Below, one piece after another: positions 1-64,000 of a stretch of DNA of 64,000 nt. The stretch spans positions 4,668,501 to 4,732,500 of the forward strand of contig NZ_CP119147.1 in assembly GCF_029167645.1 (NCBI RefSeq). Direction: 5' to 3'. Positions within the stretch are counted from its first letter, which is position 1. Each line of letters starts with the position of its first letter. The notes below the pieces were generated by a model. That model ran no database searches and had not been told where the DNA came from. It saw only the letters and a list, made by a program, of their open reading frames with translations. The translations under genes and the position numbers were made by a program. The DNA is from Streptomyces sp. AM 2-1-1. GTDB lineage: Bacteria; Actinomycetota; Actinomycetes; Streptomycetales; Streptomycetaceae.

Positions 1-837
1 TACGGCATAGAGAGGGACTGGGACTCCGGGCGCCGGACCGCCTACCTGCGCGACGCGATCGAGGCCGCCGACCCTGGCGTCGACTTCTCCGCGTACGACG
101 TCGTCTACCTGGTCGCCGACCCGGACGCGCCCGGCGTCGACTCCGACGCCACCAAGGTCGTCAACTTCGACCGGCCGATCCGCGCGGACCGCACCGACAT
201 CAGGCGCGTGGTCACCGTCTTCGAACAGCACCCGCCCGACCGCAACGTCCTCGCCCACGAGACCGGGCACGTCTTCGACCTCGCCGACCTCTACCACCGC
301 CCCACCGACGGCAAGGGCGACTGGGACACCCACGTGGGCGACTGGGACGTCATGGGCAGCCAGTTCGGGCTGGCCCCGGACCTCTTCGGCTGGCACAAGT
401 GGAAGCTCGGCTGGCTCGGCGACCGGCAGGTCGTCTGCGTCCAGGGCAGCGCCGACGTCACCCTGGAACCGGTCGCCGCCGCCCCGGTCCCCGGCGGCAC
501 CATGGGCACCCGGCTCGCCGTCGTCCGGACGGGCGAGGACAGCGCGCTCGCCGTCGAGGCCCGGGGCGCCACCGGGAACGACCGCTCGACCTGCACCCAG
601 GGCGTGCTGATCTACCGGGTGCGCAGCGGCACGGCCTCCGGCGGCGGACCCGTGGAGGTGGTGGACGCCCACCCGGAGACGGAGGCCTGCTGGGACCGCT
701 CGGTCTACCCGCCCCTGGCGGACGCCCCGCTGTCGGTCGGCGAGACGTACAGCGTGCCGGGGGAGCGGATCCGGATCGAGGTCGCCGACCGCACCCCGTC
801 CGGCTCCTGGACCGTACGCGTCACCACCGGCACCTGA
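1..837 (+). CDS. M6-type zinc metalloprotease, 5' end cut by the window
   Basis: The frame is open from base 1 and ends at a TGA at 835-837, leaving 278 visible residues; the N-terminus lies outside the window. Around residues 86-90 it carries HETGH, an HExxH zinc-binding helix, followed by a DLYH stretch, the arrangement seen in M6 (immune inhibitor A-like) secreted peptidases where HExxH is followed by a Gly/Asp-rich segment. The motif VMGSQFG further on resembles the Met-turn region of M6 proteins. The C-terminal 120 residues look like a beta-rich accessory domain with several cysteines (for example near VVCVQG and RSTCTQG), fitting an exported protein. A signal peptide cannot be checked because it would be upstream. 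The substrate is unknown. An ATG-like internal start (GTG at codon 70) is not the real start because the conserved sequence continues upstream of it. Confidence 0.8.
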   Translation, partial: YGIERDWDSGRRTAYLRDAIEAADPGVDFSAYDVVYLVADPDAPGVDSDATKVVNFDRPIRADRTDIRRVVTVFEQHPPDRNVLAHETGHVFDLADLYHRPTDGKGDWDTHVGDWDVMGSQFGLAPDLFGWHKWKLGWLGDRQVVCVQGSADVTLEPVAAAPVPGGTMGTRLAVVRTGEDSALAVEARGATGNDRSTCTQGVLIYRVRSGTASGGGPVEVVDAHPETEACWDRSVYPPLADAPLSVGETYSVPGERIRIEVADRTPSGSWTVRVTTGT

Positions 838-869
838 ACCGGGCCGGCCGCCGGGCCGCACCGGAACAC

Positions 870-903
870 GAAGAAGCCCCCCGCTCGCGCGGGGGGCTTC
901 TTC
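870..903. terminator. Strong bidirectional hairpin terminator
   Basis: A perfect 15-bp inverted repeat (GAAGAAGCCCCCCGC and its complement) separated by four bases lies between the convergent protease gene and tRNA-Lys. The stem ends in CTTCTTC-type sequence on both strands, so it can stop transcription from either side. Confidence 0.85.
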
Positions 904-909
904 CGTCGG

Positions 910-983
910 TGCGCCGCCAGGGACTCGAACCCCGGACCCGCTGATTAAGAGTCAGCTGCTCTAACCAACTGAGCTAGCGGCGC
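910..983 (-). tRNA. tRNA-Lys (anticodon CTT)
   Basis: Reading the minus strand from 983, the 7-bp acceptor stem GCGCCGC pairs with GCGGCGC at 911-917. The D-loop AGCTCAGTTGGTTAGAGC, the anticodon arm GCTGA-CTCTTAA-TCAGC with anticodon CTT, and the T-arm GGTTCGAGTCC are all present. The discriminator base is A at 910 and CCA is not encoded. The 5' end overlaps the last ten bases of the neighbouring prim-pol-like gene on the same strand. Confidence 0.96.
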
Positions 984-1654
984 CTGCTGACGTCGTAGAC
1001 ATTAGCACCCGGATCCGCAGGAGGAAAAATCGAGTAATCCGACGGGGGGAGGACCGCGCTCCGGGCTGCCCGCACACAGGCCCAGCGCAGTACGTCCGGC
1101 CCCGGCAGCCAGGGGGTGCGGGTGTCGGGGGCGACCACCCACTGCGGACCCGACGCGGTGGGGTCGCAGGTCAGCGGCGGTACGGTCACCGCGTCGCCGG
1201 TGCCGTGGCAGAGCACCGGAGGCAGCGCGTGCGCCGTCCGCCCGGGGCGGGCGCCGCCCGTACCCCACTCCTCCCAGGCGAGCAGCGAGGGGAGCCGCTG
1301 GGCGGTGCCGGGGGCCGCGAAGAGCAGGGTCCGGCCGCGATGGGTGGCGACCGGACCGGAGCCCGGTCCCTGCGCCCAGAGCCGCTCCAGCATCCGCCGT
1401 CCGAACAGCGCCGGGACGCTCACCACGTCGAACGCGGTGCCGCAGGGCAGGACGCCGGGGGAGGCGGGGCTCCGCTGCCAGCGGGCGAGCGTGGCGCGCG
1501 GGTTCGCGGTGGCGCCGGCGAGCCAGAGCGCCCCGGCGGGGGTGACCTCGGCGGGCTGATGGGCGGCCTGACTCCGCAGATGGGGCAGGGTACCGACGCC
1601 GGAGCGCGGGTCGCGGGTCTGCAGGGACGTTTCGTCTTCCAGCCATGCGGTCAT
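974..1654 (-). CDS. Degenerate bifunctional primase/polymerase (prim-pol)-like protein
   Basis: A 226-aa protein that resembles the N-terminal AEP/prim-pol fold common in actinobacterial proteins annotated as bifunctional DNA primase/polymerase. It keeps the landmarks of that fold: WLAGATANPRATLARWQRS near the N-terminus, FDVVSVPALFGRRMLERL in the middle, and GPVATHRGRTLLFAAPGT after it. In active enzymes the middle segment carries metal-binding Asp residues (a D-x-D type motif). Here that site reads V-S-V-P, so catalysis is doubtful and a regulatory or binding role is more likely. A related small protein sits at 10347-10862. The stop codon TAG (976-974) falls inside the tRNA-Lys gene, at U8-A9-G10 of the tRNA. 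No clear Shine-Dalgarno precedes the ATG at 1654, so translation may be leaderless or the start may be misplaced. Confidence 0.65.
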   Translation of the reverse strand: MTAWLEDETSLQTRDPRSGVGTLPHLRSQAAHQPAEVTPAGALWLAGATANPRATLARWQRSPASPGVLPCGTAFDVVSVPALFGRRMLERLWAQGPGSGPVATHRGRTLLFAAPGTAQRLPSLLAWEEWGTGGARPGRTAHALPPVLCHGTGDAVTVPPLTCDPTASGPQWVVAPDTRTPWLPGPDVLRWACVRAARSAVLPPSDYSIFPPADPGANVYDVSRRR

Positions 1655-1842
1655 GGGACAGGTCTACCGCGCGTGACGGGATCGACGCCGAGAGTCGCCG
1701 AACGCCGGACAGGAGGCCGCCATGCCGGGTATCTTGCCCGCGGGCATATGCCAGGAGCTGCACGCGGAGTGACCGTGCCGGGGGCGGAGGCCCCCGGGAC
1801 CACCCGCGGAGCGGGCGTCCCGCCCGCGGTGGGGCGCCGGGG

Positions 1843-2184
1843 TCAGGTGCGGGGCGACTTCAGCAGGGACCGGCCGAACTCGATCATCTTCTCCGCGTAG
1901 TCCTCGGTCCACTCCGCGCGCTCCGCGACGTCGGCGGGTGTGAGCCGGTCGAAGCGGCGGGGATCGGCGAGCTGGGCCGCGGCCACGGCCTGGAACTCGA
2001 TGCTCCGGTCGGTGGCCGCCCGGAAGGCATGGGTCAGTTCGGTCGCACGGGCGAGCAGCTCCGCCGGATCGTCCATCGACTCCAGCTGGAAGAAGTGCTC
2101 GGGGTCGGCCGCCGCCTGCGCGGGCTCGAAGAGCAGTGGGGCGGGGCGCAGCCTCGGCTGTGCGTTCCGGTCGGCTTCTGCCAT
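1843..2184 (-). CDS. Small conserved hypothetical protein, 113 aa
   Basis: The ATG at 2184 is chosen because a strong GAGGGAGGA Shine-Dalgarno lies 7-14 bases upstream; open frame continues upstream but without such a signal. The protein is acidic and predicted helical, with the blocks LFEPAQAAADPEHFFQLES, ELLARATELTHAF and RFDRLTPADVAERAEW. There is no signal peptide, membrane segment or cysteine. I do not recognise a family. The phrase-like WTEDYAEKMIEFGRSLLK near the C-terminus suggests an amphipathic helix. It stands alone between the prim-pol-like gene and the helicase operon, separated from the latter by 437 bp, so it probably has its own promoter. Confidence 0.7.
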   Translation of the reverse strand: MAEADRNAQPRLRPAPLLFEPAQAAADPEHFFQLESMDDPAELLARATELTHAFRAATDRSIEFQAVAAAQLADPRRFDRLTPADVAERAEWTEDYAEKMIEFGRSLLKSPRT

Positions 2185-2621
2185 GTGCGTTTCCTCCCTC
2201 GGGACGGCCGGACGGCCACCCTCCATTGTTCCGCCCTGCGCGGGCGCGGTGTTCCGGAGCACTCGGCCACCCGCCTCCGGGGTGGTGAACGTGTCCGTGA
2301 CACCGAACGAAAACCGGCACCCGGACATGCCCGTGCGCCGGGATCCGGCTCCGAAGCCCCCTGCCCGCCGGAACCGTCGTTTTGCGGTACGCGGAGGTGG
2401 CCCCGAACAAGTCTGTCCGGGCCGACCGGCCGGAAAACACCGTCCGGAAGTGTGCGGAGGATCGGTCCGGTGCACCTTCGCGGCGGGCGGCTCCGCGCGC
2501 CACCGCCCGCCGGAGGCGCTCGGCAGGACGCGCGGCGCGCGGCGCCCGGCCGTGTCCGGGTCCGCGTCGTCGGTGCCGGGTGTGCGCTTCCCTCCGTGCT
2601 TCTCGGCCCGTCCCCGGCTCG
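2185..2621. other. Gap between small protein gene and helicase operon
   Basis: 437 bp without a convincing gene; all open frames here have poor start sites and continue from shadows of neighbouring genes. The GC content drops slightly around 2280-2330 (ACCGAACGAAAACCGG), which may mark the promoter of the minus-strand gene at 1843-2184, but I could not assign -35/-10 boxes with confidence. Confidence 0.4.
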
Positions 2622-3968
2622 TCAACCGGCCCAGGACACCCGGTGGTCCGACCAGTGCTCCCAGGTGGACTGCATGGCCTCCCAGCCGTCCGGGAACTTC
2701 ACCTCCACGCCGAGCTGCACCGGTTCCGTGGAGGGATGCGCGTCCAGCAGATCGGCGACGCCCGCCCGGCACACCACCACGCAGGCGTGCCGGTGGCGGG
2801 AGGCCAGGACGCAGAGCCGGCCCGTCTCCAGGTGGAACGCGGTGGCGTCCGGCCGCCCCGAGAGCGGGTGCAGCACCACCGTGACGTCGAACTCCCGCCC
2901 CTGGAGCCGGTTGGCGGTGTCCACCGCGACCCCCGTGACCCCCATCCCGGAGAGGGCCGCCCGCACCGCCGCCGCCTGGTCGCGGTGGGCCGTGCCGACC
3001 GCGATCCGGTCCGCCGACACCGGCACCGGTCCCCTCGCGCGCTCGCTGGTCGCCGTGGCGCCCCGGTCCAGCAGCCTGCGGACCACCAGCGCCACCGCGC
3101 GCACCGCCTCCGGATCGGTGCGCGGGGTGTGGCCGGCGGGCAGCTCCAGCAGACCCCAGCCGGACTCCGCCGCCACGTCCAGCACCCGGTCGGGCCCCGA
3201 GCCGTCCGACGCCGTGGCGAACCCCAGCGACCGGTCGCCGTGGCCCGTACCGCTGCGGAACGGGGTGTCCGGGTAGAACGCGTCCGAGACCAGCGGCGCC
3301 GCCGAGGCCGGCAGCCGCCAGGAGACCGGCAGCCGGTGCTGCGGCAGCCGCGGATTGTGCGCCAGCAGCGCGGCGACGGCGCTCGCCGACGGGTCGTGGC
3401 TCAGCCCTGCCCACTGGTCCGCGCCGACGATCGAGAACGGGTCCAACTGGCCCGGGTCCCCCACGAAGAGGGCCCGCCGGAAGAGACCGGCCACGGCGAG
3501 CAGCGCGTCCGACCGCATCTGGTACGCCTCGTCGACGATCGCGTGGTCCCACGGCTCCACGTTCTTCACGTGCGCCCACTTCGCGGCCGTCGACACGACC
3601 ACGTCGAGCCCGGCCAGGTCCGCCGCCTTCGCGGACTTGCGGACGTTCTCCAGGCCGTCCAGCACCTTGTCGTACGGGTCGGAGTCACTGCTGTGCAGCC
3701 GCCCGACCGGCAGCTCCGGCTCCTTCTCGGCGAGGCGCACCACCAGGTCGTCGACCTGGGCGTTGGTCTGCGCGATCACCATCAAGGGGCGTCCGGCGGC
3801 GGCGAGTTCGAGGGCGGCGCGGACGACCAGCGTCGACTTGCCCGCGCCCGGCGGGGAGTTCACCACGACACCCCGCGCATCACCGTGCAGGGTGTCGTGG
3901 AGGATCGCGTCGGTGGCGCGCGCCGCCGCCACGCCCGGATCGAGGTGCGCGGTGCGTACGTCGGTCAC
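2622..3968 (-). CDS. Superfamily 1-type ATPase/helicase, third gene of nuclease-helicase operon
   Basis: 448 aa starting at a GTG whose bases overlap the TGA of the upstream gene (GTGA, 4-nt overlap), implying translational coupling. The SF1 helicase motifs run in order: Walker A SPPGAGKST (about 39-46), motif Ia around VIAQTNAQVDDLV, Walker B HAIVDEAYQM, motif III GDPGQLDPF, an SWRLP motif IV, motif V VDTANRLQGREFDV and motif VI ASRHRHACVVV. This matches the compact UvrD/Upf1-like helicases (AAA_11/AAA_12 type) that translocate on nucleic acid. DEAY replaces the commoner DEAx/DExQ box. It is short for a DNA-repair helicase, without obvious 1B/2B insertions; the upstream partner protein might supply such functions. 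The operon pairs it with a RecB-type nuclease. Confidence 0.8.
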   Translation of the reverse strand: MTDVRTAHLDPGVAAARATDAILHDTLHGDARGVVVNSPPGAGKSTLVVRAALELAAAGRPLMVIAQTNAQVDDLVVRLAEKEPELPVGRLHSSDSDPYDKVLDGLENVRKSAKAADLAGLDVVVSTAAKWAHVKNVEPWDHAIVDEAYQMRSDALLAVAGLFRRALFVGDPGQLDPFSIVGADQWAGLSHDPSASAVAALLAHNPRLPQHRLPVSWRLPASAAPLVSDAFYPDTPFRSGTGHGDRSLGFATASDGSGPDRVLDVAAESGWGLLELPAGHTPRTDPEAVRAVALVVRRLLDRGATATSERARGPVPVSADRIAVGTAHRDQAAAVRAALSGMGVTGVAVDTANRLQGREFDVTVVLHPLSGRPDATAFHLETGRLCVLASRHRHACVVVCRAGVADLLDAHPSTEPVQLGVEVKFPDGWEAMQSTWEHWSDHRVSWAG

Positions 3969-5596
3969 AGCAGGTCCTCCGGGGTCACGGCGTCGGGCTG
4001 TTCTGCGGTCGCGCCCGGCGGGCCGCCGTGCGTCCACGGGGTCTCCTCCGCGTCCGGCAGCGCCGGCCCACCGCGCTGGTCGTGCTCGAACAGCGTCCAC
4101 ACCGTGCGCTCGCCCGGCTCCGGCACCGACCCGGGGGCGGGCTCCCTGCCACGCCCCATCCGGTCCAGGACGCGCAGCACCAGCAGCAGGTCCGAACCGT
4201 CGTCCGGTGTCTCGGCGCCCTCACCGGCCCCGGATCCCGGGGCGTACACCACGAACTCCGCCGACTGCGGCCTGCCGTCCAGCGAGCGGTAGACCTTCGT
4301 CCGCTCGCCCACCTGCGGGCGCTCGGCCGTACGGACGGTGACGAGCGGGCGCGGAGAGGGGCGCTTCGACTCGGTGTACGCCATCTCCACCCCGGTCACC
4401 TCGCCGACGAACGCCTCACCGTTCAGCCGCCGGCCGGCCAGCACCAGGGGATCGTCCAGCGCCTCCTGGGCGTCCAGCTGCGCCTGCGCCGTCTCACGGG
4501 AGGCCAGCTTCCGGGCCGCCGTCACCGCGTCGTCCCGGCGGGGCTGCGGCGGCTCGCCCGAGCGCACCTTGTCCCGGTGGCCGGTGAACGACCAGCGGTC
4601 GCGGGTCCACCGCTCCTCCGCCCGGGGCGCCTCCGGCAGCTCCCGCAGCCGGTCGATCCCGCGCCACACCGCGTCCCAGGTCGGCAGCAGCACCCCGGCC
4701 AGCACCTTGCGGATCTCGCGCTCGGCGGCGTGCAGGTCGCCGAGCCGCTCATCGGCCCGCAGCCCGTCCTCGGCCGCCGCCAGCGCGGTGCGGGCCCGGT
4801 CGTACCGCTCGATCGCGGGCGCCAGCAGCCGGTTGTCGAACGCCGGGTCCGTGGCCGGACCGGCGGGCGGGCAGACCAGCTGACCGTCCCGGTCCCGGTC
4901 CAGCTCCGCCCGGAGCGCGGCCTCGGCGCCCGACGCGCCGTCCGGCGGATCGATCCAGGCGAGCAGCGCCCCCAGGTGCTGGTCCTCCACACTGCTCTGC
5001 CCCGTCGCCCAGTGGCGGTTGAGCAGATCGGTGGTGGCCAGCAGCAACGAGGAACCCGGCACCCGGGCCCGCTCGGCGTAGTGCGTCAGCCAGCGCCCGA
5101 GCAGCGGCACCCGGGGCGGCGCCGGATACGGGGTGTCCGGATCGTCCTCGGCGGTGCGGCGGAACCGCATCGACCGCCCCAGCAGCCGCACCAGATCGAC
5201 ACCCGCCCTGCTCGGCACGATCAACTGCGCCGCGTCCACGCAGAGTTCGACCTCGACCTTGGCCTTCTTGCCGGTCTCCGGGTCGGTCTCGTTCCGCTCG
5301 ACGGCCTCCACCACGTCCGCGTACGCCTCGATGTGCGGCAGCACCAGCTCGGCCAGCTCCGCCAGGAACGCGAACCGCAGGTCGCGGTCGCGCGGCTGCG
5401 CCACCGTGAGGAGCCGGGGCGCCTGGCGGTCGGTCCCCACCAGCGCGCCCAGCGGGGCGCCCGCCTCGCCGGACGTGGTGAGCGGCACCAGGACGAGCGG
5501 CCGGTCGGTCAGGTGCCGGTGGCGGACGGTCGCGAGCGGCTGGGCCCGCCCGCTGTCCACCGCCTCCAGCCGGGCCAGGGTGCTGATCAGTGACAT
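3965..5596 (-). CDS. Unknown 543-aa protein, second gene of nuclease-helicase operon
   Basis: I do not recognise a family. The ATG at 5596 overlaps the end of the upstream nuclease gene by 10 bp, and its TGA overlaps the helicase start by 4 bp, so all three proteins are probably made together. The first 240 residues look like a mixed alpha/beta region. Residues about 260-400 are rich in charged helices (for example AERAALAAAEDGL-like and AAEREIRKVLAGV) and may form a coiled coil. The segment EAFVGEVTGVEMAYTESK followed by RPLVTVRT resembles small beta-barrel insertions such as the 2B/OB regions of SF1 helicases. The tail is acidic and proline-rich. No cysteine cluster, P-loop or nuclease motif is visible. 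The likely role is a partner linking the nuclease and helicase, which is inferred from context only. Confidence 0.7.
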   Translation of the reverse strand: MSLISTLARLEAVDSGRAQPLATVRHRHLTDRPLVLVPLTTSGEAGAPLGALVGTDRQAPRLLTVAQPRDRDLRFAFLAELAELVLPHIEAYADVVEAVERNETDPETGKKAKVEVELCVDAAQLIVPSRAGVDLVRLLGRSMRFRRTAEDDPDTPYPAPPRVPLLGRWLTHYAERARVPGSSLLLATTDLLNRHWATGQSSVEDQHLGALLAWIDPPDGASGAEAALRAELDRDRDGQLVCPPAGPATDPAFDNRLLAPAIERYDRARTALAAAEDGLRADERLGDLHAAEREIRKVLAGVLLPTWDAVWRGIDRLRELPEAPRAEERWTRDRWSFTGHRDKVRSGEPPQPRRDDAVTAARKLASRETAQAQLDAQEALDDPLVLAGRRLNGEAFVGEVTGVEMAYTESKRPSPRPLVTVRTAERPQVGERTKVYRSLDGRPQSAEFVVYAPGSGAGEGAETPDDGSDLLLVLRVLDRMGRGREPAPGSVPEPGERTVWTLFEHDQRGGPALPDAEETPWTHGGPPGATAEQPDAVTPEDLL

Positions 5597-6861
5597 GGAG
5601 CCGTGCCCTCCCGTACCGCCGTGCCGTCCCCGGCCACCGGGCCCCCGCGCACCGCCGAGCCGTCGCCCGCCGCCCTGACCGGAGCCGGGGCGCCCTCCAG
5701 CGCCTCGGCGCGCAGGGCCGCCGCGCGGCGCAGCGCGGCGACGGCCGGGTCCGCCGGGTCACCGTCCTTGCCGGCCGCCGCGTCCAGCACCGCGCGGACC
5801 GTCGTCAGCCCGCCGAGCTCGCCGCGCACCCCGCGTCCCAGGGCCTGCACCGCGCCCTCGGCCCGGGCCTTCGCCCGGCAGTGGAACGCCAGCTCGCAGG
5901 CGGCCAGGCACTCGGGGGCGTACGCCGCGGGCACCGCCTCCACGGCGGCGGTCAGCTCCTCGGCCGAGCACCCCGGGTCGAAGGTGGTGCCCTCGGGGAG
6001 CAGCTCCGCGATCTCCTCGATACGGGTGAGCCGGGTCAGCTGGCGGCGGGTCACCGCGCGCTGCTTGCGCACGTCCACCACGGAGCCGGTGGGGAGGTTG
6101 GAGAAGTCCCGGGGGCAGACGAGGAGGACGTCGTGGGCCACCTCGGCGCCCTCGGTGCGGGCGGCGACCCCCTCCAGGGCGAGGACGTAGACCGCCGACT
6201 GCCGGGCGGCGGCGCCGACCTTCGCCGCGTCCGCCGACCCGTCGATCATGGGGAACGACTTGATCTCGATGACCGTCCACCGGCCGTCGGGGTGCACCAC
6301 CACCGCGTCGGGTTCCAGATAGGCGGGCGAACCCGCCACCTCCAGCGCCAGCATGGGGTGGTCGAGGAGGCTCCAGCCGCCGGCCGCGGTCGCCTCGCGC
6401 AGCGCCAGCGCGGTGCGGGCCGTCCGGCCCTCGGGTCCGGCCGCCGACAGGTCGGGGACCCGGGCGCCCCGCGGCGGTTCGCCGCCCTCGCCGAGACTCT
6501 CGTGCAGCAGGCGCAGCAGCTCGGTGCCGCCGTCCGCCTTGACCCGCGCCTCGAAGGCGTTGCCCCGCATGAAGGCGAACTGCGACTGGCCGTACCCCGA
6601 GGGGGAGCCGAGCGCGGTGGCCAGCACGGTCTTGTCGACACCGGCGCCGTCGAGCAGCGCCCGCCGCTTGCAGCCCGGGTTGGCGGCGAGGGCGGCCAGC
6701 GCGCGGGCGTCCAGCGGATGCGGGACGACGGTCGGTCCGCGCAGCTCAGCGAGCCGCTGCCGGAGCGCTGTCGCCCGCGGCCGTCCGGCCGGGGGAGCCG
6801 GAGGCTTCGGGCGCGACGCTGGGATGTGCGGAGGGGGTCCGCCGGCCGGGGAATCGCTCAC
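5587..6861 (-). CDS. RecB/Cas4-like PD-(D/E)XK nuclease with probable Fe-S cluster
   Basis: About 424 aa from a GTG at 6861; a TTG at 6891 would add ten residues and neither has a clear ribosome site. After a proline-rich N-terminus come the RecB-family nuclease motifs in order: RGNAFE (about 99-104), EPDAVVV with the first acidic residue D185, IEIKSF with E199 and K201, and RQSAVY giving the Q-x3-Y motif (Q221, Y225). Four cysteines are placed as in Cas4 and AddB Fe-S nucleases: one before the core (NPGC, C64) and three after it (ECLAACELAFHC, C318, C322, C328). Spacing is C-x3-C-x5-C rather than the usual C-x2-C-x5-C. The start overlaps the 3' end of the PAP2 gene by 116 bp. Likely a DNA end-processing nuclease acting with the downstream helicase. 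Confidence 0.72.
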   Translation of the reverse strand: MSDSPAGGPPPHIPASRPKPPAPPAGRPRATALRQRLAELRGPTVVPHPLDARALAALAANPGCKRRALLDGAGVDKTVLATALGSPSGYGQSQFAFMRGNAFEARVKADGGTELLRLLHESLGEGGEPPRGARVPDLSAAGPEGRTARTALALREATAAGGWSLLDHPMLALEVAGSPAYLEPDAVVVHPDGRWTVIEIKSFPMIDGSADAAKVGAAARQSAVYVLALEGVAARTEGAEVAHDVLLVCPRDFSNLPTGSVVDVRKQRAVTRRQLTRLTRIEEIAELLPEGTTFDPGCSAEELTAAVEAVPAAYAPECLAACELAFHCRAKARAEGAVQALGRGVRGELGGLTTVRAVLDAAAGKDGDPADPAVAALRRAAALRAEALEGAPAPVRAAGDGSAVRGGPVAGDGTAVREGTAPCH

Positions 6862-7711
6862 CCGCCGAAGTCTCGCATCCCCCACCGACAATCGGGGAGC
6901 CCGTCGGTCCGACGGTGGTTCCCGGGGCGCTCCGCCGGGGGACGGACTCCCGCAGCCGGGCCGTGACGGCCGCGGCGGCGCGCCGCACCGGGCGGGTCAG
7001 CAGGGCGCCCGCTCCCATCACGGCGGCGCCCGCCACCGCGTCGAGGAAGTAGTGGTTGGCGGTGCCCATGACGACGAAGACGATCGTCAGCGGGTAGAGG
7101 ACGCCGAGCACGCGGAGCAGCGGATGCCGTCCGTACCGCCAGAGCAGCACCCCGCACCAGAGCGCCCACCCCACGTGGAGGCTCGGCATCGCCGCGTACT
7201 GGTTGGTCATGCCGCCGAGCCCGCGCGGGGCGCTCGCCTCCGCGCCCCACCACCCGTAGGAGCTGTACTGGGCCATGGTGTCGACGAACCCGTGCCGGGC
7301 GTCGAGGAGCCGGGGCGGACAGGTCGGCAGCAGCGTGAAGCCGATCAGACCGATCAGGGTGGAGGTCAGCAGCCAGGTGCGGACCGTGCGGTAGGCGTCG
7401 GCGCGGCGCCGGTACATCCACAGGAGCAGCGCCGGGGTGACGAGGTAGTGCAGGGAGGCGTACGCGAAGTCGGCGGGTATGCCCAGCGAGGAGTGCGCGG
7501 TCAGCAGCCGGTTGAGCGGGTGTTCGAAGTTGAGGTGGAGCGATTTCTCCAGCCGGAGTATCGCGAGGCCGTGGTCGACGGCGGTGGATATGTCGCCGCG
7601 CACCAGCAGCCGGCCGAGCGAGTAGAGCCCGTACACCCCCGCTATGAGCGGCAGCTCCGTCCACCAACGGGGCCTGGGCCCGCGGGCGCGTGCGGGGGTG
7701 GCGTGCGGCAT
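6746..7711 (-). CDS. PAP2-superfamily membrane phosphatase / phosphotransferase
   Basis: 321 aa starting at an ATG at 7711. Several hydrophobic segments ([67 protein letters not shown]) indicate a polytopic membrane protein. The PAP2/AUR1-type active-site pieces are present: [17 protein letters not shown] with the His of motif C2, and [10 protein letters not shown] with the C3 His and Asp. This subgroup (PAP2_3, inositolphosphotransferase-like) acts on lipid phosphates; the exact substrate is unknown. The last 60 residues after the final membrane segment are low-complexity, and their coding sequence overlaps the start of the nuclease gene by 116 bp in another frame, which suggests the tail is under little constraint. 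Confidence 0.82.
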
Positions 7712-8066
7712 CCGGTGGCTCTCCCCTGTTCAAGCGTCCGACGGCGGGCGTTCAACCGTACGGCCTGGACGGTCACGATTTCCCCCGGGGGGCCTTTTCG
7801 CCCGCCCCTTCCCGGCCGGCCGGGTGGACGGAGCCGCCACCGGCCGGGGTGCCGCGCAGAGGGGGACGTGTGGACGGGCCGGGAGGTTGCCCGGTCCCCC
7901 CGCCTTCTGTGCCGGGTGCCCCGCAGAGAGGTCCGCACGCCCGTACGCGATGATGGAGGGGGACGAGACGCACCGCCCGAAGGCGCGAGCGTGTCCCTCC
8001 CGGCGCAGGACACCGTGGTCCCGGAGCGCCCACCGCAGTCCCCCAGTTCTCAGGGAGAGCCCGCAC
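7712..8066. other. Divergent intergenic region
   Basis: 355 bp between the divergent PAP2 and histidine-phosphatase genes. The sequence ACGGTCACGATTT and a run of C/G homopolymers (CCCCCGGGGGG near 7784-7794) are visible, but no gene, and no convincing promoter boxes or repeat. Confidence 0.4.
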
Positions 8067-8663
8067 ATGGCACCGCGCATCCTGCTCGCCCGGCACGGCC
8101 AGACCCAGTGGTCGGTCCAGGGCAATCACACCGGCAGGACCGACATCCCGCTGCTCGACTCCGGGCGTGAGGGCGCCGAGCTGCTGGGGCAGCGGCTGCA
8201 CCGCGCCCCCTGGTCCGGGCTGCCGGACACCGACGTCCGCACCAGCCCGCTGGTCCGGGCCTCCGAGACCTGCGACCTGGCCGGCTTCGGGGACCGCGCG
8301 GAGAACTGGGACGCGCTGATGGAGTGGGACTACGGGGAGTACGAGGGGCTCACCCCGGCGCAGATCAAGGCGGACCGGCCCGACTGGCTGATCTGGCGCG
8401 ACGGCGTGCCCGGCGGGGAGTCCACCGCCGACATGACCGCGCGTGCCGACGGGGTCGTCGAACGGGTGCGCTCCGGGGAACGGGACGTGCTCGTCTTCGC
8501 GCACGGCCACATCCTGCGCTCGCTCGCCGCGCGCTGGCTGGGCGAGGACCTGATGTTCGGCGCCCGCATCCGGCTGGAGCCGACCTCGCTCTCCGTGCTG
8601 GGCTGGGCCTACGGGATGCCCGCCGTCGAGCGGTGGAACGACACCGGCCACCTGGAACGCTGA
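8067..8663 (+). CDS. Histidine phosphatase (phosphoglycerate mutase-like) family protein
   Basis: 198 aa; the ATG at 8067 follows a CAGGGAGAGC ribosome site. The catalytic RHG is at residues 8-10 ([11 protein letters not shown]). The second catalytic His sits in [14 protein letters not shown], with the supporting Arg in [10 protein letters not shown] and the acid Glu in [12 protein letters not shown]. This is the two-His active site of the branch-1 histidine phosphatases that include PGM-like acid phosphatases. No signal peptide or membrane segment, so it is cytoplasmic. Length is typical for the small single-domain members (about 200 aa). Substrate not deducible; the gene is monocistronic and converges on a TPR regulator. 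Confidence 0.9.
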
Positions 8664-8682
8664 GCACGGCCGGCGCGGGGGC

Positions 8683-8706
8683 GCCGGCGGGTGCGGGCCC
8701 GCCGGC
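8683..8706. terminator. Bidirectional hairpin terminator
   Basis: GCCGGCGGG and its complement CCCGCCGGC flank a 6-base loop between two convergent genes. There is no T-run, as is usual for Streptomyces terminators. Confidence 0.6.
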
Positions 8707-8727
8707 CACCGCCGCCGGGGCCCGGGC

Positions 8728-10104
8728 TCAGTCCTGGCGCGCGGCGGTGTACCGCTCCAGCAGGCCCGCCACCGCGGTCGCGCCCCGGTCGGCGGCCAGC
8801 ACGCGTACCGTGCCCGCCAGCATGGTCCGGATGCGCGACGACCTGACCCGGTCCAGCAGGTCCAGCACCTGGTGCGCGGAGCGGACCGCCTCGTCCGCCG
8901 CACCGGCCCGCGCCAGGTCTCCGGCCAACTGGGCGCGGTAGAGCGCGAGGTTCCTGGTGAAGTGCGGGTCCTGGAGGGCGGTGGCCCGCCGGCCGTGGCG
9001 GGTCGCCCGGGGCCAGTCGCCCAGCGCCGACCAGCACTGCGCTTCCAGCAGGTGCATCTCCGCCTCGCGGAAGAAGGTCATCCACTCGGGGTCGCGCTCG
9101 GCCGGCCCCCGTTCGAACGCGGACCGGGCCCGCGCGATCGCCCGGTCGCAGCCCGTACGGTCGCCGAGCCCCGCCCGGCCGCCCGCCTCGCGCAGCGCGA
9201 GCAGGGCCAGCAGCCGGTGCGAGCCGACCGAACGGGCCGCCCGCTGTCCGGCTTCCGCCGCCTGGACCGCCTCCCTCGGCCGCCCGGCGTCCCGGGCCAG
9301 GAACGAGGTGTTGCAGAAGGCGTGCGCCTCGAGCGCGTCGTCCCCCGCGACCCGGGCGGTGGCCAGCGCTTCCGCGTAGTAGGAACGCGCGTCCTCGAAC
9401 CGGCCGGAGTCGTGCGCCAGCCAGCCCACCGAGAGGGCCAGTTCACCGGCTCCCGCGTGCAGCCGGTCGGCGGTGGCACGGCGGGTGGGCACCCCCGAGT
9501 CGAGCAGGGCGTACGCGGCCCGCAGGGGCTGGGCGGCGCGGCGGTGGAGCCCGCCGCCGCCGTGCTGGTCGTCGAGGACGCGGATCTCGCGCACCGCCTC
9601 CTCCACGGAACGCACCTCGGCTTCGCCCGCCCGTCGCTGGGCGGGCAGGACGACCGGGGTTCCGGCGGCCCGGTGGGCGCCGATCCCGATCGACGCGGCC
9701 GCCACACTGGTGGTGCCGCTCGTCATGAACACGCGACGCAGCACGTCGCTCTCCTCGATGTCGCTGGGTACGGAGAGGGCCGCGGCCGGGTTGCCGGCCA
9801 GGTCCCGCCAGGTCCCCGCCGGAAGGCGGGCGCGCGCCGAACGCCCGCGCACGCTCTCCCGGTCCGGGAAGCCCAGGTCCCCCAAGCTGGCGCCGGGGAA
9901 CATGTGCAGGAAGACCCGTTCGTACGCGTAGTTCGGGCACCGGATCTCGCCGGACTCCACGCGGCCGATGTAACGGGCGTCACAGGCGACCTGCTCCCCG
10001 ATCTCCCGGGCGGCCCTGCGGACGGCTGCCGCGAACTCTCCCGCCGAGCGCTGTCCGCGCAGCCGGCGGAAGACGAGGTTGGGAACGGCCCGTGACGACA
10101 CCAT
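8728..10104 (-). CDS. HTH/TPR-type regulatory protein (NsdA-like)
   Basis: 458 aa. The first 60 residues resemble an XRE-like helix-turn-helix (REIGEQVACDARYIGRVESG). A conserved patch follows, MTSGTTSVAAASIGIG (about 130-145), which I associate with Streptomyces regulators related to NsdA, a negative regulator of differentiation. The C-terminal two thirds consist of helical pairs with Ala/Leu/Arg periodicity (ARSYYAEALATARVAG, AVQAAEAGQRAARSVG), typical of TPR-like repeats. No membrane segments. The start is the ATG or GTG cluster around 10104 (MVSSRAV); a shorter start is possible. It is transcribed divergently from the small prim-pol-like gene. The NsdA relationship is from memory and not certain; the TPR-regulator class is more secure. 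Confidence 0.7.
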   Translation of the reverse strand: MVSSRAVPNLVFRRLRGQRSAGEFAAAVRRAAREIGEQVACDARYIGRVESGEIRCPNYAYERVFLHMFPGASLGDLGFPDRESVRGRSARARLPAGTWRDLAGNPAAALSVPSDIEESDVLRRVFMTSGTTSVAAASIGIGAHRAAGTPVVLPAQRRAGEAEVRSVEEAVREIRVLDDQHGGGGLHRRAAQPLRAAYALLDSGVPTRRATADRLHAGAGELALSVGWLAHDSGRFEDARSYYAEALATARVAGDDALEAHAFCNTSFLARDAGRPREAVQAAEAGQRAARSVGSHRLLALLALREAGGRAGLGDRTGCDRAIARARSAFERGPAERDPEWMTFFREAEMHLLEAQCWSALGDWPRATRHGRRATALQDPHFTRNLALYRAQLAGDLARAGAADEAVRSAHQVLDLLDRVRSSRIRTMLAGTVRVLAADRGATAVAGLLERYTAARQD

Positions 10105-10346
10105 GGCGTGGCCCTCTCTGGTGCAGCCGGGCGCATGCCTCAGGTGTCCCGGCGGAGCAAGAACGTACCTGGTGTGACGGGCCGTTCATGCAGCGTTTCG
10201 CGACAAACGAGGGCATTTCGGCCATGATCCGCCATGAACTGCCACCCTTTGCGGCGGCTCGGCACCGTAGCCCTTGACGTGGTCGGGCCGTTGGTCCATG
10301 CGGAGACGGGGCGTGGCTCCGTACGGCGAAGACAGGAGGGGTTCCC

Positions 10347-10862
10347 ATGCTTCACCTCGGCACGGAGACCGGCCCATGGACCACTGCGGCCACCTCGAAG
10401 GACGCGGGGGCGCCGCCGGCCGTTCCGCCGCACGCGACATCCGCCCCGATCGGGGGGTGCGCCGCACACCCGTGCGATCTCGTCACCGTTCCCGCCCGGC
10501 AAGGACTGGAGGCCGTGGACATCCTCCGCCGGGGCGCCGCCCTGGTCGCGGTGGGACCCGTGCTCCACGACGGGTCCGGTGACACCGTCGGCTTCCTGGT
10601 CCCGCACGGCACCGCCGCGGGCTGGGACGTCCCGGGCAGCGCCTGTACGAGCACCGAGGGCCGCGGGCTGCGCCTCCCCGCGAGTCTCGCCGCGGACGCC
10701 GGACCGGGCGCCGGACCGATCGCCGCCGACGGGCCGCCGCTCTCCGGAACGGACTGGCTGCTGCCCCCGGCCGAGGACGCCCCGGTCACCGACCCTGCCG
10801 CTCTGCGGGCCGCGCTCGACCAGGCGGCCCGGATGATCGAAGCGGCCGACAACTGCCGTTGA
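10347..10862 (+). CDS. Small prim-pol-like protein, paralogous to the one at 974-1654
   Basis: 171 aa; the ATG at 10347 follows a strong GACAGGAGGGG ribosome site. The segment CDLVTVPARQGLEAVDIL, then GPV and TVGFLVPHGTAAGWDVPG, matches position for position the landmarks D-V-V-S-V-P-A, G-P-V and F-A-A-P-G-T of the protein at 974-1654. I therefore read both as degenerate AEP/prim-pol N-domains. Here too the metal-binding Asp pattern is replaced (L-V-T-V-P), and the flanking helical parts of the fold are shorter. A Cys-rich start (GGCAAHPC) is distinctive. It ends in a helix rich in Ala and acidic residues. Function unknown; probably not catalytic. Confidence 0.65.
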   Translation: MLHLGTETGPWTTAATSKDAGAPPAVPPHATSAPIGGCAAHPCDLVTVPARQGLEAVDILRRGAALVAVGPVLHDGSGDTVGFLVPHGTAAGWDVPGSACTSTEGRGLRLPASLAADAGPGAGPIAADGPPLSGTDWLLPPAEDAPVTDPAALRAALDQAARMIEAADNCR

Positions 10863-10985
10863 GCCCATAATGTCCAGGTGGGCGGGGTCGTCCCGGGATC
10901 CTTCCCGGCGGTGCCCCCGCCCCAGCCGGCCCCCGCGCGACCAGGACGCGGAGCCGGCCGGACCGAGCAGCGAGGGCGGACGGAC

Positions 10986-11924
10986 GTGGCACGTCGAGGA
11001 GGGGCGGCGGGGAAGGCGAAGCCCGGCAACCGCGCCGGGCGGACGACGGACCGGGCCGAGCGGCCGGGCCGTTCCGACCGGTCGGGGCGCGGGCGCGAGG
11101 CGCGCACCGCGACGGTCGACGGCGGCCGTGCCGAGCTGACCCCCGACGCGGAACGGCCGAACGCCTGGACCCTCCTGCTGGACGGGGCCCCGCAGTCCCA
11201 CGTGGACCTCGACGACCCGGCGTACCTCTCCTTCGAGTACCAGCGCAGGATCGGCCACGTCATCGACCTCGCCGCACCCCCGCAGACCCCGCTGCACGTC
11301 CTGCACCTGGGCGGCGGGGCCTTCACCCTCGCCCGCTACACCGCCGCCACCCGCCCCCGCTCCACCCAGCAGATCGTCGAGATCGACGCCGCGCTCGTCG
11401 CGTTCGTCCGCCGGGAACTCCCGCTCGACCCGCAGGCGCGGGTCCGGGTCCGCGCCCTGGACGCCCGCGCGGGGCTCGGGAAGATACCCGACGGCTGGGC
11501 CGACCTCGTCGTCGCCGACGTGTTCGGCGGAGCCCGCACCCCCGCGCACCTGACGACCACGGAGTTCCTCGCCGAGGTACGGCGGGTGCTCGGGCCGGGC
11601 GGGAGTTACGTCGCCAACCTCGCCGACGGCCCGCCGCTCGCGCACCTGCGCGGCCAGATCGCCACCGCCGCCGCGCACTTCCCCGAACTCGCCCTCGCCG
11701 CCGATCCCACCGTCTGGCGCGGCCGCCGCTTCGGCAACGCGGTCCTCGTCGCCTCCGACCGGCCCCTCGCCGTCGCCGAACTGACCCGCCGGGTCGCCAC
11801 CGACCCGCACCCCGGCCGTGTCGAACACGGCCGCGCCCTCGCCGACTTCACCGGCGGGGCCACCGTCGTCACCGACGCGGCCGCCAAGGCGTCCCCGGCG
11901 CCCCCGCCGCACGCGTTCGACTGA
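10986..11924 (+). CDS. Spermidine/spermine synthase-like methyltransferase-fold protein
   Basis: About 312 aa from the GTG at 10986 (VARRGGAAG), preceded by a GAGGGCGGA site; an in-frame GTG at 10878 would add 36 low-complexity residues. The Rossmann motif I is LHVLHLGGGAFTLARY, followed by the acidic ribose-binding residue in QQIVEIDAALVAFVR and the motif DARAGLGKIPDGWADLVVADVFGG. This is the pattern of polyamine aminopropyltransferases, but many actinobacterial members are of unknown specificity. The basic Arg/Gly-rich N-terminal tail (GNRAGRTTDRAERPGRS) is unusual and may bind nucleic acid or be a transit of no function. It converges on leuA, with a terminator between. Confidence 0.75.
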   Translation: MARRGGAAGKAKPGNRAGRTTDRAERPGRSDRSGRGREARTATVDGGRAELTPDAERPNAWTLLLDGAPQSHVDLDDPAYLSFEYQRRIGHVIDLAAPPQTPLHVLHLGGGAFTLARYTAATRPRSTQQIVEIDAALVAFVRRELPLDPQARVRVRALDARAGLGKIPDGWADLVVADVFGGARTPAHLTTTEFLAEVRRVLGPGGSYVANLADGPPLAHLRGQIATAAAHFPELALAADPTVWRGRRFGNAVLVASDRPLAVAELTRRVATDPHPGRVEHGRALADFTGGATVVTDAAAKASPAPPPHAFD

Positions 11925-11931
11925 GCCGCGG

Positions 11932-11961
11932 CCGGGCGGCCGCGGCTCCGCGGCCGCCCGG
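11932..11961. terminator. Bidirectional hairpin terminator
   Basis: CCGGGCGGCCG pairs with CGGCCGCCCGG across a short loop, between the convergent spermidine-synthase-like gene and leuA. No T-run. Confidence 0.65.
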
Positions 11962-11972
11962 ACCGGCCCCGC

Positions 11973-13739
11973 TCACCCCGCCCGGTTCACCGCCGAGAGC
12001 ACCGCCAGGACCGAGGCCGTCAGCACCGAGGTGTCCCGGCCCGCACCCCAGACCACCCGGCCGCCGACCCGGCACTCCGCGTACGCCATCGCCGGGCTGT
12101 CCTGGCCGCCGCTCGTCGCGTGCTGGGTGAAGCCGAGGATCTCCACCTCGTGACCGGCGCCCGCCAACGCGCGGACGAACGCCGACAGGGGCCCATTGCC
12201 GGTGCCCTCGAAGTCGCCCGTCCTCTCCCCGCCGCCGCACTCGGTGCGCAGGATGCACACGAACCGGTGCTCCCCGCCCTCGGTGGGACGGGTGGTCCAC
12301 TCCTCCAGCGCGAGCCGGCCGTCCCGGCCCGGGGTCAGGTACGTCGCCGTGAACAGCTCCCACAGGTCCTTCGCGGTCGCCTCCTCGCCGCTCTCGTCGG
12401 TCGCCCTCTGCACCGTGCGGGAGAAGTCGGCCCGCATCCGGCCGGGCAGGTCCACCCCGTGGGTGGAGTGCAGCAGATGGGCGATCCCGCCCTTGCCGGA
12501 CTGGCTGTTGACCCGGATGACCGCCTCGTAGCCGCGCCCCACGTCCGCCGGGTCGATCGGCAGGTACGGCACCTCCCAGGTCGGTGATCCGGTGCGCTCG
12601 TGGTGCGCGAACCCCTTGCTGATCGCGTCCTGGTGGGTGCCGGAGAACGCGGTGTACACCAGGTCGCCGGCGTACGGGTGGCGCGGCGGCACCGCCAGCC
12701 GGTTGCAGTGCTCGACGGTGCGGCGGATCTCGTCGATGTCCGAGAAGTCCACCATCGGGTCGACCCCCTGGGAGTGCAGGTTCAGGGCCAGGTTCACCAG
12801 ATCGACGTTGCCGGTGCGCTCGCCGTTGCCGAAGAGGCAGCCCTCCACCCGCTGCGCCCCGGCCAGTACGGCGAGTTCGGCGCAGGCCACCCCGGTGCCC
12901 CGGTCGTGGTGCGGGTGGACGGAGAGGATCACCGACTCCCTGCGGTCCAGGGAGCGGTGCATGTACTCGATCTGATCCGCGTAGACGTTCGGTGTCGCGA
13001 TCTCCACCGTGGCGGGCAGGTTGTGGATCACCGGACGGTCCGGTGAGGCGTCCCAGAGCGCCGTCAGCCCGTTGCAGACCTCCAGGACGAAGTCCGGCTC
13101 GGTCAGCACGAACACCTCGGGGGAGAACTCGAACCGGATCGTCGTCGCGGACCGCTCCCCGGCCAGCCGGTCCATCAGCTCCGCCGCCTCCCGCACGGTG
13201 GTCCAGAGCTGGGCGCGGTCCCGGCGCAGGACGACGTCGCGCCAGACGGGGGCGGTCGGGATGTAGAGGTGGACCACCGCCCGGTCCAGACCGGCCACCG
13301 ACGCGAAGGTCCGCTCGATCAGCTCCGGCCTGGCCGGGGTGAAGACGACGGGGGTCACGTCTTCCGGGACTGCGTCGCTCTCCACCAGATGGCGGACGAA
13401 GTCGAAGTCCGTCCGGCTTGCGGAGGGGTAGCCGACCTCGATCTCCTTGAACCCCATGGTGACCAGCAGGTCGAACATCCGCCGCTTGCGCGGGGTGTCC
13501 ATCGGTTCGGCCAGCGCCTGATTGCCGTCACGCAGGTCGACGGGGACCCACAGGGGCGCCTTCTCGATCCGCGCGTCCGGCCAACGGCGCTCCACTGCGG
13601 GGACGTTCACCCGGTCGAAGGCCGACCGGTAGCGGTGCGAGGGCATGGAGCTCGCCCGCTGCGGGTTCCACGCGGGGGATCCGGCGGGCACCGGACCGCG
13701 CGGCGTGCGGAGGGTGGGGAAGCTGTGCGTCGTGGGCAT
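11973..13739 (-). CDS. leuA: 2-isopropylmalate synthase
   Basis: 588 aa; the ATG at 13739 is preferred because it follows an AGAAGGAAC ribosome site, although the frame is open to 13787. LeuA condenses acetyl-CoA with 2-oxoisovalerate, the committed step of leucine synthesis. The visible signatures are [14 protein letters not shown] (the catalytic DLRDGNQ block), [13 protein letters not shown], the metal-binding [11 protein letters not shown], and [16 protein letters not shown]. The C-terminal domain (about 450-588, with the LEEWTTRP and [13 protein letters not shown] parts) is the leucine-binding regulatory domain. Length fits the long actinobacterial form. Expression is likely governed by the attenuator and leader peptide just upstream. 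It is transcribed divergently from a GntR regulator whose product might also act on this promoter. Confidence 0.96.
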
Positions 13740-13786
13740 CGGGACGGGAGTTCCTTCTGGGGTCGCCGGACGCGACCGGCGCGGCA

Positions 13787-13809
13787 CGGCACCCCGCGGC
13801 GGGGTGCCG
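13787..13809 (-). terminator. leuA attenuator hairpin
   Basis: CGGCACCCC pairs with GGGGTGCCG over a 5-base loop, 6 bases after the stop of the Leu-rich leader peptide and about 50 bases before leuA. A competing pairing is visible: GCGACCGGC just upstream can pair with GCCGGTCGC downstream (about 13763-13815), using part of the same stem. That is the geometry expected of a terminator/antiterminator switch. The stem lacks a U-run. Confidence 0.65.
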
Positions 13810-13815
13810 GTCGCT

Positions 13816-13863
13816 TCAGGCCCCGCCGCGGCAGCCGAGAAGAAGGAGACCGCTGAGCGTCAT
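13816..13863 (-). CDS. leu leader peptide, [15 protein letters not shown]
   Basis: A 15-codon ORF on the same strand as leuA and just upstream of it. Its codons 2-9 include CTC and then CTC CTT CTT CTC, that is five Leu codons of which four are consecutive. This is the hallmark of ribosome-mediated attenuation: stalling at Leu codons when charged tRNA-Leu is scarce would prevent the attenuator hairpin from forming. Leader peptides of this type upstream of leuA have been predicted in actinobacteria. No Shine-Dalgarno is present and the predicted transcription start nearly coincides with the ATG, so it is probably translated leaderlessly. Confidence 0.75.
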
Positions 13864-13869
13864 GCCGGT

Positions 13870-13899
13870 ACAGTAGCCACACTTCAAGTCTTCAGACAA
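13870..13899 (-). promoter_or_regulatory. Predicted leuA promoter
   Basis: On the minus strand TTGTCT and TACTGT are separated by 18 bases, a reasonable housekeeping-sigma promoter. The start point would fall 6-7 bases later, at or next to the ATG of the leader peptide. A short palindrome GTCTTCAGAC (13888-13897) overlaps the -35 box and could be an operator for the divergently encoded GntR protein. Confidence 0.55.
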
Positions 13900-13915
13900 C
13901 CCGACAGGTGAACGC

Positions 13916-14608
13916 GTGTCCTCCCTCGGCCCCCTCCGCCCCAGCCCGCTCGTCGACCAGGCCACCGCCCATCTGCGGGAACAGATCACCGGCGGCAACT
14001 GGCCCGTCGGCACGAAGATCCCGGGCGAGACCACCCTCGCCAAGACCCTCGGCGTCGGCCGCTCCACCGTCCGTGAGGCCGTCCGCACTCTCGCCGCGAC
14101 CGGCATGCTCCAGTCCCGCCAGGGCGCCGGCATCTTCGTCGTCGCCGACCGCCCCCACGAGGACTGGCCGGCCCGGCTGCGCCGGGCGTCGGTCACCGAC
14201 ATCTACGAGGTCCGCATGCTCATCGAGGTGCAGGCCGCCCGGCTCGCCGCCGAACGCCGCACCGACGACGACATCACCGTCCTGGAGGGGGCCATGGACG
14301 CCCGGCGGGCCGCCAGTGGGTGGGGCGACGCGGAGTTCGTCGACGCCGACATCGCCCTGCACCGGGCGGTGGTCGCCGCCGCCCACAACCCCGTCCTCAC
14401 CGACCTCTTCGGCGAGTTCGCCCCGGCGCTGCGCCAGGGGCTCATCGACCTGGTCGATCTGCTCGACCTGCGGGCGGAGCACCCCGGCCACGGCGAGGAC
14501 ACCCACGCGGCGCTCGTCCGCGCCGTCGTGGACGGGGACGGGGAGGCGGCCGGGCGGCTGACCACGGCCGACCTGGAGGCCACCCTCGCCCTGCTGCGCG
14601 GTGCGTGA
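13916..14608 (+). CDS. FadR-subfamily GntR transcriptional regulator
   Basis: 230 aa from a GTG at 13916, preceded by AGGTGA. The N-terminal winged helix has the GntR pattern LREQITGGNWPVGTKIPGET, then LAKTLGVGRSTVREAVRTL and GMLQSRQGAGIFV (residues about 15-75). The all-helical FCD effector domain follows, with the likely metal-ligand pattern of the family in VRMLIEVQAARLAAER, DADIALHRAVVAAAHNP and a late His in EHPGHGEDTHAAL. Such proteins respond to small organic acids or amino-acid derivatives. It is divergent from leuA, with only 52 bp between the leader-peptide start and its own start, so it may regulate leuA or itself. The ligand is unknown. Confidence 0.88.
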   Translation: MSSLGPLRPSPLVDQATAHLREQITGGNWPVGTKIPGETTLAKTLGVGRSTVREAVRTLAATGMLQSRQGAGIFVVADRPHEDWPARLRRASVTDIYEVRMLIEVQAARLAAERRTDDDITVLEGAMDARRAASGWGDAEFVDADIALHRAVVAAAHNPVLTDLFGEFAPALRQGLIDLVDLLDLRAEHPGHGEDTHAALVRAVVDGDGEAAGRLTTADLEATLALLRGA

Positions 14609-14617
14609 GCGGCGCCC

Positions 14618-16273
14618 TCAGGTGCCGGTGGCCTCCTGCCACTCCTGCGCGTACTCGTCGAAGATCACCCGCAGGTGGTGGCCGATCCGGAGGTAGTCCA
14701 GGTCGTCGAGGTTGGCGAGGGAGACGCGTACCGACCACTCGGGGCCGTCGAAACCGCCGCCGTTGAGCAGCACCACCCCGGTCTGCTCGGCGAGCCGGAA
14801 AAGCGGGTCCACCGGCTCGTAGTTCTGCTCCAGGAAGTCGGCGAACGCCCTGCCCCGCACCCGCTCGGCCTCCGCGAGCAGGTCCAGCTCGATGTAGTAC
14901 GCCGCGCGCTTCGGGTCCTCCGAGATCTTCATGTGCACCCCCTCCAGCAGGAGTTCGAGCCGCTGCTGGACGATGGCGCGGATCCGGTGCTTGTACGCCT
15001 GCCCCTCGTCCAGCATGTCGAAGAGCGAGAAGAGCACCATCATCACCTGCTGGGGGAGGGAGAGCCCGGCCGTGTGGTTCAGCGCCACCTGACGGGAGTC
15101 GGCCACCAGCCGGTCGATGAACCGGATCTTCTCCGGTTCGAGCGACAGCGTCCCGTACCGCCGGTCGAGCCGTTCCTTCCACTCTGGGGAGTGCGCCGCC
15201 AGCATCTCGTCGATCACGTTGTCGTCGTGCAGACCGATCACGCCGAGCCGCCAGCCCGTCGCGCCGTAGTGCTTGGAGTACGAGTACACCAGCAGGGTGT
15301 TGCGCGGCAGATCGGCGGCGAGCGAGCGGAACCCCTCCACGAACGTCCCGTAGACGTCGTCGGTCACCACGATCAGACGCGGGTTCGCGTCCGCCACGAT
15401 CCCCGCGATCTGGTCGGCGACCCGCTGGGAGAGCGCCAGCGAGGGCGGATTGCTCGGGTTGACGCAGCAGACGAGCTTCACCGAGGGATCCGCCAGCTTG
15501 GCGACCTCCTCCTCCGGGTAGCGCCACTGCCGCACACCCGTCTCCGTGAAGAGGCTCGCCTCCACCCGCACCACGTCGAAGTCGTACGTGTCCAGCTCGG
15601 GGATCTCCAGGTAGGGCGTGAACACCGGCACCATCAGGGCGATGCGGTCACCCTTCGCCAGGATGCCGTTCTTCATCAGCGAGTCGAAGATGTAGCACAT
15701 CGCGGCCGTGCCGCCCTCGGTGGCGAACAGGCTCAGGTTCTGGTCCGGGGGCGGCCTGTGGTCGAACATCTCGTCGGCCACGTACGCCCGGACGATCCGC
15801 TCCGTGTGGTGCAGGATCCGGTCCGGGACCGGGTAGTTGTCGCCGATCGACGAGTCCGCCATCTCGTGGACGAACGCGTCGGGATCGAAGCCGAAGCGCT
15901 TCACCGCCAGCTCGAACGAGGCCTGGAGCAGCTCCATCCCCGGCAGGTCGGGATGAGCCCGCGCGAAGGACGCGAACCGCTCGGCGCAGCCCTTCAGCTC
16001 GGGCATCCCGCCGAGGTTGTCCGCCGTCCAGACGCGCTTGCACTCGGAGAGCGCGAAGTAACCGAGCGCGTGGTACGCCTCGCGCGGCCCGGTCGCGACC
16101 CAGTTCGGGTTGCCCCGGCCCGCGTTGAGCATCGCGCGCATCGCCTGACCCTTCTGGCCGGGCCGGTCGCTCTGCGAGGTTTGGGCGATCCGGATGAACA
16201 TGTCCTTGAGTTCGAACGGGCTGAGCCGCGCGTACGACCGGATCTCTTCCCGGCTGAGGCTGGTCCTGGGCAT
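14618..16273 (-). CDS. aspD: Bifunctional aspartate aminotransferase / aspartate 4-decarboxylase
   Basis: 551 aa PLP enzyme of fold type I that converts L-aspartate to L-alanine and CO2. The PLP lysine lies in VYSYSKHYGATGWRLG. Other family parts are LNAGRGNPNWVATGPREA, FATEGGTAAMCYIFDSL, CVNPSNPPS and VVTDDVYGTF. Length fits the family (about 530-550 aa), and the long N-terminal region before the aminotransferase core is characteristic of the decarboxylase and not of plain aspartate aminotransferases. It is the last gene of a three-gene unit, 40 bp after the first of two AspT-like antiporters. With them it forms an aspartate/alanine exchange-decarboxylation module that can generate proton-motive force. 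Confidence 0.93.
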   Translation of the reverse strand: MPRTSLSREEIRSYARLSPFELKDMFIRIAQTSQSDRPGQKGQAMRAMLNAGRGNPNWVATGPREAYHALGYFALSECKRVWTADNLGGMPELKGCAERFASFARAHPDLPGMELLQASFELAVKRFGFDPDAFVHEMADSSIGDNYPVPDRILHHTERIVRAYVADEMFDHRPPPDQNLSLFATEGGTAAMCYIFDSLMKNGILAKGDRIALMVPVFTPYLEIPELDTYDFDVVRVEASLFTETGVRQWRYPEEEVAKLADPSVKLVCCVNPSNPPSLALSQRVADQIAGIVADANPRLIVVTDDVYGTFVEGFRSLAADLPRNTLLVYSYSKHYGATGWRLGVIGLHDDNVIDEMLAAHSPEWKERLDRRYGTLSLEPEKIRFIDRLVADSRQVALNHTAGLSLPQQVMMVLFSLFDMLDEGQAYKHRIRAIVQQRLELLLEGVHMKISEDPKRAAYYIELDLLAEAERVRGRAFADFLEQNYEPVDPLFRLAEQTGVVLLNGGGFDGPEWSVRVSLANLDDLDYLRIGHHLRVIFDEYAQEWQEATGT

Positions 16274-16313
16274 GGCGGTGTCCCTTTCCGGTGGGTCGGA
16301 GGTCGAGGGTGCG

Positions 16314-18017
16314 TCAGTGGTTGAGGAGGACGATCACGGCGCCCCACACGGTCAGCAGGACGTTGCCGACGGCGTAGGGAATCGTGTAGCCGAGCGTCGG
16401 GATCTGGGACTTCGACGTCTCGTTGAGCGCTCCGATCGCCGCCGTCGTGGTCTGGCCGCCGGCCAGTACGCCCATCAGGACGGGGAAACGGATGCGCTGG
16501 ACGTAGTGCCCGAACAGGAAGCCCACGAGCAGTGGGACCACGGTCGCGACGGCACCGAGCAACAGCAGGCCCCAGCCGGCCTCGGAGAGACCGCTCGTGA
16601 AGCTCGGTCCGGCGTTGATGCCGACGACGGCCACGAAGACACACAGCCCCAGGGTGTCCATGAACCACTGCGCGCCCGGCGGCACGTTGCCGTACGTCGG
16701 GTACTTGGCGCGGATCCAGCCGAAGACCAGCCCCATGATGAGGCCGCCCCCCGAGGTCGACAGCGAGATCGGTACCCCGCCCGCCGTGAGCGCGGGGATG
16801 CCCAGACAGCCGCCGAGGAAGACACCGAGCCCGACCCAGACCATGTCCGTGGCGAAACTGGTCGGCACGGGCTTGCCGATCGCCTGCGCGGCCGGGCCGA
16901 CGAGGCGCTCCGGGCCGGTCAGGACGAGGGTGTCGCCCCGCTCCACCCGCGTGGTCAGCCGGTAGGGGAACTCCGAGCCCGCCCGGTAGAGACGGTCGAC
17001 GTACACCCCGACCATGAAGGGCTCCCGGCGCAGCTCCTCGATCGTCCGGCCGAGTTGCGCCTTCTGGGAGGCGACGACGTGCAAGGACTCGGTCCGGTAG
17101 CCGAGCAGCTCCACGTCGTCGGCCTCGGGGCCGATGTGCGTACGGGCGTCGAAGTCGACGAGGTCGTGGCGGAGCGCGCTGACGGCGACGGTGTCGCCGG
17201 TCTCCAGGAGCCGCTCCTGCGAGGGCTCCAGCACGGTGCCGTCGCGCCGGACCGCGGTGAGGTAGATGCGGCGCCCGAAACCCCGCTGCTGCCGCTCGAC
17301 GTCCTCGACGCTCCGGCCGACGAGGTCCGGGCGCTCGACCCGGTAGGCGCGCAGCACCACCTCGTAGTAGCCCGCGCCCTCGTCGGGGTTCTCGTCGGGG
17401 GCGTCCAGCTCGGCGGCGAGTTCGGCGCTCTCCTCGGCGAGGTCGCGGCGGTAGAGCCGTGGCAGCACGTTGGCGAGCAGCATCGCGCAGAGGATCGTGC
17501 CGAGGGGGTACGTCACGGCGTACCCGACGGCGACCAGGTTCTCCTCGGACTTCACCTGGGCGGAGGAGAGCCCCGGCAGCGAGCCGATCGCGTCCTGCGC
17601 GACACCGATGGCCGCCGACTGGGTGAGCGCCCCGCTCATCAGGCCGGCACCGAGCCCGGGGCCGTACCCCAGCAGGTTCGCGAAGAGCCAGGAGACCAGC
17701 AGCCCGGACACGCAGACCACGACCGCGTTCAGCACCTGGGGGAGGCCGTCCCTGCGCAGACCGCGGAAGAACTGCGGCCCGACGCGGTAACCGAGGGCGA
17801 ACAGGAACATGATGAAGAAGAGGTTCTTCACCGTGTCGTCGATCTGGATCCCGAACTGCGCGCCGAGCACCAGCCCGACCACCAGACAGCCGGTGACCAC
17901 GCCCAGGGCGATGGTGCGGTAACGCACCTTTCCCAGCAGGAAGCCCAGGGCGACCACCAGGAAGACCAGGAGTTCGGGGTGGGGCTGGAAGACGTTCCGG
18001 TTCAGGAAGTCGATCAT
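16314..18017 (-). CDS. aspT: Aspartate:alanine antiporter family protein, copy 1
   Basis: 567 aa. Hydrophobic segments at both ends surround a soluble middle: an N-terminal block (LLVFLVVALGFLLGKV, IALGVVTGCLVVGLVLG, FFIMFLFALGYRVGPQFF), two RCK_C/TrkA_C-like domains (about 205-360), then a second membrane block (GLGVFLGGCLGIPAL, GGGLIMGLVFGWIRAKYPTYG, VLAGGQTTTAAIGALNETSK). This is the duplicated AspT/YidE fold. AspT of Tetragenococcus halophilus exchanges aspartate for alanine. The ATG at 18017 directly abuts the stop codon of copy 2 with no base between. The product of aspD immediately downstream supports the substrate assignment. Confidence 0.9.
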   Translation of the reverse strand: MIDFLNRNVFQPHPELLVFLVVALGFLLGKVRYRTIALGVVTGCLVVGLVLGAQFGIQIDDTVKNLFFIMFLFALGYRVGPQFFRGLRRDGLPQVLNAVVVCVSGLLVSWLFANLLGYGPGLGAGLMSGALTQSAAIGVAQDAIGSLPGLSSAQVKSEENLVAVGYAVTYPLGTILCAMLLANVLPRLYRRDLAEESAELAAELDAPDENPDEGAGYYEVVLRAYRVERPDLVGRSVEDVERQQRGFGRRIYLTAVRRDGTVLEPSQERLLETGDTVAVSALRHDLVDFDARTHIGPEADDVELLGYRTESLHVVASQKAQLGRTIEELRREPFMVGVYVDRLYRAGSEFPYRLTTRVERGDTLVLTGPERLVGPAAQAIGKPVPTSFATDMVWVGLGVFLGGCLGIPALTAGGVPISLSTSGGGLIMGLVFGWIRAKYPTYGNVPPGAQWFMDTLGLCVFVAVVGINAGPSFTSGLSEAGWGLLLLGAVATVVPLLVGFLFGHYVQRIRFPVLMGVLAGGQTTTAAIGALNETSKSQIPTLGYTIPYAVGNVLLTVWGAVIVLLNH

Positions 18018-19694
18018 TCAGGCCCCCAGGACGCCGACGAGGATCGGTCCGGTCAACGGCAGCAGGAAGTTGGAGAGGGTGTACGTGATCGTGTAACCGA
18101 GCAGGGGCACCGAGCTCTGCGCCACCTGGGTGACAGCGGTGATGGCGGGCGTGGAGCACTGCTGCCCGGCGATGGCACCGATCAGCAGCGGCTTCTCGAT
18201 CCTCAGCAGTCTTCGGCCGATGATCAGGGAGAGCGTCGCGGGCACCAGCACCATGGCGATGCCGGCGAGCGGCAGCAGGGCGCCGTACTCCTTGAGCAGT
18301 GGCCAGGCCTGCGGTCCGGCGGCCAGCCCGGTGCACGCGATGAAGACGGCGAGCCCCATGTCCTTCAAGGTCGTCGCGGCCTGCGGGGGGAACGCGCCGA
18401 AGGTCTGTCTGCGCGAGCGGAACCATCCGAAGAGCAGGCCCGAGATCAGACAGCCGCCGCCGGTGCCGAGCGACAGGGGGATGTCCCCGGCGTGGACGAC
18501 GATCTGGCCGAGCAGGGAGCCGGCCACGATCCCGAGCCCCAGGTAGATGAAGTCCGTGGAATCGTTCTTGACCACCGCCCCGATCTTCGCGACCACCTTC
18601 TTCAGGCCGTTCCGCGCCCCCACCAGGGTGAGGACGTCACCCCGGTAGAGCGTGGTCTCGCCGGTGGCCGGGAGGTGCTGGTCGTTGCGGACGACGTCGG
18701 TGATGTAGACCCCGTCCTCGCGGAACTCGGGGTGCGTACGCTCCAGGGCGTCGATGGACCTGCCGTGCGTCGCCTTCTCCGTCACGGCGACCTGGCTGGT
18801 GGCGAGGGGAGTGTCCAGCCCCGGAATGGCGGGTGTCTCGGGGCCGATCTCACGCCCCGCGTCGATGATGGCCGACCGCCGCCCCACGACTTGGACCAGG
18901 TCACTGAGGGTGAGTTCGAGGCCGGGGGAGGGGGTCAGGAGCTTGCTGCCCCGCTTGACGCCCTCGACCGTGACCCGGCCACCGAGCGCCTGCTCCAGCC
19001 CGCCCACGGTACGCCCGTCGGCGAGCGTCACCAGGTAGGTCCGGCCCACCGTGCTGGGCAGCGCCTCCCGTTCGTCGGACTCCAGTCCGGAGGAACCGCC
19101 GCGCATCCGCTCCCAGAGCTCGCGGGAGGCCTCCGCCAGGTTGATGCGCAGCAGCATCGGCATGATCTGGCTGGTCAGCAGCACGATGGTGATGAGACCG
19201 AAGAGGTAGCAGACCGTGTACGCGGTGGCGACGTGCCCCTGGTACTGACCGACCTGCTCGGCGGTCAGGCCGCTGAGCTTCCCGATGGCCTCGGTGGCCG
19301 TACCCACGACCGCGGACTCGGTGGCGGCCCCGGCGAGGATGCCGGACGCGGTGCCGACGTCCAGGTCGAAGGCCTTGGCCAGCCCGTACGCGATGCCGAG
19401 CACGCAGACCAGCTCGATGAGGCAGAGAGCGAAGTACCGCAGGCTGCCGCGGTTCAGGTTGGCGAAGAACTGCGGCCCCGCCATGTACCCCAGCGAGAAG
19501 ATGAAGAGGGCGAAGAAGACCGTCTTGACGTCGTCGTCGACACTGACGTGCCGGGTGCCCAGGAGCAGCGAGACGATCAGCGTGCCGCAGATGCCGCCGA
19601 GGGTGATCGGCCCGACGTGTGCCTTGCCCACCAGGTAGCCGAGGGCGAGACAGAGGAAGAGGGCGAGTTCGGGGTGGTCGCGGAGAACCCCCAT
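18018..19694 (-). CDS. Aspartate:alanine antiporter family protein, copy 2
   Basis: 558 aa with the same architecture as the adjacent copy: membrane block (LALFLCLALGYLVGKA, FFALFIFSLGYMAGPQFF, ILAGAATESAVVGTATEAIG), two RCK_C-type domains, and a C-terminal block (GGGCLISGLLFGWFRSRRQTFG, AIAGQQCSTPAITAVTQ). The proteins differ throughout, so the duplication is old. Two tandem AspT genes before one aspD raise the possibility of a hetero-dimer or two substrate specificities. The start at 19694 has a weak GGCGAGG site about 9 bases upstream. This is the promoter-proximal gene of the unit. Confidence 0.88.
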   Translation of the reverse strand: MGVLRDHPELALFLCLALGYLVGKAHVGPITLGGICGTLIVSLLLGTRHVSVDDDVKTVFFALFIFSLGYMAGPQFFANLNRGSLRYFALCLIELVCVLGIAYGLAKAFDLDVGTASGILAGAATESAVVGTATEAIGKLSGLTAEQVGQYQGHVATAYTVCYLFGLITIVLLTSQIMPMLLRINLAEASRELWERMRGGSSGLESDEREALPSTVGRTYLVTLADGRTVGGLEQALGGRVTVEGVKRGSKLLTPSPGLELTLSDLVQVVGRRSAIIDAGREIGPETPAIPGLDTPLATSQVAVTEKATHGRSIDALERTHPEFREDGVYITDVVRNDQHLPATGETTLYRGDVLTLVGARNGLKKVVAKIGAVVKNDSTDFIYLGLGIVAGSLLGQIVVHAGDIPLSLGTGGGCLISGLLFGWFRSRRQTFGAFPPQAATTLKDMGLAVFIACTGLAAGPQAWPLLKEYGALLPLAGIAMVLVPATLSLIIGRRLLRIEKPLLIGAIAGQQCSTPAITAVTQVAQSSVPLLGYTITYTLSNFLLPLTGPILVGVLGA

Positions 19695-20389
19695 ACCGCG
19701 TCAGCCTCGCCGGGCAAAAGTGATGATGAGTGACATAGGGGAGAAAGTACCAAGGGTGCGGAGAGGTGGCACGGCGACGGCGCGGCGGGGCGGCGCCCCC
19801 TGGTTGCGAGAAGCTCTCTCCTGCGCGTCCCGCCCCTCCTGCGCGACCCGGCGGGTCCCGCGGGGCGGTGGGGGAAGATCGTGCGGCCTTCGAGGAAAGA
19901 ACACGATCGGGCCACAGTCGGCGCTCGTGATTGCTTCGGGCGGGGTCCCTGTTCACTTTTCGGCGGGACCCCTGACGCTCGGACCGGGTAAAGAACCGGC
20001 CAGCGGGTAGGGCTCGTTGAGGGTTGGCGTGTTCTGAGCGGTGGGGCCCTCCCCGCCCGGTGAACCGGCTCCCACCTGCGGGGATTCGTTGAGGGTGTGT
20101 CAACGAACCGAACACCTCGCCAATTGGCAAGCCCTGTGCGGGACACGGTCTCGTGACTTGCCGGACACGCTCGCGCAACGGAAGCGTCTTCAAGTCTTGA
20201 CACCCACCCCCTTGAGGCAGCAACCTTCCGTCATCGGCGCATGGGAGCGCTCCCACATCGCACACCCGTTTCAACGTGCGATCGGCACTGCCCGTGCTTC
20301 CCCCCAGTACAACCTGGCGCGGCACTCACGGCGCCTGGGTCCCGCAGTGAGTCAACCGCCAGTCACACCCTGGAAATAGGAGTAGTGGA
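19695..20389. promoter_or_regulatory. Divergent control region between aspT and cebE
   Basis: 695 bp without a gene. Visible elements are an 8-bp inverted repeat GGGGTCCC/GGGACCCC (19942-19972), a perfect inverted repeat TTCGTTGA/TCAACGAA with 7-base spacer (20085-20107), a second copy of CGTTGAGGGT near 20010, a TTGACA -35 candidate at 20197-20202 (with only a weak -10 at a suitable distance), and the CebR operator at 20242-20255. The left part presumably holds the aspT promoter. Confidence 0.6.
20242..20255. promoter_or_regulatory. CebR operator upstream of cebE
   Basis: Perfect 14-bp palindrome TGGGAGCGCTCCCA, the known CebR box. It lies 45 bases after a TTGACA box and 134 bases before cebE, consistent with a roadblock or promoter-overlapping repressor site relieved by cellobiose/cellotriose. 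Confidence 0.93.
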
Positions 20390-21718
20390 ATGCGCATCAC
20401 CCGCAACGTCGCAGGTCGACGCCGTAGAGCCGCGATCGTGGCCACCACTGGCCTGACGGCCACCGCCCTGCTGCTCACGGGCTGCAGCGACTCGTCGGAC
20501 GACGAGGGCAGCAGCACCGACGCCGCCGGCGGCAACATCACGCTGACCGTCGCCGACTTCGGCCAGTTCGGGTACAAGGAAGCCGGTCTCTTCGCCGAGT
20601 ACCACAAGCTCCACCCGAACATCACGGTCAAGGAAGACACCACGGCCGACGAGAAGGTCTACTACCCGAAGCTGCTCCAGCAGCTGAACTCGGGCAGCGG
20701 CCTGGCGGACGTCCAGGGTCTGGAGGTCGGCCGCATCAAGGAGCTGACCGACACCAAGGGTGACCAGTTCGCGGACCTGAGCAAGGTCATCAGCGCGACG
20801 GACTTCGTCTCGTGGAAGGCCAAGCAGGCCACCACCGCGAGCGGGGCGCTCATCGGCGCCGGCACGGACATCGGCCCGATGTCGCTCTGCTTCAACACGG
20901 AGCTCTTCAAGAAGGCCGGCCTGCCGACCGACCGCACCGAGGTCGCCAAGCTGGTCGAGGGCGGCTGGGAGGACTACCTCAAGCTCGGTGAGACCTACAA
21001 GAAGAAGGCCCCCGCGGGCACCTTCTTCATGGACTCCGCCAGCGCGATGTTCAACGCCGTGGTCAGCTCGAACGCGAAGCAGTACTACGACGAAGACGGC
21101 AAGGCGATCTACAAGGACAGCCCCAGCGTCAAGCAGGGCTGGAACCTGGCCGCCGAGGCTGCCGACAAGAAGCTGACCCAGGGCCTCGCCCAGTTCAGCG
21201 ACCCGTGGGCCGCCGCGCTCCGCAAGGGCACCATCGCCACCGTCGCCTGCCCGGCGTGGATGGCCGGTCAGATCTCGGTCAACGCCGGTGACGCCAACAA
21301 GGGCAAGTGGGACATCACCAGCGCGCCGGGTGCCACCGCCGCCAACTGGGGTGGCTCCTTCCTCGGTGTTCCGAGCTCCGGCAAGCACGTCGACGAGGCC
21401 ATCAAGCTCGTCGCCTGGCTGACCGCCCCCGAGCAGCAGGCCGCCGTCTTCAAGGCGATCGGTTCCTTCCCGTCCAACAAGGGTGCGTACGACCTGCCGG
21501 GCGTCAAGGACGCCAAGCTGCCGTACTTCAACGACGCCCCCATCGGTGAGATCTACGCCGGTGAGGCCAACGCCATCCCCGAGGCCGTTCTCGGCCCGAA
21601 GGACGCGACCATCAAGGACACCATCTCCACCCAGATCAACAACATGGAGCAGCGCGGCACGAGCCCGGACGACGCCTGGGACGCCGCGACCAAGGCGATC
21701 GACAAGGTGATCGGCTGA
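20390..21718 (+). CDS. cebE: Cellobiose/cellotriose-binding lipoprotein
   Basis: 442 aa extracellular solute-binding protein. The N-terminus has a basic stretch (RRRRAA), a hydrophobic core and the lipobox LLTGC at about residues 28-32, giving lipid-anchored Cys32. The mature protein is family 1 (MalE-like) with a conserved sugar-binding pattern (GTDIGPMSLCFNTELF, GWEDYLKLGETY, ACPAWMAGQI). It is the first gene of the ceb operon and the best-known ligand in Streptomyces is cellobiose/cellotriose. Composition is richer in Lys and Asn than neighbours, as usual for secreted proteins. A GGAG-type site (AATAGGAGTAGTGG) precedes the ATG. Confidence 0.94.
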   Translation: MRITRNVAGRRRRAAIVATTGLTATALLLTGCSDSSDDEGSSTDAAGGNITLTVADFGQFGYKEAGLFAEYHKLHPNITVKEDTTADEKVYYPKLLQQLNSGSGLADVQGLEVGRIKELTDTKGDQFADLSKVISATDFVSWKAKQATTASGALIGAGTDIGPMSLCFNTELFKKAGLPTDRTEVAKLVEGGWEDYLKLGETYKKKAPAGTFFMDSASAMFNAVVSSNAKQYYDEDGKAIYKDSPSVKQGWNLAAEAADKKLTQGLAQFSDPWAAALRKGTIATVACPAWMAGQISVNAGDANKGKWDITSAPGATAANWGGSFLGVPSSGKHVDEAIKLVAWLTAPEQQAAVFKAIGSFPSNKGAYDLPGVKDAKLPYFNDAPIGEIYAGEANAIPEAVLGPKDATIKDTISTQINNMEQRGTSPDDAWDAATKAIDKVIG

Positions 21719-22358
21719 TCCCCGGCGGTGCGGAAGGTCCACGGGCCTCCCGCACCGCCTCGGCGTGCGCCCGCCACCCCGTCCGGGGCGGGCGCACGCC
21801 ACCCGCCCGTTCGCCCGGGCCGCCCGCACACCGGGCCCGGGCGAACGGGCGGCAGGAAGAACCGCCGGTACGCACCTCACCGGCACGCACCGCACGTACG
21901 CCGCACCACCGCACCGGGAACCACCGCACCACCGCACCACCGCACCACCGCACGAAGCGTCGCCCGCACCGCTGGGCACCGGTCCCTCCGGCACGCCGCC
22001 AGGCCGTTCCACCGGCCCCGCCGGCCCGCCGCCCGAGGTCCGACCGGGGAGACGAACCGCCGGCCTCCCCGGCCCGTGGACGCGGGCACACACTGGTTTT
22101 CACGGGCTCACCGGTTCGCCGCGCAGGCGCCGAGAGCCCGTCGCCGCACCGACGTACGACCGGCCTCCCCGGCCCGCACCACCCCGTCCGTCACCCGCCG
22201 GTTCCGCACAGCCGGCCCGGTACGGACGGCTCCCGCCCACTTCGCCCCACCCGACCGGTACCGCTCCGCACCCCACCGGGACGCGCAGTCCCGTATCCGG
22301 GCCGGCCCGGTACCGATCGACGCGCCCGCCGGCGCACCCCAGGGAAGGACTCCCGCCC
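21719..22358 (+). other. Long cebE-cebF spacer with short tandem repeats
   Basis: 640 bp with no convincing gene; open frames here are extensions of cebF without family sequence. It contains a CACCACCG-type microrepeat tract (ACCACCGC units near 21901-21950), and a long run of sequence with very high Cys/Arg/Pro-coding bias but no start with a ribosome site. The spacing is much longer than the usual gap between a binding-protein gene and its permease. It may hold an mRNA stability or attenuation element lowering permease expression relative to the binding protein. Confidence 0.5.
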
Positions 22359-23354
22359 GTGGCAACCTCGACCCCCACCCGGGACGCCTACGTCCCGCCG
22401 CCCCGTGGTTCCCGCCAGAAACCGGCGAGCAGCCGGCAGACCTGGCGGAGCCGGATGTGGCGGTTCGACGACAAGGTGTCCCCGTACGCGTACATCGCTC
22501 CGTTCTTCCTGGTCTTCGGGGCCTTCGGCCTCTACCCGCTCATCTACACCGGCTGGATCGCCCTCCACCGCGTCGAGATGACCGGCATGGACCAGATGGA
22601 ATGGGTCGGCTTCGACAACTTCACGAAGATCCTCCAGGACTCCGAGTTCTGGACGGCCGTCTCCAACACGTTCCTGATCGGTGTCATCTCCACCGTTCCG
22701 CAGCTCCTGGTGGCGCTGGGCCTGGCCCACCTGCTCAACTACAAGCTGCGTGCCAGCACCTTCTGGCGCACCGTCATCCTCACGCCGTACGCGACCTCGG
22801 TCGCCACCGCGGCCCTCGTCTTCGCCCTGGTCTTCCGGACCGACGGCGGGCTCCTCAACTGGGTCCTGCACTTCATCGGCCTCGGCGACACCAACTGGGC
22901 CAACGGCCACTGGACCTCGAAGGTCGCCATCTCGGTCATGGTGATCTGGCGCTGGACCGGTTACAACGCGCTGATCTACCTCGCCGCGATGCAGGCCGTG
23001 CCGGCCGACCTCTACGAGGCGGCCTCACTGGACGGCGCCAACCGCTGGCAGCAGTTCCTCAAGGTGACCATCCCCTCGCTGCGGCCGACGATCCTCTTCA
23101 CGATCGTCATCTCCACCATCGGCTCCATGCAGCTGTTCGGTGAGCCGCTGCTGCTGGAAGGCGGCCAGATCGGCTCCTCCGGCGGCACCGAGAACCAGTA
23201 CGAGACGCTCAGCATCTACCTGTACAACTACGGCTGGAACCTCGGACACCTCGGCATGTCCGCCGCCGTGGCCTGGGCCATGCTCGCCCTCCTGCTGGCC
23301 ATCGCGCTGATCAACTGGATCATCGGCCGCTTCGTACGCCGTTCCGCGGCCTGA
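22359..23354 (+). CDS. cebF: Cellobiose ABC transporter permease, MalF type
   Basis: 331 aa from a GTG at 22359 with AGGGAAGGA upstream; the frame is open further upstream but the conserved permease starts after this codon. About six membrane segments are visible, beginning with YAYIAPFFLVFGAFGLYPLI. The cytoplasmic EAA loop reads EAASLDGANRWQQFLKVTIP, the site that docks on the ATPase (MsiK, encoded elsewhere in Streptomyces). The loop FGEPLLLEGGQIGSSGG lies near the end of transport segments. With CebG and CebE it imports cello-oligosaccharides. No ATPase gene is in this locus, as expected for MsiK-served systems. Confidence 0.94.
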   Translation: MATSTPTRDAYVPPPRGSRQKPASSRQTWRSRMWRFDDKVSPYAYIAPFFLVFGAFGLYPLIYTGWIALHRVEMTGMDQMEWVGFDNFTKILQDSEFWTAVSNTFLIGVISTVPQLLVALGLAHLLNYKLRASTFWRTVILTPYATSVATAALVFALVFRTDGGLLNWVLHFIGLGDTNWANGHWTSKVAISVMVIWRWTGYNALIYLAAMQAVPADLYEAASLDGANRWQQFLKVTIPSLRPTILFTIVISTIGSMQLFGEPLLLEGGQIGSSGGTENQYETLSIYLYNYGWNLGHLGMSAAVAWAMLALLLAIALINWIIGRFVRRSAA

Positions 23355-23372
23355 CCGGGAGCGATACCTCTC

Positions 23373-24290
23373 ATGACCATCACCAGCACCCCCGCCAAGG
23401 TCTCCGCCCCCGGGCGTCCGAAGCCGGACCGCCGCGCGCCCCGCAAGGCTCGCCTCGCCATGGGCGCGGGCGACACCCACAAGGCCGGGCCGTTCACCTA
23501 CATCGCGCTGATCGTCATCGGCATCGGCTCCATCCTGCCGCTGTACTGGACGTTCGTCGCCGCCTCGCACACCCAGGACGAGGTCCTGGCCAGCACGCCG
23601 CCGTTCCTGCCGGGCGGCCGGCTCTGGCACAACCTCCAGGCCGCCTGGGAGGGCGCCGCCCTCGGCAAGGCGATCGTCAACACCCTCATCGTCTCGGCGT
23701 CCATCACCGCCGCGACGCTGTTCTTCTGCACCCTCGCCGGCTACGCCTTCGCCAAGATGCGCTTCAAGGGCCGCGGCTGGCTGATGACCGCGGTCATCGC
23801 CACCCTGACGATCCCGCCGCAGCTCAGCGTCGTCCCGCTCTTCATGATGATGTCGGACATCGGGTGGAGCGGAAAGCTCGAGTCGGTGATCTTCCCGACC
23901 CTGGTCAGCGCGTTCGGTGTCTTCTTCATGCGGCAGTACCTGCTGGAGGCGCTTCCGTACGAGCTGATCGAGGCCGCCAAGATCGACGGCGCGAGCAACT
24001 TCCGCATCGTGCTCAGCGTGGTGCTGCCGGTGGCGCGCCCCGCGATGATGGTGCTCGGCATGCTCACCTTCGTCCAGGCGTGGAACGACTTCTTCTGGCC
24101 GTACCTCGCGCTCAACCAGCAGAACCCCACGATCCAGGTGGCCCTCGGCCAGCTGAGCGCCTCGTACACGCCGGACCAGTCGATCGTCATGGCGGGCGCC
24201 CTGATCAGTACGCTTCCCCTGCTGGTGGTGTTCGTGGTCTTCGGCAAGCAGATCGTCGGCGGCATCATGTCCGGCGCGGTCAAGGGCTGA
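23373..24290 (+). CDS. cebG: Cellobiose ABC transporter permease, MalG type
   Basis: 305 aa, starting 18 bp after cebF. There is a basic N-terminal tail then hydrophobic segments beginning with TYIALIVIGIGSILPLYWTF. The EAA motif is EAAKIDGASNFRIVLSVVLP. TLTIPPQLSVVPLFMMM and NDFFWPYLALNQQNPTIQVALG are typical MalG sequence. Acts as the second half of the CebFG channel. A 102-bp spacer and a CebR box separate it from bglC. Confidence 0.95.
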   Translation: MTITSTPAKVSAPGRPKPDRRAPRKARLAMGAGDTHKAGPFTYIALIVIGIGSILPLYWTFVAASHTQDEVLASTPPFLPGGRLWHNLQAAWEGAALGKAIVNTLIVSASITAATLFFCTLAGYAFAKMRFKGRGWLMTAVIATLTIPPQLSVVPLFMMMSDIGWSGKLESVIFPTLVSAFGVFFMRQYLLEALPYELIEAAKIDGASNFRIVLSVVLPVARPAMMVLGMLTFVQAWNDFFWPYLALNQQNPTIQVALGQLSASYTPDQSIVMAGALISTLPLLVVFVVFGKQIVGGIMSGAVKG

Positions 24291-24377
24291 TACACCCCGG
24301 CCCGTACCCTCCGGTACCCCGCGCGCCGCCCTCACGGTGCCCGCGCGGGCCCGGAGCCCCCTCTTCCTCTTCATCCA

Positions 24378-24391
24378 TGGGAGCGCTCCCG
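24378..24391. promoter_or_regulatory. CebR operator immediately upstream of bglC
   Basis: TGGGAGCGCTCCCG matches 13 of 14 positions of the CebR box and ends one base before the bglC ATG at 24393. A repressor here would block initiation or elongation into bglC. Confidence 0.88.
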
Positions 24392-24392
24392 C

Positions 24393-25844
24393 ATGACAGC
24401 TGTACGCCCTGACCTCGCGCCCAAGCAGGCCGTCGACGCCACCGTCTTTCCGCCCGGATTCGTCTGGGGCGCGGCCACCGCGGCCTACCAGGTCGAAGGC
24501 GCCGCCGCGGAAGACGGCCGTACGCCGTCCATCTGGGACACCTTCTCCCGCACGCCCGGCAAGGTCCGCAACGGTGACACCGGGGACATCGCCGGAGACC
24601 ACTACCACCGCTACCGCGACGACGTGGCGATGATGAAGGACCTGGGCCTCGGCGCCTACCGCTTCTCCATCTCCTGGTCCCGCGTGCAGCCGACCGGCCG
24701 CGGTCCGGCCGTCGAGCGCGGCCTCGACTTCTACCGCAAGCTCGTCGACGAGCTGCTCGAAGCGGGCATCCAGCCCGTCGCGACCCTCTACCACTGGGAC
24801 CTCCCGCAGGAGTTGGAGGACGCCGGCGGCTGGCCCGAGCGCGCCACCGCCGAGCGGTTCGCCGACTACGCGGCGATCATGGCCGGCGCCCTCGGCGACC
24901 GCGTCGGCACGTGGACCACGCTCAACGAGCCCTGGTGCTCCGCCTACCTCGGTTACGCCTCGGGCGTCCACGCCCCCGGCCGTACCGACCCCGGCGCGTC
25001 GCTCCAGGCGGCCCACCACCTCAACCTCGCCCACGGACGGGCGATCGAGGCTCTGCGCGCTTCCATCCCCGCCAGTGCGCAGACCTCGGTCACCCTCAAC
25101 CTCCACCAGGTGCGCCCGCTCAGCGACGCCCCCGGCGACGTCGACGCGGCCCGCCGCATCGACGCGGTCGGCAACCGGGTCTTCACCGGCCCGATCCTGC
25201 ACGGCGCGTACCCCGAGGACCTGATCGCCGACACCAAGCACCTCGTCGACTGGTCGAAGCTGGTGCACGACGGCGACCTGGCGACGATCTCCCGCCCGAT
25301 CGACGTCCTCGGCATCAACTACTACGCGCCGACCCTGGTCACCGACCCTTCGGAGGGCGGTGCGGAGAGCAACAGCCACGCGCACGGCGCCAGTTCGCAC
25401 TCGCCGTGGCCCGGCTCCGAGCACGTCGCCTTCCACAAGGCCGACGGCAAGCCCGTCACCGCGATGGACTGGTCCATCGACCCGGACGGTCTGCACGCCC
25501 TGCTGACGGAGACCGCCCGCGAGTTCCCGGACGTGGCCCTCATGGTCACCGAGAACGGCGCCGCCTTCGACGACTACGTCTCGCCCGAGGGCCGTGTCGA
25601 GGACCCCGAGCGCATCGCGTACCTGCACGGCCACATCGACGCCGTCCGTCGCGCCATCGCCGACGGTGTCGACGTCCGCGGCTACTTCCTCTGGTCGCTG
25701 ATGGACAACTTCGAGTGGGCGTACGGCTATTCGAAGCGCTTCGGCATGGTGTACGTCGACTACGCCACGCAGACCCGCACCCCCAAGGCGAGTGCCCACT
25801 GGTACGCCGACGTGATCCGCCGGCACGGACTCCCGCAGTCCTGA
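24393..25844 (+). CDS. bglC: GH1 beta-glucosidase, cytoplasmic
   Basis: 483 aa. The acid/base Glu is in [17 protein letters not shown] and the nucleophile Glu in [12 protein letters not shown], the two glutamates of family GH1 retaining beta-glucosidases. N-terminal [16 protein letters not shown] and the [17 protein letters not shown] region are typical, as is [18 protein letters not shown] near the end. No signal peptide, so imported cellobiose is hydrolysed to glucose inside the cell. The ATG overlaps the 3' edge of a CebR box, so no ordinary Shine-Dalgarno is visible other than GGGAGCG within the operator. It ends at a long perfect hairpin. Confidence 0.96.
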
Positions 25845-25872
25845 CGCACCGTCCTCCTGCGGGCACGGACCC

Positions 25873-25926
25873 GGGGGTTCCGGGGAGTCGGGGCCGCCTG
25901 ACCGGCCCCGACTCCCCGGAACCCCC
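25873..25926 (+). terminator. Very long perfect hairpin terminator after bglC
   Basis: The arm starting GGGGGTTCCGGGGAGTCGGG pairs over 24 bp with its perfect complement across a 6-base loop. The stem is unusually long and lacks mismatches. It isolates the ceb operon from the downstream cebR gene. Confidence 0.85.
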
Positions 25927-26050
25927 CTCGGCGCAGACGGCCTCCCCGCCCACCTGCGTCCCGCGAGGGCGCACCACACGCCCTCGCCACGAGACCCGGC
26001 TGCACGTCGCAGCTGGGTCTTCGTGCGTCCCGGAGGGCGTCCCGTACGAT

Positions 26051-26064
26051 TGGGAGCGCTCCCA
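26051..26064. promoter_or_regulatory. CebR operator upstream of cebR
   Basis: Perfect TGGGAGCGCTCCCA, 115 bases before the cebR ATG, within a locally AT-richer region. It indicates autoregulation of cebR. Confidence 0.9.
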
Positions 26065-26178
26065 AATTTGGTGCTCTTCGGCGGCCACCCGTTCCGGAAA
26101 CGTGTCAAGGGAATCTTTCGACAGGGCTTTCTTCGACATATTCGACTGTGAGAAGTTGACGGCGAACGGGAGGCGGAC

Positions 26179-27210
26179 ATGGTGTCAGCACGCGTACGGG
26201 GCGGCGGGCGGCCCACGCTCGAAGAGGTCGCCGTCAGAGCGGGCGTGGGCCGCGGCACGGTCTCCCGTGTCATCAACGGCTCCCCGCGCGTCAGCGACCA
26301 GACACGGGAGACCGTCGAGGCCGCCATCGCCGAACTCGGGTACGTCCCCAACCGCGCGGCCCGCGCCCTGGCGGGCAACCGCACCGACGCCATAGCGCTG
26401 GTGGTCCCCGAACCCGAAGCCCGTTTCTTCGCCGAGCCGTACTTCTCCGACATCGTGCGCGGTGTGGGCGCCGCCCTCGCCGACACCGACATGCAGCTGC
26501 TGCTCACCCTCGCCGGCAACGACCGCGAGCGCCGCCGGCTCGCCCAGTACCTCACCGCGCACCGGGTGGACGGCGTCCTCCTCGTCTCGGTGCACGCCGA
26601 CGACCCGCTGCCCGAACTGCTGGAGCAGTTGGGCATGCCCTGTGTGATCAGCGGTCAGCGCGGCGCCGACGAACCGCTCACCTCCGTGGACTCCGACAAC
26701 TTCCAGGGCGGCAGGAGCGCCGTCACGCACCTCATCGCGCAGGGCCGCCGCACCATCGGCACCATCACCGGCCGACTGGAGGTCTACGGCGCCCAGCGCC
26801 GTCTGGACGGCTACCGCCAGGCCCTCGCCGAAGCGGGCCTCGCCCCCGACGAACGCCTGATCGCCCTCGCCGACTTCACCGAGGAGGGCGGAGCCCGCGC
26901 GATGCGCGAACTGCTCGCCCGCCACCCCGGCGTGGACGCCGTCTTCGCCGCCTCCGACGTGATGGCCGCCGGCGCCCGCCACGTGCTGCGCCAGGCCGGC
27001 CGGCGCATCCCGGACGACGTCGCCCTGGTCGGCTTCGACGACTCGGTGGTCGCCCGTCACATGGAGCCCGGCCTCACCAGCGTCCGCCAGCCGATCGAGG
27101 AGATGGGGCGCGCCATGACCGAAGTCCTCCTCCAGCAGATCACCGACCCCACCGACGAGCGCCGGCACCTGGTGCTGCCGACTGAGCTGGTCGTCCGCGC
27201 CTCCTCGTGA
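26179..27210 (+). CDS. cebR: LacI-family cellobiose-responsive repressor
   Basis: 343 aa; the ATG at 26179 has GGGAGGCGGAC upstream. The LacI helix-turn-helix and hinge are clear: TLEEVAVRAGVGRGTVSRVI, NGSPRVSDQTRETVEAAI, GYVPNRAARALAGNRT. The periplasmic-binding-like effector domain follows, with VISGQRGADEPLTSVDSDN, GRRTIGTITG and VALVGFDDSVVARHMEPGLT. It should bind the three CebR boxes in this locus and release in response to cellobiose. In this organism it is transcribed in the same direction as the operon and downstream of bglC, with an operator of its own. Known CebR also represses virulence or development genes in some species; nothing here tests that. Confidence 0.96.
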   Translation: MVSARVRGGGRPTLEEVAVRAGVGRGTVSRVINGSPRVSDQTRETVEAAIAELGYVPNRAARALAGNRTDAIALVVPEPEARFFAEPYFSDIVRGVGAALADTDMQLLLTLAGNDRERRRLAQYLTAHRVDGVLLVSVHADDPLPELLEQLGMPCVISGQRGADEPLTSVDSDNFQGGRSAVTHLIAQGRRTIGTITGRLEVYGAQRRLDGYRQALAEAGLAPDERLIALADFTEEGGARAMRELLARHPGVDAVFAASDVMAAGARHVLRQAGRRIPDDVALVGFDDSVVARHMEPGLTSVRQPIEEMGRAMTEVLLQQITDPTDERRHLVLPTELVVRASS

Positions 27211-27289
27211 GGGGCGTGGCGGCCTCCCGGCCGGGGTCGCGGCGGGGGTCACTCTCCCGCACGAGCCTTCCGGGCCCCGGGGCCCGCTG

Positions 27290-27425
27290 AGGGCCGCTCC
27301 CGGACCCCGTGGGGGCCCCTTGGGGCCGTTCCCGGCCCCGGGGAGCCCGCTGAGGGACGTTCCCGGACCCGGGGAGCCCGCCGAGGACCGTTCCCGGCAC
27401 TGGGGGGCCCGCCGAGGGACCTCCC
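27290..27425. repeat. Degenerate 31-bp tandem repeat
   Basis: About four units of CGTTCCCGGACCCGGGGAGC (plus CCGCCGAGGGA) follow cebR and end close to the convergent kinase gene. Units differ at several positions (CCGGCCCCGGGG, CCGGACCCGGGG, CCGGCACTGGGG). Each unit contains a short inverted repeat, so the array could fold as several hairpins and serve as a terminator or repeat buffer. Confidence 0.65.
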
Positions 27426-27440
27426 CGGCACCTTCGAGCG

Positions 27441-28007
27441 CTACGAGCGGGTGTCCGCCGGGCCGGACGCGTTGCCCGTGCCGCGCGGCCCGGTGTCCCG
27501 CAGCCACAGCCGGGCCTGTCGGGGCGAGTCGAACCGCACCACCCGCAGGGGCACCTCGCGCGGCGCCCCGGCCCGCCTGCCGATCTCCGCGCGCCGCCCC
27601 GCGTGCCCGCTCCAGGACGACAGGACGGGATGGTCCCGCGACAGCCACTCCACGGCCCGCTCCCGGTTCCCGCCGAAGATCCGGCGGCGCGTCAGGGTCC
27701 GGGCCAGGGAGCGCCGCAGCACGCGCGGCATGACCACGCGCCGGGGATAGTCGAGCCACACCACCGTGTCGGCCCGCTCCCAGAGCAGGTCGCGGACCTC
27801 CGGATACCCGTACGAGTCGAAGATCCAGCGGTCCTCCTCGACGATGGCCGCCACCTTCCGCCCGAACTCCTCGTCCACCGCCCACCCCGGCCCGGAGAAG
27901 TGGAGGGCGTCCATCTCGTACCAGGGAACCCCCAGCCGTACCCCGAGGGCCCGCGCGAGGGTGGATTTGCCGGCACCCGTGATGCCGACGACCAGGATGC
28001 GTCGCAT
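27441..28007 (-). CDS. P-loop nucleotide/adenylate-kinase-like protein
   Basis: 188 aa starting at ATG 28007 (MRRILVVGIT); the frame is open upstream but the family starts here. Walker A is GITGAGKST at the N-terminus, then GVPWYEMDALHFSGPGW and IVEEDRWIFDSYGYPEVRDLL, a pattern of the small FlaR-like topology-modulation and adenylate-kinase-related proteins. A DTVVWLDYPRRVV segment gives the Walker B Asp. The C-terminal part has the basic lid ARTLTRRRIFGGNRE. Substrate unknown. It faces cebR convergently, with the 31-bp repeat between. Confidence 0.82.
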   Translation of the reverse strand: MRRILVVGITGAGKSTLARALGVRLGVPWYEMDALHFSGPGWAVDEEFGRKVAAIVEEDRWIFDSYGYPEVRDLLWERADTVVWLDYPRRVVMPRVLRRSLARTLTRRRIFGGNRERAVEWLSRDHPVLSSWSGHAGRRAEIGRRAGAPREVPLRVVRFDSPRQARLWLRDTGPRGTGNASGPADTRS

Positions 28008-28406
28008 CGGGGCAGCGTAAGGCCACGCGGGCGTCAGGCCGGGTGCGGCCCGGACCCCGGGGCCGCCCGGGGTGCCCGATGCGGGTGGATCGGTAAGGGA
28101 AAGGGAAAATTTCACGTGGTCGTCACATCGACTTCACCGCGCGGGCTACAGTGCGCCGGGTACGGGAGTGTGTGACGCACCACACCGGGGGTCTCCCCCC
28201 GGATCATGCTGGGGTCGCGTGTCCCGGCACCGCACCCCGCGGCGTCGTCGCCGGTCGGTGACGCCCCGCGTCACCTCCCCTTCGGCCGTGCGCGGCACCA
28301 CGGCGCCGGGCCCGCTTCCCGCCCCAGCGCGGTCCGGACGGAAGGCCCCGGCCACACGACGAGCCGCCGGGTGCGTTCCGGAGCGGCAGTGCATCTGGGG
28401 GGCCAT
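28008..28406. other. Divergent region upstream of TerD-nuclease gene
   Basis: 399 bp, no gene. It holds a GGGAAAGGGAAAATTTCAC tract (about 28098-28116), a possible -10 TACAGT (about 28145-28150) with no good -35, and the GGGGGTCTCCCCCC inverted repeat near 28187-28200. The divergent kinase and TerD-nuclease genes probably have promoters here. Confidence 0.4.
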
Positions 28407-30578
28407 ATGCGCACCATGGTCAAAGGCGCGAACGTCGGACTGTCCGCGCTGAGCGAGGACGTCGGGTCGGTCGTCGTGAGTCTCGGCTGGAGCAGCGCGA
28501 CGGGGGAGGGCGACGCGGACGTCTCCGTGCTGCTGCTCGACGAGAACGGCAAGGTGCGGGACGACGCCGACTTCTGCTTCTACAACACTCCGGTCGCGGG
28601 CGACGGAAGCGTGCAGCTGCTGGGCAAGACGCCCTCCACCGACGGTGACGAGGACCGCATCAGCTTCGACCTCGACGCGGTTCCGCAGGCGGTCGACCGC
28701 CTGGTGATCGCCGCCAGCCGCTACCGGGGCGCCAGGTTCGGCGAACTCGACGATCTGCGGGTCACCCTCGCGGACAGCGCGGGCGAAGCCCTGCTCTCCT
28801 TCTCCGTCGAGGAGGCGGGAGAGGTGAGCGCCCTCGTCTTCGGCGAGCTCTACCGGCGCTCCGGCGCGTGGAAGTTCCGTGCGGTCGGACAGGGGTACGC
28901 GTCCGGGCTGGCGGGCCTGGCCGGGGACTTCGGCGTCGACATCGACGACGACGCGGCAGCGGCGGAGGCGGAGGATTCCGCAGCGGGGGACAGGACCGCC
29001 GCCGTGGAGTCCAAGGAGCCCGTGGAGACGGCGGGAAGGGACACGGAGGCGGACGGGGGCGCCCGGGGCGCCGCCGGGGTCGCTCTCCCCGCACCCCGGA
29101 GCGCGACCGCCACGCCGTCGGCCGCCGGAACAGCCGCCCCCGAGGCGGGGGCGCCCGCGGTCGGTGTGGCGACGGCGGCCTCCGCGCCCCGGTCCGCCCT
29201 GCCCGACGCCGCTCCTCCGGTCGCCGCCGCGCCCGGGCCCCGGCGTCCGCGCACCGCGCGGAAGAAGGTCACGATCCAGCGGGTGGCGAAGAAGTCGCTC
29301 GCCGAGAACGACGCCTGGCAGCCGGCCCGGCTCTTCCCCGTACCGGCACTCCGGACCGACCGGGAACGCGAGACCAGGGCCACCTCCGTCGTCCTGGCGG
29401 TGATGGCCCAGGTCCCGGAGTTCGGCAGGCGGCTCACCGCCGGTTTCGGGGCACCTGCCGGACGCATGGAGACGTTCACCGAGGTCTCCCTGCCGCATGG
29501 GGACACCCCGCGACGGCCGGACGGAGTGATCCGCGTCGAACGCGCGGGCAAGCTCTGGACCGCCCTGGTGGAGACGAAGACGAACGGCAACCCGCTCAAG
29601 GACGACCAGGTCCAGGCGTACATGGACATCGCCGCCCGCCGGGGGTACGAGGCGGTCATCACGCTCTCCAACGACGTCGCGCTGGAGGGCAGCCCGCTGG
29701 TCGCCGTACGCGTGGACGGGAGGCGCAAGCACAAGGTCGCGCTGTGGCACCTCTCCTGGGCCGACGTCGCCCACCAGGCGCAGATGCTCATCCGGCACGA
29801 GGGGGTGGGCAACGCCGCGCACGCCTGGATCCTCGCGGAGCTGCTCCAGTACCTCCAGCACGAGAACTCCGGGTGCCACGGCTTCCAGAACATGGGCGCC
29901 TCCTGGGTACCGGTCCGCAAGGGGATCGACGACGAGACCCTCTGCGTGGGGGACCCCCGGGCCGTGCAGGTCATCGAGAGCTGGGAACGCCTGGTGCGCC
30001 AGGTCTGCCTGGGGCTGGGCGGCGAACTCGGGCAGAAGGTCCTTCCCCTCCAGCGCAGTCGGCGGGGCGCGGACCCCACCGTGCGGCGCACCGAGCAGGC
30101 CGACCAGCTCTGTGCGCAGGGCCGGCTGGAGGCCGGACTGCGGATCGAGGGCATGCCGGGCGCGCTGACCCTCAGCGCCGACCTGCGGACGGGAAAGCTG
30201 CGCACCTCCGTCGACGTGCCGTCGGCGGAGCAGGGTTACCCGTTGAGCCGGATCAAACGGCTGCTGCGCCAACTCGACGCCGCGCCGGCCGACTTGCACA
30301 TCGAGACGCTTCTCGAAGGTGACGCGCCGGGTCCGCGTGGCACGCTGGAGCGACTGCGCCCCGAGCCCGCCGATCTGCTCCCCAGGGACGGTGCGCAGAT
30401 CGCCGGGTTCCGGCTCTCGCTCCTCAAGGGCATGGGCAGCGGGCGCGGCAGCGCCGAGACCGGATTCATCCGGAGCGTCGACGGCGCGGTGCACCGGTTC
30501 CACACCACGGTCGTCGCCCACCTCGACGCCAAGGGCCCGCGCCGGGGCCGGACGGGCGATGCTCCTCCGGCGGAGTGA
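28407..30578 (+). CDS. TerD domain fused to PD-(D/E)XK-type nuclease domain
   Basis: 723 aa in three parts. Residues 1-180 are a TerD domain of the tellurite/stress family, with the start VKGANVGLSAL and Ca-binding-type ADFCFYNTPVAGDGSV and ISFDLDAVPQAVDRLVIAAS. Residues about 181-290 are an Ala/Pro-rich linker that is disordered. From 318 comes a nuclease-like domain: a helix with E320 and RATSVVLAVMAQVPEFG, then PDGVIRVERAG with D372, VETKTNGNP with E389 and K391, and DDQVQAYMDIAA with Q401/Q403. The D...E-x-K...Q pattern is the PD-(D/E)XK core. The C-terminal 300 residues (for example GFQNMGASWVPVRKG) are unrecognised. TerD systems have been linked to DNA processing; this fusion would place both functions in one protein. 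The ATG at 28407 is chosen, with a second ATG at 28416; the upstream site is GGGGGG. Confidence 0.75.
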   Translation: MRTMVKGANVGLSALSEDVGSVVVSLGWSSATGEGDADVSVLLLDENGKVRDDADFCFYNTPVAGDGSVQLLGKTPSTDGDEDRISFDLDAVPQAVDRLVIAASRYRGARFGELDDLRVTLADSAGEALLSFSVEEAGEVSALVFGELYRRSGAWKFRAVGQGYASGLAGLAGDFGVDIDDDAAAAEAEDSAAGDRTAAVESKEPVETAGRDTEADGGARGAAGVALPAPRSATATPSAAGTAAPEAGAPAVGVATAASAPRSALPDAAPPVAAAPGPRRPRTARKKVTIQRVAKKSLAENDAWQPARLFPVPALRTDRERETRATSVVLAVMAQVPEFGRRLTAGFGAPAGRMETFTEVSLPHGDTPRRPDGVIRVERAGKLWTALVETKTNGNPLKDDQVQAYMDIAARRGYEAVITLSNDVALEGSPLVAVRVDGRRKHKVALWHLSWADVAHQAQMLIRHEGVGNAAHAWILAELLQYLQHENSGCHGFQNMGASWVPVRKGIDDETLCVGDPRAVQVIESWERLVRQVCLGLGGELGQKVLPLQRSRRGADPTVRRTEQADQLCAQGRLEAGLRIEGMPGALTLSADLRTGKLRTSVDVPSAEQGYPLSRIKRLLRQLDAAPADLHIETLLEGDAPGPRGTLERLRPEPADLLPRDGAQIAGFRLSLLKGMGSGRGSAETGFIRSVDGAVHRFHTTVVAHLDAKGPRRGRTGDAPPAE

Positions 30579-30609
30579 CCGCCGTCCATGCCCTGTCGGA
30601 GAAGGTTCG

Positions 30610-30996
30610 TCAGGGCCGGCTGCGCAGCGGGTGGTCCGCCGGAACCTCGATCACCCCGATGTGCAGCCCGTCCGGGTCGGCGATCCACATCTCGATCAGC
30701 CCCCACGGCTCCTGGACGGGCGGCCGCAGGATCGGCACACCGCGGGCGCGGAGTTCGTCGTGGGCGGCGGCGACGTCGGCGACCTGGAGCCAGAGCCGCA
30801 GGTCACCGGAGGGCGGGGTGTCGCCCCGGCCGGAGAGTTCGAGGAACCCGCCGCCCAGGAAGTAGACCGTGCCGCGCTCCGGCCCGGTGCCGAACTCGCG
30901 GTGGACGGCGAGGCCGAGGGCCTGACCGTAGAAGGTCCGGCTGCGCTCGGGGTCGGTGGGGCGCAGCAGTGTCCTGCTGCTCAGTACGTGCACCAT
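30610..30996 (-). CDS. VOC/glyoxalase-family protein
   Basis: 128 aa from ATG 30996 (MVHVLSSRTLLRPTDPERSR). It has the beta-alpha-beta-beta-beta VOC pattern, with FYGQALGLAVHREFG, VYFLGGGFLELSGRGDTP, LRLWLQVADVAAAHDEL, and WGLIEMWIADPDGLHIGVIE at the end, where Asp-Pro-Asp-Gly and Glu are typical metal-site surroundings. Conserved metal ligands are not clear (His8-like site is absent), so it may be a binding or dioxygenase-like member. It is convergent with the TerD-nuclease gene. The substrate is unknown. Confidence 0.82.
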   Translation of the reverse strand: MVHVLSSRTLLRPTDPERSRTFYGQALGLAVHREFGTGPERGTVYFLGGGFLELSGRGDTPPSGDLRLWLQVADVAAAHDELRARGVPILRPPVQEPWGLIEMWIADPDGLHIGVIEVPADHPLRSRP

Positions 30997-31114
30997 GCGC
31001 CCCGAGGTTACGCCGCGGGCGCAGCCGGGCCCCTGTCCCCGCGCCGGTCCGCGTGCCCGGTGCCGGTCCGCGTGCCCGGGGACGGGGACCGGCGCGGGGG
31101 CAGGGGCCCGGGGC

Positions 31115-31636
31115 TCAGCTCTCGGCCCGGGCCTTGAGGTTGTGCACCCAGTCGTCGAGCGAGGCGTCGAGCGCTGCCTGGAGGGCGGAGGTCGCGGCCT
31201 CGACCGGATCCCCGGACCAGGACTCCTCGGTGTGGACGTGCACCCCGTCCGCACGGGGGGTGAAGGTCCACACGTGCACCGCCGTGATGCCCTGGGCCGG
31301 CCCGCCCCAGACGATGCGGCGACCGGGCTCGACCTGCTCGACCGTGGAGGTGATGCCGCTCAGCCCCTCCACCGACCAGCGGAAGACGGAGCCGGGCCGG
31401 AGCCGGCCGGGCGTCACCCGGGTCGCCTCGCTGACGTCGGGCTGCCACAGCGGCCAGTTCTCGACATCCGTCTGGATCTTCCAGATCCGCTCCAGGGGGG
31501 CGTGGATGACGATGTCCTCGCGGGTGATGACGGGGGCGGTGGTGTCGACGCCGACCGGGTGCTGCCCGGAGCCGGTCAGACCGAACAGGAAGGTCAGGGG
31601 AAACGCGGCGGCCTTGGCGAGGAAGGGGGTGAACAC
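31115..31636 (-). CDS. SRPBCC (START/Bet v1-like) family protein
   Basis: 173 aa from a GTG at 31636 with AGGAGA eight bases upstream. After an N-terminal segment (FTPFLAKAAAFPLTFLFG, moderately hydrophobic and possibly a membrane or signal-like helix) comes the SRPBCC core ITREDIVIHAPLERIWKI, DVENWPLWQPDVSE, GSVFRWSVEGLSG, PGRRIVWGG and a C-terminal helix ALQAALDASLDDWVHNLKA. These are ligand-binding or polyketide-cyclase-like folds with varied roles. The 34-bp repeat array lies just upstream of its start. No operon partner is close on the same strand other than the MDR gene further upstream. Confidence 0.82.
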   Translation of the reverse strand: MFTPFLAKAAAFPLTFLFGLTGSGQHPVGVDTTAPVITREDIVIHAPLERIWKIQTDVENWPLWQPDVSEATRVTPGRLRPGSVFRWSVEGLSGITSTVEQVEPGRRIVWGGPAQGITAVHVWTFTPRADGVHVHTEESWSGDPVEAATSALQAALDASLDDWVHNLKARAES

Positions 31637-31973
31637 GGGTGGTTCTCCTGAATGCGTGGAGGAGGTGGGCGGTGCGGTTACGGGAGGGGGCGTACACGGG
31701 GCGCAGAGGAGCGCCGGGGGAGGACGGGTCGTGCAGCGGGTGCGTGGGCCCCTGAAGGGTCGTGGCGCCGAGGGTGCGTGGGCCCCTGAAGGGTCGTGGC
31801 GCCGAGGGTGCGTGGGCCCCTGAAGGGTCGTGGCGCCGAGGGTGCGTGGGCCACCGAAGGCTCGGGGCGCCGAGGGTGCGCGTGCCTCTGAAGGTTCACG
31901 AGCCACGGTCCGACGGTCCGCGGACGACGGTTACGGGGGCACGGCCCGTGACGCCCGGCCCGCGGGCCCGGCG
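31637..31973. other. Intergenic region dominated by repeat array
   Basis: 337 bp between two minus-strand genes. Its middle is the 34-bp array described next. The left end carries the ribosome site of the SRPBCC gene. No other gene is supported; the open frames that cross the array are repeat artefacts. Confidence 0.55.
31741..31910. repeat. 34-bp direct tandem repeat, four good copies and a fifth degenerate
   Basis: TGCGTGGGCCCCTGAAGGGT begins each 34-bp unit, which continues CGTGGCGCCGAGGG. Starts are at 31741, 31775, 31809, 31843 and 31877, exactly 34 bp apart. The first three units are identical to each other. The fourth has CCACCGAAGGCTCGGGGC changes and the fifth is more diverged. There are no spacers between the units. 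Each contains an internal GGGCCCCTGAAGGG inverted element. Confidence 0.9.
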
Positions 31974-33005
31974 TCACGGGACGAGGAGGACCTTGCCGGC
32001 CACCGTGCCGGACTCGGCCAGCCGCATCGCCTCCGCGGCACGGGCGAGCGGGATCTCCGCCGCGATCCGAGCGGTGAGGTCGCCCCGCCGTAGGGCGCCG
32101 AACACCTGGGTGAGGTCGGCTCGGACACGGGCCCGGAAGCGGTTCTTGGCGTAGGCCCGGCCGGCCCAGACGTTGAAGAAGTACGCGCTGCGGCCGTTGG
32201 GCAGCCAGTTCCAGAGCCAGACCCGGCCCAGCAGCTTGACCACCGGCAGCGCACCCGAACCCTCGTCGTCGCGGGTGGCGGCGCTGCCGTACGAGACGAG
32301 GGTGCCGCCCCGGGCGAGCAGGCTCCAGGAGTCGACGACGCTCCGGCCGCCGACGTGGTCGAACACGGCGTCGACACCGCCGGGGGCCAGTTCCCGGACA
32401 CGGGCCGGGACGTCGTCGTTCCGGTAGTCGACGGGGATCACCCCGAGCGCCCGCAGCCCTTCGTGGTGGCGGGCCGACGCCGTACCCACGACCGTGGCGC
32501 CGGCCGCCGTCGCCAGCTGGACCAGGACCGACCCCACACCGCCGTTGGCACCGTGGACCAGGACGGTCGCGCCGCTGCGGACCCGCGCCTTGCGGTGCAG
32601 CATCTGCCAGGCGGTGAGGCCGTTGACGACCGCGGTCTCCGCTTCGGCGGCCCCGACCCCGTCCGGGACCTCCACCACGTCGGCCGCGTCGAGCACCACG
32701 TGGCTGGCCCACCCGCCGGTCTTCGTCAGGGCGGCCACCCGCTTGCCGATCAGCCCGGCACCGGCGCCGGTGCCGCTCCCCAGCACCGTGCCGACCAGGT
32801 CGTACCCGGGAACGAAGGGGAACGCGGGCTGGTCGTAGTACCGGCCCCGGCGCATCTGCTGCTCCGCGAACGACACCCCCGTCGCCTCCATGCGGACGAG
32901 GACCTGCCCCACCCCCGGCGCCGGCACCGGACCGGAGCGCAGCTCCAGACCCTCCGGCTCGACCTTGCCCGGCAGGACCACCTCGACGTATGCGCCGTCA
33001 CCCAC
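31974..33005 (-). CDS. MDR-superfamily quinone oxidoreductase-like protein
   Basis: 343 aa from a GTG at 33005 behind a strong GAGGAGG. Medium-chain dehydrogenase with the NADPH-binding motif VLVHGANGGVGSVLVQLATAAG. The N-terminal GroES-like part includes GVSFAEQQMRRGRYYDQP, FPFVPGYDLVGTVLGSG, and lacks the zinc-binding Cys cluster, so it is zinc-independent as in QOR-type enzymes. C-terminal parts RGGTLVSYGSAATRDD and LARAAEAMRLAESG are typical. It is transcribed divergently from a TetR gene across a 249-bp region with a matched inverted repeat, so the TetR protein probably controls it. Confidence 0.9.
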   Translation of the reverse strand: MGDGAYVEVVLPGKVEPEGLELRSGPVPAPGVGQVLVRMEATGVSFAEQQMRRGRYYDQPAFPFVPGYDLVGTVLGSGTGAGAGLIGKRVAALTKTGGWASHVVLDAADVVEVPDGVGAAEAETAVVNGLTAWQMLHRKARVRSGATVLVHGANGGVGSVLVQLATAAGATVVGTASARHHEGLRALGVIPVDYRNDDVPARVRELAPGGVDAVFDHVGGRSVVDSWSLLARGGTLVSYGSAATRDDEGSGALPVVKLLGRVWLWNWLPNGRSAYFFNVWAGRAYAKNRFRARVRADLTQVFGALRRGDLTARIAAEIPLARAAEAMRLAESGTVAGKVLLVP

Positions 33006-33075
33006 GACGACCTCCTCTTCGCTCGTACCGCACTACCGCAATGGACCGACACGAACGTTTGAGGCGCTCGTGTTC

Positions 33076-33172
33076 GTTAGAAGCTATAACGAGAATGGCT
33101 GTCTCGCTCGTTCGTGTCAAGCGCTCGGCCTCACTTACGTGAGGGCCCATGCCGTGCGTGATAGCTTCTAAC
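33076..33172. promoter_or_regulatory. Long-range inverted repeat in divergent MDR/TetR promoter region
   Basis: GTTAGAAGCTAT (33076-33087) and its exact reverse complement ATAGCTTCTAAC (33161-33172) lie 73 bp apart. Each arm contains a -10-like element pointing inward (TATAAC on the plus strand at 33084-33089, TATCAC on the minus strand near 33160-33165). This suggests two overlapping promoters and twin operators for the TetR protein. Confidence 0.65.
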
Positions 33173-33254
33173 TGCGCGGGCGAGTGCGGTGCGGGGCCGT
33201 ACGGGGACGCCCGGCGGGACTTCGGACTTCACCGAGAAGGAGGAGGTGGCGGGC

Positions 33255-33914
33255 ATGGCCGACGGTGCATCGACCCCACGTGAGCGGTACCGGCAACAGA
33301 TCCGCGCGGAGGTGAAGGAGTGCGCCCGCGAGCAGATCGCCACGGCGGGCGCCTCGGGACTCTCGCTCAACGCCATCGCCAAGCGGATGGGCATGAGCGG
33401 CCCGGCCCTCTACCGGTACTTCGCCGGCCGCGACGAACTCATCACCGAACTGGTGCGGGACGCCTACCGCTCCCTCGCCGACGCCTTCGTCGCGGCGGGC
33501 GAGGAGGCCGGTCCGGCCGGCCTCGCGGAGGTGCTGAGGCGCTGGGCCCTGGAGGACCCGCACCGTTACTTCCTGGTCTACGGCACACCCGTACCCGGGT
33601 ACGAGGCGCCGGAGGACGTCACCGCGATCGCCGGCGAGATGATGACCGTCCTGCTCGGCGCGTGCGCCGCCGCCGCGGTGTCCGCCGCCGCAGGCCCGGA
33701 CTTCCACGCCTTCGAGGCGGACCTGGCCGCCCACCACGCCTGGGCGGGCGCCCACCCCGACACCCCGCCGGCCGCTCTGCGCCTCGCCCTGGCCCTCTGG
33801 ACCCGCCTGCACGGCGTGCTCTCCCTCGAACTCGCGGGCCACTTCACCGGCATGGGCCTGGACCCCGCCCTGATGTACGCCGCCGAGGTGGAGGCGCTGA
33901 CCGCCGGAGAGTGA
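33255..33914 (+). CDS. TetR-family transcriptional regulator
   Basis: 219 aa from ATG 33255, with AAGGAGG about 10 bases upstream; an in-frame GTG at 33246 is an alternative. The helix-turn-helix at about 20-65 reads CAREQIATAGASGLSLNAIA, KRMGMSGPALYRYFAGRDEL. The C-terminal TetR domain includes ALEDPHRYFLVYGTPVPGY, of the TetR_C_8/13 kind. It most likely represses the divergent quinone oxidoreductase gene. Ligand unknown. Confidence 0.9.
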   Translation: MADGASTPRERYRQQIRAEVKECAREQIATAGASGLSLNAIAKRMGMSGPALYRYFAGRDELITELVRDAYRSLADAFVAAGEEAGPAGLAEVLRRWALEDPHRYFLVYGTPVPGYEAPEDVTAIAGEMMTVLLGACAAAAVSAAAGPDFHAFEADLAAHHAWAGAHPDTPPAALRLALALWTRLHGVLSLELAGHFTGMGLDPALMYAAEVEALTAGE

Positions 33915-34060
33915 GGGGGCGGGGGCTCGGACGGGGGCCGGGATCCCCGTCGGACCCACGGGTGGCCTGGAAGGGCGGCTCCGTGCCCGGAGTGGCCCCT
34001 TCGGCCCGGGGAGCGGGGGAGCGGGGACGAGGGCTGCGGTGTCACCGGAATCGCGGCACG

Positions 34061-34095
34061 AAAAAGGCCCGGCCTGCTTCCACAGGCCGGGCCTT
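34061..34095 (-). terminator. Rho-independent terminator of tRNA-His
   Basis: AAGGCCCGGCCTG and its complement CAGGCCGGGCCTT form a 13-bp stem. On the minus strand the stem is followed by a T-run (TTTTT), so it ends the tRNA-His transcript. Confidence 0.88.
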
Positions 34096-34102
34096 GATCA
34101 TT

Positions 34103-34179
34103 TGGGGTGAGTAACGGGACTCGAACCCGCGACATCCTGGACCACAACCAGGTGCTCTACCGTCTGAGCTATACCCACC
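34103..34179 (-). tRNA. tRNA-His (anticodon GTG), CCA encoded
   Basis: Minus strand from 34179: the extra 5' G at 34179 typical of tRNA-His, acceptor GTGGGTA (34178-34172) pairing with TACTCAC (34113-34107), anticodon loop TTGTGGT with GTG, T-arm GGGTTCGAGTCCC, discriminator C, and CCA encoded at 34105-34103. Confidence 0.96.
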
Positions 34180-34311
34180 ATGTCCGCCCGGGCGTTTCCG
34201 ACCGGCCGAGAAAAAGTGTACAGGGTTTTCGAGGGTGCTCGCGCCACCTTTCCGCGGGCCCCACCACGGGCCCTGCCGGGCCCGTGATCAGGGGGTTCCG
34301 CCGGGGCGGGG

Positions 34312-34917
34312 CTACTGCTGGGCGCGCACCACGTGGCGTGCGGCGATCTCCTTGGCGTGCTCCGAGTCCGGGCCGGGCTGCGGCACGAAGACGGCCTCGC
34401 GGTAGTAACGCAACTCCGCGATGGATTCACGGATGTCGGCCAGCGCGCGGTGGTTGCCGTTCTTGTCCGGGCTGTTGTAATACGCCTTCGGGTACCAGCG
34501 CCGGGCCAGCTCCTTGACCGAGGAGACGTCGACGATGCGGTAGTGGAGGTATCCCTCCAGCGCCTGCATGTCGCGCGCCAGGAAGCCCCGGTCGGTGCCG
34601 ACGGAGTTCCCGCAGAGCGGTGCCTTGCCCGGCTCCTTGACGTGCTCGCGCACGTAGGCGAGCACCTGGGCCTCGGCGTCGGCGAGGGTGGTGCCCCCGG
34701 CCAGCTCGTCGAGGAGGCCCGAGGTGGTGTGCATCCGCCGCACCACCTCGGGCATCGTCTCCAGGGCCGCGTCCGGCGGGCGGATCACGATGTCCACCCC
34801 TTCGCCGAGCACGTTCAACTCCGAGTCGGTGACCAGCGCGGCCACCTCGACGAGTGCGTCGTCCGTCAACGAGAGGCCGGTCATCTCGCAGTCGATCCAT
34901 ACCATGCGGTCGTTCAT
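34312..34917 (-). CDS. orn: Oligoribonuclease, DEDDh exonuclease
   Basis: 201 aa from ATG 34917. The DEDDh motifs are [11 protein letters not shown] (D, E), [13 protein letters not shown] (D) and [12 protein letters not shown] (H, D), as in Orn enzymes that degrade 2-5 nt RNAs and pGpG. In Streptomyces this gene (ornA) lies directly downstream of adpA, as seen here with 10 bp between them. It influences aerial mycelium formation, probably through nanoRNA and c-di-GMP breakdown. Co-transcription with adpA is likely. Confidence 0.96.
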
Positions 34918-34927
34918 GGCCCCCACC

Positions 34928-36157
34928 CTACGGGGCGCTCCGCTGTCCGGGCAGGGCCGGGCGTCCCCCGGTGTAGCCGTCCGGCGCCCGGTCCGGCCGG
35001 TCCCCGAGGACCGCCGGCCCCGGGGAGGCGGCGAACGCGGCCAGCCCCGCGGGGCTCCCCGGACCGCCCGGCAGCCTCCGTGCCGCCGACGAGACCTGCG
35101 CGGGCACCACCGGTTCGACCGCACCGGCCTCCGGGCCCCCGCCCGGACGACGGGCCCGGTAGGCGCCCCGGTACGCGGCGGGGGAGGAGCCGAGCTGGCG
35201 GCGGAAGTGACCGCGCAGCGCGACCGGCGACCGGAAGCCGCAGCGCCCGGCGACCTCGTCGACCGAGTAGTCCGAGGTCTCCAGCAGCCGCTGCGCCTGG
35301 AGCACCCGCTGGGTGATCAGCCACTGGAGCGGCGCGCTGCCGGTGAGGGACCGGAAGCGCCGGTCGAACGTACGGCGGCTCATGTAGGCGCGGGCCGCGA
35401 GCGTCTCCACGTCGAACTGCTCGTGCAGGTGCTCCAAGGCCCAGGCCACGACCTCGGCGAGCGGGTCGGAGCCGATCTCTTCGGGTAAAGACCTGTCGAG
35501 GTAGCGCTCCTGACCGCCGCTGCGGCGCGGCGGCACCACGAGTCGGCGGGCCAGTGCGCCGGCCGCCTCCGTGCCGTGGTCGGTACGCACGATGTGCAGG
35601 CAGAGGTCGATCCCGGCGGCCGTGCCCGCCGAGGTGAGGACGTCGCCGTCGTCGACGAAGAGCTCGCGCGGATCGACGTGCACCGACGGATAGCGCTTGG
35701 CGAGCGTCGGCGCGTACATCCAGTGCGTGGTCGCCGGGCGGCCGTCCAGCAGCCCGGCGGCGGCGAGCACGAAGGCTCCGGTGCAGAGACCGACGATGCG
35801 GGCGCCCTCCTCGTGGGCGCGGCGCAGCGCGTCGAGCGCCTCGACCGGTGGCGGAGAGGTGATCGAACGCCAGGCGGGCACCACCACGGTGCCTGCCCTG
35901 CTGATCGCCTCCAGGCCGTACGGCGCGGTGAGTTCGAGCCCGCCGGTGGTGCGCAGCGGCCCCTCCTCCCCGCCGCAGACCAGCAGGCGGTAGCGCGGAA
36001 CGCCCGCGTCCTGCCGGTCGATGCCGAAGACGGAGAGTGGGATGGAACTCTCGAAGATCGGGCCACCGCTGAACAGCAGTACGGCTACGACCTCCCGGCG
36101 TCGCCGCCCGGTCAGCTTCCGTGCGGCCTCCGTTGCGGATGCGGAGTCCTGGCTCAT
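34928..36157 (-). CDS. adpA: AdpA, AraC/XylS-family central developmental regulator
   Basis: 409 aa. The N-terminal ThiJ/PfpI/DJ-1-like domain (about 20-190) has [38 protein letters not shown] and [18 protein letters not shown], and the C-terminal AraC domain has [20 protein letters not shown] and [20 protein letters not shown]. This is the AdpA architecture (about 400 aa). Codon 224 is TTA (35486-35488), the Leu in DRSLPEE. TTA is translated only when bldA tRNA is present, and this position is the known conserved TTA of adpA, linking it to development and antibiotic control. The C-terminus after about residue 325 is low-complexity. It starts at ATG 36157 and has a long upstream region. Confidence 0.97.
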
Positions 36158-37300
36158 GACGCTAAGCCCCCCTCGGTGTTCGCGTCTCCCTGGTCCTTAC
36201 GGGCCTGTCGCTCCTGCACGTGTCCCCCCGGTGCCGCACGTGTCCCAGTGCTCGGTTCCAAGATCGAAACCTACTGCGTCCCGCGGCGCCGAAACGACGC
36301 GTTCCCTCACCGGCTCAATGTCGACAAGGCAACGTGGCGTGAAGCGTTCGATCACGAAGCGTTCCACTCCCGGGCGGCACTGTGAAGTGCGCGTCGCGAT
36401 CATGGCCCGTCCGCGTCGGGTGAAAGCGTACCGCGCGGTCCGTTCCTGCCAGGTGACAAGTGCGAATGAGGGCCGCATCGCCAAGGTTTCGGCGCAGATG
36501 TGAAGTTGGCTGGAATTCGACGGTCGCGCGTGCCGGATTCAGTCATGCTCCGGCGCGCTCCCCGCGCGCACGGAGCTCTCGACCCGCGCTCCTTCGTACG
36601 GGCGCGGCCAGGTCGGCCGGGCCGCCTCCTCCTCCTCCGCCGTTCCCCTGCCGGGCGTCGGCACGGGCGCACCGAAGGCGGCGGCGAGCCCCGGCGGAAC
36701 CACGGATCCACCGGCGCACGCAAGGAACCGGCGCGCGCCCGATGCGCCTGCCCGTGCGCCTCCCCGCGCTCGCCACCCGGCGGCTGCCCCGAGCCGGAGC
36801 CGGCGCGGCGACGGGTGGCGGTGGGGCGCGCGCTCCGGGCGCGCACCCCGGCACGGCGGTTCCGTCGCCGGCGGCGGCCCGATGGCCAACAGGGGCCGGT
36901 GCAGGGACCGCTACGCGCCATGCGCGGTGTGGAGGGGGCTGTGCGCGGTGCACACCGGCTCGCCCGAAAACGGGGCGAGGGCCCTTCTGTCACCCGCGCG
37001 CGCTCGGTGTAGAGGCCAACCGGCATTGCCAACCGCTCCGGCCTCGTGCATGCTCCCCCACAGCGTGTCACGCGCTTTGCGGCGGTCTGGGCAGTGGAGG
37101 AGTGGCGCCGTACCCTTGGGGGTAAAGGCTTGGAAAGATGATTCCCGGACAAGAGCCCTGGACGCGAGCCGGACCGAGGTCCCGGACGACCGTCTTGGTT
37201 CGGACCGTTCCTGGTCTACAGTCCGCACAGCAGCCGCGCCCGGCTGAGCACGTTCCCCTAGCCGTTTCCTCTCACGAGGACTCTCTTCGCCGAGACACCG
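36158..37300. promoter_or_regulatory. 1.1-kb non-coding region between adpA and universal stress protein gene
   Basis: No convincing gene; the open frames present are low-complexity and have no ribosome sites. Streptomyces adpA genes are known for long upstream regions with multiple AdpA and BldD sites, which I cannot position here. The right end contains the universal stress protein promoter. A region near 36260-36480 is lower in GC (for example GAATTCGACGG at about 36513). Confidence 0.55.
37195..37222 (+). promoter_or_regulatory. Predicted promoter of universal stress protein gene
   Basis: TTGGTT, 16 bases, TACAGT. It would start transcription about 70 bases before the ATG at 37301. Confidence 0.55.
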
Positions 37301-37822
37301 ATGGCCGGTCACGAATCCCCTGAACCCGCAGACCGCAAGCAGGTAGCCGACCCCGGGTCGGACCCTCTGACGGTCGAAGAAACGCGTCATTCCTGCGACC
37401 CGGCCTTCCGGCACGGTGTCGTGGTCGGTTTCGACGGCTCCACGTCCAGTGAGCGCGCCCTCGCCTACGCGATCGGCATGGCCTGCAGATCCGGCTCCGG
37501 ACTGATCATCGTGCACGTCGCCAACCGGCTCCCGACGACCGTCTGGGCAGGCTGCGAACCGCCCGTCTTCGTCGACGTGCCCGATCACCGCACCGAGGTG
37601 CTCGGTCTCGAACTGGCCTGCGCGGAGTACCTCTCCGAGGTGCCCTGGGTGCTGGTCGAGCGCGGCGGCGACATCTGTCACGAACTGGAAGAGGTCGGCC
37701 GCGAGTACGCCGCCGACGCCATCGTCGTCGGATCGACGCACGGTCTGGTGGGCCGGATCTTCGGCTCCGTGGCCGGCCGTCTCGCCCGCCGCGCGCAGCG
37801 CCCCGTCATCGTCATCCCCTGA
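37301..37822 (+). CDS. Universal stress protein (UspA family)
   Basis: 173 aa with one USP domain: GVVVGFDGSTSSERALAYAI, then LIIVHVANRLP and the C-terminal nucleotide-binding-type IVVGSTHGLVGRIFGSVAGR followed by RAQRPVIVIP. The G-x2-G-x9-G-S/T pattern appears as G-S-T-H-G...G-S-V. The N-terminal 40 residues are a polar extension. It has no neighbour on the same strand and its role is stress-related by family only. Confidence 0.88.
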   Translation: MAGHESPEPADRKQVADPGSDPLTVEETRHSCDPAFRHGVVVGFDGSTSSERALAYAIGMACRSGSGLIIVHVANRLPTTVWAGCEPPVFVDVPDHRTEVLGLELACAEYLSEVPWVLVERGGDICHELEEVGREYAADAIVVGSTHGLVGRIFGSVAGRLARRAQRPVIVIP

Positions 37823-37827
37823 CCCCC

Positions 37828-37907
37828 GCCGACGCGAGCCTCCGCCGACGCGAGCTTCTGCCGATGTGAGTTCCTGTCGACACGAGCCTCCGCCGACGCG
37901 AGCCTCC
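37828..37907. repeat. 16-bp tandem repeat, five units
   Basis: GCCGACGCGAGCCTCC and variants begin at 37828, 37844, 37860, 37876 and 37892. Units 1 and 5 are identical; units 2-4 differ by 2-6 bases (GCTTCT, ATGTGAGTTCCT, TCGACACG). It lies just after the stress gene, before the glmS terminator. Confidence 0.85.
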
Positions 37908-38069
37908 GCCCACCCGGGCCCCGGCCTCCGAGCGCGCCTCGCCCTCTCCCGCTTCCACGCCCGGCGCGTCCGGGGGCGGCCCGGTGACGAGCCGTCAACT
38001 CCGCGCACGCGCAGCGGTACTCCGTACGCGGGTCGTTCGGTGCGCGGGACGGACCCGGTCACGGAAGGC

Positions 38070-38112
38070 GGAAGCGGCCGCAGGCCACCGAGGGTGGTGT
38101 GCGGCCGCTTCC
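38070..38112. terminator. Bidirectional hairpin terminator after glmS
   Basis: GGAAGCGGCCGCA pairs with TGCGGCCGCTTCC, with extra internal pairing GGCCACC/GGTGGT. Located between the convergent stress-protein and glmS genes. Confidence 0.75.
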
Positions 38113-38146
38113 CGTTACCCCGTCCCCCGTCCGGCCGGGGCGGTGG

Positions 38147-39976
38147 TCACTCGACGGTGACGGACTTCGCCAGGTTGCGCGGCTTGTCGATGTCCCGGCC
38201 CATGGCCAGGGCCGTGTGGTACGCGAAGAGCTGGAGCGGGATGCCCAGGAGGATCGGGTCCAGCTCGTTCTCGTTCTTCGGGACGACGATGGTGTGGTCG
38301 GCCTTCTCCTGCACCTGGTGCGCGACGGCGAGGATCCGGCCGCTGCGCGCCTTGATCTCCTCCATCGCGGCCCGGTTCTTCTCCAGCAGCTCGTCGTCGG
38401 GCACGATCGCCACGGTCGGCATCGCGGGCTCGATCAGGGCCAGCGGGCCGTGCTTCAACTCGGAGGCCGGGTAGGCCTCGGCGTGGATGTACGAGACCTC
38501 CTTGAGCTTCAGCGAGGCCTCGCGGGCCACCGGGTAGCCGCGCACCCGCCCGATGAACATCATCGACTTGGCGTCCGCGTACTCGGCGGCCAGCCGCTTG
38601 ATCTCGTCCTCGCCGGCGAGGATCTCGCTGATCTGCTCCGGCAGCCGGCGCAGACCCGCGATGATCCGCTTGCCGTCGGCGACCGAGAGGTCGCGGATGC
38701 GCCCCAGGTGCAGGGCGAGCAGCGCGAAGGAGACCACGGTGTTGGTGAAGCACTTGGTGGAGACGACGCAGACCTCGGGGCCCGCGTGGACGTACGTACC
38801 GCCGTCGGCCTCCCGGGCGATGGCGGAGCCCACGACGTTGACGATGCCCAGCACCCGGGCGCCCTTGCGCTTCAGCTCCTGCACGGCGGCCAGCACGTCG
38901 TAGGTCTCGCCGGACTGGGAGACGGCGACGTAGAGGGTGTCGGGGTCGACGACCGGGTTGCGGTAGCGGAACTCGGAGGCGGGCTCGGCGTCCGCGGGGA
39001 TGCGGGCCAGCTCCTCGATGAGCTGGGCGCCGATCTGACCGGCGTGGTACGAGGTGCCGCAGCCGAGGATCTTGATCCGGCGCACCCCGCGCGCCTCCCG
39101 GGCGTCCAGGTTGAGGCCGCCCAGGTGCACGGTGGAGAACCGGTCGTCGATCCGGCCGCGCAGCACGCGGTCCACCGCCTCGGCCTGCTCCGAGATCTCC
39201 TTGTGCATGTACGTGTCGTGGCCGCCCATGTCGTACGACTCGGCCTCCCACTCCACGGTGGTGGGCGTGGCCGTCGTGGTCGAGCCCTCCGTGGTGTACG
39301 TCCGGAAGTCGTCGGCCTTGAGGGTGGCCATCTCGCCGTCGTCGAGGGTCACGACCTGGCGGGTGTGGGCGACGAGCGCGGCGACGTCCGAGGCGACGAA
39401 CATCTCCTTCTCGCCGATACCGAGGACGACCGGGGAGCCGTTGCGGGCGACCACGATGCGGTCGTTGAAGTCCGCGTGCATCACCGCGATGCCGTAGGTG
39501 CCCTCGACCGAGCGCAGTGCCTCGCGGACCTTCTCCTCCAGGGTCTCGGCCTGGGCGCGGGCGACCAGGTGGACCAGCACCTCGGTGTCGGTCTCGGAGA
39601 GGAAGACGACGCCGTCGGCGACGAGCTTCGCGCGGAGTTCGGAGGCGTTGTCGATGATCCCGTTGTGGACGACGGCGACCTTGTTCTCCGCGTCCATGTG
39701 CGGGTGGGCGTTCTCGTCGCTCGGGGCGCCGTGGGTGGCCCAGCGGGTGTGCGCGATGCCGGTCGTGCCGGCGAAGCGCTTGGGGATGCGGGCCTCCAGC
39801 TCGCGGACCCGGCCCTTCGCCTTGACCATCTTCAGCGTGCCCGGCTTGCCCGCCGCGGCCTTGCCCGTCACGACGATGCCCGCCGAGTCGTACCCCCGGT
39901 ACTCCAGCCGCTGCAGGCCTTCCAGCAGCAGTGGAGCGACGTCACGCCTGCCGATGTATCCGACGATCCCGCACAT
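38147..39976 (-). CDS. glmS: Glutamine-fructose-6-phosphate aminotransferase
   Basis: 609 aa. It starts MCGIVGYIGRRDVAP at ATG 39976, so the catalytic Cys becomes residue 1 after Met removal. The frame is open further upstream, but the AGGAGGGG site and Cys2 fix the start. The glutaminase domain has RWATHGAPSDENAHPH and the Ntn motifs; two SIS domains follow (GCGTSYHAG, SQSGETYDVLAAVQELKRKG). It makes glucosamine-6-phosphate, the precursor of peptidoglycan amino sugars. Streptomyces usually carry more than one glmS-like gene; which paralogue this is cannot be told without comparison. No ribozyme-type leader is seen. Confidence 0.95.
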   Translation of the reverse strand: MCGIVGYIGRRDVAPLLLEGLQRLEYRGYDSAGIVVTGKAAAGKPGTLKMVKAKGRVRELEARIPKRFAGTTGIAHTRWATHGAPSDENAHPHMDAENKVAVVHNGIIDNASELRAKLVADGVVFLSETDTEVLVHLVARAQAETLEEKVREALRSVEGTYGIAVMHADFNDRIVVARNGSPVVLGIGEKEMFVASDVAALVAHTRQVVTLDDGEMATLKADDFRTYTTEGSTTTATPTTVEWEAESYDMGGHDTYMHKEISEQAEAVDRVLRGRIDDRFSTVHLGGLNLDAREARGVRRIKILGCGTSYHAGQIGAQLIEELARIPADAEPASEFRYRNPVVDPDTLYVAVSQSGETYDVLAAVQELKRKGARVLGIVNVVGSAIAREADGGTYVHAGPEVCVVSTKCFTNTVVSFALLALHLGRIRDLSVADGKRIIAGLRRLPEQISEILAGEDEIKRLAAEYADAKSMMFIGRVRGYPVAREASLKLKEVSYIHAEAYPASELKHGPLALIEPAMPTVAIVPDDELLEKNRAAMEEIKARSGRILAVAHQVQEKADHTIVVPKNENELDPILLGIPLQLFAYHTALAMGRDIDKPRNLAKSVTVE

Positions 39977-40065
39977 GTCTTCTACCCCTCCTACGACGTA
40001 CAGATGTCCTGCGGTGCCCGGCTCCGGGCGTCCTTCGACGCCGCTCGACACCCCGCGGTGCGGCC

Positions 40066-40341
40066 TCAGCCGTAGACGATGCGGCGCAGCTGGCGGAGCG
40101 ACAGCTCCGGCGGCGCCACCGCGCGGTGCGGCAGCTCGGCCGCGATCCGCTCGAAGATCTCCGCGTTGACCAGGCCGCCGGACTGCAGTTCGCGGTGGCG
40201 GCGCCGGACGAAGTCCTCGGTCGTCTCGTCGAAGAACGCCAGCACGTCGAGAACCACCCGGGCAGCTTCGCCGCGCTGGAGCGAGGTGGAGCGTACGAGG
40301 TGGTCGATCAGGTCGTCATGGGACGCGCGGCGTTCGAGCAC
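40066..40341 (-). CDS. Small conserved protein, 91 aa, upstream of glmS
   Basis: Not recognised. A GTG at 40341 is the first plausible start because an in-frame TAA occurs ten codons upstream. The sequence DLIDHLVRSTSLQRGEAAR, VVLDVLAFFDETTEDFVRRR is helical and amphipathic, like an alpha-helical DNA-binding or oligomerising protein of HU-like type. The C-terminus PPELSLRQLRRIVYG is distinctive. It has no cysteine and is basic overall. A predicted promoter (TTGCAT, 18 bp, AGTATC) ends almost at the GTG, so translation may be leaderless; there is no ribosome site. Two palindromes occur just upstream. It reads into glmS on the same strand, 89 bp away. Confidence 0.75.
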   Translation of the reverse strand: MLERRASHDDLIDHLVRSTSLQRGEAARVVLDVLAFFDETTEDFVRRRHRELQSGGLVNAEIFERIAAELPHRAVAPPELSLRQLRRIVYG

Positions 40342-40782
40342 CCGTTGATACTGCGTGGGCGACCGCTCTTATGCAAGAAATCTGCCCGATATCGGGCAGT
40401 GCCTCCGCGAAACATATGTCGCGGAGCGGGAAGAGCCCTCGGCGCGCCGCCTTCTCGCGGCCGGGCGGACCGTGGCCGGAAGCGACCCCGCTCAACGGAG
40501 CATTACGCGCGGTAACCCCTCAAGGGTCCCGCCGGACCGGCGGTTGTGGGCCAACGGCGCCGGCCGTGATCCGCCACCGGGATCCGCGCCGGCGGCATCC
40601 CCGCCCCGTCCGTCCGGTCGGTTCCGGGGCCGGTGTCTGCGGTGTTCCGGCCACCGTGGCCGAAGTCCAGGGGGTGGAGACGGTGCCGGGCGGGGTCGCG
40701 GTGGGCGGGTACCGAGGCCGCGCCTTCGCCGCCGGGCGCCCCGCACGGGTGCCGGTCCGTGCCCCGCCTACGGGCGGCGCCC
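40342..40782. other. Non-coding region with two palindromes
   Basis: 441 bp, no supported gene. The left part holds the perfect 18-bp palindrome and the adjacent inverted repeat reported next. The right part is GC-rich without a visible element; frames over it are shadows. Confidence 0.5.
40382..40426. promoter_or_regulatory. Perfect 18-bp palindrome and adjacent 8-bp inverted repeat
   Basis: CTGCCCGATATCGGGCAG (40382-40399) is an exact palindrome. CTCCGCGA-AACATATG-TCGCGGAG (40403-40426) is an exact inverted repeat. They are 3 bp apart, just upstream of the predicted promoter of the 91-aa gene, and look like paired operator sites. Confidence 0.65.
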
Positions 40783-41436
40783 TCACGCCCCGAACTGGCC
40801 CCGGCAGGCGTCGAGTCCCTCGACCGTCACCTCCACCCTGCGGTGCTCCTCCCACCGCGCCTGGTCGAGCCGGAGCCGCTGGACGGTCGCGGGGGCCCCA
40901 CGCACGGGGGCGACCACCAGTCCGTCCGGAAGGTAGCCGAGACGGCGGGAGACTCCGAGGGAGGCGGGGTTGTCGGTCAGGGCGGCGGACACGGCGTAGG
41001 CGGCGCCCAACCCCGCGAAGGCCAGGTGCAGCACGGCGGCCCGCATCTCCGTGCCGAAGCCCTGTCCGTGGTGGGCGAGGCCGAGCCACGAGCCGGTTCC
41101 GGCCTCACGGGTCACCGCGAAGCCCTTGGCCATCAGGTCCTGCCGCCCGATCACCTCGCCGTCGTGCAGGACGGCGAGGCTCAGGCACCAGTCGTCCGTG
41201 GACCAGTGGGCGATCGTGGACAGCACGTGCTGGAACGTCGCCCGCGCCACCGCCTCCGGCTCGCCGTCGGTCCACGGCACGGTGAACGGCATCCGGTCCG
41301 GTGCGTGCACGCCGGCACCGGCCACGGACGCGAGCCGGTCCGTGAGCGCGGTGTCCGGGAGCCTGAGTTCCAGCCGGGGCGTGCGGAGACGGAGCCCGTA
41401 GAGGGGCCAGGGATGCGGTGCCACCGGTGCTGTCAT
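40783..41436 (-). CDS. GNAT-family N-acetyltransferase
   Basis: 217 aa, ATG 41436. It has the GNAT acetyl-CoA-binding signature around LGLAHHGQGFGTEMRAAVL, with the R/Q-x-x-G-x-G/A motif as QGFGTE. Other pieces are RTPRLELRLPDTALTDRLAS and DNPASLGVSRRLGYLPDG, in which Asn-Pro-Ala-Ser is typical of RimJ/ribosomal-protein-alanine acetyltransferase-like members. Substrate unknown. It is monocistronic. Confidence 0.9.
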   Translation of the reverse strand: MTAPVAPHPWPLYGLRLRTPRLELRLPDTALTDRLASVAGAGVHAPDRMPFTVPWTDGEPEAVARATFQHVLSTIAHWSTDDWCLSLAVLHDGEVIGRQDLMAKGFAVTREAGTGSWLGLAHHGQGFGTEMRAAVLHLAFAGLGAAYAVSAALTDNPASLGVSRRLGYLPDGLVVAPVRGAPATVQRLRLDQARWEEHRRVEVTVEGLDACRGQFGA

Positions 41437-41580
41437 GGAGAAACTGTGCCGCAGCGGCCGAAACCGTGTCGACCGGATAAGCGCGCCGGGCGGAGGCTCC
41501 GGGGGTGCGGATCCCGGGGCGGAACCGGCGGGACCCGGCAGGAGCCGGCCCGGAGCCGGCCCTCCCCGGCACGTGTCCGA

Positions 41581-42750
41581 TCAGGCCGCCGGAAGCCCCA
41601 GCTCCCGGGCGATCAGCATCCGCTGCACCTCGCTGGTGCCCTCGCCGATCTCCAGGATCTTGGAGTCCCGCCACATGCGGGCGACCGGGTACTCGTTCAT
41701 GAAGCCGTAGCCGCCGTGGATCTGGGTGGCGTCGCGGGCGTTGTCGACGGCGACCGTCGAGGAGTACAGCTTCGCGATGGCCGCCTCCTTCTTGAACGGC
41801 TCTCCGGCCACCAGCCGGGAGGCCGCGTCGCGCCAGCCGACGCGGGCCATGTGGGCGCGGGTCTCCATGTCCGCGATCTTGAACTGGATGGCCTGGTTGG
41901 CGCCGATCGGGCGGCCGAACGCGTGCCGCTCGGCGGCGTACTTCACCGACTCGTCCACACAGCCCTGGGCCAGCCCGGTCGCCAGCGCGGAGATCGCGAT
42001 CCGGCCCTCGTCGAGGATGCGGAGGAACTGGGCGTACCCCCGGCCCTCCTCGCCCAGCAGGTTCCCCGCCGGGACCCGGACGTCGGCGAAGGAGAGCTCC
42101 CGGGTGTCGGAGGCGTTCCAGCCGACCTTGGAGTACGGGGCGGCGACCGTGAAACCGGGGGTACCGGACGGGACGACGATCGCGGAGATCAGCGGGGCTC
42201 CGTTCTCCTTGCGGCCGGTGACGGCGGTCACGGTCACCCACTCGGTGATGTCCGTACCGGAGTTGGTGATGAAACACTTGGAGCCGTTGATCACCCACTC
42301 GCCGGCCGCCTCGTCCAGCACCGCCGTGGTGCGCGTCCCGCCCGCGTCCGAGCCGCCGTCCGGCTCGGTCAGCCCGAACGCGCCCAGTGCCTCACCCGAA
42401 CAGAGCCTCGGCAGCCACTGCCGCTTCTGCTCCTCGGTCCCGAAGCGGTACACCGGCATGGCGCCCAGCGAGACGCCCGCCTCCAGGGTGATCGCCACCG
42501 AGGAGTCGACCCGGGCCAGCTCCTCCAGGGCGATGCCGAGGGCGAGGTAGTCGCCGCCCATCCCGCCGTACTCCTCCGGGAACGGCAGCCCGAACAGGCC
42601 CATCCGCCCCATCTCCCGCACGATCTCGTACGGGAACTCATGGCGTTCGTAGTGGTCGCCGATCTTCGGGGCGACCACCTCGTGGGCGAACTCCTCGACG
42701 GTGCGGCGCAGTTCCTCGTGTTCGGCGGTGAGCCGGTGGTCCAGGGACAT
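41581..42750 (-). CDS. Acyl-CoA dehydrogenase of the leucine-catabolism operon
   Basis: 389 aa, ATG 42750, last gene of the operon. FAD-dependent acyl-CoA dehydrogenase with FGLTEPDGGSDAGGTRTTA and SDTRELSFADVRVP. The catalytic-base region reads EIGEGTSEVQR, that is Glu in the SCAD/MCAD-type EGT position. The helix-G position where isovaleryl-CoA dehydrogenases have their catalytic Glu reads LDEGRIAISALATG, which is the SCAD-like pattern. It therefore looks like a short or branched acyl-CoA dehydrogenase and not a classic isovaleryl-CoA dehydrogenase, although its operon position is that of the latter. Streptomyces AcdH-type enzymes are known to act on several branched acyl-CoAs. Confidence 0.92.
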   Translation of the reverse strand: MSLDHRLTAEHEELRRTVEEFAHEVVAPKIGDHYERHEFPYEIVREMGRMGLFGLPFPEEYGGMGGDYLALGIALEELARVDSSVAITLEAGVSLGAMPVYRFGTEEQKRQWLPRLCSGEALGAFGLTEPDGGSDAGGTRTTAVLDEAAGEWVINGSKCFITNSGTDITEWVTVTAVTGRKENGAPLISAIVVPSGTPGFTVAAPYSKVGWNASDTRELSFADVRVPAGNLLGEEGRGYAQFLRILDEGRIAISALATGLAQGCVDESVKYAAERHAFGRPIGANQAIQFKIADMETRAHMARVGWRDAASRLVAGEPFKKEAAIAKLYSSTVAVDNARDATQIHGGYGFMNEYPVARMWRDSKILEIGEGTSEVQRMLIARELGLPAA

Positions 42751-42758
42751 GGTGGGGG

Positions 42759-43736
42759 TCACTCCTCGGGGGACGGTGCCGGACTCGGCGAGAGCGCGCG
42801 GACGGTACGGGACGGGCTCGGGCGGCCCAGCTTCCCCGCCAGCCAGACACTGGTGGCGGTGAGGGCGTCGAGGTCGACGCCGGTGTCGATGCCGAGGCCC
42901 TGGAGCATCCACACCAGGTCCTCGGTGGCGAGGTTGCCGGTGGCGCTCTTCGCGTACGGGCAGCCGCCGAGGCCTCCCGCCGACGCGTCGACGGTGCTCA
43001 CCCCGTGCTGGAGTGCGGCGAGGGTGTTGGAGAGCGCCTGGCCGTAGGTGTCGTGGAAGTGCACGCCGATGGAGCCGGTGGGCACCCTCTCGTCGTTCAG
43101 CGCGGTCAGCAGCGACCGGACGTGGCCGGGGGTGGCGACGCCGATCGTGTCGCCGAGGGAGAGCTCGTCGCAGCCGAGGTCCATCAGCGCCTTCGCCACC
43201 CGGACCACCTGGCGCACCGGGACCGGACCCTCCCACGGGTCGCCGAAGCACATCGAGAGGTAGCCGCGCACGTGTGCGCCGTCGGCCTTCGCCCGGGCCA
43301 CCACCGGCTCGAACATCGCCAGCGACCCGGCGACGGTCCGGTTGAGGTTGCGGGCGGCGAAGGTCTCCGTCGCGGAGCCGAACACCGCGATCCGCCGCGC
43401 CCCGAGCGCCAGCGCCCGTTCCAGCCCGCGTTCGTTCGGCACGAGCACCGGCAGCGCGATCCCGCCCGCCCCGGAGAGGTCCCCGAGGAGCGGGAAGAGG
43501 GCTTCGGCGTCGGCCAGTTGGGGAACCCACTTCGGGTGGACGAAGCTCGTCGCCTCGACGGTGGTGAGCCCCGCGGCGGCGAGCCGGTGGATGAACTCGG
43601 CCTTCACGGCGGTCGGTACGACCGCCTTCTCGTTCTGCAGCCCGTCCCGCGCGCCCACTTCGTGGATGCGGATCCGGGCGGGCAGCCCCGGCGCGGGCAC
43701 CGTCATCGGCAGGGCGACGCGTTCGGGCGTGGTCAT
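42759..43736 (-). CDS. Hydroxymethylglutaryl-CoA lyase
   Basis: 325 aa; the ATG at 43736 overlaps the TGA of the biotin carboxylase gene (ATGA). The HMGL signature is visible: [12 protein letters not shown] with catalytic Arg and Asp, then [10 protein letters not shown], the metal-ligand [13 protein letters not shown], and [18 protein letters not shown] with the active-site Cys. It cleaves HMG-CoA to acetyl-CoA and acetoacetate, the final step of leucine breakdown. The C-terminus has a Ser/Pro-rich tail. Next gene downstream starts 8 bp after its end. Confidence 0.95.
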
Positions 43737-45697
43737 GACCGCTCTCCCTCCGGCGCCGCCGCGGACCCGGCAACCGGCGCGACCACCGCCAGCACCTGGT
43801 CCATGGCGACGGTGGTGCCGGGCGAGACGTCCAGCTCGGTGACGGTCCCGGCGTGCGGGGCGGCGATGACGTGCTCCATCTTCATCGCCTCGACGACCAG
43901 CAGCGCCTGCCCGGCCGCCACCGTGTCCCCGGCCGCCACCTTGACCACGGTGACCGTGCCGGGCATGGGCGCGGCCAGGGTGTCCGCCCCCGAGCGGGCG
44001 GCCCCGCCGAGGGACGCCTCCACCGGGTCGTGGTCCCGTACGTGCCAGGTGTCGCCGTCGCGGCCGAGCCACTGCCCGGCCCGGCGGAAGTGGTGGACCA
44101 CCCCGTCGAGTTCGACGGTGACCCGGTCCGGTCCCACCACCGCGCCCTCGGGCGCGGGCCGCACCACCGGTTCCTCGCCGGCGACCCGCAGCGGGAAGGC
44201 GAGCGGGGCGGGGGAGCCGCCGGTGCGCCAGCCGTTCGGTACGGAGAACGGGTCGGTCCAGCCGCTCGCGTCCGGTACCGGGGCGAGCGCGTCGCGCCGT
44301 ACGGCCGCCGCCGCCGCGTAGACCTCGTCCGGCACCCCGTCCGGGAGCAGCCCGGCCGCCTCGCGCTCCACCAGACCCGTGTCGAGCTCGCCCGCCACCA
44401 CCGACGGATGGGCCAGCAGCCGCCGCAGGAACCCCGCGTTGGTCGGTACGCCCAGGATCACCGTGTCCGCGAGGGCCGCCCGCAGCCGGCGCAGCGCCGT
44501 CGCCCGGTCGGGGCCGTACGCGATGACCTTCGACAGCATCGGGTCGTACAGCGAACCGACCTCCGTGCCCTCGCTCAGCCCCGAGTCCGTCCGGACCCCG
44601 CCGCCCTGCGGTTCGTCCAGGGAGAGCACGGTGCCGCCGGAGGGCAGGAAGCCCCGCGCCGGGTCCTCGGCGCAGACCCGGGCCTCCACGGCGTGACCGG
44701 TGAGAGTGATGTCGTCCTGGGAGTGGGGGAGTCGCTCGCCGGAGGCGACGCGCAACTGCCACTCCACCAGGTCGAGCCCGGTGATCAGCTCGGTGACCGG
44801 GTGCTCGACCTGGAGCCGGGTGTTCATCTCCATGAAGCAGTACGCGGACGGGTCGCCGCCCGGCACGATGAACTCCACCGTCCCCGCACCGACGTAGCCG
44901 CAGGAGCGGGCGGCCCGCACGGCCGCCTCGCCCATCGCCGCCCGGGTCCGCGCGTCGAGGAGGACGGACGGCGCCTCCTCGACGACCTTCTGATGGCGGC
45001 GCTGGAGCGAGCACTCGCGTTCGCCGAGGTGGACGACGTTGCCGTGGGTGTCGGCGAGCACCTGGATCTCGATGTGCCGGGGGCGCTCGATCCACCGCTC
45101 GACCAGCAGGGTGTCGTCGCCGAAGGAGGCCGTCGCCTCGCGGCGGGCGCCCGCGATCTCCTCGGCCAGCAGGGCCTCGTCGTGCACCAGCCGCATCCCC
45201 TTGCCACCGCCGCCCGCCGAGGGCTTCAGCAGCACCGGCATGCCGATCCGGCGTGCGGCGTCGGCGAGTTGTCCGTCGGTGAGGCCACTGCCGAAGGAGC
45301 CAGGGACCACCGGCACCCCGGCCGCCGCGACCGTCTCCTTGGCGCGGATCTTGTCGCCCATCAGGGCGATCGCCTCGGCGCCCGGTCCGACGAAGACGAG
45401 CCCCGCCTCGGCGCAGGCACGGGCGAAGGCGGCGTTCTCCGCCAGGAAGCCGTAACCCGGGTGGACCGCCTCGGCCCCCGTGCGGCGGGCCGCCTCCAGC
45501 AGCGCGGGCACGCTGAGGTAGCTCTGCGCGGCGGGCGCCGGGCCGATCCGTACCGCCGTGTCCGCCTCCCGGACGTGCCGCGCGTCCGCGTCCGCGTCGC
45601 TGAAGACGGCGACCGACCGGACACCGAGCGCGCGCAGCGTCCGGATGACCCGGACCGCGATCTCGCCCCTGTTGGCGACCAATACCGTGCTGAACAT
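43733..45697 (-). CDS. Biotin carboxylase / biotin carrier protein (acyl-CoA carboxylase alpha subunit)
   Basis: 654 aa, ATG 45697. The biotin carboxylase part begins [20 protein letters not shown] and has the ATP-grasp pieces [31 protein letters not shown] and [20 protein letters not shown]. The C-terminal biotinyl domain holds [11 protein letters not shown], with Lys the biotinylation site. Length and architecture match the alpha subunits of methylcrotonyl-CoA or geranyl-CoA carboxylases. The operon context (acyl-CoA dehydrogenase, HMG-CoA lyase, carboxyltransferase) makes methylcrotonyl-CoA the likely substrate. Confidence 0.94.
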
Positions 45698-45741
45698 GGA
45701 CGTCCTCACCTCACTCCTCACCGCATGACGCATTCGCCCGC

Positions 45742-47394
45742 TCACATCCGGAAGACGCCGAAGCCGGGGTCCGCCGGATCGCGCCGCGGCAGCGGGGCGT
45801 TGGCGCACGCGGTCAGGGCCAGGCCGAGGACCTGCCGCGTGTCCACCGGGTCGATCACCCCGTCGTCCCAGAGCCGGGCCGTCGCGTAGTAGGCGTTTCC
45901 CTGCTCTTCGTACTGCGCCCGGACCGGCGCCTTGAACGCCTCCTCGTCCTCGGCGCTCCACGCGTCCCCGAGCTGGTCCCGCTTGACCGTGGCCAGGACG
46001 GAGGCGGCCTGTTCACCGCCCATCACCGAGATCTTGGCGTTGGGCCACATCCACAGGAAGCGGGGGGAGTAGGCCCGGCCGCACATGGAGTAGTTGCCCG
46101 CCCCGTACGAACCACCGACGACGACGGTCAGCTTCGGCACCCGGGTGGTGGCGACGGCGGTGACCATCTTCGCGCCGTGCTTGGCGATGCCTCCGGCCTC
46201 GTACGCCTTGCCCACCATGAAGCCGGAGATGTTCTGGAGGAAGACCAACGGGATGCCGCGCTGGTCGCACACCTCGATGAAGTGCGCGCCCTTCTGGGCC
46301 GACTCGGAGAAGAGGATGCCGTTGTTGGCGACGATCCCCACCGGATGCCCGTGGACGCGCGCGAAGCCGGTGACCAGCGTCTGGCCGTACTCCGCCTTGA
46401 ACTCCGCGAACCGCGACCCGTCCACCACCCGGGCGATCACCTCGCGCACGTCGTACGGGGTGCGCGGGTCGACCGGCACCGCGCCGTACAGCCCTCCCGG
46501 GTCCACCGCCGGCTCCTCGGCCGGCCGCACCGTCCAGGGCAGCTCCGCGCGCGCCGGGAGCGTCGCCACGATGTTCCGGACGATCCGCAGCGCGTGCGCG
46601 TCGTCCTCGGCGAGGTGGTCGGTGACCCCGGAGGTACGGGAGTGGACCTCGCCGCCGCCCAGCTCCTCCGCCGTGACGACCTCGCCGGTCGCCGCCTTCA
46701 CCAGCGGCGGCCCACCGAGGAAGATCGTGCCCTGGTTCCGCACGATGACGGCCTCGTCGCTCATCGCGGGGACGTACGCGCCGCCCGCCGTGCAGGAACC
46801 CATCACCGCGGCGATCTGCGGGATGCCGGCGGCCGACATCCGCGCCTGGTTGAAGAAGATCCGGCCGAAGTGGTCGCGGTCCGGGAAGACCTCGTCCTGC
46901 ATCGGCAGGAAGGCCCCGCCGGAGTCCACGAGGTACAGGCAGGGGAGACGGTTCTCCAGCGCCACCTCCTGGGCCCGCAGATGCTTCTTCACGGTCATCG
47001 GGTAGTAGGTGCCGCCCTTGACGGTCGCGTCGTTGGCGACGATCACGCACTCCCGGCCGCTCACCCGCCCGATCCCCGCCACCACCCCGGCGGCCGGCGC
47101 GGCGCCGCCGTAGAGCCCTTCGGCGGCCAGCGGTGCCAGCTCCAGGAAGGGCGAACCGGGGTCGAGCAGCGTGTCCACCCGGTCCCGGGGCAGCAGCTTG
47201 CCGCGCGCCACATGGCGGGCGCGCGCCTTCTCGCCCCCGCCGAGCCGGGCCGAGGCGAGCCGCGTGCGCAGCTCCCCGACGAGCGCGCGGTGCGCCGCGT
47301 CGTTGGCCCGCCGGCCCTCGGAGGCCGGATCGGCCGTGGTGAGAAGGACCGGAGCCTGGGGTGCCAGGGCCTGTGGTGCCGGTGCCGGCTGCAT
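45742..47394 (-). CDS. Acyl-CoA carboxylase carboxyltransferase beta subunit
   Basis: 550 aa, ATG 47394 behind GGAGGCTCG. Typical beta-subunit motifs are [50 protein letters not shown], and [20 protein letters not shown]. It transfers carboxyl from biotin to the acyl-CoA, here probably 3-methylcrotonyl-CoA, forming the complex with the next gene's product. First gene of the four-gene operon, which lacks a methylglutaconyl-CoA hydratase gene. Confidence 0.93.
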
Positions 47395-47447
47395 CGAGTC
47401 GAGCCTCCATCCCCGTGACCGGTGGGGCTCGTGACCCCCGCCGAGCG

Positions 47448-47493
47448 GTTAATGAGCGTTAACGCGAACGGCCTCAGGTTAACGAGCGCTAAC
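47448..47493. promoter_or_regulatory. Twin 16-bp TetR-type operators between carboxylase operon and TetR gene
   Basis: GTTAATGAGCGTTAAC (47448-47463) and GTTAACGAGCGCTAAC (47478-47493) share GTTAAYGAGCGYTAAC and are pseudo-palindromes 30 bp apart, three helical turns. The second overlaps a -35 candidate TTAACG, 18 bp upstream of a TAGAAT -10 (47503-47508) that precedes the TetR ATG by 8 bp. Confidence 0.8.
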
Positions 47494-47516
47494 GGCTCTG
47501 TCTAGAATCGGTCCCC

Positions 47517-48137
47517 ATGAGCACCCATGCCACCGCCCGCGTCGCGGGAGCCACCCGCCGGGAGCAGATCCTCCGGGAAGCCGCGCTCCTCTTCGCCGAG
47601 CGCGGCTTCCACGGAGTCGGTGTCGACGAGATAGGCGCCGCCGTGGGCATCAGCGGCCCCGGCCTCTACCGCCACTTCCCCGGCAAGGACGCGATGCTCT
47701 CCGAACTGCTGGTCGGCATCAGCGAGCGTCTGCTGACCGGGGGCCGGCTGCGGGTCCAGGAGGACGCCGCCGCCCCCGAACCCTCGCCGGACGCCCTGCT
47801 GGACGCGCTCATCGAGGGCCACATCGACTTCGCCCTCGACGACCGCCCCCTGATCACCCTGCACGACCGCGAACTCGACCGCCTGCGCGACGCCGACCGC
47901 AAGCGGGTCCGCCGCCTCCAGCGCGAGTACGTCGAGATCTGGGTCTCCGTCGCCCGCACCCGCTACCCGGCCCTCACCGAGGCCGAGGCCCGCGTCACCG
48001 TGCACGCCGTCTTCGGCCTGCTGAACTCCACCCCGCGCCTCGCCCGCCCCGAGGCCCTGCCCGACCGCACGGCGACAGCGAAGCTGCTGCACCGCCTCGC
48101 CCGGGGCGCCTTCGCCGCCGCGGCCGACGGGCACTGA
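47517..48137 (+). CDS. TetR-family regulator of the leucine-catabolism operon
   Basis: 206 aa. The helix-turn-helix covers about 15-60: ILREAALLFAERGFHGVGVD, EIGAAVGISGPGLYRHFPGK. The predicted transcription start lies a few bases before or at the ATG, so the mRNA is probably leaderless; no ribosome site is visible. It is divergent from the carboxylase operon across twin operators and most likely represses both. The effector may be an acyl-CoA. Confidence 0.92.
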   Translation: MSTHATARVAGATRREQILREAALLFAERGFHGVGVDEIGAAVGISGPGLYRHFPGKDAMLSELLVGISERLLTGGRLRVQEDAAAPEPSPDALLDALIEGHIDFALDDRPLITLHDRELDRLRDADRKRVRRLQREYVEIWVSVARTRYPALTEAEARVTVHAVFGLLNSTPRLARPEALPDRTATAKLLHRLARGAFAAAADGH

Positions 48138-48297
48138 GCACCGGGCCGCGCCCCCGGTCCGCCCCCCACCGGGGCCCGGAAGAGGTCCCACAGAGGTCCC
48201 GCAAGGGGTCCGCAGAGGTCCCGCCGGGCCGGACACGCCGGTTCAGGCGTGCGCTATGCCGGGCGCGGCGCGCACCTGTGGCGGCAGAATGGGCGCC

Positions 48298-49077
48298 ATG
48301 CCGATACCCAGCCGCGCCGAACTCATCGACCAACTCGTCCGTACGCGCATCGCGGGCAACGTGGCCACGCCCCGGGACAACAACCTCGCGCACTACCGGG
48401 CGCTCGCCAACGGCGACCGGCACTACTGGCTCGGGCTGGAACTCGGCGACCGCTGGACCGACGAACAGGACGTGCTCGCCGTCATGGCGGAACGCTGCGG
48501 GGTGATCGACGACCCGGCCCACCGCTTCGGCCAGGACACCATCGACCCCGAGCTGACCGTCGACGCGCTCGACCGGATGGCGGAACGGCTGCGCAAGGCC
48601 GTGGCGGACACCGAGAGCGTCCTCGTCGCGACCGGCCACCCCGGCGGCCTCCTCGACGTGCACCGCAGGACGGCGGACGCGCTGCGCCTGGCGGGGTGCG
48701 AGATCGTGACCATCCCGGCAGGGCTGCGGGCCGACGAGGGGAACGTCGTCCAGTTCGCCGGCGTCGCGGTGCTGGAACACGGCGCCTCCCTCTGGCACAC
48801 CCACTCCCCGGCCCCGATGGCCGCCATCCTGGACGCTCTGGAACGCGACGGCCGCCCGCAGCCGGACCTCGTCGTCGCCGACCACGGCTGGGCCGGCTGC
48901 GCGGGCGGGCGCGGACTCGACTCCCTCGGCTACGCCGACTGCAACGACCCCGCCCTCTTCCTCGGCGAGGCGGAAGGCGCCCTCCGGGTCACGGTCCCGC
49001 TGGACGACAACGTCCCGGACCCGCGCTTCTACGACCCGATGACGGCGTACCTGCTGGACGCTGCGGGGGTGGGCTGA
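48298..49077 (+). CDS. Conserved actinobacterial protein, phosphatase-like annotation
   Basis: 259 aa from ATG 48298 (MPIPSRAELIDQLVRTRIAG), with two upstream in-frame ATG/GTG options. Family-level matching from memory suggests proteins annotated as phosphatases, but I see no HAD or His-phosphatase motif. Visible features: DNNLAHYRALANGDRHYWLG, ADTESVLVATGHPGGLL (HPGG loop), EHGASLWHTHSPAPMAA, DLVVADHGWAGCAGGRG and GEAEGALRVTVPLDDNVP. The His/Asp content near HTHSP and ADHG could bind metal. Function is uncertain. Confidence 0.75.
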   Translation: MPIPSRAELIDQLVRTRIAGNVATPRDNNLAHYRALANGDRHYWLGLELGDRWTDEQDVLAVMAERCGVIDDPAHRFGQDTIDPELTVDALDRMAERLRKAVADTESVLVATGHPGGLLDVHRRTADALRLAGCEIVTIPAGLRADEGNVVQFAGVAVLEHGASLWHTHSPAPMAAILDALERDGRPQPDLVVADHGWAGCAGGRGLDSLGYADCNDPALFLGEAEGALRVTVPLDDNVPDPRFYDPMTAYLLDAAGVG

Positions 49078-49080
49078 GTC

Positions 49081-49518
49081 GTGGCCCACTCGTGGAAGTG
49101 CGTGCGGGGCGCAGTGGGCGGGTGGAGGAGGTCCCGCGAGGAGGACGGCGGGAGTGCGCGGGGCGCGGCGCGCGAGCGGCCCGTGGCGGGAACACCCGAA
49201 GCTCTCCTGTACGACACCGCCCGGGACATCGGCCGGCGTCGGGCCGAGGAGGGGGGACCCGTCGGATCGATGGCGTCGGTTCTGCGCTCCCTCGAGAACG
49301 ATGAGGCGGAGCTGGCTCTCGACGACCTGGCGCACATGATCGAGTACTTCCGCATCCCGGTCCACCCGGCGGAGTACGACCGCCTCGTCGCGGTCGCGAC
49401 CGCCCTGGACTCCTTGGACGTGCTGCTGGAAATCGGCGTCGACCGGTTCGTCGACCACCGTCGGCCCGCGAGCGGCCCCGCCGCCACGCTTGACCCTGAC
49501 GCGCGGGTCAAGGACTAG
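49081..49518 (+). CDS. Small hypothetical protein, possibly MafI-like immunity fold
   Basis: 145 aa from a GTG at 49081, 3 bp after the previous stop. The first 60 residues are low-complexity basic sequence. The C-terminal ASVLRSLENDEAELALDDLA, HMIEYFRIPVHPAEYDRLVA has the periodic helix pattern of MafI-family immunity proteins (N-terminal helix with acidic E-x-L repeats, then a Pro-containing turn and Asp/Tyr). The resemblance is weak. An internal ATG at 49270 could be the true start of the conserved core. No toxin gene is adjacent. Confidence 0.45.
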   Translation: MAHSWKCVRGAVGGWRRSREEDGGSARGAARERPVAGTPEALLYDTARDIGRRRAEEGGPVGSMASVLRSLENDEAELALDDLAHMIEYFRIPVHPAEYDRLVAVATALDSLDVLLEIGVDRFVDHRRPASGPAATLDPDARVKD

Positions 49519-49584
49519 CGTCTGCGCACCCGCGGGGCGGTGGACATCCCGCCGCCCACGCCCCCGCGCACCCAGGAGCCGGCC

Positions 49585-50622
49585 ATGCCCGCAGAACTGC
49601 CCCTGCCCCGCACCTCCCGCGAGATCCGCCTCGCCGTGACGCCCGACGGGCTGCCCGAGGCCACGCACTTCGCTCTCGTGGAGACCCCGCTCCCGCAGCC
49701 CGGACCCGGCGAGGTGCTCGTCCGCAACCACCACTTCGTCCTCTTCGCCGGGCTGCGCACCCTGATGGGCACCGAGAACGACGGTGTCCCGCTGCCCCCG
49801 CTGCGCGGCGGTGACACGGTCATCGGGCCCGCCGTGGGCGAGGTCGTCTCCGCGCCGGACAGCAGCCCGCTGCGCCCGGGTGACGCCGTGACGCACCTGC
49901 TCGGCTGGCGGGAGTACGCCGTGCTCCCTGCCGATCAGGTGCTGCCGCTCGGTGACGAGCTGCCCGACCCGGTCGCGTACCTCGCGCAGGGCTCGGCCGC
50001 GTACGGGGCGCTGACCCGGCTCACCGGCGTACGCCCCGGCGACACCGTCCTGGTCACGGGGGCGGCCGGGGCGGTCGGCACGCTCGCGGGCCAGATCGCC
50101 CGGCTACTGGGCGCGGGGCGGGTCGTGGGCACCACCGGATCGCCGGCCAAGGCCGAGCGGCTGGTGGCCGAACTCGGGTACGACGCGGTCGTGGTGCGCG
50201 GCGCCGGCGAGTTCGCCCCGCAGCTCGCCGAGGCGGCGCCCGGGGGCATCGACGTCCTGCTGGACCTCGTCGGCGGCGAACAGCTCACCGCGGCGGTGGA
50301 GGCGGCCCGGCCGGGCGCCCGGTTCGCCCTCGTCGGTGCGCTCTCCGGGCAGTTGGACGGGGGGCGCGGCGGAGGCAGCGCACCCGCCGGGATCGACACG
50401 TACCGACTGATCGTGAAGGGCGTCTCGGTACGCGGCTACACCGGCGCCGACCACCCGGACGTCGAGGCGGAGTGGACCCGGCGCTTCGGCGCCTGGCTGC
50501 GCTCCGGCGAGATCCGTTTCCCGTACACCGCCGTCGCCGGACTGGAGAACGCCCCGCGCGCCTTCCAGGAACTCGTCGAAGGCGTGCATTTCGGCGGGGT
50601 CGTGGTGGAAGTGTTCTCCTGA
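49585..50622 (+). CDS. Zinc-independent MDR oxidoreductase
   Basis: 345 aa from ATG 49585, with AGGAG seven bases upstream. NADPH-binding motif TVLVTGAAGAVGTLAGQIAR, then AGRVVGTTGSPAKAERLVAE. The N-terminal part resembles prostaglandin-reductase or NADP-dependent alkenal reductase types (THFALVETPLPQPGPGEVLV, FAGLRTLMGTEND). No zinc-binding cysteines. Similar to but distinct from the MDR at 31974-33005. It ends 53 bp before the MerR gene, which may regulate it. Confidence 0.9.
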   Translation: MPAELPLPRTSREIRLAVTPDGLPEATHFALVETPLPQPGPGEVLVRNHHFVLFAGLRTLMGTENDGVPLPPLRGGDTVIGPAVGEVVSAPDSSPLRPGDAVTHLLGWREYAVLPADQVLPLGDELPDPVAYLAQGSAAYGALTRLTGVRPGDTVLVTGAAGAVGTLAGQIARLLGAGRVVGTTGSPAKAERLVAELGYDAVVVRGAGEFAPQLAEAAPGGIDVLLDLVGGEQLTAAVEAARPGARFALVGALSGQLDGGRGGGSAPAGIDTYRLIVKGVSVRGYTGADHPDVEAEWTRRFGAWLRSGEIRFPYTAVAGLENAPRAFQELVEGVHFGGVVVEVFS

Positions 50623-50675
50623 CGGCGGCGTACGGGGCCAAGTCCCCCGGAGAGCGGATACGAGGGCGGTGCGGG

Positions 50676-51047
50676 ATGCGGATCGGCGACGCGGCTGCGG
50701 CGGCGGGGACGACTCCCCGGGCCCTGCGCTTCTACGAACAGCGCGGACTGCTCGCCCCGCCCGACCGCACCCCCTCCGGTCAACGGGAGTACGACGCCGA
50801 GGACATCGCCCGGGTCCGCGTCGTCCGGGAGCTCCTCGCCGCCGGCTTCACCGTGGCGGACGTCCACGCCTGCGCCGACCGCCTCCATCTGCTGACCGCC
50901 GGCCGGCCGGTGCGCTGCACCTCGACCGAGCCCGGTTCGCCCGGAGTCGTGGGACAACGGCTCGCCGCCCTGGACGCGGAGATCGCCCGCCTCACCCACG
51001 TGCGCGAGGCGCTGGCGCGGAAGGTGTCGGGGGAGGCCGGACCCTGA
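50676..51047 (+). CDS. MerR-family regulator
   Basis: 123 aa, ATG 50676. The N-terminal helix-turn-helix reads RIGDAAAAAGTTPRALRFYE, then QRGLLAPPDRTPSGQREYDA. The C-terminal dimerisation helix is LAALDAEIARLTHVREALAR. Two cysteines (ADVHACADRL and RPVRCTS) are spaced unlike metal-sensor MerR sites, so redox or organic-ligand sensing is possible. It is on the same strand as the MDR gene just upstream and probably controls it. Confidence 0.87.
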   Translation: MRIGDAAAAAGTTPRALRFYEQRGLLAPPDRTPSGQREYDAEDIARVRVVRELLAAGFTVADVHACADRLHLLTAGRPVRCTSTEPGSPGVVGQRLAALDAEIARLTHVREALARKVSGEAGP

Positions 51048-51087
51048 GCAGGGCTCCGGTCGGCAGCAGGGGTGCGGCGAGCCCCGG

Positions 51088-52110
51088 TCACCCCGCCGAC
51101 GCGCCCCGCTCACGCTCCCGGCGCTGCGCCGCCCCCGGTGTCGGGTCCAGGTAGACCCGCTTCACGGACGGGAAGCGCTCCCGCAGCTGGCGTTCCGCCC
51201 GCTCGCAGGCCCACTCGACGTCGGCCGCGCTCGCCAGGTCCCGGAAGTCGATCTTCGCGGCGATCAGGAGCTCGGTCGGCCCCTGGATCAGCGTGGTCAG
51301 CTCCAGCACCTCGACGATGTTCGGCACGGTGAGCAGTTCGGCCCGCACCCCGGCCCGCATCGCCTCCGGCAGCGGACGGCCGATGAGCAGCTGCGCGTTG
51401 GACCGGCCGAGCACCCAGGCCACGTACACCAGCAGGACGCCGATCAGGACGGAGGCGACGCCGTCCCACACACCGGACCCGGTCAGCTGTCCGCCGAGCA
51501 GGCCGCCCGCCGCCAGGACCAGACCGACGAGTGCCGCCGAGTCCTCCATGACGACCGCCTTCACCGCGGTGTCCGGGGTGTGGCGCAGGTAGTGCGTGGC
51601 GGGGGAGTGCAGCCGCGCCGCCTCGCGCCGCACCTGCTTGACGCCCGTCCGCAGCGAGTACCCCTCCAGCAGGAAGGCGACGGCCAGCACGATGTACGAG
51701 ACCAGGGGATCGCCCAGCTCCTCGCCCCGCACGAGGGTGTGCACCCCGTCGTAGACGGAGAACACCGCACCGCCGACGAAGGTGGCGATGGAGGCGAGCA
51801 TCGCCCAGATGTAGCGCTCGGGGCCGTACCCCAGCGGATGCTCCTCGTCGGCCGGCTTCTCGCTGCGCTTGAGGGCGGTGAGGAGCATGACCTCGGTGAC
51901 GGTGTCGGCGACGCTGTGCGCGGCCTCCGAGAGCATGGCGCTCGATCCGCTGATCAGCCCAGCGACCTCCTTCGCCACGGCGATGCCGAGGTTGGCGGCG
52001 GCGGCGACGACGACGGTGACGGTGGACTCGCCGCCGCCCGTGCCACCGTCCTCGCCGGGCTCATCCGTACGGGCGGGGTCCTCGGGGTTCTTCGTGGGGT
52101 CGGCGCTCAT
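51088..52110 (-). CDS. Cation diffusion facilitator (CDF) efflux protein
   Basis: 340 aa from ATG 52110 (MSADPTKNPED). Membrane segments include TVTVVVAAAANLGIAVAKEVAG, with the metal-site pattern SEAAHSVADTVTEV (H-x3-D), then YIWAMLASIATFVGGAVFSV and GLVLAAGGLLGGQLTG. The second metal pattern is VMEDSAALVGL (E/D). A C-terminal cytoplasmic ferredoxin-like domain has LLIAAKIDFRDLASAADVEW. Likely Zn/Fe/Mn export by proton antiport; the specific metal is not deducible. Confidence 0.88.
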   Translation of the reverse strand: MSADPTKNPEDPARTDEPGEDGGTGGGESTVTVVVAAAANLGIAVAKEVAGLISGSSAMLSEAAHSVADTVTEVMLLTALKRSEKPADEEHPLGYGPERYIWAMLASIATFVGGAVFSVYDGVHTLVRGEELGDPLVSYIVLAVAFLLEGYSLRTGVKQVRREAARLHSPATHYLRHTPDTAVKAVVMEDSAALVGLVLAAGGLLGGQLTGSGVWDGVASVLIGVLLVYVAWVLGRSNAQLLIGRPLPEAMRAGVRAELLTVPNIVEVLELTTLIQGPTELLIAAKIDFRDLASAADVEWACERAERQLRERFPSVKRVYLDPTPGAAQRRERERGASAG

Positions 52111-52180
52111 GGTGGCGAGTATGTCCGGGATGCGGCGGGACACTCCGTACCGGCGTGCGAGAGGTCTGGCGCACGCACGC

Positions 52181-53059
52181 TCAGCGGCGCCTCGGTGTAC
52201 GGATCAGCCCTTCCTGGATCACGGTGATCGCGAGCCGCCCGTCCTGCGTCCAGATCCGTGCCTGGCCCAGTCCGCGGCCGCCGAACGAGGACGGGGACTC
52301 CTGGTCGTACAGCAGCCACTCGTCGGCCCGGAACGGACGGTGGAACCACATCGCGTGGTCCAGACTCGCGCCGACCACGTCACCGACCGCCCAGCCGCCG
52401 CGCCCGTGGGCCAGCAGCACCGAGTCGAGCAGCGTCATGTCGGAGACGTACGTCGCCATGCAGACGTGCAGCAGCGGATCGTCGGCGAGCTTGCCCGTGG
52501 TGCGGAACCACACCTGGGAGCGGGGCTCGCGGGGTACGCCGACCGTGGCGTACGGGGGCTCGTCGACGTACCGCAGGTCCACGGCCGCCCGGGCTTCGAG
52601 CAACCGGTCGATCATCCCGGGGTCGGTGAAGCGGTCGGCGTACCGGGGCATCAGCTCCGCGGCCGTCGGCAGGGTCTCCGGGTCCGGCACGTCCGGCATG
52701 GGCGCCTGGTGGTCCAGCCCTTCCTCGTACGTCTGGAAGGAGGCGGAGAGGTGGAAGACCGGTTGTCCGTGCTGCACCGCGACGACCCGGCGGGTGGTGA
52801 AGGACCGGCCGTCACGGATGCGGTCGACGCTGTAGACGATCGGCGCGCCCGGGTCGCCCATCCGCAGGAAGTACGCGTGGAGGGAGTGCGCCCCGCAGTC
52901 GTCGGGCACGGTCCGGCCGGCCGCGACGAGGGCCTGGGCCGCGACCTGGCCGCCGAACACCCGGGGCACCACCGCCGAACGGCTGGTGCCCCGGAAGATG
53001 TCCCGCTCGATCCGCTCCAGATCGAGCAGACCGAGCAGGGAATCGAGTGCGTCGCTCAT
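52181..53059 (-). CDS. tesB: Acyl-CoA thioesterase II
   Basis: 292 aa, ATG 53059. Double-hotdog thioesterase with FRGTSRSAVVPRVFGGQVAA, HSLHAYFLRMGDPG, and GASLDHAMWFHRPFRADEWL in the second hotdog, which carries the catalytic Asp. SPSSFGGRGLGQARIWTQDG provides the Ser/Thr and Gln partners of the Asp-Ser/Thr-Gln triad. Hydrolyses acyl-CoAs of a range of lengths. It is 51 bp downstream of the acyl-CoA dehydrogenase gene's end on the same strand, so the two may be co-transcribed. Confidence 0.94.
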   Translation of the reverse strand: MSDALDSLLGLLDLERIERDIFRGTSRSAVVPRVFGGQVAAQALVAAGRTVPDDCGAHSLHAYFLRMGDPGAPIVYSVDRIRDGRSFTTRRVVAVQHGQPVFHLSASFQTYEEGLDHQAPMPDVPDPETLPTAAELMPRYADRFTDPGMIDRLLEARAAVDLRYVDEPPYATVGVPREPRSQVWFRTTGKLADDPLLHVCMATYVSDMTLLDSVLLAHGRGGWAVGDVVGASLDHAMWFHRPFRADEWLLYDQESPSSFGGRGLGQARIWTQDGRLAITVIQEGLIRTPRRR

Positions 53060-53109
53060 GGGAGGAACGTAACCGTCCTGGACCGCTGCGTTCTACGGGC
53101 CCGGGAGCC

Positions 53110-54267
53110 CTACAGGCCCATGGACTTGGCGATGATGGACTTCATGACCTCGCTGGTACCGCCGTAGATGCGGTTGACGCGGTTGTCCGCGTACAGACGC
53201 GCGATCGGGTACTCGTTCATGTAGCCGTAACCACCGTGCAGCTGGAGGCACTTGTCGATCACCCGGTGGGCGACCTCGGTGCAGAACAGCTTGGCGGAGG
53301 CAGCCTCGGCGGCGGTCAGCTCCTTGGCGTCGAGCGCCTCGATCGCCCGGTCGACGACGGCCTCGGCCGCGTCCACCTCGGCCTGGCAGGCGGCCAGTTC
53401 GAACTTCGTGTTCTGGAACGAGGCGACCGGCTTGCCGAAGACGGTCCGCTCGGAGACGTAACTCTGGGCGAACCGGATGGCGGCCTTGGCCTGCGAGTAC
53501 GCGTTGACCGCGATGCCCAGGCGCTCCTGCGGGAGGTTCTGGCCGAGGTAGGAGAAGCCCTTGTTCTCCTCGCCGAGCAGGTCCTCGACCGGGACCTTCA
53601 CGTCCACGAACGACAACTCGGCGGTGTCCGAGGTGCGCAGACCCAGCTTGTCGAGCTTGCGGCCGACCGAGTAGCCCTCGGCCTTGGTGTCGACCACCAG
53701 CAGCGAGATGCCGTGACGGCGGTCGTCGGCCTTCGGGGCGTCCGTACGGGCACAGACGATCACGCGGTCCGCGTGCACACCACCGGTGATGAAGGTCTTG
53801 GCGCCGTTGAGGACGTAGTGCGTGCCGTCCTCGGAGAGCTTGGCGGTCGTCTTCATCCCGGCCAGGTCGGAACCGGTGCCCGGCTCGGTCATGGCGATGG
53901 CGTACATCGTCTTGCCGGTCACGAAGTCCGGGAGCCAGCGCTCCTTCTGCTCCTTCGTGGCGTACGCCTTGAGGTACGGCAGGCAGAGCAGCACGTGCAC
54001 ACCGGAACCGCCGAAGGAGACGGCCGCACGTGCGGTCTCCTCGGAGATGATCGCCTCGAACTTGAAGGACTCGATGCCGGCGCCGCCGTACTCCTCGTCC
54101 ACCTCGATGCCGAAGACGCCCAGCTCGGCCAGCTTGTAGTAGAAGTCACGCGGCACCAGACCGGAGGTGAACCACTCGTCGTAGTGGGGGACGACCTCGG
54201 CCTCGATGAAAGCGCGGATGGTCTCCCGGAACGCCTCGTGGTCCTCGTTGAATACCGTACGGCGCAC
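53110..54267 (-). CDS. Acyl-CoA dehydrogenase, LCAD/IVD-type active site
   Basis: 385 aa from a GTG at 54267 with AAGGAGG six bases upstream; the open frame further upstream is ignored. Motifs include AMTEPGTGSDLAGMKTTA, RTSDTAELSFVDVKVP and LPQERLGIAVNAYSQA. The last is the helix-G pattern where LCAD and isovaleryl-CoA dehydrogenases place the catalytic Glu, and the EGT position is Gly (IYGGTSEVM), so the Glu has moved. That is the reverse of the acyl-CoA dehydrogenase at 41581-42750. Substrate probably long or branched acyl-CoA. Linked to tesB downstream. A TetR-like box precedes it at 54331-54346. Confidence 0.92.
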   Translation of the reverse strand: MRRTVFNEDHEAFRETIRAFIEAEVVPHYDEWFTSGLVPRDFYYKLAELGVFGIEVDEEYGGAGIESFKFEAIISEETARAAVSFGGSGVHVLLCLPYLKAYATKEQKERWLPDFVTGKTMYAIAMTEPGTGSDLAGMKTTAKLSEDGTHYVLNGAKTFITGGVHADRVIVCARTDAPKADDRRHGISLLVVDTKAEGYSVGRKLDKLGLRTSDTAELSFVDVKVPVEDLLGEENKGFSYLGQNLPQERLGIAVNAYSQAKAAIRFAQSYVSERTVFGKPVASFQNTKFELAACQAEVDAAEAVVDRAIEALDAKELTAAEAASAKLFCTEVAHRVIDKCLQLHGGYGYMNEYPIARLYADNRVNRIYGGTSEVMKSIIAKSMGL

Positions 54268-54330
54268 GGGGTGCCTCCTTGGTCGGGTGCGTGGGCTTCG
54301 GCGAGCGGTGTACTTCGGCACCGAGCATGT

Positions 54331-54346
54331 CTAAGCGCTTGCTCAG
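54331..54346. promoter_or_regulatory. Pseudo-palindromic box upstream of acyl-CoA dehydrogenase gene
   Basis: CTAAGCGCTTGCTCAG has arms CTAAGC and GCTCAG with one mismatch around GCTT, 64 bp before the GTG start. Similar boxes occur upstream of actinobacterial fatty-acid genes and bind TetR-family repressors. The protein that binds it is not encoded next to it. Confidence 0.55.
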
Positions 54347-54438
54347 TCCACCTCCGAAGTTACCCGGCGGTCACGGAGCTGTCCAGGGTGATACCGCGCA
54401 CTCTCCCGGGCTCCCGCGCGCACCTGCCGCCCTGGGGC

Positions 54439-54645
54439 TCACTTCCTGCCCGACCTGATCCACGGCCACGTGACGAAGCAGGCCACCACCGGCGCGACGA
54501 GCATGGTCAGTATCCACAGACCGACACTCGCCGGGGAGTAGACGTAGTACTGCCACGACGCGGGGAGCGCCGAAGGCGCGAGCAGGAGCACGACCAGCGC
54601 GCCCCACGTGATCCCCACGGCTGCCACCAGACGTACGGCCGTCAT
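54439..54645 (-). CDS. Small membrane protein, 68 aa
   Basis: ATG 54645. Two hydrophobic segments, LVAAVGITWGALVVLLLAP and GLWILTMLVAPVVACFVTWP, with a short polar loop. No family recognised. Sits alone between the acyl-CoA dehydrogenase promoter region and the DUF397 gene on the same strand. Confidence 0.65.
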   Translation of the reverse strand: MTAVRLVAAVGITWGALVVLLLAPSALPASWQYYVYSPASVGLWILTMLVAPVVACFVTWPWIRSGRK

Positions 54646-54777
54646 GCTGCGGGCTCCTCCACGATCGACCGTCTCCGGGGGCGCGTCCTCACGGCCGTCC
54701 CGTCGTCGGGGGTAGGGATGCGCGCGGTGTCGTCGGGTGCGCGCGGGGGCGAGTTCACGGGGTGAGGTGGTCGGGCG

Positions 54778-54999
54778 TCAGGAGGAGAGGGACCCGTCCT
54801 TGACCGCCGCGACGAAGGCGGACCAACCCGGGGCGCCGAAGAGGATCGGTGGTTCCTGCGGGGACTTGGAGTCGCGGACCGGGACGGCCGACGGGTGGGC
54901 GTCGTCGACTTCCAGGCAACTGCCCGACTCGCTGCCGCTGTGGGAGGACTTGCGCCAGCGGCCGAAGTCGGGGGCACCGTCAAACGAGTGCTGGGCCAT
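54778..54999 (-). CDS. DUF397 protein
   Basis: 73 aa. The family landmark is GRWRKSSHSGSESGSCLEVD, followed by VPVRDSKSPQEPPILFGAPGW and WSAFVAAVKDGSL, the whole of the DUF397 domain. These small proteins are encoded next to HTH regulators in actinomycetes and are thought to work with them (BldB-like/Abr-type pairs). Its start overlaps the 3' end of the HTH gene by 20 bp. Confidence 0.93.
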   Translation of the reverse strand: MAQHSFDGAPDFGRWRKSSHSGSESGSCLEVDDAHPSAVPVRDSKSPQEPPILFGAPGWSAFVAAVKDGSLSS

Positions 55000-55786
55000 G
55001 GGTGTAGTCCTTCGCAGTAGCCCTCAACACCGCCAATGACTCCCTCAGTGGCAGAGCGTCGCTCAACGCAAGATCGTATCGAGCCTGGAGTGCTTCGACA
55101 ACGGAGGGTGAGTCGTGCAGCTTTCCCATGTGTACCCCCTCGCTGTAGGCGACGGGTGGCTGATCCTCGAACCACATCAGCGTCAACATGCTCTCGAGAA
55201 GCGGGTGGAACCCGAGCGCCAGGGGAATGACGTGCACCCGCACGCGGCGTGACTCTGCCAGATCGATGACGTGCTGGATCTGCTCGCCCATGATTTCGGG
55301 TCCTCCGATCGGACGTCGTAGCGCCGCCTCGTCCAGGAGGGCCCACACCACGGGTGATCTTGGATCCTCGAGAATGCGTGAGCGCTCCAACCGTGCGACA
55401 ACGGCTTTGTCACAAGCGGTGGGCCCCAGCGGCGGAAAGCCCATGCCCAGCACGGTGCGCGCGTACGCCTCGGTCTGCAGGATGCCGGGCATGTACGACA
55501 GGGCGAACTCGCGGATCATCGTTGCCTGCTGTTCCAGGTGCCGCGCCGCGCCGAAGTAGTCGGCGAGGACCCCCGCGCCCTCCTGGGGCCGGAAACTGCT
55601 CAGCACATCGCCCGTGTTCAGCACTTGGTCGAGTCTGCGCGCGTCTTCGAGCGAAGGCACGCGCCGTCCCGCCTCGATGTGGGAGATGTGCGACCTGGTC
55701 ATGAAGGCCAGGTCGGCCAATTGCTGTTGGGTGTGCCCCGCCGCCTCGCGACGCGCCCGCAGCCACTCCCCGTACGTATTGCTCAA
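54980..55786 (-). CDS. Helix-turn-helix protein with DUF5753 domain
   Basis: 268 aa. The XRE helix-turn-helix at about 10-60: EAAGHTQQQLADLAFMTRSH, ISHIEAGRRVPSLEDARRLD. The C-terminal DUF5753 domain has YFGAARHLEQQATMIREFAL, YMPGILQTEAYART and RVHVIPLALGFHPLL. This is a typical actinomycete Scr1-like regulator paired with a DUF397 gene. A 13-bp palindrome CTCACTCTGTGAG (55852-55864) lies upstream between it and the divergent gene at 55908 and could be its operator. Confidence 0.93.
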   Translation of the reverse strand: MSNTYGEWLRARREAAGHTQQQLADLAFMTRSHISHIEAGRRVPSLEDARRLDQVLNTGDVLSSFRPQEGAGVLADYFGAARHLEQQATMIREFALSYMPGILQTEAYARTVLGMGFPPLGPTACDKAVVARLERSRILEDPRSPVVWALLDEAALRRPIGGPEIMGEQIQHVIDLAESRRVRVHVIPLALGFHPLLESMLTLMWFEDQPPVAYSEGVHMGKLHDSPSVVEALQARYDLALSDALPLRESLAVLRATAKDYTHGPALV

Positions 55787-55907
55787 GGTCGACTCCCGTG
55801 CGACAAGTCCGGTGTCACCCCGAACCCCCTGGTGAGCGTAGCCCGGCCCGTCTCACTCTGTGAGGCAATCGCTACACAGTGGTGGTGCGAGGAACGGAGT
55901 TGACGGT

Positions 55908-56252
55908 ATGGACGCATGGACGCCCGTCGGAGCGAGGCTGCTTCCCTGGGTCGGAGAGGGCGGGAAGCCCTGCTACGTGATCGGGGAGGGTGCGGGGCGT
56001 GTGTCCCGGCTCGCTGACGGTATCGAGAGCGTGCAGCTGGGCATGGCCAAGCAGCTGTTGGAGCACGCGGACGAGATGCTGCACGACCCGCGCGAGGTGA
56101 CGCGCGACCAACTCGGATACGTGACACGGTGTCTGACGGCCTCGCTGCGCGACGTCCACCGGATCGCGGAGAGCCGGGGAAGCCGTCTCGCGGCGGTGGC
56201 CGACGGGATGCGCGACGAGCCCTCCCCGGGGACGGAGCCGCCCGTACGCTGA
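55908..56252 (+). CDS. Conserved hypothetical protein, 114 aa
   Basis: ATG 55908 with GGAG about ten bases upstream. Sequence MDAWTPVGARLLPWVGEGGK, PCYVIGEGAGRVSRLADGIE continues into helices (LGMAKQLLEHADEMLHD, YVTRCLTASLRDVHRIAESR). Occurs in Streptomyces near HTH/DUF397 pairs, as here, but no function is known to me. Divergent from the HTH gene, so the two may form a regulatory module. Confidence 0.65.
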   Translation: MDAWTPVGARLLPWVGEGGKPCYVIGEGAGRVSRLADGIESVQLGMAKQLLEHADEMLHDPREVTRDQLGYVTRCLTASLRDVHRIAESRGSRLAAVADGMRDEPSPGTEPPVR

Positions 56253-56256
56253 GGCC

Positions 56257-56667
56257 ATGAGTGACGTGTACGCCGTGGACTTCTCCCTGGACCTCGATGC
56301 CTCCGTGCCCATCCCCGTCCTGACCGATCTGCAATGGCATCTCGGTGTGCGGGCCGACGGGGCCGAGTACGGAGAGTCCGGGGTCGCGGGCGCGTACCCC
56401 CTGCTGGCGGAGCGTGGACCGGCGGCGCGCATCGGCGGGGTGCTGGTGGGTGAGTTGGTGCGGACGCCCGGCGGCTGGTCGCTGACCGCCCGCCAGGAGG
56501 TGCACGCCGAGTCGTTGCCCGATCTCGACTCCCTCGTCGAGCGGCTCGCTCGGCACTCCCGAACCCCGGGGACCATCGGCCACCTCCGCTTCTACGAGGA
56601 CGAACACCCCGAACTGCTGGTCAACCGGTCCGGGCTGCTGGTGAGGGTGCCCCTCGTCGCGGCGTGA
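56257..56667 (+). CDS. Conserved hypothetical protein, 136 aa
   Basis: ATG 56257, four bases after the previous stop. Sequence MSDVYAVDFSLDLDASVPIP, VLTDLQWHLGVRADGAEYGE. Beta-rich with no signal peptide. No family recognised. Co-transcribed with the preceding gene. Confidence 0.65.
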   Translation: MSDVYAVDFSLDLDASVPIPVLTDLQWHLGVRADGAEYGESGVAGAYPLLAERGPAARIGGVLVGELVRTPGGWSLTARQEVHAESLPDLDSLVERLARHSRTPGTIGHLRFYEDEHPELLVNRSGLLVRVPLVAA

Positions 56668-56736
56668 GCCGAACCCCGGGGGGTGCGGGTCACGGCCGGC
56701 CGCTGAGGGGCGCGCCCCTCCACGCGTCCCCGGCTC

Positions 56737-58467
56737 TCACGACATCCGCAGGGCGACCCACAGCTCCGTCCGTACGTCCATGTCGTCCAGGTCGGTGTCC
56801 AGGAGCTCCGCGCACCGGCCGATGCGCTGGCGGACCGTGTTGCGGTGGATCCGGAGGGCCACTGCCGTACGGTCCCAGCTGCCGTGCAGTGACAGCCAGC
56901 AGCGCAGGGTCTCCCGCAGCGTCGCGGAGAGCGGCGCGAGCAGGGCGCGGGCGTGCGCCTCGGCCGCCTCCCCGGCCAGCAGGCCGGTCAGCCCCCGGTC
57001 GGTGCGGTGCCGCAGCAGGGGGGTACGGGTCGCCTCCGCGCGGGCCAGCGCCCGGGCCGCCCGGACGTCCGCCGCCGCGAGCCCGTCCAGGGGTACGGGG
57101 TCGGAGGCGCCGAGCACCCAGCCGGGCTGCGGGGTGAGCCGGGCGGTGTCGGTGAGCAGTACCCGTACCGCCTCCTCCGGGCGGCGGCCCGTGTCGACCA
57201 GTGCCGAACCGAGGGAGGCGCCGAGGGTGCCCGCCGTGAGCGGGGCGGTGCCGGCGCCGCTCGTGCGGCGGGCGTGCACCACGGTCCACGGGCCGTCCGA
57301 GCCGAGCAGGGGCCCCACCTCTTCCGGAGCCGCGCCCAGCAACAGCCGTACCAGCGCGGCGGAACGGTGCGCCGCGCCCGCGCCCTGGTGCGGGGCGGCC
57401 AGCAGCGAGAGCAGGACGACCGCCATGCCCGCCACCGTGTGATCGCCCGGCTCGCGACGGCCGGTCGCGAGGGCGAGCACGAGACCGTGGCCGCCACCGA
57501 GCGCGTACGCGGAGACGTGGGTGCCGTCCACCGTCTCGGTGGCGGACGCCGGAGCGGCCCGGTGCTCCTGCGGACCGACCACCCGGGCCAGCCGGGACAG
57601 CGCGGTGCGCACCGCCGGGGCGGTACGGGCGCCCGCCGCGTGGATCTCCTCGCCCTCCGGGCCCAGCAGCACCGCGCGCCCGCCCAACCGGGCCGTCAGC
57701 TGGTGGAGCACGGCCGGCACCGGGTCGGGCCGGGCCGCTGCCGAGGCGAGAGCCTGCTGGGCGCGGGCGGTGTGGCGCAGCTCGCGGTGGCGGGCGTCCG
57801 CCATCAGCTGCCAGACCGCCCGGGCGACCGAGGTGAACGCCGTCTCCGGCGGCACCTCCAGCAGCGGAAGACCGTACCGCTCGCACGCCTCCGCCAGTCC
57901 GGGCGGCACCGACTCGTGCACCGGCCGCACTCCGAAGCCCAGGGCCGCCGCGCCCGCCTCCACCACCCGCGAGACGTACCGGTCGGGATCCGCGAGCTGC
58001 ACGCCCGCGCTGAGCAGCAGCTCGCCACCGAGGAGATAGGGGTACGGGTCGGCCATCTCCGAGGTGTGCACCCAGAGCAGGTCCGCCCGCTCCGGTCCGG
58101 CGATCCTGCGCAGCCCCAGCTCCTCGCGGGCGAGCAGCGCGCCCAGAGGGACGGGCGGCGGGGCCGGCGGGGCCGACGGGGTGGCGGGGACGGACGGGGT
58201 GGGTGGTCCGGTCGAGTCGGGCGGGGTGGGCGGTCCGGCTGAGGTGAGCGGCGCGGCGGGACCGTGGGGGACGGTGGGGCCGGCCGGCGCGGAGGAGCGT
58301 GGGGATGCGGAGGGCTCGGAGGAGCGTGGGGATGCGGAGGGCTCGGAGGGCTCGGAGGGCTCGGAGGAGTCCGGAGCTGAGGGATCCGCAGGACCTGCGG
58401 GGTCGGCGGGCCCGGCGGGATCCGCGGGCCCGGTGGGGCCGGCAGGTTCTGTGGGGGAATCCGGCAT
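56737..58467 (-). CDS. PucR-family transcriptional regulator with low-complexity N-terminus
   Basis: 576 aa, ATG 58467. The N-terminal ~100 residues are Ala/Pro/Gly/Ser repeats. Then comes the PucR N-domain ([40 protein letters not shown]) and at the end the PucR helix-turn-helix [20 protein letters not shown] followed by [20 protein letters not shown]. PucR-type proteins regulate purine, polyamine or other nitrogen catabolism. It lies divergent from the ureohydrolase/TPP-enzyme operon and is its probable activator. Confidence 0.85.
58292..58363. repeat. Tandem repeat in PucR gene N-terminal coding region
   Basis: A 27-bp unit beginning GAGGAGCGTGGGGATGCGGA occurs twice in perfect tandem (58292-58318, 58319-58345), followed by repeats of the 9-bp piece GAGGGCTCG. 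On the coding strand it encodes the [13 protein letters not shown] repeats. Length variation in strains is likely. Confidence 0.85.
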
Positions 58468-58817
58468 GGATGATTGCTCCACTGGGTGCGGCAAGGATGG
58501 AGGAAACGTACACTTCAGCGCCGCCCCTCGGCCGCTTACCGTCGTCAGGGCGCACGAGACGTACGCGGCGCGTGAGCCCCACCGGGGCGCACCCCGCCGT
58601 CCGCGGAACGGTCCGCGGGGCCACCATGGCATCCACCGGTGGGAGACGGCACCGCCCACCCCACCGAGCGCTGCCACCGCCCACCGAGGGCTGCCACCGC
58701 CCTCCGGGTGCGGAGGCCCCGGACCATCCGCATCCTCGTCCGGGAAGGCCCCGGAACACCCGGGAACGCCCCGGGCACCCTGGAACACCTCGAACGACCC
58801 GAAGGAAGGCCCCACAC
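58468..58817. other. Divergent region between PucR and ureohydrolase genes
   Basis: 350 bp without a gene. A direct repeat CCACCGAGCGCTGCCACCGC / CCACCGAGGGCTGCCACCGC lies near 58657-58700. The promoters of both genes and PucR binding sites are expected here, but no boxes can be named with confidence. Confidence 0.45.
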
Positions 58818-59786
58818 ATGAGCAGCAGCGAAACGCCTCGCGGCCCCGTCGACTCCTCCCGGGTGCCCCGGTACGCCGGTCCCGCGACGTTCGCCCGGCT
58901 GCCCCGGCTCGACGAGGTCGGGACCGCCGACGTCGCCGTCGTCGGTGTGCCCTTCGACTCCGGCGTCTCCTACCGGCCCGGCGCCCGCTTCGGCGGCAAC
59001 GCGATCCGCGAGGCTTCGCGGCTCCTGCGCCCCTACAACCCCGCACAGGACGCCTCCCCGTTCGCCCTCGCGCAGGTCGCCGACGCCGGTGACATCGCGG
59101 CCAACCCCTTCCACATCAACGAGGCCGTCGAGACGATCGAGGCCGCCGCCGACGACCTGCTCTCCACCGGCGCCCGCCTGATGACCCTCGGCGGTGACCA
59201 CACCATCGCCCTGCCGCTGCTGCGTTCCGTCGCCAAGAAGCACGGCCCCGTCGCCCTCCTCCACTTCGACGCCCACCTGGACACCTGGGACACCTACTTC
59301 GGCGCCGAGTACACCCACGGCACCCCGTTCCGCCGGGCCGTCGAAGAGGGCATCCTCGACACCTCCGCCCTCTCCCACGTCGGTACCCGGGGCCCGCTCT
59401 ACGGCAAGCAGGACCTCACCGACGACGCCAAACTGGGCTTCGGCATCGTCACCTCGGCCGACGTCATGCGGCGCGGCGTCGACGAGATCACCGACCAGCT
59501 CCGTCAGCGCATCGGGGACCGGCCGCTCTACATCTCCATCGACATCGACGTGCTCGACCCCGCCCACGCGCCCGGCACCGGCACCCCCGAGGCCGGCGGC
59601 CTCACCTCCCGCGAACTCCTGGAGATCGTGCGCGGCCTCGCCTCCTGCCACCTCGTCTCCGCCGACCTGGTGGAGGTGGCCCCCGCGTACGACCACGCGG
59701 AGATCACCTCCGTCGCCGCCTCGCACACCGCGTACGAGCTGACGACGATCATGGCCCGCCAGATCGCCGGGGCGCGTGCCAAGTGA
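58818..59786 (+). CDS. speB: Agmatinase / guanidinobutyrase-type ureohydrolase
   Basis: 322 aa, ATG 58818 with GAAGGAAGG upstream. Mn-binding motifs [39 protein letters not shown] and the His of the second site are all present, as in agmatinase and guanidinobutyrase. It hydrolyses a guanidine compound to an amine plus urea. Whether agmatine, guanidinobutyrate or guanidinopropionate is the substrate cannot be read from sequence. Its stop overlaps the GTG start of the TPP enzyme gene (GTGA), so they are translationally coupled. Confidence 0.92.
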
Positions 59787-61465
59787 GCCACGACCACGAC
59801 GACCGGCCGCGCCTCACCCCGGCCCAGGCCGAAGCCGCACTCGCCCCCCCGCCCGGCCGCACCGGCGGTGACCTCGTCGTCGAGACCCTCCGGGGCCTCG
59901 GAGCGACCACCGTCTTCGGCCTGCCCGGCCAGCACGCGCTCGGCATCTTCGACGCCCTGCGCCGCTCCTCCCTCTCCTACGTCGGACTCCGTGTCGAGAA
60001 CAACGCGGGGTTCGCCGCCGACGCCTACGGTCGCATCACCGGAGAGGTCGCCCCGCTCCTCCTCTCCACCGGCCCCGGCGCGCTGACCTCCCTCGCCGCC
60101 CTCCAGGAAGCGGCGGCGGCCTCCGCCCCGGTCCTCGCGATCTCCAGCCAGGTCCCGACCGCCGGTCTCGGCGGCGGCCGGCACGGCTACCTCCACGAAC
60201 TGCGCGACCAGAAGGCCTCCTTCCGTGACGTGGTGAAGTCCGTCCACACCGTGCGGACCGCCTCCCAGATCCCCTCCGCCATCGCCGCCGCCTGGGAGTC
60301 CGCCCTCACCGCACCGCACGGGCCGGTCTGGATCGAGATCCCGCAGGACGTGCTGGTCTCCGGGACCACGCTGCCCCCGGTCTCCGCGATCGACGCCACC
60401 CCGCGCGAGCTCTACCCGCGCCCCGAACTGACGCTCGCCGCCGCCCGGCTGCTCTCCCGCGCCGAGCGCCCCGTGATCATCGCGGGCGGCGGAGTCGTCC
60501 GGTCCGACGCGAGCGGCAAGCTGCGCGCCCTCGCCGAGAAGCTGGACGCCCCGGTCGTCACCACCTTCGGCGGCAAGGGCGCCTTCCCCTGGGAGCACCC
60601 CCTCTCGCTCCGCTCCTGGCTGGAGGACCGGCACACCACCGACTTCCTGGAATCCGCCGACGTCCTCCTCGTGGTCGGCTCCGGGCTCGGCGAACTCTCC
60701 TCGAACTACCACACCTTCAGCCCTCGCGGCCGGGTCATCCAGATCGAGGCCGACGCCGGGAAGCTGGAGTCCAACCACCCCGCCCTCGGCATCCACTCGG
60801 ACGCCCGCGAGGCCCTGGCCGACCTTCTGGACGCGGTCGAGACCCGCGAGGACCCCACCGCCGCGACGCGCGTCCGGACCCTGCTGGAGCAGGTCCGGGC
60901 CCGCATCGACGCCCAGGACCTCACCCTGGAGCAGCGCGTCCTCGCCTCCGTCCGCGAGGCGCTCCCCGACACCGCGCCCAGCTTCTGGGACATGACGATC
61001 CTGGCCTACTGGGCCTGGTCCGCCTTCGACGCCCGCCACCCCAACACCATGCACTCCGCCCAGGGCGCCGGCGGTCTCGGCTACGCCTTCCCCGCGGCCC
61101 TCGGAGCGGCCGCCGCCGACCCCGGCCGGCCGGTGCTCGCCGTCTCCGGCGACGGCGGAGCGATGTACTCCCTCGCCGAGCTCGCCACCGCACGGCAGTA
61201 CGACCTCCCGGTCACCTGGCTGATCGTCGACGACGGCGGCTACGGCATCCTGCGCGAGTACATGACGGACGCCTTCGGCGAGGCGACCGCCACCGAGCTG
61301 GCCCGCCCGGACTTCGTCGCCCTCGCCGGGTCCTTCGGCGTCCCGGGCGTCCGCACCTCACCCGAGGCCCTCGCCGCCGACCTGGCGAAGGCGCTCGCCG
61401 AACCCGGACCGTCCGTCGTCGTGCTCCCGGCGCAGCTGAGGATGTTCGCCCCGACGCACCTCTGA
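59783..61465 (+). CDS. Thiamine-pyrophosphate-dependent enzyme, acetolactate-synthase-like
   Basis: 560 aa. The N-terminal PYR domain has catalytic-type Glu in [19 protein letters not shown], a central FAD/DHS-like domain ([20 protein letters not shown]), and a C-terminal PP domain with [20 protein letters not shown]. The usual NN after the GDG is replaced by DD in [11 protein letters not shown], a variant seen in some family members. The pairing with a ureohydrolase suggests a role in guanidino-compound or 4-aminobutyrate-type catabolism, but the reaction is unknown; alternatives are carboxyethylarginine-synthase-like or plain ALS. Overlaps the upstream gene by 4 bp. Confidence 0.85.
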
Positions 61466-61481
61466 CCGGAGCACCGGCGGG

Positions 61482-61511
61482 GGCGCCGGTGGGGGCACCC
61501 CCGCCGGCGCC
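61482..61511 (+). terminator. Hairpin terminator after TPP-enzyme gene
   Basis: GGCGCCGG pairs with CCGGCGCC, with an inner GGGGG/CCCCC stem and a 2-base loop. Lies between the convergent TPP-enzyme gene and the small orphan gene. Confidence 0.7.
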
Positions 61512-61583
61512 CGCAGGGGCATCGGCGGGAAGGACACCGACGCGGAGGAGGCGCCGACACGGAGGAGGTCGGTGCGCGCCTGC

Positions 61584-61949
61584 TCAGCGCACGCCGGTCT
61601 TCTTCTCGATCACCGCTATCTGGTCCTCACGCCCCCGCAGGAACTCCGACTGCGAGGCAGGGTCGAGGGAACCCGGGAACTCCCTCGTCACCGGCATCGC
61701 GTCCGGCAGCAGCCCGAAGATCGTGTCCACCGCGCCGACCGGATGGACCCGCCGCGCCTCCATGTAGTGCTTGCCGGCGAGGGCCAGCGCCTCCCGGAGA
61801 TGGCCCAGGGGTCTCCCGGCCGTCCTGGAGCGGTGGCCCTCCTCGCTCAGCCGCTGTCCGCCGCCCGGACTGAGCCGTTGCAGCACTTCGAGCACCGCGT
61901 ACACCTGTCCGCTGCGGTACGCGTCCGTCCTCGTCGGTCCCTCGCTCAT
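61584..61949 (-). CDS. Small orphan protein resembling C-terminus of Csd1/Cas8c
   Basis: 121 aa, ATG 61949 with GGGGGA upstream. The order RSGQVYAVLEVLQRLS, then LGHLREALALAGKHYMEARR, then IFGLLPDAMPVTREFPGSLD and PASQSEFLRGREDQIAVIE resembles, block for block, the C-terminal part of the type I-C CRISPR protein Csd1/Cas8c (G-R-L-F-A-V-L-E, then LLRLxxHHL, then LP..FP..L.LE.QG.F..GYY). No other cas gene or CRISPR repeat is in the window. It may be a stand-alone domain reused elsewhere, or the similarity may be superficial. Judged from memory of the family pattern only. Confidence 0.45.
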   Translation of the reverse strand: MSEGPTRTDAYRSGQVYAVLEVLQRLSPGGGQRLSEEGHRSRTAGRPLGHLREALALAGKHYMEARRVHPVGAVDTIFGLLPDAMPVTREFPGSLDPASQSEFLRGREDQIAVIEKKTGVR

Positions 61950-62281
61950 GGAGTCCCCCGCCCCCTTGTTCGTTGTCCGGTTATGCGTATTCGTGCTCGT
62001 CCTCGCACTCGTCCCAGAGAGGACGGTGCGACGCGGGCCGCGCCCCGTGGCAGAGCCGTCCGTCGACTTGGTAACCCAGCGTAGTCGGAGATCGAACGTC
62101 CGCCGGGGTCCGCCTTGTGACTTCAGTCGATCGAGTGAACACCCCGAGACCTTTGACGGGCATGTGTTGCAGCGGGATGAAATCCGCAGCCCAGGGCGTT
62201 GGTGCGTTGCGGAAGATCAGTGGGAACGAGCCACGCGAGCACACGTGTCGCAGGCGACGGCAGGGCGATCAGGAGGCATCG
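61950..62281. other. Region between orphan gene and ABC exporter gene
   Basis: 332 bp. It contains AT-richer stretches (TTATGCGTATTCGTG near 61980-61995, GGTAACCCAGCGTAGTCGG near 62071-62089), probably promoters of the divergent genes, and the ribosome site CAGGAGGCAT just before the GTG at 62282. No other gene supported. Confidence 0.45.
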
Positions 62282-64000
62282 GTGGCGGGCGCGGAACACC
62301 AGGGAGCGGCACCACGGGATCCGCGGAGGCCCGGGAAGGCGAACGGTGCGAAGCCGAACGGTGCGAAGCCGAACGGTGCGAAGCCGAACGGTGCGAAGCC
62401 GAACGGTGCGAATCCGGCCGGCCCCGGGGCGCCCGGCCCCGAAGCACCGGCCCCGGGCACGTCCGGCCCGCAGGCGTCCGGCCCGCAGGCGTCCGGCCGG
62501 AAGGCCTCCGGTCCGGGCTCGTCCGCCCCGGGACCCCGCGGACGGGCGCCCCAGGGATGGGCCCGGCGGCTGACCGGCTACGCGTGGCGCTACCGCCGTG
62601 ACGTTATCCTCGCCCTCGGTTCCTCCCTCGCCGGGATGGGCGTGATGGCCCTCGTCCCGCTGATCACCAAGGTGATCATCGACGACGTCGTCACCACGCA
62701 CACCCGCTCGCTCGCCGTCTGGACCGGCCTGCTGATAGGGGCGGCGGTGGTCATCTACGTCACCGCGTTCGTCCGCCGCTACTACGGCGGCCGGCTCGCC
62801 CTCGACGTCCAGCACGACCTGCGCACCGAGATGTACGCGACCATCACCAAGCTCGACGGCAGACGTCAGGACGAGCTCTCCACCGGACAGGTCGTCGGGC
62901 GCGCCACCAGCGACCTCCAGCTCATCCAGAGCCTGCTCTTCATGCTCCCGATGACCATCGGGAACCTCCTGCTCTTCCTCGTCTCCCTGGTGATCATGGC
63001 GTGGCTCTCCCCGCTGCTGACCCTGGTCGCGGTCGCCGTCGCCCCCGCGATCTGGTTCATCGCCCGCCGCTCCCGTACCCGCCTCTTCCCGGCCACCTGG
63101 TACGCCCAGAGCCAGGCGGCGGCGGTCGCGGGCGTGGTCGACGGCGCCGTCTCCGGAGTCCGGGTCGTCAAGGGCTTCGGCCAGGAGGAGCAGGAGACCG
63201 GGAAGCTCCGCGAGGTGGGCCGCCGGCTCTTCGCCGGCCGGATGCGCACCATCCGGCTCAACGCCCGCTACACCCCGGCGCTCCAGGCGGTGCCCGCGCT
63301 CGGCCAGGTCGCGATGCTGGCGCTCGGCGGCTGGCTGGCGACCCGGGGCCAGATCACCCTCGGGACCTTCGTCGCGTTCTCCTCGTACCTCGCGCAGCTC
63401 GTCGGGCCGGTCCGGATGCTCGCCGTGGTCCTCACCGTGGGCCAGCAGGCCCGTGCCGGGGTGGACCGGGTGCTGGAGCTGATCGACACCGAGCCGACCT
63501 TCGCCGACGGCACGAAGGAGCTGCCGGCCGACGCCCCCGCCGGTGTCGAGTTCGACGACGTGAGCTTCGGTTACGGCACGCCCCCGGGCGCCCCCGGCGC
63601 GGATCCCGGCATCGGCGCGGACACCGGCGACGGCGAGGAGTCCGCCTACCGTCCCGTGCTCGACGGGTTCTCCCTCTCCATCGCCCCGGGCGAGACCGTC
63701 GCGCTGGTCGGCGCGTCCGGCAGCGGCAAGTCCACCGTCTCCCTGCTGCTGCCGCGCTTCTACGACGTGACGCGCGGCGCCGTCCTGGTCGGCGGGCACG
63801 ACGTCCGCGAGCTGACCCTCGGCTCGCTGCGCGCCGCCATCGGGCTCGTCCCCGAGGACAGCTTCCTCTTCTCCGAGAGCGTGGGCGCCAACATCGCCTA
63901 CGGGCGCCCCGACGCCACCCAGGAGGAGATCGAGGCCGCCGCCCGCGCCGCCCGGGCCGACCGGTTCATCGCCGACCTTCCGAAGGGGTACGACACCAAG
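62282..64000 (+). CDS. ABC exporter (ATPase-permease fusion), 3' end outside window
   Basis: A frame open to the last base with no stop, starting at GTG 62282 with AGGAGG about six bases upstream, for 573 visible codons. The first 100 residues are low-complexity, with a five-fold 15-bp repeat coding AKPNG units (about 62341-62415). Then comes an ABC_membrane domain (RRDVILALGSSLAGMGVMAL, LLFLVSLVIMAWLSPLLTL) and the ATPase with Walker A GASGSGKST, the Q-loop-equivalent segment VPEDSFLFSESVGANIAYG, and the A-loop FDDVSFGYG. It matches half-size exporters of the MsbA/LmrA type. Signature and Walker B lie beyond the window. Partner subunit unknown. Confidence 0.9.
   Translation, partial: MAGAEHQGAAPRDPRRPGKANGAKPNGAKPNGAKPNGAKPNGANPAGPGAPGPEAPAPGTSGPQASGPQASGRKASGPGSSAPGPRGRAPQGWARRLTGYAWRYRRDVILALGSSLAGMGVMALVPLITKVIIDDVVTTHTRSLAVWTGLLIGAAVVIYVTAFVRRYYGGRLALDVQHDLRTEMYATITKLDGRRQDELSTGQVVGRATSDLQLIQSLLFMLPMTIGNLLLFLVSLVIMAWLSPLLTLVAVAVAPAIWFIARRSRTRLFPATWYAQSQAAAVAGVVDGAVSGVRVVKGFGQEEQETGKLREVGRRLFAGRMRTIRLNARYTPALQAVPALGQVAMLALGGWLATRGQITLGTFVAFSSYLAQLVGPVRMLAVVLTVGQQARAGVDRVLELIDTEPTFADGTKELPADAPAGVEFDDVSFGYGTPPGAPGADPGIGADTGDGEESAYRPVLDGFSLSIAPGETVALVGASGSGKSTVSLLLPRFYDVTRGAVLVGGHDVRELTLGSLRAAIGLVPEDSFLFSESVGANIAYGRPDATQEEIEAAARAARADRFIADLPKGYDTK
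62341..62415. repeat. 15-bp tandem repeat in ABC-exporter N-terminal coding region
   Basis: GAACGGTGCGAAGCC is repeated in tandem at 62341, 62356, 62371, 62386 and 62401 (the last with one base changed). In the reading frame each copy encodes a NGAKP pentapeptide. The number of copies could vary between strains. Confidence 0.9.

Follow-up and report, generated by a model that had tools for sequence, protein, structure and literature searches.

The three overlapping genes nuc, mid and hel of Streptomyces sp. AM 2-1-1 may encode a three-subunit helicase-nuclease resembling DNA2 and the bacterial protein Bad, the core copy of which would serve genome maintenance and the accessory copies of which would have been drawn into mobile-element defence; in our judgement, there is about an even chance that this reading is correct. 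The operon is nearly universal in the genus, and its complete predicted motor and nuclease are labelled only with terms such as “hypothetical protein” and “AAA family ATPase” in the records seen, a few nuclease homologues being labelled “Secreted protein.” If the product is a three-part DNA2, it would offer a separable system for dissecting the roles of the nuclease, the middle part, and the motor, which are open for Bad, and would tie core genome maintenance to defence loci carried by plasmids. No paper on the trio was among those listed in the literature searches. The papers found under the S. coelicolor gene numbers SCO2522–SCO2526 deal with an operon that could not be tied to the trio.

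Organization of the nuc-mid-hel operon

The window, i.e., the whole stretch of 64,000 nucleotides that was analysed, contains the operon on the minus strand. The overlapping arrangement described in the initial annotation was confirmed, as were the three ORFs and the lengths of both overlaps (Table 1). Among the 32 loci in which all three genes were found, with start codons chosen by a script, the nuc-mid gap was -10 in 18, -4 in nine, and had other values in five; the mid-hel gap was -4 in 19, -11 in four, -1 in one, and positive (17–316 bp) in eight. The start of nuc is uncertain, with candidates at GTG 6861, GTG 6885, and TTG 6891, and falls within the 3′-terminal part of the ORF that precedes the operon (6746–7711). 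By eye only, the product of that ORF looks PAP2-like. Nine further loci of the genus and one of Kitasatospora (L109) gave tblastn matches to the Prim-Pol-like gene downstream of hel, and in Actinoplanes (L131) a Prim-Pol gene likewise follows hel.

Table 1. Features of the nuc-mid-hel locus (positions within the window).
Feature	Position	Strand	Basis
nuc (gene 1), predicted iron-staple-type PD-(D/E)XK nuclease, 424 aa	5587..6861	-	Motifs and four cysteines
mid (gene 2), no known family, proposed motor partner, 543 aa	3965..5596	-	Library searches and adjacency to nuc
hel (gene 3), compact Upf1/DNA2-like SF1 helicase, 448 aa, Walker A residues 41-45	2622..3968	-	Pfam, PDB
nuc-mid overlap (stop/start), 10 bp	5587..5596	-	
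mid-hel overlap (stop/start), 4 bp	3965..3968	-	
C64 codon, the first of four proposed Fe-S ligands	6670..6672	-	97/97
C318-x3-C322-x5-C328, remaining three proposed Fe-S ligands	5878..5910	-	97/97
E199-I-K201, catalytic motif	6259..6267	-	Kept in 84/97
Prim-Pol-like gene downstream, possible associate, 226 aa	974..1654	-	Pfam Prim-Pol, 1.8e-6

Distribution and co-occurrence of the three genes

A nuc match was found in 124 loci, 97 of which were near full length for nuc, mid, and hel, and the other 27 were excluded. These 97 aligned trios represent 96 distinct loci, as L042 and L075 are the same locus; in addition, nuc is identical between L144 and L145. The trees and counts were based on L001–L033, L035–L039, L042, L067–L155, L168, L172, and L173, with L030, L034, L076, L090, L110, and L127 left out as broken or duplicate. 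Loci L040, L041, and L043–L066 were also not included, all being repeats except L041, which is a core copy.

Within the genus, nuc was present in 186 of 199 genomes. Ten of the 13 genomes without nuc also had neither mid nor a strong hel match, and the remaining three were cases of N-runs or contig ends. In addition, mid adjoined nuc in 79 of the 80 named loci, and the co-occurrence of the three genes, for which a count had been suggested, was borne out. Among 296 genomes of the phylum, mid was detected in 11, and nuc was detected in the same 11 and in G204 and G291, in both of which a diverged mid lies between nuc and hel; a strong hel match was found in the same 13. A chance arrangement can be excluded, because the three genes co-occur collinearly across a phylum. 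In 19 of the 80 named loci hel was not the next gene, and 14 of these 19 had room for it. Thirteen of the 14 belonged to Actinoplanes/Paractinoplanes, with hel on the opposite strand in five and not reached in eight, and the other was L088; in G243, hel was located approximately 36 kb away. The core Streptomyces copies formed one clade in all three trees. The core copy looks like a housekeeping one and most likely serves genome maintenance.

The predicted nuclease

In the 424-aa numbering, the motifs of nuc comprise C64, F103-E104 (RG-x2-FE), D185, E199-x-K201, Q221-x3-Y225, and C318-x3-C322-x5-C328. Residues C64, C318, C322, C328, F103, and Y225 were invariant in the 97 aligned trios, which is in agreement with the earlier description of a RecB/Cas4-type nuclease with four cysteines. 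Both D185 and Q221 were kept in 96 of 97, the sole exception being L139, which is possibly misaligned. Residues E104, E199, and K201 were each present in 84, and a single accessory clade of 13 Streptomyces members has lost the E-x-K of the active site but retained the cysteines and the motor.

The assignment to the PD-(D/E)XK superfamily, for which a profile search had been suggested, was supported by comparison with a Cas4 profile and weakly by Pfam. In hhalign, the nuc profile matched a 30-row Cas4 alignment at 79.6% over 54 columns, with D..E-x-K..Q-x3-Y aligned, and a 14-row TM0106 alignment at 41% over 203 columns extending to the C-terminal cysteines; the profile of the unrelated upstream gene scored 0.2%. 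Against single sequences, the nuc profile reached at most 3.9% (1.5% and 0.9% for TM0106-type proteins, 0.1% for UvrD-RecB proteins). In Pfam, the match to PDDEXK_1 was weak (E=0.12, 12.7 bits, cut-off 22), and a PD-(D/E)XK match was obtained for two of 42 nuc relatives (best E=0.0023). With an E-value limit of 1, the Cas_Cas4 model was absent from the Pfam matches of the 42 nuc rows, and the search of PDB sequences with nuc likewise gave no match. Taken at the level of sequence, the motifs and the Cas4 profile similarity argue for placing nuc in the PD-(D/E)XK superfamily.

The helicase and the middle protein

The product of hel matched the Pfam families AAA_11 (2.9e-12) and AAA_12 (9.4e-8), and the best PDB chains were SMUBP2 (1e-10) followed by DNA2 (5.5e-7), whereas among the UvrD-type models only UvrD_C_2 was matched (E=0.06). 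The earlier prediction of an SF1 helicase with full motifs agreed with the conservation data: G41, G43, K44, D146, E147, G170–Q174, R218, Q356, G357, and R384 were kept in 97/97 trios, R391 was kept in 96/97 with one gap, and position 45 was occupied by S (87 trios) or T (10 trios). By sequence family, hel was assigned to SF1B (Upf1/DNA2-type). It also matched phrog_25411, an unnamed PHROGs family, at 3.2e-17. Two candidate affiliations were rejected. For PLuB_AAA (NF040671), the top NCBIfam match of hel, none of 198 genomes scored above the cut-off, and no relevant paper was present among the matches listed. A mycobacterial class of DNA2-like proteins (L156, L157) shares the helicase with the trio, and the profiles of mid and nuc did not match it.

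The initial annotation had likened the operon to AddAB and AdnAB, the motors of which are UvrD-type. The likeness holds for the general helicase-nuclease kind but not for the motor: here, an AAA_11/AAA_12 motor is combined with a separate nuclease. Since hel is Upf1/SMUBP2/DNA2-like and not UvrD-like, DNA2 or Bad offers the closest model to work from. The trio might instead act alongside AdnAB as a second enzyme for the resection of double-strand breaks, given its nuclease and SF1 motor, the SbcCD adjoining 12 accessory copies, and the reported non-viability of deleting the putative AdnAB genes in S. ambofaciens (PMC5124664). However, the different motor family and the clade that lost its nuclease active site and kept everything else checked, which would be odd for a resection enzyme, make this improbable. 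As the family of hel includes RNA helicases, the motor could also act on RNA or R-loops like Upf1, in which case the nuclease would have R-loops or RNA as its substrate; this seems very improbable, because the nuclease is of RecB/Cas4 type and several neighbours (SbcCD, Wadjet, Prim-Pol, methylase) are DNA enzymes.

The description of the 543-aa middle protein as an orphan was upheld, as searches of Pfam, NCBIfam, PADLOC, PHROGs, and PDB gave no significant match, the weak matches listed having E >= 0.009. Homology was detected between mid and the protein that partners a plasmid helicase (97.6% in hhalign, with <=0.4% for 20 shuffles). Compared with the 1B layout of Upf1-like helicases (SMUBP2), hel is missing the stalk and the 1B barrel, and position 23 of its profile aligns with SMUBP2 residue 201. 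The C-terminal third of mid resembles by eye a stalk and 1B barrel; this is no more than a guess, and the profile-to-sequence comparison of the mid C-terminus with single sequences of other Upf1-like proteins, an insensitive one, gave no support for a 1B barrel.

Accessory copies and their neighbourhood

An additional gene of no known family is frequent upstream of accessory copies and was found in 58 of the 80 named loci. Some plasmids carry this gene with no annotated trio nearby. At 12 accessory copies, SbcCD is divergent to the trio, and on two Streptomyces plasmids Wadjet JetABCD lies directly downstream (JetA and JetD confirmed), an association only, with no homology seen. A Beta protein with PD-Lambda-2_C similarity is located beside hel in Actinoplanes L131, and an N6/N4 methylase, a UvrD-RecB protein, and an integrase were found near the G204 trio. 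A viral or phage origin was also considered and rejected: no nuclease relative was found in viral contigs (one alignment query), and the G204 hel was unmatched in phage records, although the match of hel to phrog_25411 points the other way. The plasmid search with G204 mid and nuc found nothing.

These neighbours, including SbcD at the 12 loci, and the restriction-like role that the authors of Bad suggest (PMC7430649) would suit a module primarily directed against phages or plasmids, with the Streptomyces core copy as a fixed member and the extra genes as a sensor and partner nucleases. Nevertheless, we consider this rather unlikely. Presence in 186/199 genomes of a genus, with the core copies in one clade, is unlike typical defence genes. 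In PADLOC, nuc and mid had no match up to E=1, and hel matched by shared helicase similarity only (best MkoC, 5.5e-10). The two plasmids were the sole cases in which JetA was found next to the trio, with none seen beyond hel in the 57 named chromosomal-type loci that hold at least 1.5 kb there (of 61 with hel adjacent). Related accessory copies do appear to have been recruited into mobile-element defence.

In Rhodococcus/Mycobacteriaceae plasmids, mid-hel pairs were found with no nuclease detected alongside. A broader reading, which we put forward tentatively, is that mid and hel form a new modular two-part DNA motor coupled to differing effectors across actinobacterial systems. The effectors would be either the Fe-S nuclease, catalytically dead in one clade and sometimes accompanied by the upstream gene, SbcCD or Wadjet, or a plasmid MoxR-VWA-like pair, and one copy would have become fixed in Streptomyces as a core genome-maintenance machine.

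Proposed mechanism and comparison with known systems

In the proposed three-subunit DNA2/Bad-like machine, hel would be an SF1B-type ssDNA motor, presumably moving 5′→3′, the polarity being that expected for the family. The mid protein would be its obligate partner, probably providing DNA grip and docking, so that mid and hel together would make up the constant motor, and nuc would be a PD-(D/E)XK nuclease held by a four-cysteine iron-sulphur staple that cuts the ssDNA fed by the motor. A free 5′ end of ssDNA or a flap might serve as the loading site of the complex, followed by unwinding and trimming. Gene order, overlaps, motif conservation, co-occurrence with joint absence, the orphan nature of mid, and the plasmid mid-hel pairs are observed; assembly into a complex, occupancy by an Fe-S cluster, polarity of the motor, cleavage by nuc, and substrate are inferred.

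A close parallel is Bad of Geobacillus, a protein of 1245 aa in which nuclease motif III contains D150, Walker A contains K815, and the central domain is of unknown structure (PMC7430649). Its order, iron-staple RecB nuclease, central region, and SF1B helicase, is that of nuc-mid-hel, a likeness in order and lengths only. Unlike the single polypeptide of Bad, the trio is encoded by three genes, with an extra upstream gene in some copies and a dead nuclease site in others. Eukaryotic DNA2, which is among the closest solved helicases to hel after SMUBP2, shares the four-cysteine logic of nuc (PMC7430649). It differs in that the nuclease and helicase are joined in one polypeptide, as in Bad, and are separate genes in the trio; nuc did not match it in the PDB sequence search, and no counterpart of mid was found. 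An iron-staple nuclease is also carried by AddB (PMC7430649). Cas4 shares the PD-(D/E)XK motifs and four cysteines and is related to nuc at the profile level; Cas4-like nucleases are described as linked to UvrD or COG1205 helicases (PMC5704561), a different helicase class, and the C-x3-C-x5-C spacing of nuc is a further difference, as is the missing Cas_Cas4 match. In addition, a type-III-like methyltransferase neighbours Bad in Geobacilli (PMC7430649), a likeness to the methylase near the G204 trio.

Operon organization and family assignment

The layout proposed in the initial annotation was confirmed in the window, which belongs to a genome of 7.2 Mb. The genes for a RecB/Cas4-type nuclease (nuc), a 543-aa protein (mid), and an Upf1/DNA2-like SF1 helicase of 448 aa (hel) overlap by 10 and 4 bp on the minus strand; the RecB/Cas4-type motifs and four cysteines claimed for nuc, as well as the SF1 motifs claimed for hel, are present in the sequences.

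Features of the window and of two loci from metagenome-assembled genomes (residue numbers of nuc refer to the 424-aa form)
Sequence	Feature	Coordinates	Strand	Characteristics
Window	nuc	5587–6861	minus	RecB/Cas4 motifs; C64; C318-x3-C322-x5-C328
Window	mid	3965–5596	minus	between nuc and hel
Window	hel	2622–3968	minus	SF1 motifs
Window	upstream ORF	6746–7711		PAP2-like by eye; overlaps possible nuc start codons
Window	Prim-Pol-like protein	974–1654		downstream of hel; weak match (1.8e-6); usual paired acidic motif incomplete-looking, by eye
L068	RNase_H_2 gene	3059–4753		weak PDDEXK_1 match
L079	RNase_H_2 gene	7088–8881		weak PDDEXK_1 match

In Pfam, nuc reached PDDEXK_1 with E=0.12 and 12.7 bits, at a cut-off of 22; this family was matched by 2 of 42 nuc relatives (best E=0.0023), and no PDB sequence match was obtained up to E=1 with the single sequence or the 42-row profile. 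Comparison of profiles with hhalign gave 79.6% over 54 columns against a 30-row Cas4 alignment, where the positions of D, E-x-K, and Q-x3-Y coincided. Against a 14-row TM0106 alignment it gave 41% over 203 columns, extending to the C-terminal cysteines; an unrelated control profile gave 0.2%. Since the nuc profile reached at most 3.9% against single sequences, the family support for nuc rests on profiles. The product of mid, previously described as unlike known families, had no significant match in the five libraries searched (Pfam, NCBIfam, PADLOC, PHROGs, and PDB). The hel product was assigned to AAA_11/AAA_12, with SMUBP2 and DNA2 as the top solved chains. It also matched phrog_25411 (3.2e-17), a phage protein family of unknown function.

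Co-occurrence of the three genes

A first search covered 25 same-genus genomes, including that of the window, and 16 more distant ones; mid was present in all 25 of the former (as a fragment in G001 and interrupted in G010) and in 7 of the latter. Among 296 genomes sampled from the phylum, mid was found in 11 and nuc in 13, namely the same 11 plus G204 and G291, where a diverged mid is situated between nuc and hel. Strong hel matches occurred in the same 13 genomes and weak helicase matches in 40 more; in G243, mid and hel lie approximately 36 kb apart.

A nuclease-based scan of genome contigs returned 133 relatives, the best 80 of which, picked by nuclease similarity to three sequences, are the named loci; percentages refer to the sampled genomes. 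The co-occurrence that the initial annotation had named as a check was seen in these counts: nuc was detected in 186 of 199 same-genus genomes, and mid adjoins it in 79 of the best 80 loci, the exception being L088. In 61 of the 80, hel is directly next; of the remaining 19, 5 had no room for it and 14 had. Apart from L088, these 14 are Actinoplanes or Paractinoplanes loci; among those 13, hel was seen on the opposite strand in 5, and the other 8 did not reach it. Both mid and strong hel were missing from 10 of the 13 same-genus genomes without nuc (199 searched); 3 of these 10 have weak matches within long helicase ORFs, and 2 are just 81–82% complete. The other 3 are uninformative, with an N-run at the nuc site (G010) or contigs starting at the operon (G416 and G455).

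Residue conservation and phylogeny

Conservation was assessed on 97 aligned trios from 96 distinct loci. The four cysteines of nuc, which would have counted against the initial annotation if not conserved, are invariant throughout; D185 is kept in 96 trios, and E104, E199, and K201 in 84 each. The 13 trios deviating at the latter positions group as a single clade, which has support 1.0 in all three trees (nuc, mid, and hel), and all are Streptomyces accessory copies, i.e., further trios related to the near-universal core copy (L025, L074, L098, L100, L102, L107, L113, L114, L119, L135, L138, L142, and L146). Their substitutions (E199 to L or V, K201 to R, E104 to H) predict a dead nuclease active site, while the cysteines and helicase positions are intact. 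The Streptomyces core copies likewise group together in all three trees, with support values of 0.98, 0.59, and 0.98. Pairwise tree distances of the three proteins were correlated (Pearson 0.99, Spearman 0.84–0.89), at values that shared ancestry alone could produce.

Plasmid relatives with no nuclease match

A tblastn search with hel identified 48 plasmid records, 37 of them from Rhodococcus, Mycobacterium, or Mycolicibacterium. In L169, L170, and L192, a protein of approximately 400 aa is encoded ahead of the helicase; upstream of it lie genes for a VWA protein (DUF2201-type in L170) and an AAA ATPase that is MoxR-like by eye. The VWA gene and a mid relative are also present in L191, where a hel match is absent. 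An AAA gene (MoxR-like by eye) occurs there too, and a RAMP-superfamily gene is close by. The nuc profile had no match up to E=1 in L169–L171, L191, or L192. Used alone, the mid profile recovered the relative in L171 at 1.7e-11 and that in L191 weakly, at 0.0022; it gave no match in L169, L170, or L192. Combined in a five-row profile, these plasmid proteins matched mid at 97.6% over 262 columns. With the Euzebya row left out the value was 94.4%, and none of 20 column-shuffled controls exceeded 0.4%.

Comparison with DNA2 and Bad

The bacterial DNA2-like protein Bad of Geobacillus is described as an iron-staple nuclease, a central domain of unknown structure and function, and an SF1B motor, in that order, and its gene adjoins a methyltransferase gene in Geobacilli (PMC7430649). 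Judged by its sequences, the trio has the same order of nuclease, unknown center, and SF1B motor. DNA2 and Bad combine nuclease and helicase in one polypeptide; the trio was tested for this feature and lacks it, and is therefore not filed as a member of either family. We infer that the trio may represent a DNA2/Bad-like enzyme divided over separate genes: the constant motor would consist of mid and hel, and nuc would be a frequent effector. No literature on the trio was found in searches that mostly did not extend to subscription papers and returned some incomplete result lists.

Neighboring genes

In 58 of the best 80 of 133 relatives, a gene for a protein of approximately 281 aa is found immediately upstream of nuc. 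It had no Pfam match and is winged-helix-like by eye only; it was missing from the core-type loci L031, L032, L075, and L109, all with upstream room, and was not found in the genome of the window at E≤0.001 in a search without a positive control. In the Streptomyces plasmid loci L189 and L190, relatives of this gene occur without an annotated trio nearby and are followed by large hypothetical genes. SbcD matches were found in 12 loci, by coordinates divergent to the trio in every one.

Plasmids NZ_CP027023 and NZ_CP108489 carry JetA-JetB-JetC-JetD of the anti-plasmid system Wadjet downstream of the trio, with JetA and JetD confirmed by PADLOC. JetA was matched at these two plasmid loci only and in none of the 57 named loci with at least 1.5 kb past hel (of 61 hel-adjacent loci among the best 80 of 133), which counts against a general link between Wadjet and the trio. 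In both (L168, NZ_CP027023.1; L172, NZ_CP108489.1), the upstream gene, the trio, and JetABCD form one same-strand block, with SbcCD divergent upstream of it and fragmentary in L168.

In the Actinoplanes locus L131, genes for a Beta protein and a Prim-Pol follow hel. Both in L131 and in L149 (Paractinoplanes), hel is apart from nuc and mid and is followed by Beta-like and Prim-Pol-like genes, whose families were confirmed in L131 only. The RNase_H_2 gene of L068 and L079 overlaps the end of hel when read from the first start codon.
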